Shown here in pieces: positions 1 through 64,000 of a stretch of DNA of 64,000 bases. The DNA lies in IMG/VR virus record IMGVR_UViG_3300043411_000910, positions 1 to 64,000 of that record; one strand, 5' to 3'. The notes under the pieces are model-generated. The model saw nothing but the letters and a program-made list of their open reading frames with translations. It was not told the DNA's origin and did not search any database. Source of the DNA: a virus. How positions within the stretch are numbered: the first letter of the stretch is position 1; every line of letters begins with the position of its first letter. The position numbers and the translations under genes are program-made.

Positions 1-2
1 AT

Positions 3-212
3 AAGATAAATCCAGATGTTCAAGGTCCATTAAAGATATTAGGAAGACAATTATTAATGGAAAGATTTATGGAATTACAACCAGAAGTTGATTTATTATT
101 GGATTTGGATAAATATTCAAAATCAAGGTTAATAAATAAGGCGTCAGATAAGTATAAACCATTAGCAAAATATTTTCTGAAGGTAATACGTGTAACTGAA
201 GATGCTTATTAA
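3..212 (+). CDS. C-terminal fragment of an unknown protein (5' end outside window)
   Basis: An open frame enters from the left edge and ends with TAA at 210-212, giving about 69 residues rich in Leu, Lys and Asp. It contains a Pro-Asp-Val-Gln-Gly-Pro segment followed by a helical Leu/Glu stretch. I do not recognise the family. It reads in the same direction as the downstream genes. A sigma70-like promoter sits right after its stop, so it is probably the last gene of an upstream transcript. Confidence 0.6.
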   Translation, partial: KINPDVQGPLKILGRQLLMERFMELQPEVDLLLDLDKYSKSRLINKASDKYKPLAKYFLKVIRVTEDAY

Positions 213-237
213 AAGTTTTTAAGATAGAATCTATAAT
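209..237 (+). promoter_or_regulatory. Possible sigma70-like promoter
   Basis: TTAAAA (209-214; four of six matches to TTGACA), a 17-nt spacer and a perfect TATAAT (232-237) lie 33 nt upstream of the 834-codon gene. In AT-rich DNA such matches arise by chance, so this is only a candidate. Confidence 0.35.
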
Positions 238-269
238 ATTTTCCTAGATCAATAAGTAAATATAATTTT

Positions 270-2774
270 ATGTTTAATAATTTTATGTTTAAATTTGATT
301 TGATAAGAAAAGAATTATGTGTATTTGGCGCAAATTTATCTAATAATGAAATTAAAAAAATAGAAGATGAGTATTATGAAAAAGAGCAAGTTAAGCCTAA
401 TGATTTTGAAGAAGAAAAAAAGCTAATAGCAAATGAAATTAATAAAATATTTTCTTTGGTCATAAAAGCCTCAACTAGTGTAAATGGTATTTTTAACAAA
501 TTAGACAAATTTCTTTATGATGTCTTAAAATTTTGCAAAGATAATAAAATTAAGTGTTCTGATGAAATATATCGTGTTAAGTACAGAAATTCTGAAAATT
601 ATAAAGAGACATTAGAAATATTAGAATATATAAAAAGTAATATCCCAAGAACCAATAAGTTTGGGATTCAGTCTGGGTTATCAATTGATGTATTAAAAGA
701 AAGATATGAACAAATTAAAGATGTGTGTTTGCATATTGATAAAGCAAATGCTAAGTATGACAAAAACATTAGCATATTTAATAAACTTAAGGAAAGAATA
801 ATTAATAAGCCTAATAATGAAGATTACACTCTTTATGATCATATAAGAGATTCGATGATGTCTGGGGATTTTGAAACTTACGAATTGTATACAGAGTTTC
901 ATAAAATAAGCTATTTCACAAATGAGATGGCAATAAATAATGAAAATGGTATTGAAAGAAATCAAAACAAAAAACGCCTTGATTTAGAAAATACTTTACT
1001 ACCTGTAAATGAATTAATAAATAGGATAAACAAATGGAAAGAGCTTTTTAAGTTTATTACACCAACAGTATTTATAGAGCTTGAAGATTTTAAAAAAGAA
1101 ACTGAGCATTATGCTATAAAAATAAAAAACATAAAATCTTTTCAGGATCTTGAAAATTTAAAAGATCATTCAATTTTTCTTAGAAATATTATTGAGAACA
1201 CAAACACATTCTCTTATATACACCAACTGTTTAGTCCAATGATTGAGAGTTCAAAATCATTATCTAATGAGGAGAAAGAAATTTTCAGAAACATTATTAG
1301 TGATTCTAACAAGATTGTATCAGAGAATGATCTAAAGAAAATTGTAATCGAAGAGTTATTTTTAAATAATAATTCAAAGTCATTTCAGCCGAAAGAATTG
1401 CAAACCTTGAAATATATGTTTAAAACAACAACGGCAAAAGATCTTTTTATGTTATGTAGGAGAACTTATACATACAAAAATGATTTGAAAAATTTTGTTA
1501 AATTTATTACAGAAATAAACTTTTCAAAGAATGAATTACAGGAAATATTTTCAAAAAATATACCTAACCTAATGAAGATATATGAATATGTAGATAATGA
1601 AGATTTTACTGGAAAACCATATAATACTGGCAGCAAAGGTTATGTTTATTTACAATCAGATTTAAAAGAAATATTTTATAATTTAGCAATATCAAATAAA
1701 AGTTTCGATCTATTACCAGATATTTTTAGGGATATTCATAACTTTGATGAAAACTCATCAAAAATACAGAAATCCGTAAACATCTATAATACATTAAATA
1801 GAAAAAATCAAAAAGCTTCAGCGGCTATAACTGAAACAAGAATACAAGATCTTATTTATAAAAATATACAAAACAATTCTAGATTATTAACTTTAATATC
1901 ATCTAATAAAAATTACAATTCATTTAATACGGCTCAAGGCAAAGATCTTTATAGAAACTATATAGAATTAAATAAATATAATTTTGATATTAATAAACTA
2001 AAGTCCAAATTTAAAATCACAACAGAGCAGATTAAAGAAATATTATCAACATATACAGATGAAGAATATCAAAAATATCTTACAATAATAAAAGATATCT
2101 TTGATAAAAATGTAAAAATAAATGTTGCTGATAGTAAAGTAAAACAACTTAACTCTAAGATAAAAACATTTATTGAAGTATTAAAAAATACAACTGTATA
2201 TGCAAAATATAATAAAGTTGCTGAGCCAAAGAATCAGGTATTTTCTAAATTATCAGAAGAAGTAGAAGGATTTACTTTTAGATCAATGCCAAATAAAGAT
2301 TTTGATATGTTAAACAAAATTGGAATTGAAACTAACTGTTGTCAATTTGTTGGTGGAGCAGGAAGTGATGCAGCAGTAGATTCATTTATAAATTCAATGG
2401 CAAGTGTTCTTGTTTTAGAAAAAGATGGCAATCTTATTTCTCAAAGTTATTTTCATTATGTACCAGTAGAATCAGATCCTAATGGTCCTGGTATTATTCT
2501 CGACAACGTAGAGACTAATGATGATAATGTTGAGAGGTATGTAAGATCATCTAAATATTCTTTAGATTTATTGTATAAACTTTATGGAGAAAAAGTTTGC
2601 AATAGGTTAAATCTAAAATATGTAAAATGTGGAAAGCAATATAATAAATTAACTAGCTCCTTTTTTACAAAAGGCATACAAGATCAAGATTATAGAACAT
2701 TTAAAACAAAAGATGTTTACACAGATTTTGATCCGGAAGATCACTTGGACGTTTATAATTTTAACAAAAAATAA
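270..2774 (+). CDS. Large protein of unknown function with a C-terminal Cys-Cys-Gln/Gly-Gly-Ala-Gly domain
   Basis: This encodes 834 residues. About the first 650 are mostly alpha-helical, charged and rich in Asn, Lys and Ile, with no motif I can name. The last 170 or so change character. Around residue 688 there is Thr-Asn-Cys-Cys-Gln, then Gly-Gly-Ala-Gly, a hydrophobic strand ending in Lys-Asp-Gly, Ile-Ser-Gln-Ser, and Leu-Asp-Asn-Val-Glu. I have seen this arrangement in uncharacterised large-phage proteins, and it loosely resembles the C-terminal domain of PcfJ-like proteins; that is recollection, not a search. The first ATG (270) lacks a clear Shine-Dalgarno sequence, and a second ATG lies at 285. 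The capsid gene follows. A structural or early-infection role is possible but unproven. Confidence 0.75.
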   Translation: MFNNFMFKFDLIRKELCVFGANLSNNEIKKIEDEYYEKEQVKPNDFEEEKKLIANEINKIFSLVIKASTSVNGIFNKLDKFLYDVLKFCKDNKIKCSDEIYRVKYRNSENYKETLEILEYIKSNIPRTNKFGIQSGLSIDVLKERYEQIKDVCLHIDKANAKYDKNISIFNKLKERIINKPNNEDYTLYDHIRDSMMSGDFETYELYTEFHKISYFTNEMAINNENGIERNQNKKRLDLENTLLPVNELINRINKWKELFKFITPTVFIELEDFKKETEHYAIKIKNIKSFQDLENLKDHSIFLRNIIENTNTFSYIHQLFSPMIESSKSLSNEEKEIFRNIISDSNKIVSENDLKKIVIEELFLNNNSKSFQPKELQTLKYMFKTTTAKDLFMLCRRTYTYKNDLKNFVKFITEINFSKNELQEIFSKNIPNLMKIYEYVDNEDFTGKPYNTGSKGYVYLQSDLKEIFYNLAISNKSFDLLPDIFRDIHNFDENSSKIQKSVNIYNTLNRKNQKASAAITETRIQDLIYKNIQNNSRLLTLISSNKNYNSFNTAQGKDLYRNYIELNKYNFDINKLKSKFKITTEQIKEILSTYTDEEYQKYLTIIKDIFDKNVKINVADSKVKQLNSKIKTFIEVLKNTTVYAKYNKVAEPKNQVFSKLSEEVEGFTFRSMPNKDFDMLNKIGIETNCCQFVGGAGSDAAVDSFINSMASVLVLEKDGNLISQSYFHYVPVESDPNGPGIILDNVETNDDNVERYVRSSKYSLDLLYKLYGEKVCNRLNLKYVKCGKQYNKLTSSFFTKGIQDQDYRTFKTKDVYTDFDPEDHLDVYNFNKK

Positions 2775-2911
2775 ATGCACGAGTTACAAGTAATTAAAAT
2801 ATTTTTCAAAATATAGGAATATCAAGTTATTGTTTTTAAGTGTGCTGGAAAAGTGCATGTAAAACAAGTAAGTGTCAGGTAACTGGCGAAACAATAACTA
2901 AGGAATTCCAG

Positions 2912-3126
2912 ATGAATATGTTTAACTCAAAAGGGCAACTAAACGCCTCAGATTTCAAAGATACTCTAGCAAATCTAGTGAAGTACGCTTCATTACTAGA
3001 CAATGAGCCTTCAAATCTAGCTCTAGCCCCTTCAATGCAAGATGACAAGAAAGATGAACTAGTTGCTCGTGCAATAATGACCCAAGAAGGCAAAATTTCA
3101 CTAGCTCAAGCAATGGCAAATCCCAT
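2912..3126 (+). CDS. Major capsid protein, exon 1
   Basis: This is the N-terminal 71 residues plus two bases of codon 72 of the HK97-type major capsid protein. ATG 2912 is preceded by AAGGA at 2900-2904. An in-frame GTG at 2840 would add 24 Cys/Lys-rich residues and has no ribosome site, so I reject it. The exon ends at the U of a U-G pair in intron helix P1. Without splicing, translation stops at TAA 3134-3136 after a few intron codons. Joined to 4318-5104 it gives a continuous 333-residue protein, with an Ile codon rebuilt across the junction. The N-terminal part is Asn/Asp/Ala-rich and helical. Confidence 0.85.
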
Positions 3127-4317
3127 TAACCTCTAATTCGAGTGGGATTAAAATTTGGCTATATGCTGGAAACTCTAAAAGCTTTATCACTTTAACACCC
3201 TATAGATTAATCAAAATAGATAATCTCACAAATAGTTAAAGTAACAGAATAAAGATGATATAGACAATCAGCAGGGAAGACTGGAATGAAAAATAATCTT
3301 GAAATACTTAAAATGTACGAATCTGGTCTCTCAATAAGAGAGATAGCATTAGATAACGAATGTAGTTACGAGAAAATAAGAAAAATACTTAAAGAACAAA
3401 AAGTTAAGTGGCATCGTAATTATATAGTTGATCTAAGTGCAGAACAAATCGAAAAAATAGTAAATCAATTCTCAAAAGAAAATAAATCTATAAAAGAAAT
3501 AGCAAAATGGTTTGAAATATCACCAGGCGCTATATCAAATCTTCTAAAATCAAAAGGATTTAAGATAGAGTCAAATAGAAAATACGATATCTTGAGAGAA
3601 GTACCAATAAATAAAATACAAAAAGAATTTATAGTAGGTACTGTACTAGGTGATGGTTGTTTATATAGAGATTCAGCAAAAAGTAACTTCAAATTATCTT
3701 TTGGGCACTGTGAAGAACAAAAAGAATATTTAGAATGGAAAATAACTCAAATGAGTCCTTTTATAAATGGTTATACAAAATCAATTGATAAAAGAGGTAA
3801 TTCAGTTATGTATCAGGCTAGAACAATAAATCATAAAGATTTGAATATGTTCGCAAATATGTTTTACGATGAAAAAAGAATAAAACATGTTCCTGATAAT
3901 CTAGATATGTACTTCACACCATTAAGTTTAGCTATACTAATAATGGACGATGGCAATTTAAATGCTGGAGTTAATATGAGAATAGCAACAATGGGATTCA
4001 CAAAAGAAGAAAATGAAAAGATACAAGATTATTTAAAAAGATGTTTCGATATAAACTCTAAAGTAATGGAGTTTAACTATAAAACAAAAAAATATTACCA
4101 AATAACTTTGAATAAGAAAAATACTCAAAAGTTATCAGATATAGTTAGACCACATATAATAGAATGTATGAAATATAAAATCATGCCAGAACCCTCAACG
4201 ACTACATGCCAAATATCACAAGAAAGTAAATGTGATAATGATATAGTCTGACCCGTATAGAAATATATGGAACTAAACAGAAATGATTTAGTCGATCTAA
4301 TCAATCGTAACAAACTG
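3127..4317 (+). mobile_element. Group I intron in the major capsid gene
   Basis: The 1,191-nt intron shows recognisable core elements. P1 pairs the exon end (3119-3126, AATCCCAT) with the guide (3142-3149, GTGGGATT), leaving U3126 opposite G3142. The P element ATGCTGGAAA (3163-3172) pairs with Q AATCAGCAGG (3266-3275) to form P4. The R element CCTCAACGACTACATGCC ends at 4210, and S contains GATATAGTCTGA (4240-4251). GACTA (4200-4204) and TAGTC (4244-4248) form P7, and ATCACA (4215-4220) with TGTGAT (4231-4236) forms P8. Terminal G is 4317. The 3' exon start TCGAA pairs with TTCGA (3137-3141) just upstream of the guide as P10. These pairings together fix both splice sites. Confidence 0.88.
3286..4251 (+). 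CDS. Intron-encoded LAGLIDADG homing endonuclease
   Basis: This encodes 321 residues inside the capsid-gene intron. Residues 1-100 contain two helix-turn-helix-like segments (around 15-40 and 65-92), suited to DNA target recognition. LAGLIDADG motifs lie at about 115-125 (Val-Leu-Gly-Asp-Gly, catalytic Asp near 123) and about 214-225 (Ile-Met-Asp-Asp-Gly). The length and two motifs fit a monomeric LAGLIDADG enzyme that cleaves the intronless allele to drive intron homing. The ORF begins immediately after the Q element, whose AGGGAA could double as its ribosome site. It runs through R, P8 and S, ending with TGA in S, so its last 20 or so codons also encode the ribozyme core. A maturase role is possible but not visible. 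Confidence 0.9.
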   Translation: MKNNLEILKMYESGLSIREIALDNECSYEKIRKILKEQKVKWHRNYIVDLSAEQIEKIVNQFSKENKSIKEIAKWFEISPGAISNLLKSKGFKIESNRKYDILREVPINKIQKEFIVGTVLGDGCLYRDSAKSNFKLSFGHCEEQKEYLEWKITQMSPFINGYTKSIDKRGNSVMYQARTINHKDLNMFANMFYDEKRIKHVPDNLDMYFTPLSLAILIMDDGNLNAGVNMRIATMGFTKEENEKIQDYLKRCFDINSKVMEFNYKTKKYYQITLNKKNTQKLSDIVRPHIIECMKYKIMPEPSTTTCQISQESKCDNDIV

Positions 4318-5104
4318 TCGAAGAAATTTGGATTACCACGGAATTGCTCGTAGGGCTCTATGTATAGACCCACTAGCTCCTGGTGCTCTAGCTACATACG
4401 AAAGAGACATTGATGTTTCAGCAATGATCGTGTCTTCAAACGGTTCAGGTTCAGAATCAAGAGTTTTCGGTGATCGTATCACTGTTCCAGAATTCGAACT
4501 ATACTCAAATCCAACTGTTAGAATTGCTGAAGTCAAAAGACGCAGATTCAACATAATCGAAAGAGCTGTTCAAAAAGCCAGGCAAGAGATAATGGCTCAA
4601 GAAGACGCCGCTGTTTTCTCAGCCTTCAATGCAGCTTCAGATGTTGAAAACACCCTACAAGACGTAACTGATAATGGTCTTCTAAAGAGAGATCTAGTTG
4701 AAATCAAGACCCAAATTGATCGCTGGGATCTAGTTACATCAAAGTTCTTCATGAATATCAATGAATTCTCAGATATTCTAAAGTGGGGAGCTGGTGGTGG
4801 TCAAGGCACAGGTGGTGGTGATTTTGATCCAGTAGCCATGAGAGAAGTAATGCAAACAGGTCTATTTGGATCTATCTTTGCTGCTGACATAATGGTCTCA
4901 AAGATTGTTCCACCAGGCACAGTCTTCGGTTGTGCAGATCCAGAATTCGTAGGTGTTATGCCAATTCGTCAAGACATTGAAGTTATGCCAGCTGACGAAC
5001 CAAAACAACTAAAACTAGGTTGGGTTATCTCAGAAATAATCGGTCTAGCTATCGTAAATCCAAGAGGCGTTGCCGCTGGTAAGAAATCAGTTTCAGCTGG
5101 TTAA
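4318..5104 (+). CDS. Major capsid protein (HK97 fold), exon 2
   Basis: This is the main part of the capsid subunit, about 262 residues. After the splice the protein reads on through Gly-Ile-Ala-Arg-Arg, then Ile-Asp-Pro-Leu-Ala-Pro-Gly-Ala-Leu. It then has Ile-Thr-Val-Pro-Glu-Phe-Glu, an E-loop/spine helix with Arg-Arg-Arg-Phe-Asn and Met-Ala-Gln-Glu-Asp, and the late Val-Pro-Pro-Gly-Thr-Val-Phe and Pro-Ile-Arg-Gln-Asp motifs. It ends with a Trp-Val-Ile-Ser-Glu beta-strand before the C terminus. These are typical of HK97-type capsids of large myoviruses. A strong hairpin terminator follows within 60 nt, as expected for an abundantly made protein. The total of 333 residues is within the usual range. 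Confidence 0.9.
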
Positions 5105-5135
5105 TCTTTAAAATAAATAAAGTTATAAATTAATT

Positions 5136-5166
5136 ATGGCGTCATGATATTTTCATGACGCCATTT
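5136..5166 (+). terminator. Intrinsic terminator after the capsid gene
   Basis: A 12-bp perfect stem (5136-5147 with 5153-5164), a 5-nt loop and TTTCTAATT downstream. It would end the capsid transcript and isolate the following fibre gene. Confidence 0.8.
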
Positions 5167-5187
5167 CTAATTAAATGGAATATAGTT

Positions 5188-6390
5188 ATGAATGACTCGG
5201 CTCCAAACAAATTACAAAATGGATTTGGTAAATTTAGAGTTCTAAATATAGCCAAAGATAAAAAAACAATCAAAATATTTAATTATCAAATTTCATATTT
5301 AAAGGAAAGAAATCTATTAGAAATTCCAGGGATATCTGAAGCAGATATAAGAGCATCTTTACTAAAAGGCGAAATAAGAAATAAATTACTTGTAAATGAA
5401 ATACTGGTATTAGAGAACGATGTTGATTTATTACAATTTAATAATGATCAGAAACAATTTTTGATTGATATTGGAATAGGAGCTGGATTAGGTATTACAA
5501 TAGATCAAATAACTGGAAATATAAGCTCGTCTAGGGTAGATGGAAATTTTGATGTTAGTAGAATAGATGGCAATAGGGATTCTTCTTGTTTATGGGATTT
5601 AAATGGTGATGGTGATTTTACAGATTGGCAGCAAGTTTATGATTTTATTCAAGCTTCAAAACGACCAATAACTGTTAATTTAAGTCCAGGTCAAGAGTAT
5701 ACTATACCAAACACATCAAGCGAGTATTATTTAAAAAATTGTGTATTCAAAGCTCAATTAGGAGACTCTGGCAGTTGTGTTATTAATATAAATGATGGCA
5801 CTACATTATATGACTTGGCTGAAGGTCAAGGTGCATTTACTTTAGTTGGATATTCTTCTGACTTAAACAAGCCATCCTTAAATTTCACATCATTTAATGA
5901 TGGAATTGGTATATATTTGCAGCAATTTGGTAATTATCTTATGAATAAAGGCTCGTCACCAATGATAGTGGTTCCAGATAATTGCTTTTTTGTAATAGCA
6001 GCTAGATTTGGTGGTGGCGTAAATCAATTTGGTAGTATTGGTAATGTAATAAGACTTGGTTCTAACTGTACAATGCTAGCAACTGTGATTGGTTCACCAA
6101 TAAATTTGCCAGAAGATTGCGTATTCGGTGATTCAAGCACAATGATGATATTTCAGCAAGATGGTTCCATGATTTCTCCAAGATCGTTGAGTTTACCAAA
6201 TTTTAATGGAACTTATGTGAATGCTCCATTTGGAAATGATGCCGGCAGAGGTCAAACTACATTCAGACCACTTGGAGTCTTTAGCGCCCTAACTACTGGT
6301 ACAATGTTTTTTGATACAGATTTAGTAAAACCAATTTGGTATGATGAAGGGTCTAGTAAATGGTATGATGCAGCAGGATCAGGTGTATAA
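5188..6390 (+). CDS. Virion fibre or capsid-decoration protein with a calcium-loop motif
   Basis: This encodes 400 residues from ATG 5188. An in-frame ATG at 5155 lies inside the right arm of the capsid terminator and is unlikely to be used. The N-terminal 100 residues form a compact domain. Around residue 130 comes Asp-Leu-Asn-Gly-Asp-Gly-Asp-Phe-Thr-Asp, an EF-hand/dockerin-like calcium loop. A beta-rich Gly/Asn-rich region follows. The C terminus (Gly-Thr-Met-Phe-Phe-Asp-Thr, Lys-Pro-Ile-Trp-Tyr, Lys-Trp-Tyr-Asp-Ala) is the tail seen on many phage fibre and spike proteins. Its position right after the capsid gene suggests a head fibre or decoration protein rather than a tail fibre. The exact role is inferred. 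Confidence 0.7.
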   Translation: MNDSAPNKLQNGFGKFRVLNIAKDKKTIKIFNYQISYLKERNLLEIPGISEADIRASLLKGEIRNKLLVNEILVLENDVDLLQFNNDQKQFLIDIGIGAGLGITIDQITGNISSSRVDGNFDVSRIDGNRDSSCLWDLNGDGDFTDWQQVYDFIQASKRPITVNLSPGQEYTIPNTSSEYYLKNCVFKAQLGDSGSCVININDGTTLYDLAEGQGAFTLVGYSSDLNKPSLNFTSFNDGIGIYLQQFGNYLMNKGSSPMIVVPDNCFFVIAARFGGGVNQFGSIGNVIRLGSNCTMLATVIGSPINLPEDCVFGDSSTMMIFQQDGSMISPRSLSLPNFNGTYVNAPFGNDAGRGQTTFRPLGVFSALTTGTMFFDTDLVKPIWYDEGSSKWYDAAGSGV

Positions 6391-6569
6391 TGACCGAATA
6401 TAAAATAAAACACTATAACTCAAATGATGAGGAAGTGCATTTTTCAGACCCAGATGTTCAGTACTCAATAATTGGAAATTTAAAAATTAATAGGGGTGGG
6501 TCTAAATTTTTATGGATTGAAAATGAAAGTAACTATGTAAATCTAATGGAGATTTTGAAATTTAAATAA
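6390..6569 (+). CDS. Small protein of unknown function (59 aa)
   Basis: ATG overlaps the preceding TAA by one base (TAATG), so it is probably translationally coupled to the fibre gene. The product is acidic with a beta-like pattern and no membrane segment or known motif. Its stop codon directly abuts the stop codon of the minus-strand gene at 6570, so the two genes converge with no spacer. Confidence 0.6.
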   Translation: MTEYKIKHYNSNDEEVHFSDPDVQYSIIGNLKINRGGSKFLWIENESNYVNLMEILKFK

Positions 6570-6899
6570 TTATTCGAAATAACCTTCTATATTTATATAA
6601 AAGTTTAGAGCCTGTGTAGCTACGCTGTTATTTGTTATGAATCTTAATATTACTTGAGCAAATTCGCCTGGTTGTACACCTATTGGTGATTGTAGTGATA
6701 AGTTAATTATTTCAGTTGATAGTTGACCAATAGGAGCTGATGCTGGCAATGTTTGCACGCCTAGTGGGAATCTTCTTGGGGCTTTAGTTGTAGATGATTC
6801 AGTTGTTGCTAGAGATACAGCAGTATGTCCGAAAGCTAATGCCATTGCCCATGTTGTTGGACCACCAGCACCACCGCTTGATCCAAGAAAGCTAGACAT
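6570..6899 (-). CDS. Small beta-rich virion protein (probable capsid/fibre decoration)
   Basis: This encodes 109 residues on the minus strand. I chose the start at 6899 because its ATG overlaps the TAA of the upstream minus-strand gene by one base. A start four codons earlier (6911) is also possible. The N terminus is Gly/Ser/Ala-rich, and the remainder alternates hydrophobic and polar residues as beta-strands, ending Ile-Asn-Ile-Glu-Gly-Tyr-Phe-Glu. With its partner (6899-7213) it resembles pairs of small jelly-roll-like proteins placed near capsid genes in large phages. That resemblance comes from memory of the family and is not proven here. Confidence 0.65.
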   Translation of the reverse strand: MSSFLGSSGGAGGPTTWAMALAFGHTAVSLATTESSTTKAPRRFPLGVQTLPASAPIGQLSTEIINLSLQSPIGVQPGEFAQVILRFITNNSVATQALNFYINIEGYFE

Positions 6900-7213
6900 T
6901 AATACCCCCAAGCTTCGACGCGGACCGTTATTGGTCCTACGCTTCCAGATGCAACTCTAAACCAAACTTTTCCTATTGTTCTATTATCAAAAACCATACC
7001 CTTTGAGGCGCCACCTGAATCCATGTCTCCATGTAGAGTATTGCCATTAAACGAGTATTCTACAACTCCAGAGTCTTCTAATAAGAACATTACTCCTTGT
7101 GTTAAAAATGGGATTAGGATATCACAATCATGTGTGAATCCAGCTGATGTAACTTCAATTTTTTGGAAGAAGTTGAAATCTCTTCCATTTGTTATTGGTC
7201 CTCTATTTACCAT
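6899..7213 (-). CDS. Small beta-rich virion protein (probable capsid decoration)
   Basis: This encodes 104 residues and is the first gene of a two-gene minus-strand unit. Features include Asn-Phe-Phe-Gln-Lys near residue 14, then Phe-Thr-Gln-Gly-Val-Met-Phe-type and Val-Glu-Tyr-Ser-Phe-Asn-Gly-Asn strands, and a C-terminal Val-Arg-Val-Glu-Ala-Trp-Gly. This Val-Glu-Tyr-Ser-Phe-Asn-Gly-Asn motif occurs in small phage structural proteins I recall as head or fibre components. It is divergent from the patatin-like gene, with only 45 bp of AT-rich DNA between the two start codons, which must hold or border both promoters. Confidence 0.7.
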   Translation of the reverse strand: MVNRGPITNGRDFNFFQKIEVTSAGFTHDCDILIPFLTQGVMFLLEDSGVVEYSFNGNTLHGDMDSGGASKGMVFDNRTIGKVWFRVASGSVGPITVRVEAWGY

Positions 7214-7258
7214 ATTTCTCTTATTAATTCGATTATATTATTTAATGAATATCTAATT

Positions 7259-8113
7259 ATGAGATGTTTAGTTCTTTCTGGTGGTGCAGCAAAAGGGGCT
7301 TTCCAAGTTGGAGCGCTTATACATCTAATAATAAATCTAAAATATTCTTATAAAAATTTCTCTGGAGTTTCTGTTGGAGCATTAAATTCATCATTTTTAG
7401 CTCAATATAATGATTTAGAGCAAGGAATATTTGATTTAAGAAATTTATGGTGTAATATAAGAAAAGAAAATATTTTAAAAAGACATTTTCCATTTGGAAG
7501 ATTACATGGGCTATGGAAAAAAAGTTTATACGATTCAAAACCATTACAAGACTTAATAGATACAAATATAGATATTTATAAAATACAACAATCAAATAAT
7601 AATATAGATATTGGTTCTGTTTGCCTGAACAATGGCAAATATTCAACAGTTAATCAAGATAATAAAAACTTCATAGATCACGTTAAAGCCTCTTGTTCTT
7701 TCCCTGGATTATTTGAGCCAATATCAATAAATGATGAATTATGGTTAGATGGTGGAGTTAAATCCATAACTCCATTGCAGGCTGCAATAAACTCAGGAGC
7801 TTCTGAAATAGATGTAATACTTACATCACCAGAATCTAACAATGTATGCTTTAACAAAGGTAACTCAATAGATATTTTAAAAAGATCAATTGATCTGATG
7901 ATAGATTCTATAATAGAATCAGACATAAGAAAAGCTCAATTATACAATAAGATACTAGAGCATGAGTCTATACAGGATAAGCGTAAAGTAAATATAAATA
8001 TAATAAGACCAAATAAAGTTTTACTTAATGATTCTTTTGATTTTTCGATAGAGAAAACAAAGAATTTAATAGATATCGGCTATAATTCAGCTAGAGAGTT
8101 ATGCCAAAATTGA
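7259..8113 (+). CDS. Patatin-like phospholipase
   Basis: This encodes 284 residues from ATG 7259. A reading frame extending upstream to 7163 runs antisense through the neighbouring gene and is rejected. All patatin hallmarks are present: the oxyanion-hole loop Gly-Gly-Ala-Ala-Lys-Gly (residues 8-13), the nucleophile elbow Gly-Val-Ser-Val-Gly (Ser38), and the dyad aspartate in Asp-Gly-Gly (Asp164). The enzyme is expected to hydrolyse acyl ester bonds of membrane phospholipids. No signal peptide is visible, so it would act in the cytoplasm or be carried in the virion. Possible roles are lysis, inner-membrane disruption at entry, or remodelling of infected-cell membranes. It overlaps the next gene by 13 bp. 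Confidence 0.88.
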   Translation: MRCLVLSGGAAKGAFQVGALIHLIINLKYSYKNFSGVSVGALNSSFLAQYNDLEQGIFDLRNLWCNIRKENILKRHFPFGRLHGLWKKSLYDSKPLQDLIDTNIDIYKIQQSNNNIDIGSVCLNNGKYSTVNQDNKNFIDHVKASCSFPGLFEPISINDELWLDGGVKSITPLQAAINSGASEIDVILTSPESNNVCFNKGNSIDILKRSIDLMIDSIIESDIRKAQLYNKILEHESIQDKRKVNINIIRPNKVLLNDSFDFSIEKTKNLIDIGYNSARELCQN

Positions 8114-8412
8114 TAAAAGAATATTGTGAAATATGTAAAGTTAAAGATACGGCTACATTACATCTTCATCATATAATAGAGAGAACGGATATTAATTCTA
8201 CAAATCATAATTCTAACTTAGCAATAATTTGTGCAAATTGTCATGCCAAAGTTCATAATAATGAAATTACTATAATTGGAATAGCTCCAGCAACAATAAA
8301 ACCAAATTCAAGAATTTTGATATATGAAATAAATGGAATAAAAAATATAGATATAGAGCCATTGAGGGTTTTTAAAAAAACATCATTCAAATTAGGTGGA
8401 AATGGAAGTTAA
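8101..8412 (+). CDS. Small HNH endonuclease-like protein
   Basis: This encodes 103 residues with an HNH/zinc-finger core. Cys9-x2-Cys12 and Cys44-x2-Cys47 form the zinc site, with His23-His24 as the first H, Asn39 as the N and His48 in the last helix, followed by His52. This is the compact HNH layout seen in phage nucleases, including those that help terminase. There is no accessory homing domain, and it sits within a tight gene string (overlapping the patatin-like gene), so a resident nuclease is more likely than a selfish homing gene. The last 45 residues form a beta-rich tail. Confidence 0.75.
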   Translation: MPKLIKEYCEICKVKDTATLHLHHIIERTDINSTNHNSNLAIICANCHAKVHNNEITIIGIAPATIKPNSRILIYEINGIKNIDIEPLRVFKKTSFKLGGNGS

Positions 8413-8668
8413 AGTAAAATCAGAAGAAGAATCCAGAAAAAATTTGCTAGCTAATGCTAGGAGAATGGGTTGTTATCATGAAATTGTTGCTATACTTAAT
8501 AAGTATGACAAGTTAATGAAGACATGCTCAAATAAAGAAGAACGAGCGAGTATATCTGCTCTAGGCTGTCACGAAATAAATAATCTTCTGGGTGCAGTCG
8601 AAGAAATAAGTGTTTTAGGTTTAGCAGAAGATTTAGTTAAAAATGGAAAGTTTAAAGTACAAGGATAA
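8402..8668 (+). CDS. Small helical protein of unknown function
   Basis: This encodes 88 residues from ATG 8402, overlapping the HNH gene by 11 bp; GTG 8396 in the same frame is an alternative start. The product is charged and predicted helical, with three Cys residues and a Gly-Cys-His-Glu-Ile segment but no recognisable domain. It lies directly before the cold-shock-domain gene, one base separating its TAA from that gene's ATG. Confidence 0.6.
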   Translation: MEVKVKSEEESRKNLLANARRMGCYHEIVAILNKYDKLMKTCSNKEERASISALGCHEINNLLGAVEEISVLGLAEDLVKNGKFKVQG

Positions 8669-8669
8669 A

Positions 8670-8891
8670 ATGAAAGTAGAAGGAAGAGTTATATTTTTTG
8701 ATGCAAAACGTGGTTATGGTTTCATTTCATGGGTTTTAAATGGTGTTCAACAAAAAGATATGTTTTGCCATTACTCAGACATAAACGTAGATGGCTTTAA
8801 AGTTCTTAAGAAAGAACAACTAGTTGAGTTTGAAGTTGGTCAAAATGTAAGAGGAGAGCCAAAAGCAGTGAATGTAAATCTTATTTCTTGA
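8670..8891 (+). CDS. Cold-shock-domain (CspA-like) nucleic-acid-binding protein
   Basis: This encodes 73 residues. ATG 8670 is preceded by AAGGA (8661-8665); an in-frame ATG at 8643 lies within the previous gene and is less likely. The chain starts Gly-Arg-Val-Ile-Phe-Phe-Asp. It has the RNP1-like Arg-Gly-Tyr-Gly-Phe-Ile-Ser and RNP2-like Met-Phe-Cys-His-Tyr-Ser-Asp, and a final strand with Val-Glu-Phe-Glu-Val and Pro-Lys-Ala-Val-Asn-Val. The fold binds single-stranded RNA or DNA and could act as an RNA chaperone, relevant in a genome with an intron and regulatory hairpins. Its 3' end overlaps the convergent gene at 8881 by 11 bp. Confidence 0.88.
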   Translation: MKVEGRVIFFDAKRGYGFISWVLNGVQQKDMFCHYSDINVDGFKVLKKEQLVEFEVGQNVRGEPKAVNVNLIS

Positions 8892-9249
8892 AGTGTATAA
8901 ATATTTCAATTATTTGAACAACCAAACTTATAATACCAGCTGATATTAAGACTCCTGTTTTAAACATGGAGTCTTTTATTTCTTTTAGCTTAGAGTCAAG
9001 CTTTTCTATATCTGATTTCATTTCTTTCTTTAAGTCAGACACAGTTGCATCTAACTCAGATGCAATTTCTTTTATTTTGATAATATCTGTTCTATTATCT
9101 CTATTTTCTTTCTCGACTGCTTCTAAACCCTCAATAAGATCTTCATATTGAGATGAGGTCTCAGTTTGTAATTCTATTGCTTTTTTATTTACCTCCAATA
9201 ACAACTCTACGTCTTTTTTATCGAGGTTAAGCTGCCTCTCGTTTGCCAT
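8881..9249 (-). CDS. Coiled-coil protein with a C-terminal membrane anchor
   Basis: This encodes 122 residues on the minus strand, with AGGAG upstream of its ATG. Residues about 10-90 are heptad-rich and charged (coiled coil). Residues about 96-117 form one hydrophobic segment, ending in a short Lys-Lys tail. The layout (coiled coil then a terminal transmembrane helix) recalls XhlA/hemolysin-type lysis accessory proteins, but no specific motif proves this. It is the last gene of a three-gene minus-strand cluster and overlaps the preceding small ORF by 23 bp. Confidence 0.7.
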   Translation of the reverse strand: MANERQLNLDKKDVELLLEVNKKAIELQTETSSQYEDLIEGLEAVEKENRDNRTDIIKIKEIASELDATVSDLKKEMKSDIEKLDSKLKEIKDSMFKTGVLISAGIISLVVQIIEIFIHFKK

Positions 9250-9388
9250 TTTTTCTCCTGCTTTTTCTAATTTTTATTTTTTTTATTACATAATCACATT
9301 TTTCTTTCAGTAGTTTATATTCTTCTATTTTAGTTTCGTCTAAGATTATTTCTGGTGAGCTAGCTAATTCTGATATCTTATTCTCCAT
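9227..9388 (-). CDS. Small basic protein (53 aa)
   Basis: A 53-codon frame on the minus strand, starting with ATG at 9388 within the end of the upstream gene (11-bp overlap) and ending at 9227 inside the next gene. AGGGG lies just upstream of the ATG. The N-terminal half is acidic and helical; the C-terminal half is strongly basic (Arg-Lys-Ser-Arg-Arg-Lys). The tight overlaps on both sides and the ribosome site support a real gene. Function unknown. Confidence 0.5.
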   Translation of the reverse strand: MENKISELASSPEIILDETKIEEYKLLKEKCDYVIKKIKIRKSRRKNGKREAA

Positions 9389-9740
9389 CGTCCCCTAATT
9401 GCTCGATTATAAAATCTTCTTCTGATTTTTTATCTTTTTCATCATCTATATTTATTTCATTAGTATTACTAACGACAACAGATTTTGTTTTATCAGGTAT
9501 ATAAGTTTTAGTTTCTTTCACCTCAATATTACTCATATCCCTAGGTCTTCCTAATCCAAATACCAATAAGCCTTTCTTTTTATTTAATGTCCCAAATTCT
9601 AATGATTTTGCTATTTCTTTTCTATCTAGCTTAAATCTTCTAGATAGCAAATTAACACTACACATCGATTTAACTATTATATTTAAATCGGATATGCTAA
9701 TGTCCATTTTTGTTAGATTTGTTATCCATAACTCTTTCAT
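9378..9740 (-). CDS. Unknown protein with an acidic C-terminal tail
   Basis: This encodes 120 residues from ATG 9740; a start nine codons upstream at 9767 is possible but less natural. The N-terminal 70 residues look like a small helical DNA-binding-type domain (Leu-Ser-Arg-Arg-Phe, Ile-Ala-Lys-Ser-Leu). The rest is an Asp/Glu-rich, probably disordered tail. It heads the minus-strand cluster and diverges from the virion gene at 9771 with only 30 bp between starts. A regulatory role is conceivable, but nothing proves it. Confidence 0.6.
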   Translation of the reverse strand: MKELWITNLTKMDISISDLNIIVKSMCSVNLLSRRFKLDRKEIAKSLEFGTLNKKKGLLVFGLGRPRDMSNIEVKETKTYIPDKTKSVVVSNTNEINIDDEKDKKSEEDFIIEQLGDDGE

Positions 9741-9770
9741 AATTCCATGCAATAATAATAAATGCATTAC

Positions 9771-10670
9771 ATGGATATAAAAGCTCGTGGTGAATACCTT
9801 TCACCTACTGATACAGTAGGATTAACAATACAATTACGCGATCAGAATGGTCAACCCATTGATGCTGATTCATTTCCAACAATATCTCTAATATCTCCAA
9901 CTGGACTAGTTATCCTAACTCCAACCTCCCAAGGTGTAGAAAAGTTAGATACTGGAAAATATCAATTTACATTCAGTATCCCAATAAATGGTCCATTTGG
10001 AGTTTTTCAAGATTTATGGGTTGTTTATATAAATGGAGTTAGGTATGAACAAACTTTCCAATTTATAGTTGCTCATACTCAATTCGTTGGGATAAACATA
10101 GATGGTTATGAAAAACTTGGTGAAGATGTTGGTTTTGATTACTCACAAGAAGCTATTCATAATATAAATGTTTTATTGAAAATGCTAAGAGCTAGACTTA
10201 ATAGCTCAGGAAAATCTTTAATTAAAGATTCAAACGGAAATGATATGTATATAGATTGCGATATATTTGCAACTGATATACTTGTTACATTTTTATCTAC
10301 AGCGCTTGAAGATTTTAACCAAACACCTTATTTTACATTTTTCCAATTTAATGACTCAAGCTTTGTTGCTCAATTTGGCGCTATTCTTGTTGAAATAGCT
10401 GCTTATTATGCAATGGCAAGTATGGCGCTCATTGAACGTGGACGTGAAGCAACTTTAAATGACTCTTCGCTTTCTTTTCAACCACCAACGGTATCGGAGC
10501 TACTTAATACTCAATATTCAACACTTTTAACCCATTGTTATGAAAAATTAAAATATATAAAAAATAGCCTTCGTCCTAACCCTATAGGGTTAGGAGTTTT
10601 TACTATGTCTGGATATTCTAACCCAGCCATAGCTAGACTTAGACACGCGCGCGAGAGGCGTTTGGTTTAA
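9771..10670 (+). CDS. Virion structural protein (neck or head-completion type)
   Basis: This encodes 299 residues from ATG 9771. The N-terminal 110 residues are an immunoglobulin-like beta-domain (Thr-Val-Gly-Leu-Thr-Ile-Gln-Leu, Gly-Lys-Tyr-Gln-Phe-Thr-Phe). The central part (about 120-260) is alpha-helical with hydrophobic Ala/Ile-rich helices. It ends in a basic Arg-Leu-Arg-His-Ala-Arg-Glu-Arg-Arg motif, which I recall at the C terminus of uncharacterised large-phage structural proteins. A perfect inverted repeat followed by T-rich DNA lies inside the gene at 10574-10600, so some transcripts may end before the stop. A homing endonuclease gene follows immediately. Confidence 0.7.
   Translation: MDIKARGEYLSPTDTVGLTIQLRDQNGQPIDADSFPTISLISPTGLVILTPTSQGVEKLDTGKYQFTFSIPINGPFGVFQDLWVVYINGVRYEQTFQFIVAHTQFVGINIDGYEKLGEDVGFDYSQEAIHNINVLLKMLRARLNSSGKSLIKDSNGNDMYIDCDIFATDILVTFLSTALEDFNQTPYFTFFQFNDSSFVAQFGAILVEIAAYYAMASMALIERGREATLNDSSLSFQPPTVSELLNTQYSTLLTHCYEKLKYIKNSLRPNPIGLGVFTMSGYSNPAIARLRHARERRLV
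10574..10600 (+). terminator. Intragenic terminator-like palindrome
   Basis: TCCTAACCC and GGGTTAGGA flank a TATA loop (perfect 22-nt palindrome, 10574-10595), followed by GTTTTTA. It lies inside the coding sequence, about 75 nt before the stop codon. It could terminate, attenuate or protect the transcript end. Confidence 0.4.
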
Positions 10671-10744
10671 GAAACCAGCATTAATTTACATATATTTTTT
10701 AAAATAGTAGTCGCCTGTTGTTATAGTATATGTTAGGGATATGT

Positions 10745-12217
10745 ATGAGAAAATATATATGTAACGAAAATTTTTTTGATGAATTAAATGAAAAATCCGC
10801 CTATTGGGTTGGTTTTATAGCAGGTGATGGTTGTGTAAGAAAACATAATTATTCTTATGTTTTAAAAATTGCTTTGGCTACTAAAGATATCTCACATTTA
10901 GAAGCTTTTAAAAAAGATATAGAATTCACTGGTCCAGTGAATTCTTATACTATTATTAATAAAGATAAAAGTAAAACTTTAAAGAAAGATAAGTATTTTT
11001 CATCTCAAGTTTCAATAACATCAAAACATATTTTTAATAAATTAGGTGACTACAATGTAGTTCCAAATAAGACCTATATCTACAGTGTTCCAGATATTAT
11101 AAAAAATAGTAAATATGTAAACCATTTTGTTAGGGGGTGTATAGATTCTGATGGTTGGATTATTAAGCACAAAAATAATGGATCTTTAGTAACAACAAAT
11201 ATAAGAGTTGGTTTTTGCGGCACTGAGAATTTTGTTAAAGATGTTTTTAACATAATAAAAAATAATTTATCAATATCTGGTGGTGATTTAATAAAAAGAG
11301 ATGATATAAATTGGAATTTCCAATTCGAAAAGAAAGAAGATGTACACAAAATAATTGAATGGATTTATGAAGATGCTACTGTTTTTTTACAAAGAAAAAA
11401 AGACAATGCTGATATGGCTTCCGAATTTTATAAAAATATTTTAAAATATGACAATTTTTTACTTAGTGAAGAAGAATTGAAATCAGATTATGATGTTTTA
11501 AAAAGCATTAAAGAAATTTCTAAAAAATATAATAGAAGTAAGAGAATAGTTAGCAAGCGTATGCGAGAACTTGGTTTGGATTATAAAAACAAAGATAAGC
11601 CTAAAAATGTATATAATGATTTTTTTGATTTTGACTCCGAAAAAAAATTTTATTGGGTAGGATTTTTGGCTGGCAAATCTTCTATTATAAATAGAGGCGG
11701 TAAAATAAATTTAGCAATAAATACTAATGATAAATCTATAATAGATAAGTTTACTCAAGATTCTGGTATGAGTATTAATGTTTGCCAAATGGAGAGTAAA
11801 AGTAAAATAAATTACCAAGGGTCTATTTTTGATGATGATATAATAAAAAAATTGAGCGAATTTAATATTACCGCAGACAAAGATGTTAATTATAAGATAC
11901 CTGAAAAATTATTAAATAATGAACAGCTTAGGCATTTATTGAGGGGATATTTTGATGCTAGAAGTTCTCTACAAATAAATGAAAAAATAATTTTTACAGT
12001 AAAAAACAATAAATGTTTTATAAACCAGATAAATGATATCTTTAATTCAAATGGTATATTAATAACTGCAAAGATCAAGGAATATGAATATAATAAAAGT
12101 CATGAAATACGATATATAGGATCTCAAGCTAAAAATATATTAAATTACCTCTATAAAGACGCTACCATTTATTTAGATAGAAAATATGATAAAATAAAAC
12201 ATTTGCTTGATAAATAA
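10745..12217 (+). CDS. Free-standing LAGLIDADG homing endonuclease with four motif copies
   Basis: This encodes 490 residues. AGGGA at 10734-10738 places the start at ATG 10745 rather than the in-frame ATG 10730. The protein has two tandem LAGLIDADG units. The first is intact: Gly-Phe-Ile-Ala-Gly-Asp-Gly (Asp near 28) and Gly-Cys-Ile-Asp-Ser-Asp-Gly (about 132-140). The second is degraded: Gly-Phe-Leu-Ala-Gly-Lys-Ser (about 305-311, Asp replaced by Lys) and Gly-Tyr-Phe-Asp-Ala-Arg-Ser (about 400-406). A helix-turn-helix-like linker (about 255-285) separates them. I find no group I core in the flanks, so it is a stand-alone homing gene placed between two virion-region genes. Confidence 0.85.
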   Translation: MRKYICNENFFDELNEKSAYWVGFIAGDGCVRKHNYSYVLKIALATKDISHLEAFKKDIEFTGPVNSYTIINKDKSKTLKKDKYFSSQVSITSKHIFNKLGDYNVVPNKTYIYSVPDIIKNSKYVNHFVRGCIDSDGWIIKHKNNGSLVTTNIRVGFCGTENFVKDVFNIIKNNLSISGGDLIKRDDINWNFQFEKKEDVHKIIEWIYEDATVFLQRKKDNADMASEFYKNILKYDNFLLSEEELKSDYDVLKSIKEISKKYNRSKRIVSKRMRELGLDYKNKDKPKNVYNDFFDFDSEKKFYWVGFLAGKSSIINRGGKINLAINTNDKSIIDKFTQDSGMSINVCQMESKSKINYQGSIFDDDIIKKLSEFNITADKDVNYKIPEKLLNNEQLRHLLRGYFDARSSLQINEKIIFTVKNNKCFINQINDIFNSNGILITAKIKEYEYNKSHEIRYIGSQAKNILNYLYKDATIYLDRKYDKIKHLLDK

Positions 12218-12227
12218 TCATATTAAT

Positions 12228-12734
12228 ATGGCATCATCAAAAAAATATACTTTAGAAGAAGTTAAGCAAATTTCAAAACCAGATCTAATAAAAATAATAA
12301 ACAAAGGTAGAGAATATATAAAAAACCATCAAGTAACTAAAGATGCTTTTAAAAAATACAAAGCTGATCTTAATGAAATTGATTATATTCCTATTATGTT
12401 TGAAGATCTAGATGTATCAGCAAAAACTGATCATGGTATGATATTATTAAATTACGAATTACTTTGTGACGGTCAATTTGAAAAAGATTATTCTTATCTA
12501 GCTCATGAGTTAGTTCATTATCTACAACAAACATGTAGACCAGATGGTACAATGCCTTTTGATGGTGAGTATTTAGACAATCCAGATGAACAAGAAGGAT
12601 TTCAAGCACAAGTTAACTTTATACAAGATGAATATGGTGAATCTGAGGCTTCTAAATATGTTGATCATTTATTAGAACATCATGAAATCAGTAATAATAA
12701 AAAGGATAAGCTATATAACAAGCTTATGCCATAA
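12228..12734 (+). CDS. Putative HExxH zinc metallopeptidase
   Basis: This encodes 168 residues from ATG 12228; ATA/ATT-rich codons upstream to 12207 look unlikely to be translated. Residues 91-97 read Leu-Ala-His-Glu-Leu-Val-His, the HExxH zinc-binding motif, followed by Tyr-Leu-Gln-Gln. Glu121 or Glu123 in a downstream helix with Phe-Gln-Ala-Gln is a good candidate for the third ligand, as in other small HExxH enzymes. There is no signal peptide, so it would act in the cytoplasm or in the virion. Roles such as head maturation or host-protein cleavage are speculative. Its neighbours are virion genes. Confidence 0.65.
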   Translation: MASSKKYTLEEVKQISKPDLIKIINKGREYIKNHQVTKDAFKKYKADLNEIDYIPIMFEDLDVSAKTDHGMILLNYELLCDGQFEKDYSYLAHELVHYLQQTCRPDGTMPFDGEYLDNPDEQEGFQAQVNFIQDEYGESEASKYVDHLLEHHEISNNKKDKLYNKLMP

Positions 12735-12748
12735 TTTAAGATTTATGT

Positions 12749-14323
12749 ATGTCATTTTACACAATAGAGAAAAGATTTGGTTTAGAATCAGTAAGCTCAT
12801 TGGGGGATGGATACAGTGTAGCTTTAAAATGGTATCAAGCTTACCCAGATAATCCAACAAACTCAATTGCATACAATATATACTATTCAACAAATCAAGA
12901 AGATGTATTTAAAGAAAATCCAAAACTAGTTAGCATAGATGATAAACTAGAAACAATATTAACAGATTTTATTCCAGGGCAATTATATTACTTTGGCATA
13001 AGACCCATAGAATATAATCCAATTGTATATGATTTTTCATTGTTAGTTGATGTAGATATAAACATGAAAGCATATCAAACAACTATTTTATCAGAAGATA
13101 TAGATGGATATCAAACAAATATACCAGTAGACGACGCAACTGGTTTTCCATTATCTGGTGTTTTAAAAATAGGTTATGAACTAGTTGAGTATGATAATAT
13201 AGTTGATAATGTTTTTAATGTAACTTTACGTGGTGCTGGTGGAACTACAGCAAGACTTCATACAAAAGATGGTTACGATGGTATTAGTTACTTAGATCCA
13301 GATGTTTATTATTTTGTGGTTGGTGATGATCCAAGATTTGATAAAATAATTTTATTACAATCTAGATTTGAATATCCTAATTTTGCTTTCACAGAACAAG
13401 ATGGATACAAACAAGTAACTGAAGATTTATTGTATACTGATTTATCTGGAAGCGATGCTCAAAATATAGATTTCCCTTCTTATGATTATGTTGGATGGCA
13501 TAGAACAGATCCTAAAAAAATAATAGCTGGAGAATGTGTTGGTTCTTACATTGGAGGATATCGATATTGTGCTGATGGTTACTCTGGTGTTGGTATGATG
13601 GTTAGAGGAATATCATTCCAGGATGCAAATAATCAAAGGCAGGAATTACTTCTGGAGTCAACCGGAGATCCGTGCGTTTTGCTTAAGATGCAAAAGACTG
13701 GGATTGTTTGTAGCTGTTATTTAGCTTCATCTGAGTATCCAGATGATCGGTGTCCTAATTGCTTTGGAACTAAATTAGTTCTAGGTTTTAATCAATATTT
13801 TAATCCAAGAAGATCTGATGGGAGAATAATGGTAAGATTTTCTCCTGGTGAAGATGATGTTAAGATGTATGAAGCTGGACTAGAATCTGAGTTTTCAACT
13901 GAGGTGTGGACATTAACTGTTCCTACTATAGCTGATAGAGATATTCTTGTTAGGTATGATGAATCTGACAATGAAGAATATAGATATGAAATATTATCTG
14001 TCACGAGGCAAAGAACATTCCTTAGACAGCAAGGTGGTCAAAAAGCAAGAGTACAAAGAATAAGAAAAACAGATCCAGCTTATAAGATAAAAGTATTTAG
14101 TAATACTTCTTTAGAGCCGCAAGATTACTCTACTACATTTTCTATCTCTAATGGCATTCCTTTACACAAGCATGACATTAGAATAAATGAGAAATCTATA
14201 AATAATTTTTCACAAATAACAGATGTATCTGCCGGGCATTCACATGTTGTTAAGTATAATGCATCTACAAATAAATTAGATGTATCAGTTGTATTAGGAC
14301 ATACTCACGAGATATTACTATAA
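12749..14323 (+). CDS. Large virion structural protein with FN3-like and zinc-ribbon-like segments
   Basis: This encodes 524 residues. The first 100 resemble a fibronectin type III-like fold (Val-Ala-Leu-Lys-Trp-Tyr, Ile-Tyr-Tyr-Ser-Thr-Asn, Gln-Leu-Tyr-Tyr-Phe-Gly-Ile-Arg). A central beta-rich region follows. Around residues 317-335 four Cys residues (Cys-x-Cys, then Cys-x2-Cys) form a likely zinc knuckle. The C-terminal third has His-rich turns (His-Lys-His, Gly-His-Ser-His, Gly-His-Thr-His-Glu). Five Asp-Gly-Tyr tripeptides occur. Its place between head genes and fibres suggests a neck or head-tail joining protein; this is inferred from context. Confidence 0.65.
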   Translation: MSFYTIEKRFGLESVSSLGDGYSVALKWYQAYPDNPTNSIAYNIYYSTNQEDVFKENPKLVSIDDKLETILTDFIPGQLYYFGIRPIEYNPIVYDFSLLVDVDINMKAYQTTILSEDIDGYQTNIPVDDATGFPLSGVLKIGYELVEYDNIVDNVFNVTLRGAGGTTARLHTKDGYDGISYLDPDVYYFVVGDDPRFDKIILLQSRFEYPNFAFTEQDGYKQVTEDLLYTDLSGSDAQNIDFPSYDYVGWHRTDPKKIIAGECVGSYIGGYRYCADGYSGVGMMVRGISFQDANNQRQELLLESTGDPCVLLKMQKTGIVCSCYLASSEYPDDRCPNCFGTKLVLGFNQYFNPRRSDGRIMVRFSPGEDDVKMYEAGLESEFSTEVWTLTVPTIADRDILVRYDESDNEEYRYEILSVTRQRTFLRQQGGQKARVQRIRKTDPAYKIKVFSNTSLEPQDYSTTFSISNGIPLHKHDIRINEKSINNFSQITDVSAGHSHVVKYNASTNKLDVSVVLGHTHEILL

Positions 14324-14330
14324 GGAATAT

Positions 14331-15524
14331 ATGACAACACCAACAAATTATGGTAAGTTAGCAGTAAGTCTTGATACATTTAATTCTCATGCATCTGGAG
14401 CCTCGTCAAAACATGAGGCAACAACAATAACTCTAGATCCAGCAGTAACCATAGATGGATACTCAGCATCTAATGTAAAGTCTGCTATTAATAAACTAAA
14501 CTCATACATTGCAACAGTTGCCTCGACGGCTCCAAGTGACGCTAGTACTTCCGCGAAAGGTATAGTTAAACTTGATGGTGATTTGTCTGGAACAGCATTA
14601 CTACCAACAGTGACAAGAGTAACAGGTAATTCCAGTACAACTTCAGTTGAGCTAGATCAGGTTAATTTATATTTTACTGATACGGCTGGTACAGCACATA
14701 AGATAGGTTTTAAATCATCTAATCCAGTTGGTAATCCTGGCACGCTTACTATACAAGGGCAACGAGCAAGGCTAAATCTTTTTAGCGTTGTTAATGGTGG
14801 TGATGTAACTATAATAGGTGGATTAAAGAACACGCTTAGTGCTTCATCAAGAAATGGAAAAGTTTTCGTTAAGACTCAAACTGGAGATGTAATAGTAGCA
14901 AAGGAAACTGGAGTGACAGCAAACATACTTTCATTATTTAATGATGTATCTTCTACTGATTACCCAAGCTCTGTTGATAAAACAATTTATGTAAGGGATG
15001 CTTCTACAGATCCTATAGCTTTGCCTTTATCTGGATCAATTTTATATTCTAATGGTGGGTTTTTAAAAGTTAAGCATGGCAATGGTGATAACTTTGCAAT
15101 TGGAGACCATCCAGAAAGATGGTCTGCCAATATAGGTATAGCTTCTGGGTTTTCTTCAGGTTTGATATGCGATGCGAAGAGAATAGCAACCACAACACTT
15201 GAACAAACTATAAGTTCATTATCATTTAATGAAAATGATGGTGTTATGATTGTAAGTGTTGACATGGTTGGATTATGCAATACTCCAGTATTTGGTTTTG
15301 CTGGGTATAAGTTTGTTTCTACATTGAAAATTAATGCTGGCACTATATCTACAATATCTACTACATTTTTACATTCAAGCGAAAGTGGTGATGCTGTTAA
15401 TTGGAACGCTCCTGATGTCACAAGTAATTCACCATATCTTATTGAGGTTGTAACTGGTGTTAGTCCCGATACTTATTCAATAAGTTGGTTTGCAAACGTT
15501 GCATATTCATACATTGAGAACTAA
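14331..15524 (+). CDS. Virion fibre protein
   Basis: This encodes 397 residues, with AAGGA upstream of ATG 14331. The sequence is rich in Ser, Thr, Gly and Asn with beta-repeats. Residues about 70-100 (Ala-Lys-Gly-Ile-Val-Lys-Leu-Asp-Gly-Asp-Leu-Ser-Gly-Thr-Ala) match the repeat used by many phage tail and whisker fibres. The C-terminal 120 residues look like a separate beta-sandwich, possibly a receptor-binding or trimerisation head. It is immediately followed by a hairpin that overlaps the ribosome site of the next gene. Confidence 0.72.
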   Translation: MTTPTNYGKLAVSLDTFNSHASGASSKHEATTITLDPAVTIDGYSASNVKSAINKLNSYIATVASTAPSDASTSAKGIVKLDGDLSGTALLPTVTRVTGNSSTTSVELDQVNLYFTDTAGTAHKIGFKSSNPVGNPGTLTIQGQRARLNLFSVVNGGDVTIIGGLKNTLSASSRNGKVFVKTQTGDVIVAKETGVTANILSLFNDVSSTDYPSSVDKTIYVRDASTDPIALPLSGSILYSNGGFLKVKHGNGDNFAIGDHPERWSANIGIASGFSSGLICDAKRIATTTLEQTISSLSFNENDGVMIVSVDMVGLCNTPVFGFAGYKFVSTLKINAGTISTISTTFLHSSESGDAVNWNAPDVTSNSPYLIEVVTGVSPDTYSISWFANVAYSYIEN

Positions 15525-15528
15525 CCAA

Positions 15529-15554
15529 TATTCCCTAATTGTTATTAGGGAATA
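15529..15554 (+). promoter_or_regulatory. RNA hairpin masking the ribosome binding site
   Basis: An 11-bp perfect stem (15529-15539 with 15544-15554) with a TGTT loop. The right arm contains AGGGA (15547-15551), the Shine-Dalgarno sequence for ATG 15556. In long transcripts it would hide the site; a transcript starting inside it would not. It could also act as a weak terminator for the fibre gene, but no T-run follows. Confidence 0.6.
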
Positions 15555-15555
15555 A

Positions 15556-15954
15556 ATGGATTTAGCGTTATCAATGTTATTAAGTTGGCAATTTATATTG
15601 TTTTGCCTAGGAATAGCTGCATTAACATATGTAGTTAGGATTATTGTTGAGTATGTACTTGGACAATTAAACAAATTGAAATCAAAGCTATGGAACGAAT
15701 TATTATTACCAATTGGTCCTGTAGTTAGCGGACCAGTTATAGCATGGTATTTTGAATCTTATCCATATCCATCAGATTTAAAGCAAGTTGGCGGCAGGGT
15801 TGTATTTGGATTAGTTGCTGGATTATTTTCAGGATTAGTTTATAAGATAGTAAAAGGTTTAATAGGTGATAAGTACAAAACAATAAGTGATAAAGCAGAA
15901 GATTTGTCTTTAGATAAAGTTGCATCACAATTAAGAGACACAATAGTTAAATAA
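15556..15954 (+). CDS. Small integral membrane protein (holin candidate)
   Basis: This encodes 132 residues. Hydrophobic segments lie at about 9-36, 48-66 and 80-100, followed by a charged amphipathic C terminus (Lys-Ala-Glu-Asp, Leu-Arg-Asp-Thr). Size, three membrane spans and a charged tail fit a class I-type holin, but no holin family motif is visible. Its ribosome site lies in the 3' arm of a stable hairpin, which would restrain translation as expected for a lysis-timing protein. It is placed between a fibre gene and a giant tailspike gene. Confidence 0.6.
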   Translation: MDLALSMLLSWQFILFCLGIAALTYVVRIIVEYVLGQLNKLKSKLWNELLLPIGPVVSGPVIAWYFESYPYPSDLKQVGGRVVFGLVAGLFSGLVYKIVKGLIGDKYKTISDKAEDLSLDKVASQLRDTIVK

Positions 15955-15987
15955 AGCGATATTAAGTATATTAGTTTTGGAGAATAA

Positions 15988-18900
15988 ATGAGTAACTACC
16001 CAACATCAATAGATAATGATGCAACAATTCCATCAGTTAATGATAATATTACTGAAATTGGAGCTGAAGCAATAAATGCTCTTAAAGAAGCTGTAATAAA
16101 TATAGAATCTGAATTGGGTATTGGTTTATCCGGATCAGTAGCAGATCTTGCAACAAGATTAGATGTAGCTTTAAATCCAGACGGGACAATAAATTCATCA
16201 GTTTTAATATCTGCTGGTTTAGTTACTTTACCAATAACTAATTCACAAATATCAGCAACAGCTCAAATAGATGAATCTAAATTAAATTTAAATTATCCAA
16301 CATCAACATTAAATACAAGTATCGCGTTGGCAGAGGCTCATGCTCAATCTGCTTTAGGATGGATAAATCTAAATTCTAATAAAATTTCAAGCCACATAGA
16401 TGGGACATCTTTTTTCCATACATTATCCGCTATAGAAGTTGCAAGTGACTCATCTGGATATTTAAAAAATAAATATCTAACAAATAGAGATAATACAAAC
16501 TCTTATACTTTTATTGATGATCTTAATAGTGATTTTGTTGATCATCAAAGAAAAGATGGAACAACTGTATCTTCAACAAATGTAACTACACTTGGTGGTG
16601 GTAATTATCCAGATAATTATTCACATACCGCTGGTGCTATTTATATAAACACAAATAATTTTGCCACTATACCACAAACAACAAATACTTTACAAGAGCT
16701 AGCTGAATTCATAGATAACACATCTATATTTCTATATGGCTCCAGAGTTCAAAATTTTTACTCTAATGGTGTATCTAAAGCTTCTAGATCAGTTTCATTG
16801 AAGTCAGATACCAGAAGCATAGAATTGATTCCAGCAACAACGGCTAGGACGTATCTAAGAAATGATGGTACAACTTCCGTTCCAGTAGATGATATTTCAG
16901 AAGGTGATGACATTATTGAGTTCACACCAGAAGACGTTGTTACAAATAACAATCTTTTTGATGCACAATTTTCTTTGGTAAATGCTGGGGATATTGTCGT
17001 TGTAAACTATGGAACAGTACAAGCTGAATTCATAGTAAAAGAAAAGAAATATCTATATGGTGGTGGTAAGCAATACATTATAAGAATAAATGGTACAAAT
17101 CTAAAATATACAACATCCGCAAGTGTATCTATATATAGAAAACAATATACAACTGATAAGCAACATGTGCTAGCATTAGCTAATGCAGAAAATGTAGATG
17201 CTCAATTAACAAGCTTAATAGCTATACATCCAAGAAGCGCATCTGTACTTGGAATTGGATTCAATCCAAATCTATTAGACACAGAGCATTATAATTTGTA
17301 TCTAGCATTTTATCCTAATGGAAATCTAGATGGTTATGAAGTACTACCAGCAATTGACGTAACAGGTAATGCAGGTACAACTCCAGGTAGATATACGTTG
17401 GAGTACATTGTTAATAAAACAAATCTAGCATTCAGGATAAATGGATACAACTATAGATTTGCTGCCTATCAATACAATGGCGAATTTGGAATTGCATTAA
17501 CTGATCCATATAGCAATTCAGCATTTTCAATAATATCAGGAACAGTAGATTCAGCTGGAGCATATGACCAAACATCAACTGTAGCTTCTTATCCAAACAA
17601 TGTTGTAGATGTTTTTGACTATTTAGATACGCTAAGTGAAACTCAAAAACCAAAAGATGCATTAGGATTTGGACCAAGTGCAGCAAATATAGCTTCTCCA
17701 CCTTATTTGGGTGATTATGCAACAGAAGAGCAAGCATTGTATCCAACAAAAGTATTCTTTCCTCTAAAAAGAAATTACTACTATGTTAATGGAACAGAGA
17801 GAGATACATTTTCTCCAGATGTCAATCAAATAACAGATGGATATGGTGATGGTTATTGGCTAGCAGAGATAACAGATGTAACTGTTATCCCAGGACCATC
17901 TGGTAGGGTTGATGTTACATACAAAGTTCCATATGATTTATTAACATCGAATATAAAAATAGGTAAAACATTAGTTATCCAACCATTAACTGATGGATAT
18001 TTTATTGATTCTGGAAGATTTATGATCAGTGATATTTCATCTAACATGTGTGATGGATACTCTGATTTCACTAGTATAACTGTATATGATGCTGTACATG
18101 GGTTTGGATCCTCACCAACAACAACGGCTGATATAGGTACTTTTGTAAAGCTATACTTCAATTACGATTCAATAGGCTTTAATGATCAAAATGCAAGTGA
18201 TGATACAGTAATCAGTCCATTTAAAAGATATTTTGAGGTGTATGTAAACCAAGATGGAAAAACATTTGCTCATGAAAGAGCAAGAATGTCAACTGATCCA
18301 GCTGACATAACAGTATTATCCCAAACTTTATATGGATCACTAGCTGCTTCAAATATAGATGTTTGCTATATTTCTCCGAAATTAAAAGGATATACTTATG
18401 GTTCTATAAAGAAGATAAGTTTAAACTTGGATTATACCTCTACCACTGGGTTAGTACTAGCTTACCTTAATAATTATAATGGTGTTGCCAATAAAACCAG
18501 GGGACCAATAGCTCAAGGATTTATTGGTGAAAGGATAAGAGTATATGATGAGTCAAATATCGATTTTATCGAAATAAGATTGGATATTGATAATACCGTA
18601 GCCTCATTTAGTTCAGAAAATATAGACATACAACTATATAATTCTTTGGAGCTAGATCAGGAATTATTTTTACTTGGAAGTTGCTTATTAAATACATCTA
18701 CAAACAGAATATTAGTATTAAATGATCTAAGAGAGTTTGGAAATGTTGCTGAAAAGGATATAAGCAAATCTTTAATAGATTTTATAGGAATGGGTGATAA
18801 GTACCTACATTCAAATGGAGTTGTATCGGGATTTGATTTATCTCCAGATGCACCAAATCCAGCTGATAATCAAATTTATTTAACAGGTGGTATTGCTTCA

Positions 18901-21873
18901 GTAAATGGTAGATTTGCATTATTAAATGCTGATACTGTGGAGATACCAGTAGTTAAAGAAAATGTTTCATCATCATATTACAATGTACTTTGGGCTTTAT
19001 GTGTTAACGATAAATCTGAATATGTGTCTATACCAATAACAGATATTCAAATTTCAGGAAATTATACGCCAGGATCAAGAAAGGTCTCTTTAACTGAATT
19101 AACAAGTGCAACTACGTACAAAGTAGAATCAAGTACGATAGAAAAACTATTGGTAAGAAAAGATTTAGTTATTTTATATCTGGTTAATTCAGTAATAACT
19201 GGCACTGGTCCATATACAACAACTTTAAATATAATGGATATGAAGCGCTATGCTTATAGCACAGATAGTTATTCAGCTAAATATACAGATATAAAAGAAT
19301 TTGGAAATTATAGGTCTATAACATCTATTGTTAATAATTTAAGATTCAATGGATCTAATATTAGTTTTGTTGATGTCAACGGAGCTGTAGAGGGATGTGA
19401 GACAGATCTTGTATTAACACAATCAAATATAATAACAATATCTGGTGGTGGACCAGATGTATCTTCTATTTTATTTACAGATAGGACTTTAAATGTTAAA
19501 AATATACATTTTAAAAATCTAAGATTACAAATAGAAAATACAACCACAAATAATGTTTTGAATATAGATGATAAATGTGAGTTTGAAAACTGTGAAATAT
19601 CTATAACAATGACTGGATCTGGATTTGCAGCCGGCTATGCAATTCAGGTTGGTGATAATGTTAAATTTAATAACTGTGCATTTGACATAAATTATGATGA
19701 TATAGCCGCATCTGGTGAAAAGATGATAAGCTTGATTGGTAACAATATAGAATTTACCAATTGTACATTCATAAGCTCATTCGGTCAAAGCGTTGATTTT
19801 AACTCATCACCATATTACATATATGGCTCAGCAAGAAGCAATGTAAAAATTAAAGACTCAAGTTTTGCTGGAAATGAAAGATCATCTATTTATTTTACAA
19901 ATTCTAGTAAAATAGAAATAGTAAATAACACATTTAATACAACTTTAGATGCCAGTACATATGTACCTGGGTATTCTAGTTCAAATATATGTAATTATTT
20001 TTATGAAGGGATAGTTCATATAAATTCGTCTTCGACTGGAATATCGAACATACTAATAAGAAATAACTCATATACCTCTTCTGTATATAATAGAAAAGAT
20101 TTCTGTTCAGTTGTATTTTCAGGATCAGATGCTAGAATTAAAAATCTAACTATAGAAAATAATTATTTTGAAGATACATCTTCATCTGAAGTACAACATA
20201 CAGCACTAAGCGTAATTTATACTTCGACCAGTCCAAATATTTTAAGAACTGGATATCTAGAAGATTGTATAATCAGAAACAATTACTGCAATAAAGACCA
20301 AGGATTCCTAGTAACATCTAATCATTATTCATCTGATGATAAGATGTATATAAAGATGATTCCAATCAATGTTGTAATAGAAAACAATTTATGTGGATCT
20401 ATAGGTTATTATGGTGGTTCATCTAAGAAAACAACTTCAATTGGTTACAACCATACATCTAATAGGTATTCATCTAACTTAGTGATAAGTAGGAATACAA
20501 CAAACCTAGTATTCAACGCTAGAGCTGATGGTAAGCAACAAAGAATAACCACGCTAGACACTGGTGTTACTGTAAATCTAGCACAATATGCTACATGCGA
20601 AACTAAAATATCAGAAAATACTTCAAGTTATATTTTAGTAGGAATAGCATATAATACTGACTCTTCATTAAAGATAGTTGACAATATTTGTCCAGCATTA
20701 GATAAACAATGGTTAGTTGATAATATAGGCTATTCTTATATTGGCGGAAATACTGTTGTTAGCTATTCAATAATAGTTGATTCATTGAAGCATAATGCAG
20801 CACCAACAGCATCAACAAGTAGACCAGCAAATGATGAAAATTCTTCTTGCATAATATCTAACAATACAATACATCAAGGGTTCTGGCTAAACTCATCTGG
20901 AGTTGCTTATCTAGTGCAGCCAATTGGCTATATCTATTCCAGATCTTCAAGTGTGATCGAGAATAACTATTGCAGAGATACACAGGGTAATTTAACACAC
21001 CTAATATCCGTTGGTGCAGCTAATTGTATAATTAAAGGAAATAATATATCTAGGAACGGAGTTGATAGTTCAGGTACAACTGAAGGATATTTTGGTTTCT
21101 ATAATGATGAATCTACAGCTTGGGATGGTGCTAATTCTCAAGGTCTTGTTGTAGATAATATAATGGATTCGGAATATTTAGATGTCAGTTTAGCCGACAA
21201 TATAGTTAAAAATAAGTTTCCAAACACATGGACAGTAACTAGAAATATAAATCAAGTTGGTTATCAGAGTTTTTCAATAATCTCTGACACTGTTGAATAC
21301 ATATCTGGTGGCGTTACTCAGTCTACTTTAATTGATTCTGATGTAGCTTTTGCCAGGCTACAGGATGCAAGCTCGAACACATATAGCTCATTAATGAGTA
21401 CAATGTTTTGCTCTAATACAACACAAGACAAATTAGTGCAAGTACAATATAATCTTGGTCAATCATTGCCAGATAATGTTAGAGTATTGAGCGCTTCAAT
21501 GAGGATAAAGAAATTAGGTGCTGGAACACTAAATTCTTCATCTCCAGCTTCAGAGTTTAGAATATCATTAAATAGATTAACAACCTCATTTAGTAATCCT
21601 ACAGGATCTATAGATTTAACCTCAATAACAACTTCAGATACATTTGTTGAAACATCAACAATAGTGACACAGAGTTTAAATTCTGGATTATATGATCCAG
21701 CTGCCGTTAATACTGTATTTAGCTTATCTTTAGCTGCTGTTAGCTCAGCTACAGAAAAATTTGTTATCAACGATAGGTCACCAATAATGTTATCATTCAA
21801 TTGCCTATTCCAAGTTGCAACAGGTAATTTAAACATAATTCTATCACCAATGGTTGTTAAATACAAATGGTAA
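15988..21873 (+). CDS. Giant tailspike/fibre protein with a beta-helix domain
   Basis: This encodes 1,961 residues, with GGAG upstream of the ATG. The first 150 residues are helical with a fibre-like N-terminal repeat (Asn-Glu-Ile-Gly type), likely for virion attachment. A long beta-rich middle follows. Residues about 1,150-1,750 form a ladder of Asn-Asn-x-Phe/Tyr/Cys turns (such as Ile-Arg-Asn-Asn, Ile-Glu-Asn-Asn, Ile-Ser-Asn-Asn) spaced by short strands, the signature of a right-handed parallel beta-helix as in pectate-lyase-like tailspikes. The C-terminal 200 residues look like a separate beta-sandwich. It probably binds or degrades a host surface polysaccharide; the active site cannot be located by eye. 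Confidence 0.78.
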   Translation: MSNYPTSIDNDATIPSVNDNITEIGAEAINALKEAVINIESELGIGLSGSVADLATRLDVALNPDGTINSSVLISAGLVTLPITNSQISATAQIDESKLNLNYPTSTLNTSIALAEAHAQSALGWINLNSNKISSHIDGTSFFHTLSAIEVASDSSGYLKNKYLTNRDNTNSYTFIDDLNSDFVDHQRKDGTTVSSTNVTTLGGGNYPDNYSHTAGAIYINTNNFATIPQTTNTLQELAEFIDNTSIFLYGSRVQNFYSNGVSKASRSVSLKSDTRSIELIPATTARTYLRNDGTTSVPVDDISEGDDIIEFTPEDVVTNNNLFDAQFSLVNAGDIVVVNYGTVQAEFIVKEKKYLYGGGKQYIIRINGTNLKYTTSASVSIYRKQYTTDKQHVLALANAENVDAQLTSLIAIHPRSASVLGIGFNPNLLDTEHYNLYLAFYPNGNLDGYEVLPAIDVTGNAGTTPGRYTLEYIVNKTNLAFRINGYNYRFAAYQYNGEFGIALTDPYSNSAFSIISGTVDSAGAYDQTSTVASYPNNVVDVFDYLDTLSETQKPKDALGFGPSAANIASPPYLGDYATEEQALYPTKVFFPLKRNYYYVNGTERDTFSPDVNQITDGYGDGYWLAEITDVTVIPGPSGRVDVTYKVPYDLLTSNIKIGKTLVIQPLTDGYFIDSGRFMISDISSNMCDGYSDFTSITVYDAVHGFGSSPTTTADIGTFVKLYFNYDSIGFNDQNASDDTVISPFKRYFEVYVNQDGKTFAHERARMSTDPADITVLSQTLYGSLAASNIDVCYISPKLKGYTYGSIKKISLNLDYTSTTGLVLAYLNNYNGVANKTRGPIAQGFIGERIRVYDESNIDFIEIRLDIDNTVASFSSENIDIQLYNSLELDQELFLLGSCLLNTSTNRILVLNDLREFGNVAEKDISKSLIDFIGMGDKYLHSNGVVSGFDLSPDAPNPADNQIYLTGGIASVNGRFALLNADTVEIPVVKENVSSSYYNVLWALCVNDKSEYVSIPITDIQISGNYTPGSRKVSLTELTSATTYKVESSTIEKLLVRKDLVILYLVNSVITGTGPYTTTLNIMDMKRYAYSTDSYSAKYTDIKEFGNYRSITSIVNNLRFNGSNISFVDVNGAVEGCETDLVLTQSNIITISGGGPDVSSILFTDRTLNVKNIHFKNLRLQIENTTTNNVLNIDDKCEFENCEISITMTGSGFAAGYAIQVGDNVKFNNCAFDINYDDIAASGEKMISLIGNNIEFTNCTFISSFGQSVDFNSSPYYIYGSARSNVKIKDSSFAGNERSSIYFTNSSKIEIVNNTFNTTLDASTYVPGYSSSNICNYFYEGIVHINSSSTGISNILIRNNSYTSSVYNRKDFCSVVFSGSDARIKNLTIENNYFEDTSSSEVQHTALSVIYTSTSPNILRTGYLEDCIIRNNYCNKDQGFLVTSNHYSSDDKMYIKMIPINVVIENNLCGSIGYYGGSSKKTTSIGYNHTSNRYSSNLVISRNTTNLVFNARADGKQQRITTLDTGVTVNLAQYATCETKISENTSSYILVGIAYNTDSSLKIVDNICPALDKQWLVDNIGYSYIGGNTVVSYSIIVDSLKHNAAPTASTSRPANDENSSCIISNNTIHQGFWLNSSGVAYLVQPIGYIYSRSSSVIENNYCRDTQGNLTHLISVGAANCIIKGNNISRNGVDSSGTTEGYFGFYNDESTAWDGANSQGLVVDNIMDSEYLDVSLADNIVKNKFPNTWTVTRNINQVGYQSFSIISDTVEYISGGVTQSTLIDSDVAFARLQDASSNTYSSLMSTMFCSNTTQDKLVQVQYNLGQSLPDNVRVLSASMRIKKLGAGTLNSSSPASEFRISLNRLTTSFSNPTGSIDLTSITTSDTFVETSTIVTQSLNSGLYDPAAVNTVFSLSLAAVSSATEKFVINDRSPIMLSFNCLFQVATGNLNIILSPMVVKYKW

Positions 21874-21874
21874 T

Positions 21875-22645
21875 ATGGCTTCAACTAATAACTTCTACAG
21901 ATCAGATTTAAACTCGATACACAATCTTGTTCAATCAAGCATGATTGTGTATCCTAAAGAATTAATACTAGCTGTATTAAAAGACTTTTTTGCTAAGGAC
22001 TCTTTCTATAGATATGTTAAGGATGAATTTGGTTTTGCTAAAACTGTATCTCAAAAAGATCTAGAACTTGAAGATGGTTTAATAAATACAAAAACAACTA
22101 GATTATTTATAGGTGAAAATTATAGGAAAGATGTTATCTTTTATCCAGCAATTTTAATAAAGTCTAATGGTATGAAATATACACCAATTTCATTTAATAG
22201 AAATGAAGGAACCATACAATACAAAAAGGTAATTTATGATGATGGATATGGTCATCAAGTTGAAGTAACAAAACCAGCTGCATTTGTTACAGCTGGTGCT
22301 TGGGAAGGTTCTTTAACCATAGATATTTATTCTAGATCATTAAGGGCTTGTGATGATCTTTCTGAGTTAGTTGGTATGGCTTTAACAGAAATTTATTTCA
22401 ATGTTTTAAGTGATGCCGGAGTACTTGTTAAACCAGTAAGTATTGGTGGATCGAATACTCAAGAAGATAGAAATGATAAACTTTTTAAGCAAAGTATAAA
22501 TTTAGACATCAGGACAGAGTATAGAAGAGAAATTCCAATCTATAATTTGATAGAAGCAATAAACTTTGTAATTGAGTTTGATGATCTATCAAGTGGTGAA
22601 TCTTCACCTGCTACAGATCTTACTATAAATTATAAAATAGAATGA
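21875..22645 (+). CDS. Tail-terminator-like structural protein
   Basis: This encodes 256 residues from ATG 21875, one base after the preceding stop. It is a mixed alpha/beta protein with Phe-Tyr-Pro-Ala-Ile-Leu-Ile-Lys, a central Gly-Ser-Leu-Thr-Ile-Asp-Ile-Tyr-Ser strand, and late Asp-Ile-Arg-Thr-Glu-Tyr-Arg-Arg-Glu-Ile-Pro-Ile. The tail sheath gene follows directly, and in many myoviruses the gene before the sheath encodes the tail terminator or tail-completion protein, which caps the tube and sheath. The assignment rests on gene order and general fold pattern. Confidence 0.55.
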   Translation: MASTNNFYRSDLNSIHNLVQSSMIVYPKELILAVLKDFFAKDSFYRYVKDEFGFAKTVSQKDLELEDGLINTKTTRLFIGENYRKDVIFYPAILIKSNGMKYTPISFNRNEGTIQYKKVIYDDGYGHQVEVTKPAAFVTAGAWEGSLTIDIYSRSLRACDDLSELVGMALTEIYFNVLSDAGVLVKPVSIGGSNTQEDRNDKLFKQSINLDIRTEYRREIPIYNLIEAINFVIEFDDLSSGESSPATDLTINYKIE

Positions 22646-22749
22646 TTAATATTTTCTAATTTATAATTGAAGCCAAGTAATTGAACTGGGCATAAAAAGA
22701 AAAATAATTAAGAATAAGAATTCAATGTAAATTCTAGCAGGATAAATAT

Positions 22750-25506
22750 ATGGCAAATATTCCAGGTTTAACAAATACTATACCTAGCGTTGTATCAGAT
22801 GTTACAACACAATCACGAGGTGTTTCACTACAAGGTGGCGCTCGCGTATTAGCTTTGATTGGTGAGGGAAGCACAACAGAAACTCTGGTTTCTACTGCCG
22901 TAGGTGGAGGTAAAGATGGATTAAATTCTTCTTATACTTCAACCACTGGTTCTGATGGTAGACACTTTAGAGCCTCTGCTTTTCCTCTAACAGAAAATAG
23001 AACAGTTGTTAGGAAAAATGGTGTAACCTTAACAGGTTATGAAGGAACCATTGATTCGAATTCATTTTCAAGTAAATATGATTATAGGTTTGATCCAGCA
23101 ACCGGAAAACTAGAGCTTCAAAAAGCTTATATAGTTGATCAAGGTGGATCTACATATGTTCCTCTAACAACAAACGTTGGTATTGGTACAATAAACAGTC
23201 TAACTCTACTAGATCTAAATGCACCAAATGAAACATGGACAATTAGATGTATATCAGTCCAAAGAAACAATCTAAATGAACCTTTAGATCAAGTTGCTAA
23301 ATTCATAGCAATTGGCTCTGTTTCAGGGGCAAAACTTGATTCAAATGGTAATCCAATAATTTGGGTTGCTAATAATCAAGTAGTAAATAACTCAATATTG
23401 AGATTCTCAATACAAGAAACACAATCAAGCGGATCTTCAGAGTCTCCATTTAGAGAGGGTGATGCATTTACAATAAAAGTTGCCAGCGGTGTTCTAAGCA
23501 CAGATGATTCATTATCTCTAACATACATTGCTACAACAACAATAAATGATCCACAGGCAATGCAAGGTATGAATGATGTTATCAAAAAGCATGGTATCCC
23601 AAGCTTAGATAACAATCTTTCTCTAGGCGCCCAATTAGCTTTCGGTGCAGGAGCTTCTACTGTAATATGTGTTCAAGCAGCACCATCAATGCCAAGAAGA
23701 GTTTCTTATTCACTTATTGATGCAATAAACTCAACATCAACAAATGATGAAGAATTTATATTTGCTCTACCAGAAACAGTGACTCCAAATGCAGATTCAG
23801 ATATTCATTTCTTTGTAACAAATAATACAACTAATGAAGAAACACAACAACTACCAAACAAAATTGAATTTTATACTGTTGGTGAATCAGGCGGACCAAC
23901 ACTAACTGATTTTATCAATGATACAACACCACAACCATCAGGTTATTCATACTGTTATTCAGTAATAGAAAGAATAGCCTCTGTATCAACTGGTGCCGAT
24001 GGTTATCTAGCAAGAGATCCTTCTTTCACAACAAAAGGTATATTTAGCTCAGCTGAAGAATTTGACTCAACATATGTAAGCAAAACTTTAAGACTAATTG
24101 ATGCTACTAATGTTGCAAATATAGGTGAGTTTACTGTAACAGCAGTTAATGATGGAAAACTATATGTAACCGCGACTAGCTTCTCAGAGTTTGTAAATGA
24201 ATCCTCAGTAACATTCTCTTTGGTTGATTCATTAACAGATTTATCATTAGCTGATGATACTGATGGTACTCTAGTTAAGATAGCATCAACAGATAAAGCT
24301 ACATTTACTTCTACAGCAGTAGATTTTAGTGTGTTCAATGATATTATTGGTAAAAAACTAAGAATATCATCATCAGATGATAACAATGGTTTATACGATA
24401 TCTTAAGCTATGACTCAGGAACAAATACACTAACAATCAAAAAAGCTTTTGTTTCAGAATCAGGGTTAAGATATGAAGTTCTAGATTCAGCTAACACAAG
24501 TAAATATGTAGTTGTAAACAGAGACGTTGTTCCAAATGGTTATGCTTTAAGAGTAACACTAATAGATGAAAAGGATGCCGCATTCTTCGACGCTGGTTGG
24601 TTGTCAGCTCTAGAATCGCTAGAAACAGTTGAATGTGATATTTTATCTGTTCTACCAAAACAAACAAAATCATCTATATTCCAAAATGCTTTAAATCATT
24701 GTAAGCTAATGAGTAATATAAGAAATAAGAAAGAAAGAGTATTATTCATGGGAGCTATCCAAGGATTAACCCCAGATAATTTGACTGGTACTGAAGATGC
24801 CGCTGTAGAAGACATTGGAGTGCTGGAAGGTATCCAAGGTGATTCAGTCACAGAAGTGCTTGCAGCCAATGTTGAAGATTTAGCTAACTATTCTGTAGCT
24901 GATGCCTTCGGATCAACCTATAGAAATGTTTATCTTTACCCTGACGAGGTTGTTGTTAATGTAAATGGCACTAATACTTTAGTTGATGGATTCTATATGG
25001 CTCCAGCGGCAGCAGGATATGTAAGTGCTGACCCAAAGATTGAAAATCCACTAACAAATAAAGTAATTCCTGGGTTTACAATTCTAAGAAACAAAACATA
25101 TAACCTAACAACACTAGAGGCTTTAGCACAAGCTGGTGTTACAACTCTTCAACCTGTAAGTGGTGGTGGTAGAGTAATATGGGGCAAAACAACAACTCAA
25201 TCTGGTTTCCCAGAAGAAGAAGAAATCAGCATAGTATTCATAAGAGATAGAGTTGCTAAGATAATGAGGGCGGCTTTCCAAGGATTCATTGGTACTCCAG
25301 AAAGCTCAGATCAAAAAGCTGTATTGACAAGCAGAGCTGTTCAAATATTAAATGCACTTGTGTCTCAGAAATTAATAACTGCATACACAGATCCAGTTGT
25401 TGAGAGAGATGGTACAGACCCAAGACAATTTAATATCTCTTTTAATATCCAGCCAACGTATCCAACCAATTGGATTTTTTTGAAAATAAATGTCGGTCAA
25501 CTATAA
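22750..25506 (+). CDS. Tail sheath protein
   Basis: This encodes 918 residues. The N-terminal Ile-Pro-Gly-Leu-Thr and Arg-Gly-Val-Ser-Leu-Gln segments are as in sheath proteins. The conserved C-terminal sheath domain runs from about 780 to 918: Ile-Val-Phe-Ile-Arg-Asp-Arg, Phe-Ile-Gly-Thr-Pro, Val-Glu-Arg-Asp-Gly-Thr-Asp-Pro-Arg, and a final Phe-Asn-Ile-Gln-Pro-Thr-Tyr-Pro strand ending Lys-Ile-Asn-Val-Gly. The protein is longer than the T4 sheath (659), so the middle (about 350-600) holds inserted surface domains. A 104-bp gap upstream probably carries its promoter, though I see no convincing boxes. A strong terminator follows. The sheath contracts to drive the tube through the host envelope. 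Confidence 0.9.
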   Translation: MANIPGLTNTIPSVVSDVTTQSRGVSLQGGARVLALIGEGSTTETLVSTAVGGGKDGLNSSYTSTTGSDGRHFRASAFPLTENRTVVRKNGVTLTGYEGTIDSNSFSSKYDYRFDPATGKLELQKAYIVDQGGSTYVPLTTNVGIGTINSLTLLDLNAPNETWTIRCISVQRNNLNEPLDQVAKFIAIGSVSGAKLDSNGNPIIWVANNQVVNNSILRFSIQETQSSGSSESPFREGDAFTIKVASGVLSTDDSLSLTYIATTTINDPQAMQGMNDVIKKHGIPSLDNNLSLGAQLAFGAGASTVICVQAAPSMPRRVSYSLIDAINSTSTNDEEFIFALPETVTPNADSDIHFFVTNNTTNEETQQLPNKIEFYTVGESGGPTLTDFINDTTPQPSGYSYCYSVIERIASVSTGADGYLARDPSFTTKGIFSSAEEFDSTYVSKTLRLIDATNVANIGEFTVTAVNDGKLYVTATSFSEFVNESSVTFSLVDSLTDLSLADDTDGTLVKIASTDKATFTSTAVDFSVFNDIIGKKLRISSSDDNNGLYDILSYDSGTNTLTIKKAFVSESGLRYEVLDSANTSKYVVVNRDVVPNGYALRVTLIDEKDAAFFDAGWLSALESLETVECDILSVLPKQTKSSIFQNALNHCKLMSNIRNKKERVLFMGAIQGLTPDNLTGTEDAAVEDIGVLEGIQGDSVTEVLAANVEDLANYSVADAFGSTYRNVYLYPDEVVVNVNGTNTLVDGFYMAPAAAGYVSADPKIENPLTNKVIPGFTILRNKTYNLTTLEALAQAGVTTLQPVSGGGRVIWGKTTTQSGFPEEEEISIVFIRDRVAKIMRAAFQGFIGTPESSDQKAVLTSRAVQILNALVSQKLITAYTDPVVERDGTDPRQFNISFNIQPTYPTNWIFLKINVGQL

Positions 25507-25517
25507 AAGTATTGAAT

Positions 25518-25558
25518 AAAAAAGTGTGTTGTTATGAAGGCAACACACTTTTTTATTT
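25518..25558 (+). terminator. Intrinsic terminator after the tail sheath gene
   Basis: A 14-bp perfect stem (25518-25531 with 25541-25554), a 9-nt loop and continuing T-rich DNA. The A-run on the left and T-run on the right suggest activity in both directions. The loop contains the ATG (25534) of the next gene. Confidence 0.85.
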
Positions 25559-26370
25559 TCAATGAAGAATATTATTTTTATAACTTCAAAAGCATACAGA
25601 ATGAAGATATATGCAAAAATATAATAAGTTATAGTAATACAACAAGCAATAAAATTATCCACATATCTAAAGCTTTAGGGATAAGCAAAAATACTGTTAA
25701 AACTTTCTTTAAATTAAATAGCCAAGATAAAAACGCTTTAATGCAAAGTATAACTAAAAAATCGTGTGCTATATGCAAGCAAATTAAAGATAAAAATAAT
25801 TTTTCTAAAACTAAAAAAATTACTAAATGGGGTGAGCCAATTTATAATTGTTATTGTAATATATGTCAAATAGAATATACAAAAACAAGTGGTTTAGAGT
25901 ATAGGAAAAATAATAAAGAAAAAATAATTGAAAGGTGGAATAAGTATAAGAAAAACAATAAAGAGGCTGTTAAAATTGTACATAAAAAATATGTATTACG
26001 TAAAACAAATATAGATCCTTATTTTAAGTTCAAAAGAAATTTTTCTTTAAGAATGACTAATATTTTTAAAATAAAAGATAAAGATATGATTTATAGTTTA
26101 TTCGGGTATTCTTTAGATAACCTAAAGATTCATTTGGAATCTAAATTTGAATCATGGATGAATTGGTCTAATTGGGGTAAATATAATATTTCTAGTTGGG
26201 ATGATAATGATAGCACAACATGGAAATGGAATATAGACCATATAATACCACAAAGCTCATTAAAATATAAAACAATCAATGATGAAAATTTTAAAAAATG
26301 TTGGGCACTTGATAATTTAAGACCACTATCTGCAAAAGAAAATTTGATAAAATCAAATAAGATTATATAA
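25534..26370 (+). CDS. Free-standing HNH homing endonuclease
   Basis: This encodes up to 278 residues. A helix-turn-helix-like segment at about 43-60 precedes two Cys pairs (about 77-80 and 107-111) that could bind zinc. The HNH core is near the C terminus: Trp-Asn-Ile-Asp-His-Ile-Ile-Pro-Gln-Ser (about 232-241), then Cys-Trp-Ala-Leu-Asp-Asn-Leu-Arg-Pro-Leu and a final Glu-Asn-x2-Lys-Ser. This is the form found in phage homing HNH genes. The only upstream in-frame ATG lies in the loop of the sheath terminator without a ribosome site, so the start is uncertain; a later start near Met70 would lose the helix-turn-helix. It separates the sheath and tube genes, which are usually adjacent, as expected for a recent insertion. 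Confidence 0.82.
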   Translation: MKATHFFIFNEEYYFYNFKSIQNEDICKNIISYSNTTSNKIIHISKALGISKNTVKTFFKLNSQDKNALMQSITKKSCAICKQIKDKNNFSKTKKITKWGEPIYNCYCNICQIEYTKTSGLEYRKNNKEKIIERWNKYKKNNKEAVKIVHKKYVLRKTNIDPYFKFKRNFSLRMTNIFKIKDKDMIYSLFGYSLDNLKIHLESKFESWMNWSNWGKYNISSWDDNDSTTWKWNIDHIIPQSSLKYKTINDENFKKCWALDNLRPLSAKENLIKSNKII

Positions 26371-26385
26371 AATAAAGCAGCAATT

Positions 26386-26413
26386 AACGCGCGATCATAC
26401 GCGCGTTTTTTAT
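26386..26413 (+). terminator. Intrinsic terminator after the HNH homing gene
   Basis: AACGCGCG (26386-26393) and CGCGCGTT (26400-26407) enclose a 6-nt loop, followed by TTTTATTTT. The GC-rich stem stands out in this AT-rich region. Confidence 0.85.
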
Positions 26414-26483
26414 TTTGTGTGTATTATAACTAGGCATTTAATTAATATTACTAATATATAAAAATTATCTTGAGGGATATTAA

Positions 26484-27170
26484 ATGGCTAATAGTAAATT
26501 CTCGTCTTCTGCTAATACAAATTCTACACTTGGATACACTTCAGGTCAGAATAAAACTAGCACATCTTTATCAACAAATATATTAATATATGTTGATACT
26601 GGAAATGGTATTCTACCAATAGGTGCAATACAATCATTAAGCATAAAAGAAAGTAGAGATGTAAAAATGATAAATGAAGTTGGAACTGATGGTAACATCG
26701 ATTCTGTTCCAACTAGTGCTGTGCAAATATCTGGATCTTGCAAAAGAATTAGATATGATGCTTTAAGAGCAACTGAAGCTTTTGGTAGAGCATATCTACA
26801 TTTAGCTTCTCAAATCTATCCTTTTGACATTTACATCATAGACAAAAATCGTAGAAATGGTGGAAAAGTTACAACAGTAATTAAAAATGTTTGGTTTACA
26901 GATACATCAATAGATTATAGCTCAAATGATTGGATTATAACAGATGATGTAAGCTTTAAAGCTGAAAGGGTTTATAGCTTCCTATCTGAATCTGGTGGTA
27001 AATCAGCTGCTACTGGTGGTGATCTTGGTATTACACCTGCTGGTCCTATGAATTCTGAAGGGGTTAGCGATGTTGAAAGAGTAGTTGATGCTGGAAAGGG
27101 TGGAAGACTTGGATCTTTGGATTCAGGTGGTTTACTTGATCTAGTAGATTTCTCAAGCAACGTATTTTAA
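26484..27170 (+). CDS. Tail tube protein
   Basis: This encodes 228 residues, with GAGGGA upstream of the ATG. After a Ser/Asn-rich N terminus comes a beta-barrel pattern (Ile-Leu-Ile-Tyr-Val-Asp-Thr, Ile-Gly-Ala-Ile-Gln-Ser-Leu-Ser-Ile, Val-Gln-Ile-Ser-Gly-Ser-Cys) typical of myovirus tubes. A Gly/Ser-rich C-terminal tail (about 170-228) looks disordered. Its order after the sheath and before the chaperones and tape measure fits the standard tail module. The tube is the inner channel for DNA. A terminator follows, as for other abundant virion proteins here. Confidence 0.82.
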   Translation: MANSKFSSSANTNSTLGYTSGQNKTSTSLSTNILIYVDTGNGILPIGAIQSLSIKESRDVKMINEVGTDGNIDSVPTSAVQISGSCKRIRYDALRATEAFGRAYLHLASQIYPFDIYIIDKNRRNGGKVTTVIKNVWFTDTSIDYSSNDWIITDDVSFKAERVYSFLSESGGKSAATGGDLGITPAGPMNSEGVSDVERVVDAGKGGRLGSLDSGGLLDLVDFSSNVF

Positions 27171-27189
27171 TTAAAACAAAAATTGATAT

Positions 27190-27233
27190 ATAACCTATGG
27201 GAGTAATAAAATATTTCCATAGGTTATTTTATT
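27190..27233 (+). terminator. Probable intrinsic terminator after the tail tube gene
   Basis: An 11-bp perfect stem (27190-27200 with 27217-27227), a 16-nt loop and TTTATTT downstream. The loop is larger than usual, so efficiency may be partial, allowing some read-through into the chaperone genes. Confidence 0.65.
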
Positions 27234-27244
27234 TAAGGAATAAG

Positions 27245-27793
27245 ATGGCAGGATTTGATTCACCAATAGGCAGAAGAGATATTAAGCAAACAAAAACATT
27301 TGAAGTCGAAGATCCAGATCTAGATGAAGACATTGAAAATCAAATAAGAGAACAAAGAAAATTAAAAGCAGCTGGCAAAGAAAGAATGACCAGTAATGCT
27401 AAGAGAAGAATAGAGCTTCTTTTAAATATGACTGTACTAACAGAAGAAGTTACTTTAGGTAAAGTAAAATTTATACTAAGAACTCTTAAAGCTGGGGAAG
27501 TCAAAGAAATATTAAGCGTAATTAATCCATTAAGAGGATCTTATGAATTTGAGTTAGAGATGAAAAGACAAATGCTAGCTAGATCATTAGTTAAGATTAA
27601 TGATTCAGAAGTGGAATCTTTTCTTGATTCAGATACTTTAGATGCTAGACTTGAATTAGTTGACTCATTAGAATCAAGTGTTTTCACTGGACTATTTCTT
27701 GGATATGAAAAGCTACAAAATAATTCAGAAAAATATTATGGAATTGCTAATGCTGAAAATGCAAAGGAAGTAGCTGAAGAAATAAAAAAATAA
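27245..27793 (+). CDS. Tail assembly chaperone, short (0-frame) product
   Basis: This encodes 182 residues from ATG 27245, with AAGGA nearby; an in-frame ATG at 27197 lies in the preceding terminator hairpin and is rejected. The product is helical and charged, with a compact domain from about 60 to 165 (Thr-Leu-Gly-Lys-Val-Lys-Phe-x-Leu-Arg). It lies between tube and tape-measure genes, where myo- and siphoviruses encode the chaperones that coat the tape measure during tail assembly. The last sense codons are AAA AAA followed by TAA, with a slippery heptamer at 27784-27790, so a fraction of ribosomes should shift to the -1 frame and add 112 residues. Confidence 0.8.
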   Translation: MAGFDSPIGRRDIKQTKTFEVEDPDLDEDIENQIREQRKLKAAGKERMTSNAKRRIELLLNMTVLTEEVTLGKVKFILRTLKAGEVKEILSVINPLRGSYEFELEMKRQMLARSLVKINDSEVESFLDSDTLDARLELVDSLESSVFTGLFLGYEKLQNNSEKYYGIANAENAKEVAEEIKK

Positions 27794-27886
27794 GATTTGA
27801 ACCGGATCATAGATTTATTTATGAGTTATGTAAAATCTATAGGGTAACACCAGATGATGACTTCATAACAAATATGAATCCGGTTC
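27784..27886 (+). promoter_or_regulatory. Programmed -1 ribosomal frameshift site
   Basis: The slippery heptamer A_AAA_AAA (27784-27790) is read as ATA AAA AAA TAA in the 0 frame. After an 8-nt spacer, GAACCGGAT (27799-27807) pairs perfectly with ATCCGGTTC (27878-27886). Nested within the loop, ATAGATTT (27809-27816) pairs with AAATCTAT (27833-27840). The -1 frame has no stop from 27790 to 28126. Known -1 sites have a heptamer, a 5-9 nt spacer and a downstream structure, and this matches on each point. Confidence 0.85.
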
Positions 27887-28128
27887 TTAAGTTATGGTAT
27901 TATTACAACTGGATAGGTGATAAGGAACAGCAGCAAGAAATCGCTAGAGACCATGCATATTTAACAGGTTCATTTATAGACCCAGCAGCCGTTAAAGCTT
28001 TAACTGATCAAGAAAACAAACACGTATCTACGGATGAAGAGTTTGAAGAATCATTTAAAATGGTCCAACAATATAACAATATTAAATTAGGCAATAAACC
28101 TAGAAGAACTAGACCTAAGCGAGAATAA
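27790..28128 (+). CDS. Tail assembly chaperone, -1 frame extension (fusion C-terminal part)
   Basis: This frame adds 112 residues to the 182-residue chaperone after a -1 shift, giving a fusion of about 294. The first 28 codons upstream of ATG 27874 are open and look coding (Phe-Glu-Pro-Asp-His-Arg-Phe-Ile-Tyr-Glu). That ATG lacks a ribosome site and lies at the base of the frameshift stem, so separate initiation is unlikely. The part has a Trp/Tyr-rich segment (Leu-Trp-Tyr-Tyr-Tyr-Asn-Trp) and a basic C terminus. In phage lambda the equivalent extension (gpGT) binds the tape measure. TAA at 28126-28128 overlaps the tape-measure ATG. Confidence 0.8.
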   Translation: MRFEPDHRFIYELCKIYRVTPDDDFITNMNPVLKLWYYYNWIGDKEQQQEIARDHAYLTGSFIDPAAVKALTDQENKHVSTDEEFEESFKMVQQYNNIKLGNKPRRTRPKRE

Positions 28129-30353
28129 TGACTGATCCAAAAGATAACGAACCACTTCCAACCGTTCCTAGCGTAGAAGATACAAAAGCGGCAGCAGATT
28201 ATGGTAAGGTTGTTGGTGAAAATGTTGATAAACAAAAAGACTTCACACAAGCAACTGATAAAGCAAAAGAAGCTACAAAAGAAGTAAAAGAAGCATATAA
28301 AGGCGCTAGAGATGGCTTACTAAGTTTTATTAAAAATATTCAAACAGGCACTTCATTAACTGATGCACAATCTATTGCTATTGGTAAATTATCTGCGCAG
28401 ATATTTGATTCAACAAAAATATTTCAAAATTTTGGTGCAGCAAAACTAAGCCCTTCATTTTTAGAGCAATATTCGGATGTGTCTGACATTATAATGAAAG
28501 ACATATTTCCTATGCTAAATAAAGGGGCTGATGCTGTTAATTCAGTCACTCAAAAGCTTCTTGGAATAAAATTACCAACAGATGTTATTTCTGGTGGCGC
28601 TGCCGTAATTGATAATTATTTAAGAAAGCAATTTGCTGCCGCTGATACGGCTACAAAATTCAGAGATGAAGTATTAGCAAATGCTGTTGCAACTGGCGTA
28701 TATGGTGATGTATTAGATTCTGTTGGAGATGATTTATCAAATCTAAATAATCTTTTAGAAAACCATAATGAACTAATGATAAATGCTCAAAAAGCAACTG
28801 GTATGACAGATGAGCAAATACAATTGTTCTATAAAGAATTAAATAAGATACCAGGGGCTTTTAATAATTCAATTGCCACTGGTGGAAAGTTTAATCAAAG
28901 CATGCTTTCTGCTGTCGCAACATTATCAACTGCTACAAGAAGATCTGCTGCTGAGATAGGTGCTTCGATGATGAAGGCTTATCAAAACTATGGTGTATCA
29001 GACAAGAGAGCATTACAATTTGTTGCTAGAATGAGCGAGGCATCTAACAATCTAAAACTTCCATTTAATGTTGTAGAATCATTTATGGAAGATATAGCTG
29101 GTCAAGTTGGAATGCTTGGTGAAAATATAGATGCTTCAGCTAGGATACTTGATACTTATGCTGGTAGTTTTACTAAACTAGGACTAAGCGCAGATCAAGC
29201 TAAAAAATTAATATCAGGAATGACTAGCTCAGTATTGCAAATGAACATAGCTCAGAAAGCATTTTTATCTGCTCAATCAGGTGGTCCTGGTGGATTAATG
29301 GGTGGGTTTAGAATAGATAAGATGATGAGAGATGGTAAACTTGATGAAGTTATGAAGATGGTTGAATCTCAAATGAAAAAACAATTTGGAAGAATTGTTA
29401 CATTAGACGAAGCGGAAAAAAGCCCTCAAGCAGCAGCACAATTGGCAAAACAAAAAACATTGGTTCAATCTGGACCTCTTGGTAAATTTGCACAAAATGA
29501 TTCTGAAGCATACAGGGTATTAGAAGCTTTAAAAAACAAAGACTCTAAATCTCTATTAGAGCTTGGTAACAAAAAAGAAATGTCTGAAACTCCAGTTCAA
29601 GACTTCCTAGCAAAAGGCAATTCATTACAAGAGCAATCAATAACTATATTTAGTCAAATGGCTTCTGATCTAACAGCAATAAAGCAAAGAGGTGTATTAT
29701 CTAATCTTAGTGATACTCAATTAAGGTATTCAGCTAATCCTGGTGGAAAAATAACACCGGGAACTCCTGATTTAAATGCTGGAATGAGGGGAAGATTAAA
29801 AGCAAATGCTTTAGGTGCAAGAGAGAAGGGTGAGGAGTTATCTGAAGTAATCAGAACCGGATTTGAGAATAAAAGATTTTTATCTAATCAAAACAATGAA
29901 GCAAGCCTTCAGTTAAGAAGCTTATCAAGTAATTTAGCTCAAGATTCTAAAGATATAGCTATGGCTCAAATAAATGCTGGTAAAATGGTTTTCGGTTCTA
30001 AAAACCTAATGGAAGAAGAACAAGCAAAGCTTGATGAAAAATATAGTAGAGAGAAGCTTTCACCAAAACCAAATGAAGAAACAAAAAAAGTATTAGATTT
30101 AAGAAAACAAAAAAATCCATTAGAAATGCCAGAGGATGTTATTAAAGCATTTTCAGTTAGAAAATCTGCCGAAACAGTTGCTTCAAATTTGACCAAAAGA
30201 AATGAAGATAAGATGAAAGAAAAGCAAGAGCATGATGTACATGTTGATGTAAAGTTTGATGGTGTATGTATACATTGTAGAGAAAAAATGCAAGCAGGAG
30301 CATCGTCTCAACAAATTGCGCGAAATGCTGGGGACGCTGCTAAGCAACAATAA
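28128..30353 (+). CDS. Tail tape measure protein
   Basis: This encodes 741 residues, its ATG overlapping the chaperone stop by one base. It is almost wholly alpha-helical and Lys/Ala/Gln-rich, with long coiled-coil stretches in the first 90 residues and the last 200. It lies directly after the frameshifted chaperones, the usual position of the tape measure that sets tail length. The C terminus has a Cys-x2-Cys pair (Cys-Ile-His-Cys) that may bind metal. No strong membrane segment is visible. At 741 residues it predicts a tail of roughly 110 nm by the usual 1.5 angstrom per residue rule, which is an estimate only. Confidence 0.72.
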   Translation: MTDPKDNEPLPTVPSVEDTKAAADYGKVVGENVDKQKDFTQATDKAKEATKEVKEAYKGARDGLLSFIKNIQTGTSLTDAQSIAIGKLSAQIFDSTKIFQNFGAAKLSPSFLEQYSDVSDIIMKDIFPMLNKGADAVNSVTQKLLGIKLPTDVISGGAAVIDNYLRKQFAAADTATKFRDEVLANAVATGVYGDVLDSVGDDLSNLNNLLENHNELMINAQKATGMTDEQIQLFYKELNKIPGAFNNSIATGGKFNQSMLSAVATLSTATRRSAAEIGASMMKAYQNYGVSDKRALQFVARMSEASNNLKLPFNVVESFMEDIAGQVGMLGENIDASARILDTYAGSFTKLGLSADQAKKLISGMTSSVLQMNIAQKAFLSAQSGGPGGLMGGFRIDKMMRDGKLDEVMKMVESQMKKQFGRIVTLDEAEKSPQAAAQLAKQKTLVQSGPLGKFAQNDSEAYRVLEALKNKDSKSLLELGNKKEMSETPVQDFLAKGNSLQEQSITIFSQMASDLTAIKQRGVLSNLSDTQLRYSANPGGKITPGTPDLNAGMRGRLKANALGAREKGEELSEVIRTGFENKRFLSNQNNEASLQLRSLSSNLAQDSKDIAMAQINAGKMVFGSKNLMEEEQAKLDEKYSREKLSPKPNEETKKVLDLRKQKNPLEMPEDVIKAFSVRKSAETVASNLTKRNEDKMKEKQEHDVHVDVKFDGVCIHCREKMQAGASSQQIARNAGDAAKQQ

Positions 30354-30366
30354 ATAGGATATAAAA

Positions 30367-31245
30367 ATGAGTATTAAATTTCTAGAAGATATAAAAAAAG
30401 AAGTTTTTAATGATCCAACTTCAGATGATATACAAGGTCAAATAAACAAAAATGGTTTTGCTTTACCTCCAGTCGCAATAGCTAATGGAAATGGTCTTCC
30501 AACTATGAAGAATTATGGTAGGTATACTAAGGCTAAATTAAAGCGTAACATTATTTCATGGCTTGTTCCAGAGATAGGTCTAGTTAAGATGTATATAAAT
30601 CCTGAGTCTATTTCTATCAATGATAAAAAGTTGATACAAAAAGAACAAACAAAGGGTGGATTCTCTTTGCAATATTGGGGAGAAGATCTAAAAACAATAA
30701 GATTATCAGGAACTACTGGAAGCTCTGGGATAGAAGGTGTTAATTTACTACACGAGATTTATAGAGCAGAACAACATGTATTTGATGGAACAGCATTAAC
30801 AATAGCAAATAAAAATGCAGCTACTACAGATCTTATTTCAAAGGGCGTAGATTCTATATTTTCTGGTGTAGGTAGTTTATTCGGTGGAGGGTCAACAGTT
30901 TCATCTATATTAGGATTAGGTGCTGGATTAACTAAAGGCGCACTTGGTGTAGATTCTAGTTTAGCACCAAGTATTATTCCTTCTCTAGCTCAATACGCTT
31001 TTACAGTTGAGATGTTTTATGATGGTTTAGTTCATAGAGGGTATTTTACTGATATGTCTGTTACCGAAGCTACGGATTTTCTTTTTAAGTATGATATATC
31101 TTTTACGGTTACACAAACGAGAGGATATAGAACTAATTATTTAGGATGGCATAAATCACCAAATAACGCACCAAGTAGAGATAATCCAGAATCACCTTAT
31201 TCGGCTTATGGTGATGATTATTCTTTCGATAGGAAATTAGGATGA
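30367..31245 (+). CDS. Baseplate hub-associated structural protein
   Basis: This encodes 292 residues. Residues 60-130 (Val-Lys-Met-Tyr-Ile-Asn-Pro-Glu-Ser-Ile-Ser and Leu-Gln-Tyr-Trp-Gly-Glu-Asp-Leu) form a beta-rich core that I associate with the small protein encoded between tape measure and hub in large myoviruses, a gp53/LysM-adaptor type. A Gly/Ser-rich hydrophobic insert at about 160-205 is followed by a beta domain (Val-Glu-Met-Phe-Tyr-Asp-Gly) and a disordered tail. ATG of the hub gene overlaps its TGA by four bases. The role is inferred from order and pattern. Confidence 0.62.
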   Translation: MSIKFLEDIKKEVFNDPTSDDIQGQINKNGFALPPVAIANGNGLPTMKNYGRYTKAKLKRNIISWLVPEIGLVKMYINPESISINDKKLIQKEQTKGGFSLQYWGEDLKTIRLSGTTGSSGIEGVNLLHEIYRAEQHVFDGTALTIANKNAATTDLISKGVDSIFSGVGSLFGGGSTVSSILGLGAGLTKGALGVDSSLAPSIIPSLAQYAFTVEMFYDGLVHRGYFTDMSVTEATDFLFKYDISFTVTQTRGYRTNYLGWHKSPNNAPSRDNPESPYSAYGDDYSFDRKLG

Positions 31246-34200
31246 GTTTTTTAGAAGGCTTGACAAATAAATTATCATCAGCTCTTACAGTATCAGAGAA
31301 TTCAAAAGACAATTTGAATTATTCTGATTTTGAAAATATATCTAATAAAGTAGATACATCTGCAACTAGAAATTATGTAGAAGAAGGGTTTTCAAGAACT
31401 GATCCATATTTCACTGATATTAAATCTATAGAGATACTTATGCAAGAGCCAAGCGCTACAGTCTTGGTTAAAAAGAAAATGTTTTCATCTCTTGCTAATA
31501 ACTTTAGACCAGATTATATGAGCAAGGATGAAAAGTTATTTTATAAAGCATGCAATGCATTGTTTTATAATAAAGCTCAACAAATATCTGCTTTAGAAAG
31601 ATTATCGAAGATAGAGAAGATAATTGATAAAAATGAAACACTAACAGATAGCTTTATGCCATCTATAATTAGTCTAGTTGATTCATTAACTGCAAATGAT
31701 TCTATAGTTGGTACTACTAGCTTATTTGGTGGTAATAATGGTCTTAAAGATTTGTTTAGTATAACTGACCGTATAAGAAAATTATATGCATTTACCAAAC
31801 CATCTCAATTTACTAAATGGATAGATTCGCCTACAGCAATGTTTTCTGGAGTTTATGGAGAAGGTACTGGTGTATTTGAAATAACTAACTTTACTGATTT
31901 CAGTACAGCTGTAGGAAATTCATTAGGAAAAGGTAGAGCGGATTTTAATATAGTTGATCCATATAAAGCCTCTTTTATTACAGAATATGATATCGAGAAG
32001 GCAATAAGTGATGCTACCAATTTGTTCTATAATAAAAAGACATTTAATTTCTCTGAGTCACAAATAAACGAATCCATTGGTACATATAAAGCTAAACTAA
32101 ATTCTTTAAGATCTAAAAGAAGAGTTTCTGAGATAGATGTTTCTATTAACCCTGACTCTTCAATAGGAGAAAAAGTTGTAGCTAGATTAACTAATGGTCA
32201 AAAAATAATTTTTACACAGAATTCATCCAAAGCATTAGGCTCATTATTTTCTTTTAGTTTATCTAATAAATCATCTGAAGTAGAAGTCTCAGGTGCATAT
32301 TTAATAGATGGAGAAATACTTGGCAATCAAGGTCTTAATACAAAAGCAGAAGATGTAAATGTTTTTGAGTCAGGAAGTTTCTTATACAATAAAACTTCTG
32401 AGCTTGAATTATTTCAAAACTTGATTTCTTCAATATACTTGAAACTTACACTAACTAATAATTCTCAAAATACTTTTCAAATAAATAACCAACTAACTAA
32501 TTATGCAAGACGTAAGATGAATTTCTATTTTCTTGGTAGAAATATAATTCAGCCTATGGATGAAGTGAGAATATTCATTTCATCTAAAACAAAATTAGAT
32601 TCAAATGTTAGCAGTGGTTTGCGTGAAGCATTTGCTGGTCAAAATTTTATAGAGAAATTCTCTTCAACAGTTTATGACATACAAAATCAATTCAATGCAA
32701 TATTTAATGCATCCCAGAATCTAGATCTACAGGCTGAGAAATCAATATATGTTGGTCAAAGTTTTCCTAATCAATTATGGAATATGATCCGTGGGTATTT
32801 TGTTAATGATAAAGAAGGACCATGTGTATTTGCTGGGGTTGTTGGATCTTCTAATTTATCAGGATCTCCAGGATCTTATAAATTATCAGTTAATTGCTCT
32901 GACAATTCAAGTTATTTCAATAATGGGCAAGTAAATTTCAATCCAGGTGTTGATAATTTCAATGGTTATATATATGACCCATTGACACCGTTTGAATCCA
33001 AATTTGATCAAGTTAGTACAAATTTAACGAATCAAATTCCACAATTATTAGAAGAAAATAGAATTATATTAAATAATGCTGGCAAAGGTATATTAAAATA
33101 TAAATCTGGTCCTGGAGCTGGGCAATTAGCGACTCAAGATAATTTTATTCAAGACGTATCAATAGATCCAAGAACTGGTGCTAAGAAACAAGTTTATTAT
33201 GGTCCTGATGGATTAGTGTATAATTGGAAACAAGGTATAGGTGTATTTACTCAATACGGAAATTCAATTTCACTTAATGATCCATCAACCGTTGGTAATC
33301 AAAATGTATATAATAATCCATTTGCCGGTCAAGATGTAATGAATGTTATATCTTTGGCTATTACTGGTAAACCATATAATTTTATAAATTATTGGAAAGC
33401 TGTTCAAAATCTAGAAGGATACTCAAGAGATCCTTATAATAATACTGATGCAGCATATTCTTATTCTAACTCATTGAAACAAGACCTAAGCAAAAATAAT
33501 ATGCTATGGGGTAATTTTATACCTTTCAAAACTTTAGTAATAGATGAATTATCTTATGCTAAAGTTTTAAATGCCGAAAGATCTATACTTAGAACTGTAG
33601 ATCAATTAGAGGATAATATAAACAAACTAAAAGATATAGACAATGGTTTGTATCTGTTTGGTTTATCTGGCATTGGTTCTGGAACAGATACTTTTGCTAA
33701 AGCAACAATATTATCAGCACAAGCACAAGCTATAAACAATGATGTAGAAGTGTTGAAGAATAATCTTTTACAGGAGGATGTTTCTAATTATGGTTTAAAA
33801 ATTGTTGGCTCAGATGTTACTTTTGATGCTGACCAATTTCTATCACAAGAAGATCCTAATAAATCATTAAATCAATCTAATGTAAGAAGAAGCCTTAGAA
33901 GAAAAACAAACCAATTAACAAGAAGAATGCCTTGGGCTGTAAGAGCAAATGAAGACAAAAATCTATTAATCGTTGATGACTCTTATGATAAAGATTATGA
34001 TATAGCTGCTTACGATAAAGCTTTACAATCAAATCTAAGCACTTTATATAGCAATGGATTTACTACAGTTGGTGAAAATATAACATCAGCAGCTAATTTA
34101 TTAAATTTAGAAGTTTTTTGTGACACTCAAGGTCACATCAGGGTTCAACCACCACAATATAATAAAATCCCAAGCTCTATATTTGATAGATTGATACAAG

Positions 34201-36119
34201 AAAAAAGAATGTATGGTAAATCAATATATCCAGAATTTATAGATAATATGTTTACTAATCAATTAGATGCATTTAAAACAAAACTAGAAGTATCTGAAGA
34301 TAATATAAGACTTTTATCTGCAATGATGGATTTAGCTGATGATAGTTCAATAAGTATATTTATCAACTCTTTTCCTAACTATGGAGCTGGACCAACTTTT
34401 TCTTTCTTAACTGATGATAATGGATATCTAATACAATATCAAGATTTATTAAAACAATCTTTACCAGAAGCTATAGAGAATCAAAACTTTCAGGCGATAC
34501 AAAATCAATCTAATTCATCTAGATCTTTTTTTACTTCTGCTAATAGATATGATACCTTGTCACAATTTATGAAGCCAGAATATAGATCTAAGTTTACAGA
34601 TGTATCAAGCGTATTTGCTTCAGATAGAATAAATAGAATAAATAATAGAATACAATCTAAAACTGGTCAAAAAGTTAATTTAGATAATTATATACTTGTA
34701 AGCGATCCAGGACTTATTAAAAATGTAATTCCTGCTAGAAAATCAATTGACATATTCAAAATAACAAAAGAGCTTGGAGATAGATTAGCCGAGAGACAAA
34801 GAACTGTTAAGCAATTCTATGAATCACTTAAGAATTCAATTGAGACTAATTCTATTTTTGATAATACTACACAGAATAGATTATTCACGCCAGGTATCAA
34901 TAATAAAGCTGTACCAGAATCTTTAGAGCATATGATAGAAGATGAAAACTTTGATGACTATGGATTTGGATCAGGTTCCAGATATGTTATAAGAAATTAT
35001 CAAATAAAAGATTTTTCAATAACTGAAGAGGCTCCAAATTATACTGGTGTAACTGTAAGTGGTTCTTTTAATCTATACGAGGAATCAAGAAACCAGGGTC
35101 CAGCTGAACTAAATTCATTGCCTGCGGGTGGTAATGGTTTAACGAGTGCAACAGCTATAGATTATGATCTTATGAGAATGTATGGCTTTAAAAGTGTTAG
35201 CAATGTAAACGTTCCATTCTTATCTGATCCACAATCACAATGTGCTCCATATGCATCAATGCTTTTAAGTATTGCCAGAAAAAATATACTAAGAGCAAAC
35301 GTAACAATTGTTGGCAATGAATATTATCAACCATCAGAAGTTGTGTATATTGAAGATATTGGATTGCTATTCTATATAGAGAGTGTATCTCATAGATTTC
35401 AATTTGGATCAAGTTTTACGACTACATTGAGCTTAACTTATGGTCATGCTCCTGGTGATTACATCCCAAATGTTTTGGATATGGTTGGCAAAGTAATATA
35501 TAAAAACCAAGACGCCAAAGATTTTATTAACTATAGACAGCAAAATTCATATAATGAACAAAATATTGGAATAATAATACTAGATCCAAATTCATCATCT
35601 GTGTTTAAATTAAAGTCAGACTCGGATGAGTTTGTTAGTAGATATTCTCAAGCTAATGCAAAAACTATAAATGATATTATCTATACCACAGCATATCGGC
35701 TTGATATTAATAATATCAAAGATCAAAACTTAAAAGTTACAATAGAGCTTAGAACATACTATGATTCATCTACACCTACACCAAATCAACTTATAAAATT
35801 AAAAGAAGAGGTATCCCAAATACTTACTGGAACAAAGCAAGTATTTAAAGAAAGCGCAAGTGGGGAAATAAAAATAACATTACCAAAAGAGTTTATAATT
35901 ATAATAACCGATAGCTCATCTGAGATTAATTTAGATGATATGGAAGATACTAGATCACCATCTAATAAAGCTACTTCTTCAGCTAGGGATATATCTAATG
36001 ATAACTCTTCTTATACTTCATCAAGCAAGTTTAAAGATAACTCTGACAAGATAAGAGAAGGTTTAATTAATTACATGATAGATTGTTGGATAAAGTTTGA
36101 GTATACAGGAAAACAATGA
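31242..36119 (+). CDS. Baseplate hub protein (gp27/gpD-like), very large
   Basis: This encodes 1,625 residues, much larger than T4 gp27 (391). The first 250 residues are helical and unfamiliar. The hub signature is near the C terminus. Around 1,345-1,375 the chain has Asn-Glu-Tyr-Tyr-Gln-Pro-Ser-Glu-Val-Val-Tyr-Ile, then Phe-Tyr-Ile-Glu-Ser-Val-Ser-His. Around 1,400 comes Thr-Tyr-Gly-His-Ala-Pro-Gly-Asp-Tyr-Ile-Pro, typical of late-control D/hub proteins. The last 150 residues are Asp/Ser-rich. The hub would form the central ring that joins tail tube and spike, and the spike gene follows with overlapping stop and start. The extra length probably builds additional baseplate domains. Confidence 0.75.
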   Translation: MSFLEGLTNKLSSALTVSENSKDNLNYSDFENISNKVDTSATRNYVEEGFSRTDPYFTDIKSIEILMQEPSATVLVKKKMFSSLANNFRPDYMSKDEKLFYKACNALFYNKAQQISALERLSKIEKIIDKNETLTDSFMPSIISLVDSLTANDSIVGTTSLFGGNNGLKDLFSITDRIRKLYAFTKPSQFTKWIDSPTAMFSGVYGEGTGVFEITNFTDFSTAVGNSLGKGRADFNIVDPYKASFITEYDIEKAISDATNLFYNKKTFNFSESQINESIGTYKAKLNSLRSKRRVSEIDVSINPDSSIGEKVVARLTNGQKIIFTQNSSKALGSLFSFSLSNKSSEVEVSGAYLIDGEILGNQGLNTKAEDVNVFESGSFLYNKTSELELFQNLISSIYLKLTLTNNSQNTFQINNQLTNYARRKMNFYFLGRNIIQPMDEVRIFISSKTKLDSNVSSGLREAFAGQNFIEKFSSTVYDIQNQFNAIFNASQNLDLQAEKSIYVGQSFPNQLWNMIRGYFVNDKEGPCVFAGVVGSSNLSGSPGSYKLSVNCSDNSSYFNNGQVNFNPGVDNFNGYIYDPLTPFESKFDQVSTNLTNQIPQLLEENRIILNNAGKGILKYKSGPGAGQLATQDNFIQDVSIDPRTGAKKQVYYGPDGLVYNWKQGIGVFTQYGNSISLNDPSTVGNQNVYNNPFAGQDVMNVISLAITGKPYNFINYWKAVQNLEGYSRDPYNNTDAAYSYSNSLKQDLSKNNMLWGNFIPFKTLVIDELSYAKVLNAERSILRTVDQLEDNINKLKDIDNGLYLFGLSGIGSGTDTFAKATILSAQAQAINNDVEVLKNNLLQEDVSNYGLKIVGSDVTFDADQFLSQEDPNKSLNQSNVRRSLRRKTNQLTRRMPWAVRANEDKNLLIVDDSYDKDYDIAAYDKALQSNLSTLYSNGFTTVGENITSAANLLNLEVFCDTQGHIRVQPPQYNKIPSSIFDRLIQEKRMYGKSIYPEFIDNMFTNQLDAFKTKLEVSEDNIRLLSAMMDLADDSSISIFINSFPNYGAGPTFSFLTDDNGYLIQYQDLLKQSLPEAIENQNFQAIQNQSNSSRSFFTSANRYDTLSQFMKPEYRSKFTDVSSVFASDRINRINNRIQSKTGQKVNLDNYILVSDPGLIKNVIPARKSIDIFKITKELGDRLAERQRTVKQFYESLKNSIETNSIFDNTTQNRLFTPGINNKAVPESLEHMIEDENFDDYGFGSGSRYVIRNYQIKDFSITEEAPNYTGVTVSGSFNLYEESRNQGPAELNSLPAGGNGLTSATAIDYDLMRMYGFKSVSNVNVPFLSDPQSQCAPYASMLLSIARKNILRANVTIVGNEYYQPSEVVYIEDIGLLFYIESVSHRFQFGSSFTTTLSLTYGHAPGDYIPNVLDMVGKVIYKNQDAKDFINYRQQNSYNEQNIGIIILDPNSSSVFKLKSDSDEFVSRYSQANAKTINDIIYTTAYRLDINNIKDQNLKVTIELRTYYDSSTPTPNQLIKLKEEVSQILTGTKQVFKESASGEIKITLPKEFIIIITDSSSEINLDDMEDTRSPSNKATSSARDISNDNSSYTSSSKFKDNSDKIREGLINYMIDCWIKFEYTGKQ

Positions 36120-38056
36120 ATAAAGGTGCTAGAATATTTAATGAAGAAGTTGGTTTACCTAGAGAAGGTTTTATAGTAGGATTTGATGCTATCAAAAGAA
36201 TAGTTAAGGTTCAATTAAATTCTGGCGATTCTGTTCAAAACAAGTTTTATGTAGAAGCACCATTACCAATGATATCTGCGCAAAACAATGGGTTAATAAA
36301 CTTATCTTATCCAACCAATGGTACTCCAGTTGTTGTCGCTCAAGGAAGCGGTGGTAGGTATTATATACTACAATATCTTTCTGATGGAATAGATCAGATT
36401 CCAATATCAAAGAATGAATATCTTTTGCAGTCAAGCGATTTTACTAAATTTAAATTATTGTCCAATGATATATTCATTGGATCAGATGAATCTAGAATAA
36501 ATATAAACACTAATCTTGGTCATTACACAAGAAACTTTAATAATGAATATTCTTTTACGGATGGATCAAGAAAGATAAACTCTACAATATTTAGAGAAAG
36601 ATATATAAATGTAAATTTAGCTGACTCTAACAACATATTAGATTCAAAAAGATATTTATTAAAGCAATCAGTTAACCTTGATCCTAAATCTAATGGTAAT
36701 GATACTTCAGTTGGTTCAACTAAAAACCCAATGTTAATGGAGTCAAGGGAGTTAATATTTGAACACAAAAATTCTTCTAATATATTAAACGATGTATCTG
36801 AATCATTGAACTATAAATCAATAGTTGATAATAAATCTTATTCTTATCCAGATAGAACCAAATCACGATGTGATGTTTTGAATTTAAATCTAAACAACCC
36901 AAATTATCTTATAGAGACAGTAAAAGGTACACTTGTTGATATCTTTGGTAACATACTTGATCTTAATAGATATCCACTAGATTTTGATAGTACAACCACT
37001 TTATCTAACAATGAAAACATAGATAAAACTCAAACATTTCTAAATCTAAAAGCATTACAAAGAAAATCAATAGCTTATCATTTTGAACTTAACTCAAGAA
37101 AAGACTTATCTGGATCAAATGGTAAAATATCTATTCCTGATATTAATTCAACTGATGATAAAGCTAGGGCTAGAAGTAGATTCTTCTTAGACATAGATAA
37201 AGAAGGTCAGATAAAACTAAATGTTTCTGCTTCTAGTGAAACAGGCAACATACCAATATTATCTAGATATGAAAACTATTCTAATATATCTGAGGATGAT
37301 AATAAAAATCCTAACAAATTAATATTTAGGGAAGATTATCTCGATGTACTGCATGATAGTTTTGGAGTAGGTGTTATTTCTGTTTTAAAGAATGACAATG
37401 AATCTACTCCTATTGATAGAATAACAAAATCTCATATAAAGCATGGTACAGCACATCATAATTTATTGAAAACATGTTTTGCTGCACAAACATTAGATTT
37501 TATAGATTATCAGAATGATACGACTATAAAGCTTGACTCAAGTTATTTATTAACTAATTTTATTCAAGAGAAGATAATAGCATATGGACCAAATGCAAAT
37601 GCTGGCGGAAGAAGTGGTCAATTGAATTTTGATGGATCATTAGAGCTTAACGTAGGAGCTAATACAAGCGATAGGCAATCTATGTTGTTAGATTTTGCCG
37701 GTGGTGTTATTGGTAATATTGGTCGAGATAGAAATAACAATAGCATGATTTTGGGTATGGATGGAAATATGTTTGTGCAAATAGGTGGAAATGGAGTTTC
37801 TGGTGATTCTAGATTCAGTTCATTAAACAATGGATACCTTGATGGAACGTTGGATATTAGGGTTATGCGTCCAGGGTATCAAGCTACGATGCTAAGAATT
37901 GATAAAGAAGGTATTAAGGTTATGACGGCTGGTAGGATGATGTTTCATGCAAATAGTGATATTGTATTTAAATCTGATGCAAATATGACTATAGAGGCAG
38001 AGACATTGGTTATGAATGGAAGAGTTGTTTATAAAACTTTTGGTGGTGAAATATGA
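36116..38056 (+). CDS. Baseplate central spike protein (gp5/VgrG-like)
   Basis: This encodes 646 residues. Residues 10-105 form an OB-fold domain (Arg-Glu-Gly-Phe-Ile-Val-Gly-Phe, Val-Lys-Val-Gln-Leu-Asn, Thr-Pro-Val-Val-Val-Ala-Gln-Gly) as in spike proteins. After a central linker, the last 170 residues are short repeating beta-strands (Gly-Asn-Ile-Gly-Arg, Gly-Asn-Met-Phe-Val-Gln-Ile, Ala-Gly-Arg-Met-Met-Phe), suggesting a triple-stranded beta-helix needle. There is no lysozyme domain like that of T4 gp5. It sits next to the hub gene and would be pushed through the outer envelope on sheath contraction. Confidence 0.78.
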   Translation: MNKGARIFNEEVGLPREGFIVGFDAIKRIVKVQLNSGDSVQNKFYVEAPLPMISAQNNGLINLSYPTNGTPVVVAQGSGGRYYILQYLSDGIDQIPISKNEYLLQSSDFTKFKLLSNDIFIGSDESRININTNLGHYTRNFNNEYSFTDGSRKINSTIFRERYINVNLADSNNILDSKRYLLKQSVNLDPKSNGNDTSVGSTKNPMLMESRELIFEHKNSSNILNDVSESLNYKSIVDNKSYSYPDRTKSRCDVLNLNLNNPNYLIETVKGTLVDIFGNILDLNRYPLDFDSTTTLSNNENIDKTQTFLNLKALQRKSIAYHFELNSRKDLSGSNGKISIPDINSTDDKARARSRFFLDIDKEGQIKLNVSASSETGNIPILSRYENYSNISEDDNKNPNKLIFREDYLDVLHDSFGVGVISVLKNDNESTPIDRITKSHIKHGTAHHNLLKTCFAAQTLDFIDYQNDTTIKLDSSYLLTNFIQEKIIAYGPNANAGGRSGQLNFDGSLELNVGANTSDRQSMLLDFAGGVIGNIGRDRNNNSMILGMDGNMFVQIGGNGVSGDSRFSSLNNGYLDGTLDIRVMRPGYQATMLRIDKEGIKVMTAGRMMFHANSDIVFKSDANMTIEAETLVMNGRVVYKTFGGEI

Positions 38057-38355
38057 AAAAAATATCTAAAGTACTATATGATAGACTATATGTCCAAGCT
38101 GAGCTAGCCAAAGATATTGGCAACAAACAATTATCTGATAGCATATTTAAAATAATAGGCGCTGGAGTTGAAGAATCTGATCAGAATATAAATGAGATAG
38201 AGGATAACGTTAAATCTTCATTGATTAATTGCATAATAGATTTAGCAGACCATTATAACAAACAAGATATAGATATATCAGAGATAAATAAATTTTCAGA
38301 ATTATTTGTAAAGTTATTTATTAAAAAATCAAAAGAACATCTTAAAGTAGATTAA
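38053..38355 (+). CDS. Small helical protein of unknown function
   Basis: This encodes 100 residues, with its ATG overlapping the stop of the spike gene by four bases. It is helical and acidic throughout, without membrane segments or recognisable motifs. Its place directly after the spike suggests a chaperone or a small baseplate component; nothing in the sequence decides between them. Confidence 0.6.
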   Translation: MKKISKVLYDRLYVQAELAKDIGNKQLSDSIFKIIGAGVEESDQNINEIEDNVKSSLINCIIDLADHYNKQDIDISEINKFSELFVKLFIKKSKEHLKVD

Positions 38356-38362
38356 GGAAAAA

Positions 38363-40579
38363 ATGCCTTGTGATATTAATGATATTGATGTAAAAATAAC
38401 TTCGCCAACTGGACCTTCTATACCAGGATTTGGCTCTCCTTTCAGTATTAGTCTTCCACAAAACCTATTTCAATTTCCAAATGGTTTTCCACAAAATCTT
38501 TTGGATATGTTTAATAAATTTAACATTAATTTACCAATAGGTCAATTAAAGTCACCACTTAATCCTAATTTCGGTAGAGATGCTTTTGATTCAATAATGA
38601 AATTATTGGATCAATTTTTTCCATTTCTAATGCTTTATAAATTCTTCTTACCAATACTAAATCTAATAGTTTGTATAATAGAAGTTATTTGTAGTTTAAA
38701 GAATCCTTTCAAGTTAAGAAGAGCTATACTTAGACTATTTAGAAACTGTATTCCAGATTTTCTAAGTCTATTTCCTATATTTGCTCTTATAGTAATGATA
38801 ATATCTTTGCTATTATTAATTCTACAATTGATAGAATATATATTAGAGCAATTAAAAAAACTAATAGATGCTATTTTAAAAAACATAGCTACATTAGAGC
38901 ATGCTATCAGTATAGCCGACGAAGAATCCATATTAGCTGCGTCTAAAAAATTCGCTGGATTTTTATGTTTTTTCCAAAACATATTTGTTATACTAGCTGC
39001 TTTCGCTGTACTCATACAAGCAATAAAAGAAATACTAAAGATAAAATTCAGAATCCCACCATGTGATAGTGATTCTGCTTCTAATATAACAGAAGAAGAG
39101 TTTTTAAATCAATGCTGCGGAACTGATGTTTGCCCAAGTGTAGTTAAAGAAAATATCAATAGATCAACTGGATCATTTCAACATTATAATAAAGTTGTTC
39201 TTGTATCTTCAGTAGATCTAGGGTATGTTGTTGATCCAAATGCTGGAACTAAGTTAACCCAAACAATAAGAAATTCATCATTTCAGCTTTATGATACAGC
39301 ACAAGCTATAAGTGAAAGATTCTTGAATGTTATTGATGGATATGATATCCCAGATTTTATTGTGCCTAAGCCAGTATTCTTTCCAACAGATGCTAGCTAT
39401 TCAGCTTCAACTAATCCAAAGCAAGCGGCTTATACTGTTGATTTAGATTTATTCTATAATCCAACTTCATATGATAGGAACAATGTTTTAGTTGATGGCT
39501 CTCCGCGCAGAGTTAAGTTTAAAGATTGTATAGTTCTTGCGGCGCCCTCGACTTCGCTTTTGGATTTCCAGAATGCTACGGCTTCGGTGGCTAATGGTGT
39601 AATATTGTTGGCTGGCGGATCTGGATATGAAGAAGATGGTACTACAAAATTGTTAGGATATTTTTCAGATGGATACACGCAAATTTCATCTCAAGCTACT
39701 CTAGAAACATTTTTAATGATGAAACCATTATATGATACGAGTCCAGAGCTAAAAGTAACTGATGGTTATTTATACTCTGATGTTCAATATGAATTCAAAC
39801 CAAACTTTGATTTGTTATTTAGCAAAGATCTTGTTACTGGAGGATGTTCACCAGATGTTGAATTTAATAGAGTGTTTATAAATTCAACAGTTGGTGGTGA
39901 TGCTAATATAAGATTTGCAGCTTTATCAGCATTAGTTAATTCAGATGGGTCTGGAGAAAACAATGGTATAGATGGAACAAATAATCCTCCATTTAAGTTC
40001 CCAAATATAACAAATGCACAAAACTGTTTAAATGCATCAATAGAAGGGTTAAGGAGAAATTTCAATAGAGAACAAGTTGCAATATTTAATACATCAATAA
40101 CTTCATGTTTAGATAACTTAAAGCAAGAATCATTAAATGCAATAGGTGAATTGGTTGGTATTGGATTTGATCAATATAAGTCAACATTTACTATTGACCC
40201 AGTTTCTCAATTTACAACTAAAACAATAAAAGTAAAAGTTGATTTACTTGACTCAAACTCACAATCGATAACAAATAATCTAACCCAAGAAGTTTCTGAT
40301 TTAATTGCAAAAGAAATAACTGCATCTGTAACTTTTGGAAGTGTTAGTGACTTTGTTTATGATGGAAGTAGATATTTCGTTGCGAGTATATCAGCTGATC
40401 AATCAGGATCAGGTACAATATCTGTAGAATATCAAAACAAACAATTTACTACTCTAACAATACCAGATGATTTAGATGTTAATCCTTCATCTACTGCATT
40501 AGTATTAGATTATACATTCATATATGTCGATGCTCTAAATGACAATGGACAAGTAAGAAGAGACATATCAGATCTATAA
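38363..40579 (+). CDS. Virion protein with three hydrophobic segments and a Cys-rich linker
   Basis: This encodes 738 residues, with AAGG upstream of the ATG. The N-terminal 80 residues are Pro/Phe/Gly-rich. Long hydrophobic segments lie at about 85-112, 133-163 and 198-223. A Cys-rich stretch (about 233-258, with Pro-Pro-Cys and Gln-Cys-Cys-Gly-Thr-Asp-Val-Cys) and about 480 residues of beta-rich, soluble-looking sequence follow. Membrane-type segments are unusual in a baseplate gene cluster; a role in crossing or fusing with the host inner membrane during DNA entry is a reasonable hypothesis. Three Asp-Gly-Tyr tripeptides lie in the soluble part. Confidence 0.65.
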   Translation: MPCDINDIDVKITSPTGPSIPGFGSPFSISLPQNLFQFPNGFPQNLLDMFNKFNINLPIGQLKSPLNPNFGRDAFDSIMKLLDQFFPFLMLYKFFLPILNLIVCIIEVICSLKNPFKLRRAILRLFRNCIPDFLSLFPIFALIVMIISLLLLILQLIEYILEQLKKLIDAILKNIATLEHAISIADEESILAASKKFAGFLCFFQNIFVILAAFAVLIQAIKEILKIKFRIPPCDSDSASNITEEEFLNQCCGTDVCPSVVKENINRSTGSFQHYNKVVLVSSVDLGYVVDPNAGTKLTQTIRNSSFQLYDTAQAISERFLNVIDGYDIPDFIVPKPVFFPTDASYSASTNPKQAAYTVDLDLFYNPTSYDRNNVLVDGSPRRVKFKDCIVLAAPSTSLLDFQNATASVANGVILLAGGSGYEEDGTTKLLGYFSDGYTQISSQATLETFLMMKPLYDTSPELKVTDGYLYSDVQYEFKPNFDLLFSKDLVTGGCSPDVEFNRVFINSTVGGDANIRFAALSALVNSDGSGENNGIDGTNNPPFKFPNITNAQNCLNASIEGLRRNFNREQVAIFNTSITSCLDNLKQESLNAIGELVGIGFDQYKSTFTIDPVSQFTTKTIKVKVDLLDSNSQSITNNLTQEVSDLIAKEITASVTFGSVSDFVYDGSRYFVASISADQSGSGTISVEYQNKQFTTLTIPDDLDVNPSSTALVLDYTFIYVDALNDNGQVRRDISDL

Positions 40580-40588
40580 TAAGGTACT

Positions 40589-42175
40589 ATGAGCGATAAC
40601 CAAGAGATTTTCAAAAATTTCCAACAATATGAAATTGACCTAGATATTATTTATGATCAATTCATAAAGCCACTAGACTCCATTAGAAGCTTTATTAATG
40701 TTAATAGCGCTTCTAATGAGGGTTTATTTAAGAAAGTCTCAGTTAATAATATAATGGGAGTATCTAGATTCTCTATAGAAGAAAAATATCAAGAAAGCAG
40801 AATTCATGCTTTCTTCAGGATGATTGGATTTCCTGTCATTGGTAATGATAATTCTTTTTATAATCCAGGGTTTGATTTAAATAGAAATAAATCAATATCA
40901 CTAGAGTCAAAGATAAATATAATAAACAATCCTAAAGAAGGTTATTATAAATTCTCAAAATTTAAAGAGGGATATTATAATGATAAGGTAAAAAGATATT
41001 TTAAATCACAAGATTTAGATTCTTCTTGTTATATCTTGTCTTCTTACAATATAAGAGATTTCAGTGATTTTGAATCTAAATATGTGAATCCAATAGATTT
41101 TGAAGTTGAGGATCAAAGCTATCTTATTACGCTTGAAGATTCAATTGGCAATCCATTTTTAAAGTATGAAGATTCTGCTGGCGATAACCCAAAGACTTTA
41201 AATCCAAAAAGATATCACTTTATATTTCCATTTATTGTAGATGGTAGAATAGATATTTCTTGTTCTAAAAAAGTAGCTGTCCCATTTGTGCCAGATAAAA
41301 CTTATCTTGATTTAAATGAAGGTTATGTATGTCCAAGACCATATATAGAAAAGATAATAAGAGAAAGATTTGACCAGTCAAATAATAATAAAGATCTAGG
41401 TCAAGCTTTTAATGATGAAATAAATAGAGTTAAGCTAAATAAAATTTATACATCAACAGATCTTATAGATAAAATCTATAGTAGCGATATTTATGGAGTT
41501 AGTGAAAAGAACCAATTCAACAAATTCATAAACATAAGTTTAGCTATAGTAGATAAAATAAGGCTTAGTAGAATAGATATACAAAAGGCACAATCTTTTA
41601 CCTATTGGAATCCAATGCCATCTATAGATGGTCCAGAGTATTCTATTAGAAATCAAAATGTATATTTACAATCAGCAAAGAATTTGCAAAAGAAAGTAGA
41701 TTTAGATATTTGTGATTTACAAACAAAAATAATTGTAAACCTTCTAAATACTCAACTAAATAAAATATCTAATACTAACTCCCAATTTAATTTTGACGCC
41801 TTCTCTCAAAATGTTCAAGATGATAATCCTGGATTAGGATCAACATTAGAATCCCAGATAGAATCTTTAAATAAGAAAAGAGAAAGTATTTGCAAAAAAG
41901 GCTCAGATGGTTTAAAAACAATAGAATTATTAACTGGAGAATTCAGTGGGCTTGGGTTGATAGATATGATTGTTATCATAACTAGTTTATATTTGGTTGA
42001 TAAAATATATTTGTTAGGATTACTTGATGATGATTCTTTTAATAGGGCAAAGCTAATTTTAAACTTTACTGAAGAGCGTGCAAGTGTTATGAATTCTATA
42101 TTAGAGATACAAAAGAAAAGTTTAGAGTTATACTCTATATTTCAAACAACTATGAATGAGTATAGTAAAATATAA
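40589..42175 (+). CDS. Baseplate-region structural protein of unknown fold
   Basis: This encodes 528 residues with AAGG ahead of the ATG. The sequence is mixed, Asn/Lys/Ile-rich, with Tyr-rich segments (Lys-Glu-Gly-Tyr-Tyr) near residues 115-140 and coiled-coil-like helices near the C terminus. I recognise no family. It is flanked by a membrane-segment virion protein and, after a lone minus-strand gene, the gp25-like wedge protein, so it is most likely a baseplate component. Its stop lies one base from the stop of the convergent gene. Confidence 0.6.
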   Translation: MSDNQEIFKNFQQYEIDLDIIYDQFIKPLDSIRSFINVNSASNEGLFKKVSVNNIMGVSRFSIEEKYQESRIHAFFRMIGFPVIGNDNSFYNPGFDLNRNKSISLESKINIINNPKEGYYKFSKFKEGYYNDKVKRYFKSQDLDSSCYILSSYNIRDFSDFESKYVNPIDFEVEDQSYLITLEDSIGNPFLKYEDSAGDNPKTLNPKRYHFIFPFIVDGRIDISCSKKVAVPFVPDKTYLDLNEGYVCPRPYIEKIIRERFDQSNNNKDLGQAFNDEINRVKLNKIYTSTDLIDKIYSSDIYGVSEKNQFNKFINISLAIVDKIRLSRIDIQKAQSFTYWNPMPSIDGPEYSIRNQNVYLQSAKNLQKKVDLDICDLQTKIIVNLLNTQLNKISNTNSQFNFDAFSQNVQDDNPGLGSTLESQIESLNKKRESICKKGSDGLKTIELLTGEFSGLGLIDMIVIITSLYLVDKIYLLGLLDDDSFNRAKLILNFTEERASVMNSILEIQKKSLELYSIFQTTMNEYSKI

Positions 42176-42176
42176 A

Positions 42177-42506
42177 TTAATCATAAGCCGTTGAAATTTC
42201 TATTTCAGCAACTAGCTTGTTTTTACCATTTATGTTTTTTATTATGTACTTTGGTTTATGAAATGTCCCAGCGATGTATTCTTGTATTACCATCTGAAAA
42301 ACTTCTTCATTATCTATAATATGTATGTTATGTTCATTGAATAATTCTCTTAACATATATTTTATTTCTACTGAGTCTTGGGATTTAAAGATACCATTAT
42401 CATTGATTTCCAGACATTTTAGAAGTTCTTTTATGAAAATGAATAAATGCCTTTGTTCAAAGTTTTCTTTATTCTCATATAGATCTAGAACGAACAATTG
42501 TTTCAT
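42177..42506 (-). CDS. Lone minus-strand gene of unknown function inside the baseplate operon
   Basis: This encodes 109 residues from ATG 42506 on the minus strand; a start two codons earlier (42512) is possible. The protein is a mixed alpha/beta chain with an N-terminal Phe-Val-Leu-Asp-Leu strand, helices, and a C-terminal Ala-Glu-Ile-Glu-Ile-Ser strand. Its composition is like that of other small phage proteins, and the opposite strand in this stretch makes only an implausible Cys/Ser/Arg-rich extension of the gp25 gene. It converges on the upstream gene with one base between stops, and diverges from the gp25-like gene with 25 bp between starts. Confidence 0.6.
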   Translation of the reverse strand: MKQLFVLDLYENKENFEQRHLFIFIKELLKCLEINDNGIFKSQDSVEIKYMLRELFNEHNIHIIDNEEVFQMVIQEYIAGTFHKPKYIIKNINGKNKLVAEIEISTAYD

Positions 42507-42531
42507 AAACAAATATGTTTATAGGGATATG

Positions 42532-42963
42532 ATGTCATTTGATTTTAAACTTAAAGATGGAAGTGTAAGTATTGTTGATGGTGAACTTGAAATAGTTCAA
42601 GACTCTGAAAAATTAATACAGGATGTTTTGAAGATATGTTTAACACCTGTTGGGTCAAATTATTTGAATCCTTGGTATGGGTCTTATTTGAGTAAATCTG
42701 TAGTTGGCTCTTCAGAAGATCCTAAGCTTATAATAAATATAGCTAAATCACAATTATCAAAAGCTATAGAAAATTTAAAGAAAATGCAAGATATGCAGAT
42801 TAAAAATTTTCAACAAGTATCAGCAGATGAACAGATATCATCTATAAGATCTATTGACGTTTTTCAAGACAATAATAATCCAGGAGTCTATAATATAAAT
42901 ATAACAATTATCTCTAAGGGATTTAAAGCTATATCTACTAGATTTACTCTATCAACAATATAA
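42532..42963 (+). CDS. Baseplate wedge protein, gp25-like
   Basis: This encodes 143 residues. AGGGA (42523-42527) favours ATG 42532 over ATG 42529; frames running further upstream are antisense to the minus-strand gene. The chain has the gp25/lysozyme-like wedge pattern: Phe-Asp-Phe-Lys-Leu near the start, Leu-Glu-Ile-Val-Gln, Leu-Thr-Pro-Val-Gly-Ser-Asn, and Pro-Trp-Tyr-Gly-Ser. In T4-like and P2-like baseplates this protein starts sheath polymerisation together with the J-like and I-like proteins, whose genes follow here in the standard order. Confidence 0.8.
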   Translation: MSFDFKLKDGSVSIVDGELEIVQDSEKLIQDVLKICLTPVGSNYLNPWYGSYLSKSVVGSSEDPKLIINIAKSQLSKAIENLKKMQDMQIKNFQQVSADEQISSIRSIDVFQDNNNPGVYNINITIISKGFKAISTRFTLSTI

Positions 42964-42982
42964 GTTGTATAAGAAGGTTTAA

Positions 42983-45900
42983 ATGGTTTCAATCAGAAAT
43001 ACTAATGAAATAATACTAAGTTTAATTGATTTTTACAGAACAGTAAAGCCTAATCTAAACACTAACCCAGGCTCTTATACAAATGATGTTTTTATATCTC
43101 CACTAGCTTCACAACTATCACTTCTTTATGATCAAATATCTAACATATCATCTAAACAATCTTTAAGGTTGGTTATTGGAAGCGATCTTGATAAGTTTGC
43201 AAAAAACTTTGGAATATCTAGAGCTGGTTCTACTTCTTCGTCAGGGGTAGTTTTAGCTACATTTTCATCATTGAATGCTAATTTTTCTATTAAGAAAAAT
43301 GATGTTTTCATATCTAACAATGGTGTATCATTTGTTGCTACCTCAAACATACCAATAAGTATTAGTAACTCTAACTTTTATAAATCAATAGCATTGAAAT
43401 ATAAAAACGATTTGGATGCAAATAACATAACTGATGTATATGCGGTCGAAGTTCCTTTAGTTTGCTCTAATGCTGGAACAATAGGTAACATAGCTAAATA
43501 CTCAATGTCTAGAACAAATGTTTCTGGAATAAATAATGTTATCAACCCAAATTCGTTTGGTGGTGGATCTGATAAAGAAAACGATGCTATTTTTAGAGAC
43601 AGGATTCTTTCAGTTTTTACTGGATCAAGTGTTGGAACTAATCTTGGTTATTTAAACTCTACATTAGCTGTATCTGGAGTACTAGATGCTTTTGTTGTAG
43701 AGCCAGGTGACACTCTTATGACAAGAGACGGTACTGTTGTAAATAAAGCCCTTGATGGAACTTTGACTATTGTAAGTGAAGGTTCAGGTGGTAAGGTAGA
43801 TATAGTTGTTCTTGGTGACTCTAATCAGGAAACAACAGATTCTTTTATATTTCTAGACAAATCAAATGAATCTAATATATCAAATTCAAAAAATGATTAC
43901 ACCATTGGTCAAATATCTGGTGAAGAAAATAAATCCATAAAAAGAAAAAGAATAGATAATATCAAAGCTGGTGTTTTGCCAAATCAACCAATTTCAGCAA
44001 TAACAAAAGTATCAGGAAGCCTTAGCGGTTCAAATTTCAAAGAAAAAACAGTTGATTCTTATGGTAGAGTATCAGGTAACTATGAACTATTAAAAGATAG
44101 TGGTTATTACTCTGAAAGTCCATGGGCATTAGATAAATTACATTGGATATCAGATAGGATTGAAGAGTTTCAAGAGGATCGTATAAAAAATCAAATATAT
44201 GGTCAAGATACTCTTAATTTCACAGGAACAATAAGAATACCAAAAGTAACTCAACAGGTACAAATATTAAATGAGAATAGTAAAATAACTTCTGATAGAA
44301 GTATAATACAACTATTACATTATCCAGTGACTAATGTTACTAGAGTATTTAATACAAATACTGGTGAAAGGTATATTGTATCTAATCAAAATCCAGATGG
44401 TTCAGGATCAATAAATACAACTGGTAGAATAAAAATATCAGGAGGTACTTTACCAACACAAAGCACAACACTACAGGTTGATTACTCTTGGGTTGTTGAC
44501 TATGATTCTACTTTAGATTATGATGGGTTAGAGAATACAAGAAATATAAGAAGTGTTAGTGATAGTATTGATTGGGGGTACTCCGGAATTGTTAGGGATG
44601 AAAAAATAAAACTAACTTTAGATTCTGGAGGATCTTTTTACTCTGGAAAATCTTTATTACCAATAAACAATATAGTATCTTGTTTTCAATATGATCAATT
44701 TGTTTCTCAGGTATACAAAATAACTTCAGGTGTTTATGTTGATAGGTTGGCTGTAACTATATCAAATATAAATGTAGAACCTGCCTCAGTATATAAGGTA
44801 ACCAAACTAAATACTAACATAGATGTATATAATACCAATTCAGCTGATTATAAAACCTCTTCATCAACATCATTGTTTGGTTTAGAAACAGTATACAATT
44901 TAACAATCATACTACCAAGTGATACTACAGTAATAGAAAATAATTATGTTTCAATTTATCTAAATAGTTCAGAGATATTTTCTGTAGATGATGTTGTTGG
45001 GTCTTTTTCTAATTTTGATATCACCATACCAATAATAAATACAACTAAAACAGCTGAAGAAATATATGTTTTGGTTAATTATATATCTAACGCCCAAAAT
45101 GTTTATAATTCAAGTATAACAAATTTACCAAATTCATTATTTAATAATGGTTTGTATTCAGCTCAATCACAAAAAACATCTAACATAACAAATCCAATAT
45201 TCTCAGAGTCTTTAAAGGTAAAGACGAATACAAATTCAGAGCTTTATATAGAAACAAGTTTAACTTCTGATTTGTTTGATGTTAGCGTTAATGATGTTTT
45301 AACTATTGTCAAAGTTTCTAATAATTTTGAACTTTGGAATAGCGCACATTTAGGATCAATAGCATTATCTGATGCAAATAAAGTTCAGCTGATATTATCA
45401 GGGTACAATTCTCCTGTTGATGGAGATGTTGTTACTGTTGTAATGATACCAAAACAAATTTCAAGATTTCAGCCAATCACAAGGCAATCAAACAATATCC
45501 AGTATTCTTTATGCCAGGGATCATCTACTGTGGCAATATCAAATTTCATAGTAGAATCAGAAATAGAGTTTAGTATATCATCTATGTCAGATGGATATGA
45601 AATCGTATCATATACTGATGGATATGTTTCTTCAACCGATGATAATATTTGTATATTTTCTTCACTAACATACAGCTTCTCATTGCTTGATAATGTAAAG
45701 AATTACATAGTAAAAATAAAATCGGGGTCAAATATAGGGGATCATTATGTACTTGATTATGAGCAATCTGACAATACGATTACAATAGGCAATGATTATA
45801 ATAATACAACTATAAATAACTACTCGTTAATCAAAATTGCTGACGCTAAAGAAATACCAATAACAAGTGTAGATTATACAAACAATAGATTAAACATAAA

Positions 45901-47014
45901 TAACACTTCTACAAATATATTAAGTCCAGATAAATTTGTTCTTGTGAAATATGAAAACAATATTTTAAGAACTTCATATGGAAGATTAAGCTTAAGTGTT
46001 TCTGATCAAGTAATAAATGCTGGAAGCGTTAATATATATGGTGATACTATATATAAAGCAACAGATGTAGTTTTTTCACAAATCTACAATGATTACAAAG
46101 TAAATTTATCTGAAGCTATTAAAACAGCTATGGGTAAAAATTCAAATTATCAAATACCATCTGGAATAAAACTAGTTGGTGTTGTTGATTTGAGAAAAGT
46201 TACAACTGATTCTAATAACATTGTAATTTCAGAAGTTTTAAAATATGATTTATATAATGCTAAGTTGAGCAACAATAATTATTACAATAATGAATTAGAT
46301 TCTTCTATAAATCAATATGATTTAGTTATACCAAAAACATCTATAAATACAATAAACAAACCATCAATAGGCGATAAATTAATGTGTAGCTTCTATTATG
46401 TTTTAGAGAATGATAGCGAAACACTATCATTTACAAGAAACTCTACACTGTACACGAATAAGAAGTTTGCAAATATTAAAAAGATGGCTGTATCCAGTGG
46501 ATTCAAATCATCTCTATCAACAAAATTGAACGTTAATTTGTTTAATCAACCATCTACTAATTCTAGATATTCTGTTTATTATGACTATACTGCCCCAAAG
46601 CAAAATGAAAGAATAACTGTAGATTATACTTATAACAAGCTTATATCTGATGTTCAATTAGCTATAGAGGCATCAAGACCAATAAATGCCGATGTGCTTG
46701 TGAAAGCATCTTCAAAAGTAATAGTAGATGTTTCTATTTTAATCTATGTAGATTCTTCTGTGGGATTGTCCGAGACTTCTGTGAAACAAAACGTGTCTAA
46801 TGCTATAACTTCAACTGTAAATGTTTTGGCTTTAGGTAGGACATTAGATGATATAGATATTACAAATGCTGCTGATGCAACTACAGGTGTATTAAAATCA
46901 AAAATATTATATTTTAACGTATCTGGATCAAGCGGCTCTGTTTCAAAAATTGTAGCGCAAAAAAATGAATACTTCAATATAGGAACAGTTTCTATTACAT
47001 CGGAAATTAGATGA
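42983..47014 (+). CDS. Baseplate J-like wedge protein, enlarged
   Basis: This encodes 1,343 residues. The N-terminal 260 residues (Leu-Asp-Lys-Phe-Ala-Lys-Asn-Phe-Gly-Ile, Gly-Thr-Ile-Gly-Asn, Gly-Gly-Gly-Ser-Asp-Lys-Glu-Asn-Asp) match the start of J-like/gp6-like wedge proteins. The final 150 (Arg-Pro-Ile-Asn-Ala-Asp-Val, Leu-Gly-Arg-Thr-Leu) match their end. Between them lies about 900 residues of beta-rich inserted sequence. P2 gpJ has about 300 residues and T4 gp6 660, so this is a large insertion that would project from the baseplate rim. Its stop overlaps the ATG of the I-like gene. Confidence 0.78.
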   Translation: MVSIRNTNEIILSLIDFYRTVKPNLNTNPGSYTNDVFISPLASQLSLLYDQISNISSKQSLRLVIGSDLDKFAKNFGISRAGSTSSSGVVLATFSSLNANFSIKKNDVFISNNGVSFVATSNIPISISNSNFYKSIALKYKNDLDANNITDVYAVEVPLVCSNAGTIGNIAKYSMSRTNVSGINNVINPNSFGGGSDKENDAIFRDRILSVFTGSSVGTNLGYLNSTLAVSGVLDAFVVEPGDTLMTRDGTVVNKALDGTLTIVSEGSGGKVDIVVLGDSNQETTDSFIFLDKSNESNISNSKNDYTIGQISGEENKSIKRKRIDNIKAGVLPNQPISAITKVSGSLSGSNFKEKTVDSYGRVSGNYELLKDSGYYSESPWALDKLHWISDRIEEFQEDRIKNQIYGQDTLNFTGTIRIPKVTQQVQILNENSKITSDRSIIQLLHYPVTNVTRVFNTNTGERYIVSNQNPDGSGSINTTGRIKISGGTLPTQSTTLQVDYSWVVDYDSTLDYDGLENTRNIRSVSDSIDWGYSGIVRDEKIKLTLDSGGSFYSGKSLLPINNIVSCFQYDQFVSQVYKITSGVYVDRLAVTISNINVEPASVYKVTKLNTNIDVYNTNSADYKTSSSTSLFGLETVYNLTIILPSDTTVIENNYVSIYLNSSEIFSVDDVVGSFSNFDITIPIINTTKTAEEIYVLVNYISNAQNVYNSSITNLPNSLFNNGLYSAQSQKTSNITNPIFSESLKVKTNTNSELYIETSLTSDLFDVSVNDVLTIVKVSNNFELWNSAHLGSIALSDANKVQLILSGYNSPVDGDVVTVVMIPKQISRFQPITRQSNNIQYSLCQGSSTVAISNFIVESEIEFSISSMSDGYEIVSYTDGYVSSTDDNICIFSSLTYSFSLLDNVKNYIVKIKSGSNIGDHYVLDYEQSDNTITIGNDYNNTTINNYSLIKIADAKEIPITSVDYTNNRLNINNTSTNILSPDKFVLVKYENNILRTSYGRLSLSVSDQVINAGSVNIYGDTIYKATDVVFSQIYNDYKVNLSEAIKTAMGKNSNYQIPSGIKLVGVVDLRKVTTDSNNIVISEVLKYDLYNAKLSNNNYYNNELDSSINQYDLVIPKTSINTINKPSIGDKLMCSFYYVLENDSETLSFTRNSTLYTNKKFANIKKMAVSSGFKSSLSTKLNVNLFNQPSTNSRYSVYYDYTAPKQNERITVDYTYNKLISDVQLAIEASRPINADVLVKASSKVIVDVSILIYVDSSVGLSETSVKQNVSNAITSTVNVLALGRTLDDIDITNAADATTGVLKSKILYFNVSGSSGSVSKIVAQKNEYFNIGTVSITSEIR

Positions 47015-50000
47015 ATAATTTGAGAATAGTTAATGTTGAAATAAAGTCAAGCACATCAGTGGTTATTGAATTTTCTGATAAGTTATATAAAAATTTATCA
47101 GAAGATAATTTTACAATAACTTGTGATGTGAATTCAGTTCCAGACTCTAAAGTATTATCTATACTAGTTAAGAATGAGTTTGTTTTTCTTGAAGTACAAC
47201 CACTTACTCCTTTCGTAAAATATAAATTAACAGCAGTAAATACACCAGCAAAAATAATATCTCTAGAAAATAAATATCAGCTATCAGAGGATGGAGTATC
47301 AAATACATTTAGTTTTTTAGGTCCAATACAAGATGATAATGTTTTTAAAAACATATTGTTTTCACTTCTAAAAGATTCTGTATACAATGTTCATTCTCAA
47401 AATACATATGAATCAAACATACTAGATGCTTTATCTAAATATTTAGATAAAGCATTGGATGATATCAATCAAGTAAAGAATGAAAATTATTTATTTTTTG
47501 ATGTAATAGATGAACAAAAGGTAAGGGGATCAGGTCCATTTGATAAGCTAAATGAAGGTAGTGCATTTAAAATATCAAGAGTTTCAAGATCTCCAAGTAA
47601 CAAAAAATCAGAATTGAATTTATCCATAAATCCATCTGAACAAAAACTAATATCTTTACAACAAGAGCTTACTACGGAAATATTTAATGGCTCTAAACTA
47701 TCTAGTTTCGATCCAAATTCATTGGTATTAAATCTATCTAAAAGTAATGTTATTAGAGTATCTAGTATTTCTTTTACTTTGAATACATCAAATCCAAACT
47801 ATACATATGATATAGAAAAATTTGGCTACCAGTTAAAAGAAAACAAATATGATGAATTTGCGTTCAAATATCTTTTGCTAGATGATAATCAACTAAAACT
47901 AAGCAATGGCTTGTTATTAGATTCTAATTTTGATATATCGAAAATAATAAAAATAGAAGTTAGTTATTATTGGAAAAACTTAGCCATACTACCTTCTGAT
48001 ACAGTGAATGTTTTTACAATAGCTAGATCTAATTATGAACTAATAAATCCAATAGTAAATAAATTTAATCTAAAGTATAGTAACATAGTTGATTCAGATG
48101 GAAACTCAATCAAATCAAATGGGTTGATTATAAAGAATACTGAATCGAACTCAACTCATCAGGCATTTTTATACGAAATAGATTATAACTTAGATGCACT
48201 GCCATTTAGAGCTGGTCAATATTGCGTTGATTATAGCTCGGGAACGTGTTTTGTTTATGGAGAAGATTCTAGAAATAATGGGACTGGAGAATTCCCTCCA
48301 TTGATTTCATACTACCATAAAAATTCATATAAAGATAGTATTGACTATACTTATGATTCATCTAATTATGATTTTGCAGTGATGCCAATGGGCAGTTTAA
48401 CAGAAACTAATTTTATCATAAATTTTCAATATGAGTCTGTGCTAATAGATGGTAAAGACTATGTTTCATTTTTACATGAAGAATCTTTAAATGAATCTGT
48501 AGAAAATAATCTAGTAGCTTTGAATGTGCTAAAAACCAAAAATTATCCAGTAACAAATGTATTTGATATTTATAATCAAACAACTGGTGAAAAGTATACA
48601 GTTAGTAGGTTTGAAGATGATAAAGTTTACTTTAAATATATAAATGCTCCCAATGTAAAATCGATAACAAAAGAGCCAATAAATTTTTCATCTATATCAG
48701 ATGAACTTATAGTTAATGACATTGTTACTAACTTAAATTCACTTTTGATAGCCAAGTGTGAACTATCTAAAACGAATATCCTATCTAGGACTTTTGATTC
48801 TCTTGGTAACTTTACAAATACTACATTTGTGCCAACGGATAGAGAAATATTTAAAACAGAATATAATTATCTAGAAGTTTTATCTAGCACAGAGAACTCA
48901 AATAAATTAAATAATCTTGGTGATTATTTGGTTGATTATAGAAATGGTGTTGTTTACTGTGCCATAGCAACTTCTTTAGATAATCTTGGTTTTTGTAATT
49001 ATTATTACTCAGAGATAATTACAACGAATAAACATATACTATCAGTTGATGACTTATATAGATTATATAATACCAAATCAAAAATAGAATATACTTCATT
49101 TACAGATTCTTCCATAACATTTGACATGGATAAAGTATCAGCTGAATATGGTTTAAACGCACAATATCCATATTATATAAAAGATAAATATATAGGTACT
49201 TTTGGATCATCATTTTCTTATGGTGTTAAAGACAACATATCATCTTTAAATGGTGTATATGAATATCTAGATTTTAAGAATTCAAAATTCCCTGTTAACT
49301 TCTCACAAACATCAAACTTTTCAGGAACAAATATAATAGTAGAAAGTGTAAGTAAACAATATACACTAGAAACCAAGTATTCAGAAGATGGCTATTATGT
49401 TGATCTAGATAATGATGTTTCTTACAAATCACCAAATATACAATATAGTTTCACAGTACAAGATGAATTTGCTGCTCAAATAACTGTATTAAGCTTTGAT
49501 ATTTCTAATGGCAATAAACTATTCATAGATGTAGCTATGGAAGGATTATTGGTTAATGTTGTTTCAGAATTTTCAATTAATGATGTATCTAATATTGTTG
49601 TTGATCATAGCTCTGGACCAATCTTAGTTGATTATTCTTATCTAGTAGATGAGATATTGGTTAGCTATGAATATGGAGAAAATGTAATTGATTTCAGGTT
49701 GAGTGAAACTGTAAAAAAAGATGATATCTATTACGTCTCATATAAAGTTGGTGCATTAAGAGATGCTCTAATAAGAAATTTCGGAACATTAATAAATATT
49801 CCAGAGCTAGCTACATTTGATACTCAGCTGGAAAGAGAAAGATATAGGGATGCTATATTTGCAGCTTTAAGTTCTTTTATAAAAGGTTCAACTTCTGATT
49901 CTATAAAAAATATAGTTTATAATATAGCTCACACACAACCAAACATAACAGAATCAAATTTAAACGCATGGGAATTGGGCTACAACATACTAGAGCCTTC

Positions 50001-53000
50001 TTTGGTTAAAACAAAGGGTAATTTTGAATTTGTAAACTCGAAGCATGGTTCAGGTATATTGGTAGATGAAGATAAAGAGATAAAGTTATCTTCGTTTTCA
50101 AATATAAATCCAGAAGAAGGCACCATCCAGTTTTGGGTAAAACCAACATGGAATGGTTTAGACGATACTAGCGATGTAACATTTGAAATAAAATACTCAA
50201 CTACACAATATCCAATTGATCATATCTATATTGGATCTGATCAAAAGTATCTTACTACAGATGAGTATTCTACTGGTAAATTTACATTAAATAAATCTAA
50301 TGTTGTATCTGGTATTCCTTCATTAACCAGTGATGGTATATATGTTTACTACACTGATAAATGGAATCTATCTATAATAGATGGATATACAAATGTTGAT
50401 TTGTCTGGTTTAACAGTAGAAATCACATCCAGTGACCCGATATTTAATGCAGAGTTTGATGGGATTAATTCACCAACAGTTACTTCAGGCAACAATAAAC
50501 TAAAGTTAAGATTCAATGAATCAAAAATAAACTATAATATATCTTTTAGATCAGATTCATATAAATATTTTATAGATTCATCTATGGACAAATCTAGATT
50601 TTCTATATACAAAGATCCATTTGGATATTTATGTTTTAGAGTTATTGATGCATCTGGGAAAGTTTATAGCATAAAGGGTGATGTAAGTTCTTGGTTGAAA
50701 GAAGATAATCACCAGATAGCTGTAAGTTGGAAGATAGGATCAAAAAATTATCAAGATGAACTTCATTTATTCCTAGATGGATTTGAGGTTTCAAATAATA
50801 CAAGATATTCTTCTGGAATAAATCCATACACAAATCAAAAATATACATCGGCAGAACGAAGCTTTATATTAAGCAGCTCAAATACTGTTGGATCAAATGA
50901 TCTTGAGACCGTTGCTGGATCAAGTGTAGTAACATCATCAATAAACTTTAGTAACTATAATATTACCCCCGGAGATGTCCTTTATATATATAATGATTTG
51001 TTTGATGCAAATGGTTATGTAGTGGCTTCTGTATCTGGTCAGACATTAACTTTAGCCTCTACTATTGGTTATTCGATATCAGATCTTGAGTTTTCTATAA
51101 ACCCAACGTTAACAGAAACAAATGCAGCTTATAAACTTTACAAAAACACAATAGTTACAGCTTATGATTATTATCTATCGTCAAATGATGGATACGTGCT
51201 ATCTGGATCAAATGCATTGTATTCTTCATCTGACTTCTCTAATGTTAATAAAAATGATTTTGTTGTAATAGACAAAGTTGGTTATCTTGATTATTATATA
51301 GTATCTCAAGTTGGAGATGGGTATCTAACTCTAGATGAAACATTCAATTCAAATGATTCATCACTTGATTTTTATGTCTATGATTCATCTTCTGGCAAAG
51401 AATTAAAATCACCAAGAACAAGTTTACCTGATTATTTGTTTTCCACAAGCAAAGATAAAAATTATATTTCTTTTAGGAATGGCATATCAGATAAATCTAT
51501 AATTATAATACAAACATTAGGTTTGAATTTTGAGAGAGTAAATAGAAAATATTATTTATGGTCAGATGAAAGCCAAAATATAATAAAAACACAATTGCCA
51601 GCTCCAGTTAGCATTGATGATGTTAAAATATATAAAACAATACTTGATAGAACAAACATAGATTCTTCTAACTCTACAACTATAGTTAATTCATTCACAT
51701 CAAATAATTTGACAACCTATGATGCAATAAACTCTGGATCAGGAAGAACTTTAAATGTATCATTATCTGGATCAAATATAGATTTTACAACACCTGTATC
51801 AGTAAATGTAAATGGTAATGTAAATTATATAAATACAACCGAAACTATTATATTTAATGGTTATGGTAATCTACAGACAACAAACAAATTTCAAAACGTT
51901 AATTACATTAATGTAACTGGAGACGTAGTATCTATATCAAAAAACTATTGCGCTATTTCATGTAGAGAGTATAATATATTAACAGATGAAGAGTTAGATT
52001 ATTTGGCAGAAATAAAATATAGCTATGAGGTTAATAGAGGCATTTCTTTATTCTCTGATGGATATGGTCTTGTATCTGATGCTAATAATGTTTTTAGTCA
52101 ATCTAATATAGATGATTTCATCAATATAACCTCCCCAATGGAGGTGGCTGGATTTTATAAAATAAAATCATTATCAGATAGTAATACATTATCTATAGAA
52201 CCATTAGACACTGGATTTTCACTTCCATTGGCTTCATTTACAGATGGTGTTTATTCAATAATAAAATCAACGGATTATAGGTCTGGCTTGCAAAACGGAT
52301 TCTTCTATTTTGAGCCAAGTAAATTCCCAGGACAACCATATTATCTAAAGAAAGGATTTTATGAATTTGACTACAATACTTACTTAAACATCTCTCATAA
52401 ATTTGGGAAATATTTATTTATAGGCTCTGATGTTAATTCTAGTAATCAATGCAAATCATCAATAAATAACTTTGCTATTTATAATATAGCTTTAACTGAT
52501 GTAAGGTCAGGCGAAATAATATCAGATGTCTTATCAGTAACAAAAGATTTTAATTCTATTCTTGGAGTTAAGCTAAACAAAAATGTATTATTTTTCAACA
52601 ATTTTGATAGCACATCAATAACAAACCAAGCTCCATTTTATCAATCTGATAAGAAATACATATACTCAAATAACTCTGTAAATGAAAACTTTAAATCATC
52701 AGTTTATCTAAATAATTACTCTATATCAGAAGAAAACAATGGTTATCTAAGTGAATTGGAGGGGACAATAGATGCTTGGATTTCTCCAATATTTGATTCG
52801 ATTAATGATAATAATTATAGATTTTACTTTGATTCAACATCGGCTAAAGAATTAGACTTAGTAAGTTCGTCTAATAATTTAATTAATTTACCAGAATTAG
52901 CAGAATCAATAATATCAATAACAACAAACAATCAAGCTGTAAATTACGCAATAGGTTCAAGAATTGAATTATTAAAGTCAGACTCAACTGAAGAGACAAT

Positions 53001-53991
53001 AACATCAAGCTCAACAAATAAAGTTGTGCTATCAAATGATGCATATCAAATACTTTCTGTAAAAATAGTCAATAACTATTCTAATATAGATTACTTTGAC
53101 TCTGGAGTAATATCCTCTGACCATAGGACAATATATTTAAACAAAAACTTACCAGCAAATAATACTCAAGTGAAGGTAATATACAAAAAATTATCATCAG
53201 TATCCAATAAATCTAATGGTCAATCTATTATACTAAATAAAAAACTACCTACAAATACATGTAATGTAAAAGTGAAGTTCATACCAAAAGGAATGAATGG
53301 TGATAGAATTTGTTTATACAAAGATAAAGAAAGTTACTTAAACTTTGCAATAAGGGCTAATTCAAAAGATTATGTTGTTAGGCACCCAATAACATGGATA
53401 CGTGGTTCATGGCATAAGGTTAGAGTTTCTTGGAAGACAAATTCCAAATCTGACAATATGGTTATGTTTATAGATGGATACAAAGCATCCTCAATAACAT
53501 CTGGATCAAATCTGATATTACAAGAAAATGGATTCAACCAAACTATAGTTGGCGATGGATATAATATATCTTTAAGTGATAAGATTGAGTTATCTGATAA
53601 ATTAAATATGTTTCATATTGGATCAGATTATTCTAAAAATAACTTGGCGGTTTGTAGCATGGATAATTTTAAGATAAGCAATGTATTCAAAAAGGTTTAC
53701 TCATACAATGGTGAATCAATGGATCCAACATATAATGGTTCATCTTCATATCCTACAACTAAAGATTTATATACTACATATTTATTAGATAGTGACATAA
53801 GTTATGAAAGAATTGATAAAACAAAGTTCATACAAATAATAAATAAACAAAATGGATTAAATGAATTTGTTGTTGATGTTTTTGATGAATTCTTTATACT
53901 AGAAAACAGTTCAAGAAGCAAAGAAATAATGGAGCTTTTGATAAATATACTTAAGCCAGCTAACTCAAGAGTCTTTATCAACTACAATTAA
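47011..53991 (+). CDS. Baseplate I-like protein with inserted LamG-type domains (largest in window)
   Basis: This encodes 2,326 residues, starting at an ATG that overlaps the stop of the J-like gene. Segments at about 105-165 and 915-1,005 (Arg-Asp-Ala-Leu-Ile-Arg-Asn-Phe, Asn-Ala-Trp-Glu-Leu-Gly) and the end (Ile-Leu-Lys-Pro-Ala-Asn-Ser-Arg) resemble tail protein I/wedge proteins. Two jelly-roll LamG/concanavalin-like domains are visible. One is at about 1,010-1,270 (Gly-Thr-Ile-Gln-Phe-Trp-Val-Lys-Pro), the other at about 1,910-2,230 (Gly-Thr-Ile-Asp-Ala-Trp-Ile-Ser-Pro, Trp-His-Lys-Val-Arg-Val-Ser-Trp). Such domains bind carbohydrate or protein. Seven Asp-Gly-Tyr tripeptides occur. The protein may join the wedge to receptor-binding modules. 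Confidence 0.72.
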   Translation: MNNLRIVNVEIKSSTSVVIEFSDKLYKNLSEDNFTITCDVNSVPDSKVLSILVKNEFVFLEVQPLTPFVKYKLTAVNTPAKIISLENKYQLSEDGVSNTFSFLGPIQDDNVFKNILFSLLKDSVYNVHSQNTYESNILDALSKYLDKALDDINQVKNENYLFFDVIDEQKVRGSGPFDKLNEGSAFKISRVSRSPSNKKSELNLSINPSEQKLISLQQELTTEIFNGSKLSSFDPNSLVLNLSKSNVIRVSSISFTLNTSNPNYTYDIEKFGYQLKENKYDEFAFKYLLLDDNQLKLSNGLLLDSNFDISKIIKIEVSYYWKNLAILPSDTVNVFTIARSNYELINPIVNKFNLKYSNIVDSDGNSIKSNGLIIKNTESNSTHQAFLYEIDYNLDALPFRAGQYCVDYSSGTCFVYGEDSRNNGTGEFPPLISYYHKNSYKDSIDYTYDSSNYDFAVMPMGSLTETNFIINFQYESVLIDGKDYVSFLHEESLNESVENNLVALNVLKTKNYPVTNVFDIYNQTTGEKYTVSRFEDDKVYFKYINAPNVKSITKEPINFSSISDELIVNDIVTNLNSLLIAKCELSKTNILSRTFDSLGNFTNTTFVPTDREIFKTEYNYLEVLSSTENSNKLNNLGDYLVDYRNGVVYCAIATSLDNLGFCNYYYSEIITTNKHILSVDDLYRLYNTKSKIEYTSFTDSSITFDMDKVSAEYGLNAQYPYYIKDKYIGTFGSSFSYGVKDNISSLNGVYEYLDFKNSKFPVNFSQTSNFSGTNIIVESVSKQYTLETKYSEDGYYVDLDNDVSYKSPNIQYSFTVQDEFAAQITVLSFDISNGNKLFIDVAMEGLLVNVVSEFSINDVSNIVVDHSSGPILVDYSYLVDEILVSYEYGENVIDFRLSETVKKDDIYYVSYKVGALRDALIRNFGTLINIPELATFDTQLERERYRDAIFAALSSFIKGSTSDSIKNIVYNIAHTQPNITESNLNAWELGYNILEPSLVKTKGNFEFVNSKHGSGILVDEDKEIKLSSFSNINPEEGTIQFWVKPTWNGLDDTSDVTFEIKYSTTQYPIDHIYIGSDQKYLTTDEYSTGKFTLNKSNVVSGIPSLTSDGIYVYYTDKWNLSIIDGYTNVDLSGLTVEITSSDPIFNAEFDGINSPTVTSGNNKLKLRFNESKINYNISFRSDSYKYFIDSSMDKSRFSIYKDPFGYLCFRVIDASGKVYSIKGDVSSWLKEDNHQIAVSWKIGSKNYQDELHLFLDGFEVSNNTRYSSGINPYTNQKYTSAERSFILSSSNTVGSNDLETVAGSSVVTSSINFSNYNITPGDVLYIYNDLFDANGYVVASVSGQTLTLASTIGYSISDLEFSINPTLTETNAAYKLYKNTIVTAYDYYLSSNDGYVLSGSNALYSSSDFSNVNKNDFVVIDKVGYLDYYIVSQVGDGYLTLDETFNSNDSSLDFYVYDSSSGKELKSPRTSLPDYLFSTSKDKNYISFRNGISDKSIIIIQTLGLNFERVNRKYYLWSDESQNIIKTQLPAPVSIDDVKIYKTILDRTNIDSSNSTTIVNSFTSNNLTTYDAINSGSGRTLNVSLSGSNIDFTTPVSVNVNGNVNYINTTETIIFNGYGNLQTTNKFQNVNYINVTGDVVSISKNYCAISCREYNILTDEELDYLAEIKYSYEVNRGISLFSDGYGLVSDANNVFSQSNIDDFINITSPMEVAGFYKIKSLSDSNTLSIEPLDTGFSLPLASFTDGVYSIIKSTDYRSGLQNGFFYFEPSKFPGQPYYLKKGFYEFDYNTYLNISHKFGKYLFIGSDVNSSNQCKSSINNFAIYNIALTDVRSGEIISDVLSVTKDFNSILGVKLNKNVLFFNNFDSTSITNQAPFYQSDKKYIYSNNSVNENFKSSVYLNNYSISEENNGYLSELEGTIDAWISPIFDSINDNNYRFYFDSTSAKELDLVSSSNNLINLPELAESIISITTNNQAVNYAIGSRIELLKSDSTEETITSSSTNKVVLSNDAYQILSVKIVNNYSNIDYFDSGVISSDHRTIYLNKNLPANNTQVKVIYKKLSSVSNKSNGQSIILNKKLPTNTCNVKVKFIPKGMNGDRICLYKDKESYLNFAIRANSKDYVVRHPITWIRGSWHKVRVSWKTNSKSDNMVMFIDGYKASSITSGSNLILQENGFNQTIVGDGYNISLSDKIELSDKLNMFHIGSDYSKNNLAVCSMDNFKISNVFKKVYSYNGESMDPTYNGSSSYPTTKDLYTTYLLDSDISYERIDKTKFIQIINKQNGLNEFVVDVFDEFFILENSSRSKEIMELLINILKPANSRVFINYN

Positions 53992-54014
53992 GGTTGTATA
54001 TTTATATAGGAAAC

Positions 54015-57000
54015 ATGGATAGAAAAACTATTACAGCTGAGCAGAATATATGGTTTAATTCTCAACAAATAGATGAAGACAACTTAAACCTAGAACAAGA
54101 GTATAATAATACAACAAAATCTTCACTGGTTTCTAATCATATAGGTTCAGGTGTATTAATTGATGGCTTAACCCAATTAGAATATTTTTCAACAGAAGAT
54201 GTTACTTCAACTATAGATGGAAATGTATTAACACCAAAAGCTCAACCAAGCGATATTAATTTTGGAAATCAATTAGAGGTATCTCTAGATCAATCAAAAG
54301 TATTTGGAAGAAGAACGGTAAAATGTGTTGTGATAGGTACTGACTACAATGACTCATTGATCTTCGAACAATTTGTGTTCAATAGAAACGAATCACAATT
54401 TGGCTCAAAACATTTTAAGAAAATAATAACTGTTTTGATAAATGACTTATCTGGAGATTCCGGCAAAAGCTTTAACCTTGGTGGGGTTTTAAAAGTAAAA
54501 GAAGCGAAGCAATCTATACTTTCAAGAGATACTTTATCTGTATATCAAAATTATCAACCAAATATATTTTGGAGAGATTTTTATAGCTTACAAACAGTAG
54601 ACTTAAATAGTCTATTAGAGTTAGCTTTACCAACATATGATATATCTTCTTTAAATATACAAACCTCAGAATTTACCACAAGATCTATAATAAAAGATGA
54701 TATCTCGACAGAACTAGGACAGAAGTTTAAAGCAAAATCAAATAATATTCAAAAAATAAGATTATTGGTTTCTGTTGAAAATACAGAATTTGGTTCAGAA
54801 ACAGATTTAGAATGGAATGGAGAAATGGTTTTAAGTGTATATCCACTACAATCAACAATATCTTGTCCTTCTGATATTGCTCCTAATTTAGAAATAGATT
54901 TTGATCCAATCAATTCTCCTATAGCTCAAGTTAGTTTTAGTTATGCAACTTTACTTGCTTCTGGAATACAATTATCTAATACATTACAGCCAGTGGAATT
55001 TGTATTGTCAAACATTTCAGTTGGCACAAACAAAAAGATAGAGAAAGACAAATACTATCTACTATCTCTTAAACGTTCTGGCTCTGCGGATAAGTGTAAC
55101 ATTACGCTAGGCATCTCTGAGAATTTACTAACAGATAGCAGGCTTGTTGTTAGTAACGGCGAGATTTGGGTTGACGTACAGGACGAAAGTTTATGGTTTG
55201 AAATAGAATCAGATACAGCCAAACTTTCATCTGGTAAAATATATGAAGATGGTTTTGGTATTGAAATAGAAAAAACTAAAACTGATTCAACTGGCACATA
55301 TGATTATTCATTAAGTGGTTTATCATTTCATGGTAATTCAGAATTCACTGGAGTTGTTAGTTCAGTTACTAGTTCTTATTCAGAGGTTGAAGATACTAGA
55401 ACTGGCGGAACTACTTATTCAGTTCAAAAGAAAGTTCCAGATGTTAATCTATTATCATCAATAGAGCTATCAGATTTAGAATCAACTAAAACTTTATTGA
55501 AAGTTGGAAAGATACTAGATAAAAATAGAAAACTCGTTCCAAGTAATATAATAAACTCCAATTTACATTCTTGGAGTTTTGTAAAGAACCAAATAATAAT
55601 ACCAATTGTTGATGATGCAACAGATGGATACAGATATGATGGTTATGTAAATACTTTAGTTTCTAGCTTAATCAATGGTGAGTTATTTTTATCCAAGATA
55701 ACACCAAATAATTTAAGCTCATCATTGTCCTACAGAATAGGCGATGCAGAAGTTAGGACATTAATTTATGGTGATTTAAATGGGGATTGTATAGTAGATG
55801 AATCAGATCTTGATCTATTAAACTACTATTCTGATTTCAATTTAAATTCATCACCAAAATTAGATTCTGTTATGGTTAGTGATGGAATATCTCCAGCTAC
55901 ATATGAGAATGGTTACAAGTTTTTAACTAATCCAAGTAAATCAGCTTCATCATTAGACTTTCAAGTTGTTTTAAAGTCAAGCGGAGCTATGTTAGCTCAA
56001 GCACTTGATGGTGTTTTAGTTAATTCATCAAATACACTTTCAAGCTTTTCAAGTGCCAGTATAGATTTTTCAGCAATAACAAATCTAACAGATTGCGTAC
56101 TATTAGTATTTGATGGAACTAATTCAGAAAATTATGGTGCGTTTGATATCAAATCAATAAATACAGCAACAGATACTTTAACCATAGGTAAAAAATACAT
56201 TGATGAATCTGTAATGCTTTCTTTATTAGCTGGCAACATAGACCAAGATTTTTATATAGGTCCAAATGATGGTTACATATTGGAAAGCTATTTAGTTAGA
56301 GAGAGATTAACTTCTTTTGATGCTACACCATATCCAAGTGTTACTTCAAATTACTATGATAAGGTTGGGAAAACATTTCAAGCCGTTATTCTAAAAATAG
56401 AATCTATTGTAGATAGAGATGATGAATATTCAACAGATTTGTTTACCAGAGACTCAGTAGTCCATCCTATAAAAGATATATTCACACTTGATGTGAATTT
56501 ACAAGATTTAGATCTATTAAATAATCCAGTACAGTTTACTATAGAACCAAGATTAGTTTGGAAAAATTATCTTGTTGTTTCTGAATCAGATGTAAAGCTT
56601 GTTCCAAATGTATTAACATCTGGATCTGGATCACAAGAACCATGTCAAGAATTATGTGAGAAGCCAATTGTCTATCCAGTCAAACCAACATTTGACAAAG
56701 GCAAAAATGATTTCTTTGTACCAGATAATTTAATAATCAACAATGGTCAAATTTTAAACAATGATGGATCATATCATAAAGTAGATTTTGAGGTTGGTAC
56801 AATTATGCTTGAGATCCCAGATAATTTCTACGGTAACGAGCAAAGCATAAATATATTCACGGCTTTTGTTTGTGATAACGAATCCACTGGTAAAACAATA
56901 CAAGGGTTCCCAGCTATGAAATTTGCCGACTGTACATTTGTTAAATCTGATTCAATATCTAAAGGACAAGTAAAATTTGATATAGCAATACAATCATTTT

Positions 57001-57242
57001 TCCCTAACCTAGATGGATACAGTGAAGATTTAGATCCAGGAATAATTGTTGATGGTAAAATGGGTGTTTACGTAGATCAAACAACTGGTATACTAACATT
57101 AAACTTTACTAATTTATCATATGACTCCTCTACATTTACTGGGTCAACTAGATTACAAATAAATGTATTTTTAAAGAAATCTGGGTTCAACAACAACACT
57201 TTGAGTGTTAATAAAACAATAGTTAATAACTTGTTTATATAA
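54015..57242 (+). CDS. Baseplate/fibre structural protein with a dockerin-like calcium loop
   Basis: This encodes 1,075 residues from ATG 54015, preceded by AGGAA; the earlier in-frame start at 53994 is less likely. The chain is mainly beta. Around residues 590-612 it has Gly-Asp-Leu-Asn-Gly-Asp-Cys-Ile-Val-Asp-Glu-Ser-Asp-Leu-Asp, a dockerin type I/EF-hand calcium loop. Cys pairs near 875-885 (Glu-Pro-Cys-Gln-Glu-Leu-Cys-Glu) may be structural. It is the last virion gene of the tail module and lies just before a glycosyltransferase. It is probably a peripheral baseplate or fibre-attachment protein; exact role unknown. Confidence 0.62.
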   Translation: MDRKTITAEQNIWFNSQQIDEDNLNLEQEYNNTTKSSLVSNHIGSGVLIDGLTQLEYFSTEDVTSTIDGNVLTPKAQPSDINFGNQLEVSLDQSKVFGRRTVKCVVIGTDYNDSLIFEQFVFNRNESQFGSKHFKKIITVLINDLSGDSGKSFNLGGVLKVKEAKQSILSRDTLSVYQNYQPNIFWRDFYSLQTVDLNSLLELALPTYDISSLNIQTSEFTTRSIIKDDISTELGQKFKAKSNNIQKIRLLVSVENTEFGSETDLEWNGEMVLSVYPLQSTISCPSDIAPNLEIDFDPINSPIAQVSFSYATLLASGIQLSNTLQPVEFVLSNISVGTNKKIEKDKYYLLSLKRSGSADKCNITLGISENLLTDSRLVVSNGEIWVDVQDESLWFEIESDTAKLSSGKIYEDGFGIEIEKTKTDSTGTYDYSLSGLSFHGNSEFTGVVSSVTSSYSEVEDTRTGGTTYSVQKKVPDVNLLSSIELSDLESTKTLLKVGKILDKNRKLVPSNIINSNLHSWSFVKNQIIIPIVDDATDGYRYDGYVNTLVSSLINGELFLSKITPNNLSSSLSYRIGDAEVRTLIYGDLNGDCIVDESDLDLLNYYSDFNLNSSPKLDSVMVSDGISPATYENGYKFLTNPSKSASSLDFQVVLKSSGAMLAQALDGVLVNSSNTLSSFSSASIDFSAITNLTDCVLLVFDGTNSENYGAFDIKSINTATDTLTIGKKYIDESVMLSLLAGNIDQDFYIGPNDGYILESYLVRERLTSFDATPYPSVTSNYYDKVGKTFQAVILKIESIVDRDDEYSTDLFTRDSVVHPIKDIFTLDVNLQDLDLLNNPVQFTIEPRLVWKNYLVVSESDVKLVPNVLTSGSGSQEPCQELCEKPIVYPVKPTFDKGKNDFFVPDNLIINNGQILNNDGSYHKVDFEVGTIMLEIPDNFYGNEQSINIFTAFVCDNESTGKTIQGFPAMKFADCTFVKSDSISKGQVKFDIAIQSFFPNLDGYSEDLDPGIIVDGKMGVYVDQTTGILTLNFTNLSYDSSTFTGSTRLQINVFLKKSGFNNNTLSVNKTIVNNLFI

Positions 57243-57260
57243 ATAGTTATATAATTATTT

Positions 57261-58379
57261 ATGAAAGTTTTATGGAAAGGCTACTTAGGTGGACTACATA
57301 GTTGGTCACAAGTAGCCCAAAATTTATCTAGAGAGTTTATCAGATCTAATTATGAGATTGACTTGTTTTCAACAAATGGTATTAAACACTTCCCAGATGA
57401 TCTTAAAAGTAACTTAATTGCTTATGTAGAAGATAATAAGGTTTTATCTAAAGAATTGGAAAACAATAAAACTTATGATGTTCAGTGCAGTTATACTGCA
57501 ATGAGTAATTTTAAAAATTATTTCTCTAAAGGTGATCAGAATAGATTAGGTATATGGTGTTATGAATTTTCTGGTAAGAATGCATTACCAACTGGATTTG
57601 CAAAAAATCATTTATTTGTTGATTATATACTTCCTCCATCTGTACATGCTAAACAAGTTTTTATAGATTCTGGTATACCAGAAAGAAAAGTAAAAATAGT
57701 TCCTCATGGTTATGGCGAAGAATTTATAAATAGAACCAATAAGTTAAACATAACCAAAGATCAATTTGTAATAGGTGTAAATATAGCTCAACCACATCTT
57801 AGAAAGAATATTAGTGGTATTATAGAGTCTTATTTCAAAGCTTTTACAAAAAAAGATGATGTTGTTATGTTATTTAAAGTATCAAAATCAACTACCAATA
57901 AATTTGATGTTGATTTTGACGCAGTTTTAAATTCATATAAAGCGAAATATAAAAATCATCCTAAGATAATTGTATTGTCTGATTATATAGAATATATTTC
58001 TGACTTTTATAGAGAGTGCGATTGTATATTATCTTTATCCCATGCCGAGTCGTTTTTGTTCCCAGCATTAGAAGCTTTAGTATCTAAAAAAATACTTATT
58101 TGCAGTGGATATGGTGGTCAATTAGATTTTTGTAATAAAAACAATTCCTTCCAAGTTCCTGGCAAATTGATTAGAGCTAACCCAAATATGTTATATTGGG
58201 AACAAAAACCAAATACTATTGTATTTGAACCAGATGTATCTTCAGCTGTTGATTTGTTGAGATTAGCATATTTAAACAAAGATAAGATTAGTAAAGATTT
58301 TGATCAGGAGTATAACAAAATAATATCAGAGTACACATGGAATAATGCCTTTAAGAAAATGGAAACTTTAATAAAATGA
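57261..58379 (+). CDS. Glycosyltransferase, family 4 (GT-B) type
   Basis: This encodes 372 residues. The N-terminal Gly-Gly-Leu-His-Ser-Trp loop, Pro-His-Gly-Tyr-Gly-Glu-Glu-Phe near residue 150, and the C-terminal Ser-His-Ala-Glu-Ser-Phe-Leu-Phe-Pro-Ala-Leu-Glu-Ala-Leu (the Glu-x7-Glu signature, about 262-275) identify a GT-B fold retaining transferase of the GT4 group. It would move a sugar from a nucleotide donor to an unknown acceptor. It heads a cassette with two more transferases and an epimerase, directly after virion genes, so virion proteins or cell-surface polymers are possible acceptors. The next gene overlaps its stop. Confidence 0.85.
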   Translation: MKVLWKGYLGGLHSWSQVAQNLSREFIRSNYEIDLFSTNGIKHFPDDLKSNLIAYVEDNKVLSKELENNKTYDVQCSYTAMSNFKNYFSKGDQNRLGIWCYEFSGKNALPTGFAKNHLFVDYILPPSVHAKQVFIDSGIPERKVKIVPHGYGEEFINRTNKLNITKDQFVIGVNIAQPHLRKNISGIIESYFKAFTKKDDVVMLFKVSKSTTNKFDVDFDAVLNSYKAKYKNHPKIIVLSDYIEYISDFYRECDCILSLSHAESFLFPALEALVSKKILICSGYGGQLDFCNKNNSFQVPGKLIRANPNMLYWEQKPNTIVFEPDVSSAVDLLRLAYLNKDKISKDFDQEYNKIISEYTWNNAFKKMETLIK

Positions 58380-59071
58380 TAATGTCTATAGTCATACCTT
58401 GTTTTAATAATTGGAATTTTACAAAAGCCTGTTTAGATGATCTTAGCTATCTTCCAAATGATCATGAGCTAATTGTTGTTGATAATGGAAGTACAGATGA
58501 CACAAGAAAAAATTTAGAGAAAAGCAGCGCTGTTAATAAATATATAAGATTAGATAAAAACATGGGGTTTGGTTACGCTGTTAACACAGGATTTTCCAAA
58601 GCTTCTGGTAAAAACTTAATGACTCTTAATAATGATATAAGAGTTAAGTTTAATAAAGACTCTTGGACAAAATCGATAATAGAAGAATGTGGGGGTAATT
58701 TAATTTCACCTAACCTTGGGATACTTAATAAGGATTTTTCTTTTAGTAAAGAAATAGATTATTTTGTTGATAGTAAATATTCTTATTTAAGTGGTTGGTG
58801 TTTAAGTTCATCTAGAGACAATTGGGATAAATTAAAATTATCGGATAATGGAACTCATCAAGAATATTTTGATGAGAGGTTTTTTGTATATTTCGAGGAT
58901 ACAGATCTTGGATTTAGGGCTAGACAATTAGGAATTAATTTGAAAGTTTTACAAATACCAGTTGTACATTTTGGGAAACAAAGTTCTAAGAATCTAAATA
59001 CTTATAAACTATATACTGATTCTAAAAAAATATTTGAAGAGAAATGGAGTAATTATGAAAAGTCTATTTAA
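58376..59071 (+). CDS. Glycosyltransferase, family 2 (GT-A) type
   Basis: This encodes 231 residues, the ATG overlapping the preceding stop by four bases (ATG 58382 is an alternative). GT2 marks are Ile-Val-Ile-Pro-Cys-Phe-Asn-Asn at the N terminus, Val-Val-Asp-Asn-Gly-Ser-Thr-Asp-Asp, Leu-Asn-Asn-Asp as the metal-binding DxD equivalent, and Phe-Val-Tyr-Phe-Glu-Asp-Thr-Asp-Leu near residue 180. These resemble rhamnosyl- or galactosyl-type GT2 enzymes. There is no membrane segment. The donor and acceptor are unknown. The 3' end overlaps the DNA-glycosylase-like gene by 17 bp. Confidence 0.85.
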   Translation: MIMSIVIPCFNNWNFTKACLDDLSYLPNDHELIVVDNGSTDDTRKNLEKSSAVNKYIRLDKNMGFGYAVNTGFSKASGKNLMTLNNDIRVKFNKDSWTKSIIEECGGNLISPNLGILNKDFSFSKEIDYFVDSKYSYLSGWCLSSSRDNWDKLKLSDNGTHQEYFDERFFVYFEDTDLGFRARQLGINLKVLQIPVVHFGKQSSKNLNTYKLYTDSKKIFEEKWSNYEKSI

Positions 59072-59915
59072 TTTAACAGAGGGTCCAGAGACAAGAATAA
59101 CTAGTGACCTTGTTAGCAAGGACATTCTTGGGATGTATTTTGATTCATTTACGTTCGCACCAAATTCTAAATTTAGTAAAGGTTTACCAGGGTTTGACTT
59201 AATCAGGTCTAACGAATCACTTGGCAAGTTTAAGGTAACTGAGGTTGATTGTAAGGGCAGGATGTATTACTGGAAGTTACAGAACAAAAGTAAAACTTTC
59301 TATTTCATATCTAAGGCTAGGATGACTGGTACATGGTCTAGAGTCAAAGCTAGGGATTGGATATGTGAAGTTACATTGACTAACGAGAACGAATCCAAGA
59401 AACTATACTTTAATGATCTTAGACATTATGGTGATTTAGAAGTATTAACACGCTCAGAATTTAAAAAACAATATGATATCTATGGATTTGATCCATTAAT
59501 AGATGATGTTGATAAATATTTTCCATTAGTATGGAAGAAATCAAGAGGCACTAAAAATTGTGTATCAAAGTTTTTATTAGATCATACATCATTCTACGGG
59601 ATAGGCTTATATTTAAGATCAGAAATATTACATTCATTGAAGTACTATCCATATCAAAATGTAAATACTTTTTCTAAAAATCAAATATTAGATCTAATGA
59701 AGACGGCAGTAAAGATTGCAAAAGAATCATATGCAAATAATGGGTGTGTTAAATTAAAGTATAATGAAGAAACATTTGGTGGGGACTATTTGGGTAAGTT
59801 AAAAGTTTTCGGAAAACCTCGAGATATTGACGGCAACAAAGTAATAATTACTATAGGTAAGAATGACAAGCGCTCTATGTTCTGGTGTAGAGATATACAG
59901 GTAAGAAATGAATGA
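59055..59915 (+). CDS. Fpg/Nei-family DNA glycosylase-like protein with an N-terminal extension
   Basis: This encodes 286 residues; GGAG places the start at ATG 59055. The Fpg/Nei signature Glu-Gly-Pro-Glu appears at residues 9-12 instead of 3-6, behind Met-Lys-Ser-Leu-Phe-Asn-Leu-Thr. The beta-hairpin Lys (Cys-Lys-Gly-Arg, about 70) is present. The helix-two-turn-helix is present (Phe-Tyr-Gly-Ile-Gly-Leu-Tyr-Leu-Arg-Ser-Glu-Ile-Leu, about 175-190). The C-terminal finger has the Arg (Lys-Arg-Ser-Met-Phe-Trp-Cys) but only one Cys, so it is a zincless finger as in some viral and eukaryotic relatives. Family members excise oxidised bases using an N-terminal amine, which here would need processing. 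Confidence 0.8.
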   Translation: MKSLFNLTEGPETRITSDLVSKDILGMYFDSFTFAPNSKFSKGLPGFDLIRSNESLGKFKVTEVDCKGRMYYWKLQNKSKTFYFISKARMTGTWSRVKARDWICEVTLTNENESKKLYFNDLRHYGDLEVLTRSEFKKQYDIYGFDPLIDDVDKYFPLVWKKSRGTKNCVSKFLLDHTSFYGIGLYLRSEILHSLKYYPYQNVNTFSKNQILDLMKTAVKIAKESYANNGCVKLKYNEETFGGDYLGKLKVFGKPRDIDGNKVIITIGKNDKRSMFWCRDIQVRNE

Positions 59916-60861
59916 AATTATAAATAAAATATCTTATGCTTCTAATATAATAATGCTAATTGTAGTTTGTATATTATTTGGATCTACAATTTCTGATTGT
60001 AGAAAAGGTTCTAATAATAAACAAGTCGAAATTCTACAAAAACAATTAGACGCATATACCATGCGCTCATCAAATGAGACAGTAACCAAAGAATATCTTG
60101 ACTCTGTGATTAAAGGATCTAAGATAAATATCTCTAAGCTTGAAGATGATATGAGTTCTTTAAATTCTAAGCTTGATTCAATGAATCAGGTAAAGATAAT
60201 TAGTGTACCACAATATATTAAAGAAGTAAATTCTACCAAGCAAGAGCCTAAACCAGATACACAGCCAATTGAAAAGAAAGATGATCAATATATGAAGAAC
60301 AAACAGATATTAGATTTATACGAGAATTTTGGAATTTCAAAAGTTCCGATAGGTAATACTTCTTTTTCTGCTTGGAAGAATTCTCCTTGGGATTATAATA
60401 TCTATGGAAGAAATTATACAATAACAAATGTAATAACGAAAACCGATGAAGACAAAACTATTGTTTATAATAAGTTTAATATTGAGGTGGAAGGAAAGAC
60501 TTATGAAGTCCCTATAACTAGCTCAAAAACAATACAAACAAATCCTAAGTCATCATTTAAACTATACCCAAAGTTATTTCTAGAATATTCTTCAGGAATT
60601 TCTTCTGATAGAAATTTGAATAATGCTGTTGGTTTAATGATTTCTCCTATACAATATGGTCAAAGTAAATTTAATCCTAAATTTGTTTTTGCGTCTATTG
60701 GCGCTGGATATTCTAATAATGGGTTGAATATTATATTTTCTCCAGTTATGTATAAAATTGATGTTGTTGATTTTATTAAAAATGTTTATATAGGACCAAT
60801 TACAAGTATTAATATGTCTAAAGTATTTACTGTTGGTTTATCATTAGGAGTATCTTTTTAA
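59908..60861 (+). CDS. Inner-membrane-anchored protein with coiled coil and barrel-like C terminus (spanin-like candidate)
   Basis: This encodes 317 residues. A hydrophobic segment at about 12-28 is a signal-anchor. Residues about 36-95 form a heptad-rich coiled coil, followed by a Pro/Lys-rich linker to about 130. The last 180 residues are beta-rich, and the end alternates hydrophobic residues to finish in Gly-Val-Ser-Phe, like the terminal aromatic signature used for outer-membrane barrel insertion. Such a layout could bridge the inner and outer membranes, as spanins do, or display a beta domain in the periplasm. No known spanin motif or lipobox is present. It overlaps its two neighbours slightly. 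Confidence 0.6.
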   Translation: MNEIINKISYASNIIMLIVVCILFGSTISDCRKGSNNKQVEILQKQLDAYTMRSSNETVTKEYLDSVIKGSKINISKLEDDMSSLNSKLDSMNQVKIISVPQYIKEVNSTKQEPKPDTQPIEKKDDQYMKNKQILDLYENFGISKVPIGNTSFSAWKNSPWDYNIYGRNYTITNVITKTDEDKTIVYNKFNIEVEGKTYEVPITSSKTIQTNPKSSFKLYPKLFLEYSSGISSDRNLNNAVGLMISPIQYGQSKFNPKFVFASIGAGYSNNGLNIIFSPVMYKIDVVDFIKNVYIGPITSINMSKVFTVGLSLGVSF

Positions 60862-61685
60862 TGTTACACGTTCTAACTCTTAACTGGAATGGCAAAGCTA
60901 GAATTTCAGACTTAAATAAATCTATGGCTAACCTTGATATGCCAGAATACATTTGGCATATCAAAGACAATGGATCTATAGATGGTTCCATAGACGAAAT
61001 AAACTCATGGGGAAATAAAAATATAAACATAATAAAAACTGGTCATAACAATGATACATTTGCTTATGGAACAAATATATGTTTTAATACAGCTTCTCCA
61101 AAAGACAATGACTATGTACTATTACTAAACAATGACATAATCTTTAATAAGAAAGATGATATCAAAAATATGATTAATATATTAGACCAAGGTGTTGGGA
61201 TAGTTGGTGCAAAGCTAATGTATAAAAATACGAATACTATACAACACAATGGAGTTGTATTTGATAAGAAGTATTCTTTACCAGTACATTATGGTGTTAA
61301 TATGCAGGATAGTTTAGATATGTCTAAATCAAGAGAGTTTCAAGCTGTTACTGGTGCGGTAATGATGATGAAAGCAGAAACTTTTAGAAATATACATAAT
61401 ACAAATAAATCAAAGAATAAAGGATTGGATGAAGATTTCATTTGGTGCTACGAGGATATAGCCGCTTGTATATCTGTTAAATATCATTTGGGCAAGAAAA
61501 TAGTTTGTTATTCTGGGTCAAATATATCCCATGAAGAGAGTGCTTCATTGAAAATTAATCCAATAAACAGATTATTCTTAGGAAAGAATATTCAAACAAT
61601 GCATTTGAAATACAAGCATCTCTATAAAATAGATAGAGAATTATATGATAATGTAAATTACAATTTATTTAAGGAAGTTAGATGA
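60861..61685 (+). CDS. Glycosyltransferase, family 2 (rhamnosyltransferase-like)
   Basis: This encodes 274 residues, the ATG overlapping the preceding TAA by one base. Motifs are Leu-Thr-Leu-Asn-Trp-Asn-Gly at the N terminus, Lys-Asp-Asn-Gly-Ser-Ile-Asp-Gly, Leu-Leu-Asn-Asn-Asp-Ile-Ile (DxD equivalent, about 92-98), Thr-Gly-Ala-Val-Met-Met-Met-Lys, and Trp-Cys-Tyr-Glu-Asp-Ile near residue 196. This arrangement is that of WbbL/rhamnosyltransferase-type GT2 enzymes. It works with the neighbouring transferases and epimerase. Donor and acceptor cannot be deduced. Confidence 0.85.
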   Translation: MLHVLTLNWNGKARISDLNKSMANLDMPEYIWHIKDNGSIDGSIDEINSWGNKNINIIKTGHNNDTFAYGTNICFNTASPKDNDYVLLLNNDIIFNKKDDIKNMINILDQGVGIVGAKLMYKNTNTIQHNGVVFDKKYSLPVHYGVNMQDSLDMSKSREFQAVTGAVMMMKAETFRNIHNTNKSKNKGLDEDFIWCYEDIAACISVKYHLGKKIVCYSGSNISHEESASLKINPINRLFLGKNIQTMHLKYKHLYKIDRELYDNVNYNLFKEVR

Positions 61686-62629
61686 AAATATTAGTAACAG
61701 GATCTTGTGGCTTTATAGCTTCAAACTTTATAAGAAAAGTTATTTTTAATAAACTAGATCATACTATATGTAGTATAGATAAAATACCAGAAATAAATAT
61801 ACTTAACAATATCTATCAAAACAAAAGTCATTCATTTTATATAGGAAATGTTCTAGATACACATCTATTGAATATTATATTTTCTCATGAAAAACCTGAC
61901 GTTGTGATACACTGCGCTGCCGAAACAAATATAATGGATAGCAACATTAGTCTAGCAAAGTATATAGATGATAATGTAAATGGAACACAAAAAATTCTAG
62001 AATCATGTGTTAAGCATGGCGTAAAGAAAATGATATATCTATCTTCAATGGAGGTATATGGGTCTAATAACCCATCAGATCCATCTGTGGAGAAATCTGT
62101 ACTAAATCCCGAGAATTCATATGCTCTTTCAAAAACATTATCAGAACAGATAGTTTCTTATTATGGAAAATATAATAATGTTAATTATAATATAATAAGA
62201 TTGGGATCTGTTATGGGACCAAGAGAATTTGGCAATAAATTTGTTCCTTATTTAATAGACTCTATATTAAAATCAAATAAACCAATTTTAAGTAAGGATG
62301 GCAATAATATAAAAAATTGGCTGCATGTAGCTGATGTTGTAAATGGAATTCTTAATGTGCTAGAGAATGGTACAAATAATGAAATTTATAACTTATGCTC
62401 ATCCAAGGACACGACCGATCTTGAAATCTTTCAAACATTGGCTTCAATGTGTAATTTTTCTCAAGAAAATGTAGACTTTGACGGCGAAGATAAAAGGTTT
62501 TATAGAGTATGTACGGGCAGCAACGCTAAAATAAAAAAGATTGGATGGCAGCAAGACATTGATTTAAACAATGGATTGTCAATGACATTTGATTGGTATA
62601 AGAATAATCCATGGTGGTTTAAATCTTAA
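61682..62629 (+). CDS. NAD(P)-dependent sugar epimerase/dehydratase (extended SDR)
   Basis: This encodes 315 residues, with an ATGA overlap to the preceding gene. Residues 5-16 (Val-Thr-Gly-Ser-Cys-Gly-Phe-Ile-Ala-Ser-Asn-Phe) are the Rossmann cofactor loop. His-Cys-Ala-Ala-Glu-Thr (about 79) and Ser-Ser-Met-Glu-Val-Tyr-Gly (about 122-128) are extended-SDR motifs. Tyr-Ala-Leu-Ser-Lys (about 148-152) is the catalytic Tyr-x3-Lys. This class makes activated sugars such as UDP-galactose or dTDP-4-keto-6-deoxyglucose; which one is not determined. It most likely supplies nucleotide sugars to the three transferases upstream. Confidence 0.85.
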   Translation: MKILVTGSCGFIASNFIRKVIFNKLDHTICSIDKIPEINILNNIYQNKSHSFYIGNVLDTHLLNIIFSHEKPDVVIHCAAETNIMDSNISLAKYIDDNVNGTQKILESCVKHGVKKMIYLSSMEVYGSNNPSDPSVEKSVLNPENSYALSKTLSEQIVSYYGKYNNVNYNIIRLGSVMGPREFGNKFVPYLIDSILKSNKPILSKDGNNIKNWLHVADVVNGILNVLENGTNNEIYNLCSSKDTTDLEIFQTLASMCNFSQENVDFDGEDKRFYRVCTGSNAKIKKIGWQQDIDLNNGLSMTFDWYKNNPWWFKS

Positions 62630-62647
62630 TGTTGCTATATAAATATA

Positions 62648-64000
62648 GTGGAAAAAATAATAATAAAGAACAATAAAGAATGCCAACTTCAAACAGAAAA
62701 TGAAGAAGTAGTAAAAAAAGTAAAAAAGCTATTATCATTTAAAGCAAGCGGTGTTGAATATACTCAAGCATATAAAAATGGATGGAATGGGATAACTTAT
62801 TTGCTATCTAACAAAGGTACATTTGGTCTTGGGTTGTTAAATCATGTTATTAATAATTTACCAGAATTTGAATTTGAGATAGTAGATAACAGGAAAAATA
62901 CATTTGAATATGTACCAATGGATCTATCTAAAAAACTAGAATCTATAAATATGATTCCACGAGAACATCAAGTAAGATGTTTAGATGCTGCAAAAAATAA
63001 TAATAAAGGCATATTAAGATCGGCAACAGGTTCAGGGAAATGCAACAACATAGATTCTGTTAATTTAACAGAGCTTGGTATGCTCTCTTATAGGGAGCTT
63101 TCTGAGTATTTTAATATTTCTTTAAACGATGGAGAAGCTTATCCCATAAAAATAGATGTAGCTACACCATTGAATAAAGATAGAGATGAAGCATCTATGA
63201 TTTACCATGATGGTAAAACAATGTCAAAAAAAATAACTACAAGATTTGGTTACTCTGTTACCGGGACTTTAGATCATAAAATTAAAGTAATTGACAAATC
63301 TGGTGATTTTCTTTGGAAAAGAATGGAAGACTTGTCATTTGATGATTATGCGGTTATCTCATATAATAATCAGATGTTTGGTAAAGAAAAAATGTCAAAT
63401 GATGAGGCTTATTTTCTTGGATTAATTATAGGGGATGGGTCGATTACCGATTCGCATAAAAATAGCATAACCATAACGAATATGGATCAACATATAATAG
63501 ATTTTGTAATGAAATATACCAAATCTATTGGTCTGAATCCAAAACTATCACAAACAAAATCTAAAGCGCACAATATACACGTACACTCTTCAAAATATAG
63601 AAAACATTTATTAAATCTTGGGGTTAAGTATTGTAAATCGACAGGTAAAGAAATTCCTAAATATATTAGAATGCTAGAGAAAGAGCCTTTATCTTACTTG
63701 ATAAGGGGTATTTATGAGACAGATGGTTGGGTTGAAAAGACAAATGACTCAACTTGTATTTGTTTAGCACTTTCAAATGAAAAAATAATAGAACAGATCC
63801 AACTAATTTTACTTAATTTTGGAATTGTATCAAGCAAATCTGTAAAAAAGACAAAAAATGAAAACTCACATAAAATTACAATATATTCATCATTTGTTGA
63901 TAGATTTATGGAGCAAATTGGCTTAGATAAATTGGGTCATAAATATAATAAAGTAATGTCTAGTGTAAAAAAAGTAAAAAATGATAATGTTGATTTGATA
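62648..64000 (+). CDS. Superfamily 2 DNA helicase interrupted by an intein (3' end outside window)
   Basis: The open frame runs from GTG 62648 to the window edge (451 codons). An ATG frame beginning at 62629 stops after 15 codons, so GTG is the best start; no clear ribosome site is seen. Residues 1-131 are the helicase N terminus. They include Ile-Pro-Arg-Glu-His-Gln-Val-Arg (Q-motif-like) and the Walker A start Ala-Thr-Gly-Ser-Gly-Lys. The next residue is Cys, beginning the intein at 63041. This layout recalls UvsW-type phage helicases used in recombination and replication. The C-terminal helicase part and the rest of the intein lie beyond the window. Confidence 0.82.
   Translation, partial: MEKIIIKNNKECQLQTENEEVVKKVKKLLSFKASGVEYTQAYKNGWNGITYLLSNKGTFGLGLLNHVINNLPEFEFEIVDNRKNTFEYVPMDLSKKLESINMIPREHQVRCLDAAKNNNKGILRSATGSGKCNNIDSVNLTELGMLSYRELSEYFNISLNDGEAYPIKIDVATPLNKDRDEASMIYHDGKTMSKKITTRFGYSVTGTLDHKIKVIDKSGDFLWKRMEDLSFDDYAVISYNNQMFGKEKMSNDEAYFLGLIIGDGSITDSHKNSITITNMDQHIIDFVMKYTKSIGLNPKLSQTKSKAHNIHVHSSKYRKHLLNLGVKYCKSTGKEIPKYIRMLEKEPLSYLIRGIYETDGWVEKTNDSTCICLALSNEKIIEQIQLILLNFGIVSSKSVKKTKNENSHKITIYSSFVDRFMEQIGLDKLGHKYNKVMSSVKKVKNDNVDLI
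63041..64000 (+). mobile_element. Intein (N-terminal part) with LAGLIDADG homing domain
   Basis: It is inserted straight after the Lys of Walker A (Gly-Ser-Gly-Lys|Cys). Cys1 begins the splicing domain, and block B reads Gly-Thr-Leu-Asp-His with the Thr-x2-His signature. The endonuclease has Leu-Gly-Leu-Ile-Ile-Gly-Asp-Gly and Gly-Ile-Tyr-Glu-Thr-Asp-Gly-Trp motifs, about 80 residues apart. The C-terminal splice junction (usually His-Asn followed by Ser, Thr or Cys) lies past the window end. A nucleophile Thr or Ser there would restore Gly-Lys-Thr/Ser. Confidence 0.85.

Follow-up and report, generated by a model that had tools for sequence, protein, structure and literature searches.

How does a phage make its major capsid protein when the gene is broken by a 1,191-nt insert that carries a reading frame of its own? 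The question arises at positions 2912 to 5104 of the window, by which we mean the whole 64-kb stretch of DNA that was analysed, the first part of an IMG/VR phage record of 88,474 bases. The record is a linear contig and is probably incomplete. Contractile-tail and baseplate genes are present in the window, and the phage is a large one related to Bacillus phage G. The window also holds a patatin-like phospholipase gene amid the structural genes (7163-8113; PF01734, E=4.6e-29) and a sugar-related cluster (57261-62629) with two family 2 glycosyltransferases, a weak match to group 1 glycosyltransferases, and a protein of the nucleotide-sugar epimerase/dehydratase type; a tRNA search of the window returned none. 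The locus itself is a phage-G-type major capsid gene split by a group I intron. An earlier note had proposed this from the bases, and homologous introns together with intronless homologues now bear it out. The parts are as follows.

2912..3126, plus strand: exon 1 of the major capsid gene, 71 codons plus AT of codon 72; the tblastn/phrog_2522 match continues into exon 2
3127..4317, plus strand: group I intron, 1191 nt
3286..4251, plus strand: HTH and LAGLIDADG homing endonuclease ORF, 321 aa; PF03161 (LAGLIDADG_2) E=2.5e-33, with HTH domains
4318..5104, plus strand: exon 2 of the major capsid gene, with its stop codon; phrog_2522 E=4.8e-63

Joining 3126 to 4318 gave a continuous, stop-free protein of 333 aa, as had been predicted. 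On the profile of phrog_2522, a major head family, exon 1 covers positions 9-69 and exon 2 covers positions 73-317. The joined protein was 47.9% identical over residues 41-324 to gp27 of Bacillus phage G (JN638751), a member of the same family whose gene is uninterrupted in phage G, and it matched the solved gp27 chain (PDB 6wkk) over residues 42-324 with E=1.2e-85. Its best 80 homologues, all on viral contigs and many on records of 150-480 kb, were uninterrupted without exception, 72-78% identical, and collinear with it from end to end. This full-length homology places the joined protein among the phrog_2522 or phage-G-type capsid proteins. The intron has a G+C content of 28%, versus 41% in the exons. 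Because unspliced exon 1 meets a TAA 10 nt into the intron, and no second intact copy of the capsid gene was found in the 88-kb record, it can soundly be inferred that capsid synthesis would depend on splicing.

Homologous introns were found in the capsid genes of 15 contigs beyond the window, 10 of them at exactly the window's site. A protein search with the endonuclease yielded four contigs, in each of which the intron interrupts the capsid gene; a DNA pattern that combined capsid codons with the P3/P4 motif yielded 11 stretches, seven of them new contigs; and an endonuclease alignment search added four more (L097, L101, L102, and L103). These relatives allowed the ends of the intron to be placed by comparison, using the following elements.

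3119..3126, plus strand: exon strand of P1, its last base the U of a U-G pair
3137..3141, plus strand: guide strand of P10, UUCGA, pairing with 4318-4322; it co-varies with exon 2 in L086, L087, and L095
3142..3149, plus strand: guide strand of P1, the internal guide sequence GUGGGAUU, pairing with 3119-3126
4317, plus strand: terminal G of the intron, a G in 12 of 12 introns tabulated

The note had described an exon-guide pairing of 8 bp with U-G at the junction and a 5-bp P10, and both stood. P1 is AAUCCCAU/GUGGGAUU, with U3126-G3142 as its junction pair, and P10 joins UCGAA at the start of the 3' exon to UUCGA. T3127 equals T4318, so that splicing of 3126 to 4318 and of 3127 to 4319 would leave an identical sequence; the former is preferred because of the group I rules for the U-G pair and the terminal G. 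All 12 tabulated introns have U-G at the junction with a P1 of 6-8 bp. P10 measured 5-7 bp in eight of them and was weaker, 2-3 bp, in L083, L085, and L088. Across the relatives, both pairings vary in step with the exons.

P4, P7, and P8, named in the note, were all recovered, along with P3, P5, P6 (from RNAalifold), P6a, P9, P9.1, and P9.2. The percentages below refer to cells of an alignment of eight diverse introns of the family, on which covariation was computed.

3154..3159, plus strand: 5' strand of P3, UUUGGC, pairing with 4208-4213; 97.9% paired, two pairs with double changes
3164..3169, plus strand: 5' strand of P4, pairing with 3268-3273; invariant and 100% paired
3174..3264, plus strand: P5 and its branched extension, three covarying helices
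3281..3284, plus strand: 5' strand of P6a, CUGG, closed across the ORF by CCAG at 4186-4189; 97.5% paired
4200..4204, plus strand: 5' strand of P7, GACUA, pairing with UAGUC at 4244-4248; 97.5% paired, one pair with double changes
4208..4213, plus strand: 3' strand of P3, with covariation
4214..4237, plus strand: P8 hairpin; 81% paired, double changes in 6/6 pairs
4253..4270, plus strand: P9 hairpin; 100% paired, double changes in 5/7 pairs
4272..4292, plus strand: P9.1 hairpin; 100% paired, double changes in 6/6 pairs
4293..4307, plus strand: P9.2 hairpin; 100% paired, double changes in 4/4 pairs

The conserved group I core, P3-P4-P6-P7-P8 with the P3/P7 pseudoknot, is thus present, and every helix except the invariant P4 has compensatory changes in relatives. 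Overall, 95.1% of cells were paired and 45 of 72 pairs had double changes, a level reached by none of 500 shuffles; slid registers paired 31-41%. P5 is extended, and no P7.1/P7.2 hairpin was evident between P3 and P8. An insert with an endonuclease in a conserved gene is typical of inteins too, and one might also think of translational bypass or an assembly artefact. However, the insert has its own frame, with in-frame stops right after exon 1, its RNA helices covary, and it recurs in contigs from many different metagenomes. The stops and the covariation led us to reject the intein and bypass readings, and the probability left to this whole set of alternatives to an intron is close to negligible.

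The note had named a covariance search with Rfam RF00028 as a check. In that search the stretch 2800-4600 scored 42.7 bits (E=4.3e-9), short of the 50 bits needed at the gathering score, and a scan of the whole 64-kb window with Rfam gave no group I match at the gathering score and none at E<1. The long ORF is most likely what depresses the score, because ORF-less introns of 288 nt at the same site in three contigs scored 75-76 bits (one of them 75.9), above the gathering score. A 3'-core model trained on six relatives, with the window left out, matched 4182-4316 at 114.9 bits (E=1.4e-25), the runner-up reaching 14.7 bits. A second model, R1, which includes the window intron, found one copy in the window's whole record, at the capsid gene. 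Relatives' records of 394, 361, and 219 kb each gave a single copy, and a 301-kb record gave three; in all five whole records searched, the family was confined to the capsid gene, in it or at it. None of the 80 intronless capsid loci held a copy of the intron core by R1.

The family is spread over at least six sites across the contigs, four of them inside 16 nt, with at most three introns per capsid gene. In the list below, numbering follows the window capsid gene and a slash marks the insertion point. Sites other than A and B were placed by eye on sequence and model matches, without a full P1/P10 table.

Codon 72, AT/T (nt 215), site A: window, L083, L086, L087, L088, L091, L093, L095, L096, and, on the basis of P1 sequence, L097 and L101
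Between codons 73 and 74 (nt 219), site B: L082, L084, L085
Between codons 69 and 70 (nt 207): L103
Codon 68, AT/G (nt 203): first intron of L097
Codon 91, T/TA (nt 271): L102, and second or third introns of L091, L095, L096, and L097
About codon 245: third intron of L096

Three group I introns share one capsid gene in L096 (1979-4871) and in L097 (1996-3822); the codon-68 intron of L097 is about 270 nt, without a long ORF, and lies 12 nt ahead of the codon-72 intron. In L085, the capsid gene is closely followed by a separate ORF of 88 aa (6891-7157) that repeats the C-terminus of the capsid protein, with 52.6% identity to residues 273-328, and is perhaps the remnant of a duplicated capsid gene. 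In L084, a 701-aa ORF (6645-8750) has an HTH/LAGLIDADG-like start and a distinct end domain resembling a DNA methylase, with an SPPY motif; it is a possible intein or fusion.

Sites A and B lie 4 nt apart, and the guide starts at the same intron position at both. Its core, GGAUU, pairs with AAUCC, which is followed by CAU before the splice site at A and by GU at B. Among the 80 intronless homologues, and counting G-U pairs, a complete P1 was possible in 70 for site B and in eight for site A; the remaining 72 allowed seven of the eight site A pairs. This pairing potential indicates that the target generally allows both registers. P10 tracks the exon, being UUCGA/UCGAA in the window, UUACGA/UCGUAA in L086, and UUUCG/CGAAA in L082. 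In the endonuclease tree, site A and site B introns are intermixed, and neither group was rejected as a single clade (p-AU 0.092 and 0.168). We tentatively suggest, with somewhat less than even confidence, that one intron lineage may be specialised on one essential gene, the phage-G-type capsid gene, and may re-target locally by means of a two-register guide, the sites at codons 68, 69/70, and 91 being further moves. Two small changes in the guide, from GUGGGAUU to GCGGAUU, would shift the splice site by 4 nt, and P10 would be refitted to the new exon. The principle of local re-targeting is not new, because in rDNA, related group I introns and their endonuclease genes are already on record as moving to sites nearby (PMC1299323).

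The endonuclease ORF begins inside the P6a loop, a position revealed by its natural deletion in relatives, and both acidic LAGLIDADG motifs, FIVGTVLGDG and SLAILIMDDG, are intact. Its 3' end overlaps P6a, P7, P3, and P8, so those bases serve as both RNA structure and code; in L085, the frame ends earlier and the RNA helices are kept. Values of dN of about 0.2-0.3 with saturated dS against relatives indicate that the enzyme is under purifying selection. In bacterial and archaeal genomes, a search turned up no more than distant relatives of the endonuclease, 25-42% identical over parts of the protein. Gain, replacement, and loss of the enzyme gene are the usual picture for homing introns. Here, L083 and L088 have near-identical ribozymes and differ in their enzymes (320 aa with an HTH versus about 210 aa without), and the introns of L091, L095, and L096 lack the ORF (288 nt). 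Presence, absence, ORF loss, and ORF replacement are patterns that would be expected of a mobile intron.

Two other frames in the window resemble nuclease genes. A second LAGLIDADG ORF (10730-12217, 495 aa; LAGLIDADG_3 E=9.4e-10, phrog_4645 E=1.4e-68) sits between genes for proteins of 302 and 175 aa; the family model R1 found no group I match there, and the ORF is therefore probably free-standing. A 278-aa ORF at 25534-26370, lying after the tail sheath gene (22750-25506) and before the structural gene that comes next, has two CxxC pairs and HIIPQSSL and DNLRPLS segments and resembles a free-standing HNH nuclease; Pfam gave no match to it at E<0.001.

We are highly confident in the reading that the capsid transcript holds a group I ribozyme, that it would be spliced to encode the 333-aa protein, and that the intron would spread by homing. 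A guanosine would attack after U3126, which P1 holds, and the freed exon end would attack after G4317, aligned by P10; ligation would complete codon 72 (AT plus T) and restore the capsid protein. When relatives co-infect, the LAGLIDADG enzyme would be predicted to cleave their intronless capsid alleles within the conserved MANPIRRNLDY segment, and repair of the cut allele would copy the intron in. One could instead suppose that the intron is dead for splicing or the gene is decaying, the capsid protein coming from another gene or from exon 2 alone, which has an internal TTG start at 4328; on a linear contig of 88 kb, another capsid copy could lie outside. That is very improbable: no core helix is broken, each exon is an open frame collinear with the homologues, the enzyme ORF is whole and keeps its two motifs, and the record holds no second capsid copy. 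Exon 2 alone would, moreover, lack the first 71 residues, which intronless relatives conserve.

The note is fair in remarking on the scarcity of known capsid-gene introns, yet such introns are not without precedent: they are already known from phages, and one case is proven (PMC3706429; PMC7886860). In mycobacteriophage LittleE (Cluster J), splicing of a major capsid gene intron was demonstrated by RT-PCR and N-terminal protein sequencing (PMC3706429). Like the window, LittleE has a mobile-type intron with an endonuclease ORF inside the major capsid gene, a U before the intron, and a G at its end, the class being stated only as "most likely a group I" (PMC3706429). Unlike the window, it has an unrelated capsid family and host, and its endonuclease, LAGLIDADG-like in the section text and HNH in the figure legend, lies on the opposite strand (PMC3706429). 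Tuc2009 is cited there as a further capsid-gene case (PMC3706429). For Delta and Zeta crAss-like phages, the available part of the report describes group I introns in the MCP gene, with four intervening segments and five MCP fragments; several introns per gene are seen in capsid genes here as well, whereas those phages belong to another order and capsid family, and their introns were described from endonuclease domains (PMC7886860). Jug gut phages, large like the window's phage, have many group I introns, and metatranscriptomes support splicing for 37 of their 76 predicted introns; the genes named as interrupted in the available part of that report are terL, nrdD, and DNA polymerase, not MCP (PMC12363816). 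The jumbo-phage intron nuclease gp210 of PhiPA3 cuts the intronless allele of a co-infecting relative; it is an HNH enzyme in an RNA polymerase gene, a functional parallel only (PMC11620839). What is less expected in the present family is that it occupies, among the relatives, several closely spaced positions in one gene.

Ordinary Rfam scanning can overlook phage introns that carry ORFs, and capsid genes of this kind may therefore end up annotated in two pieces. Since each virion takes hundreds of capsid protein copies or more, splicing here must be efficient, and a cut in the capsid gene of a co-infecting relative would hit virion production. The siblings form a natural series within one gene: the ORF may be full-length, replaced, or absent, the intron may be missing altogether, and neighbouring sites come with guides to match. 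This series opens local re-targeting of a group I intron to direct testing.
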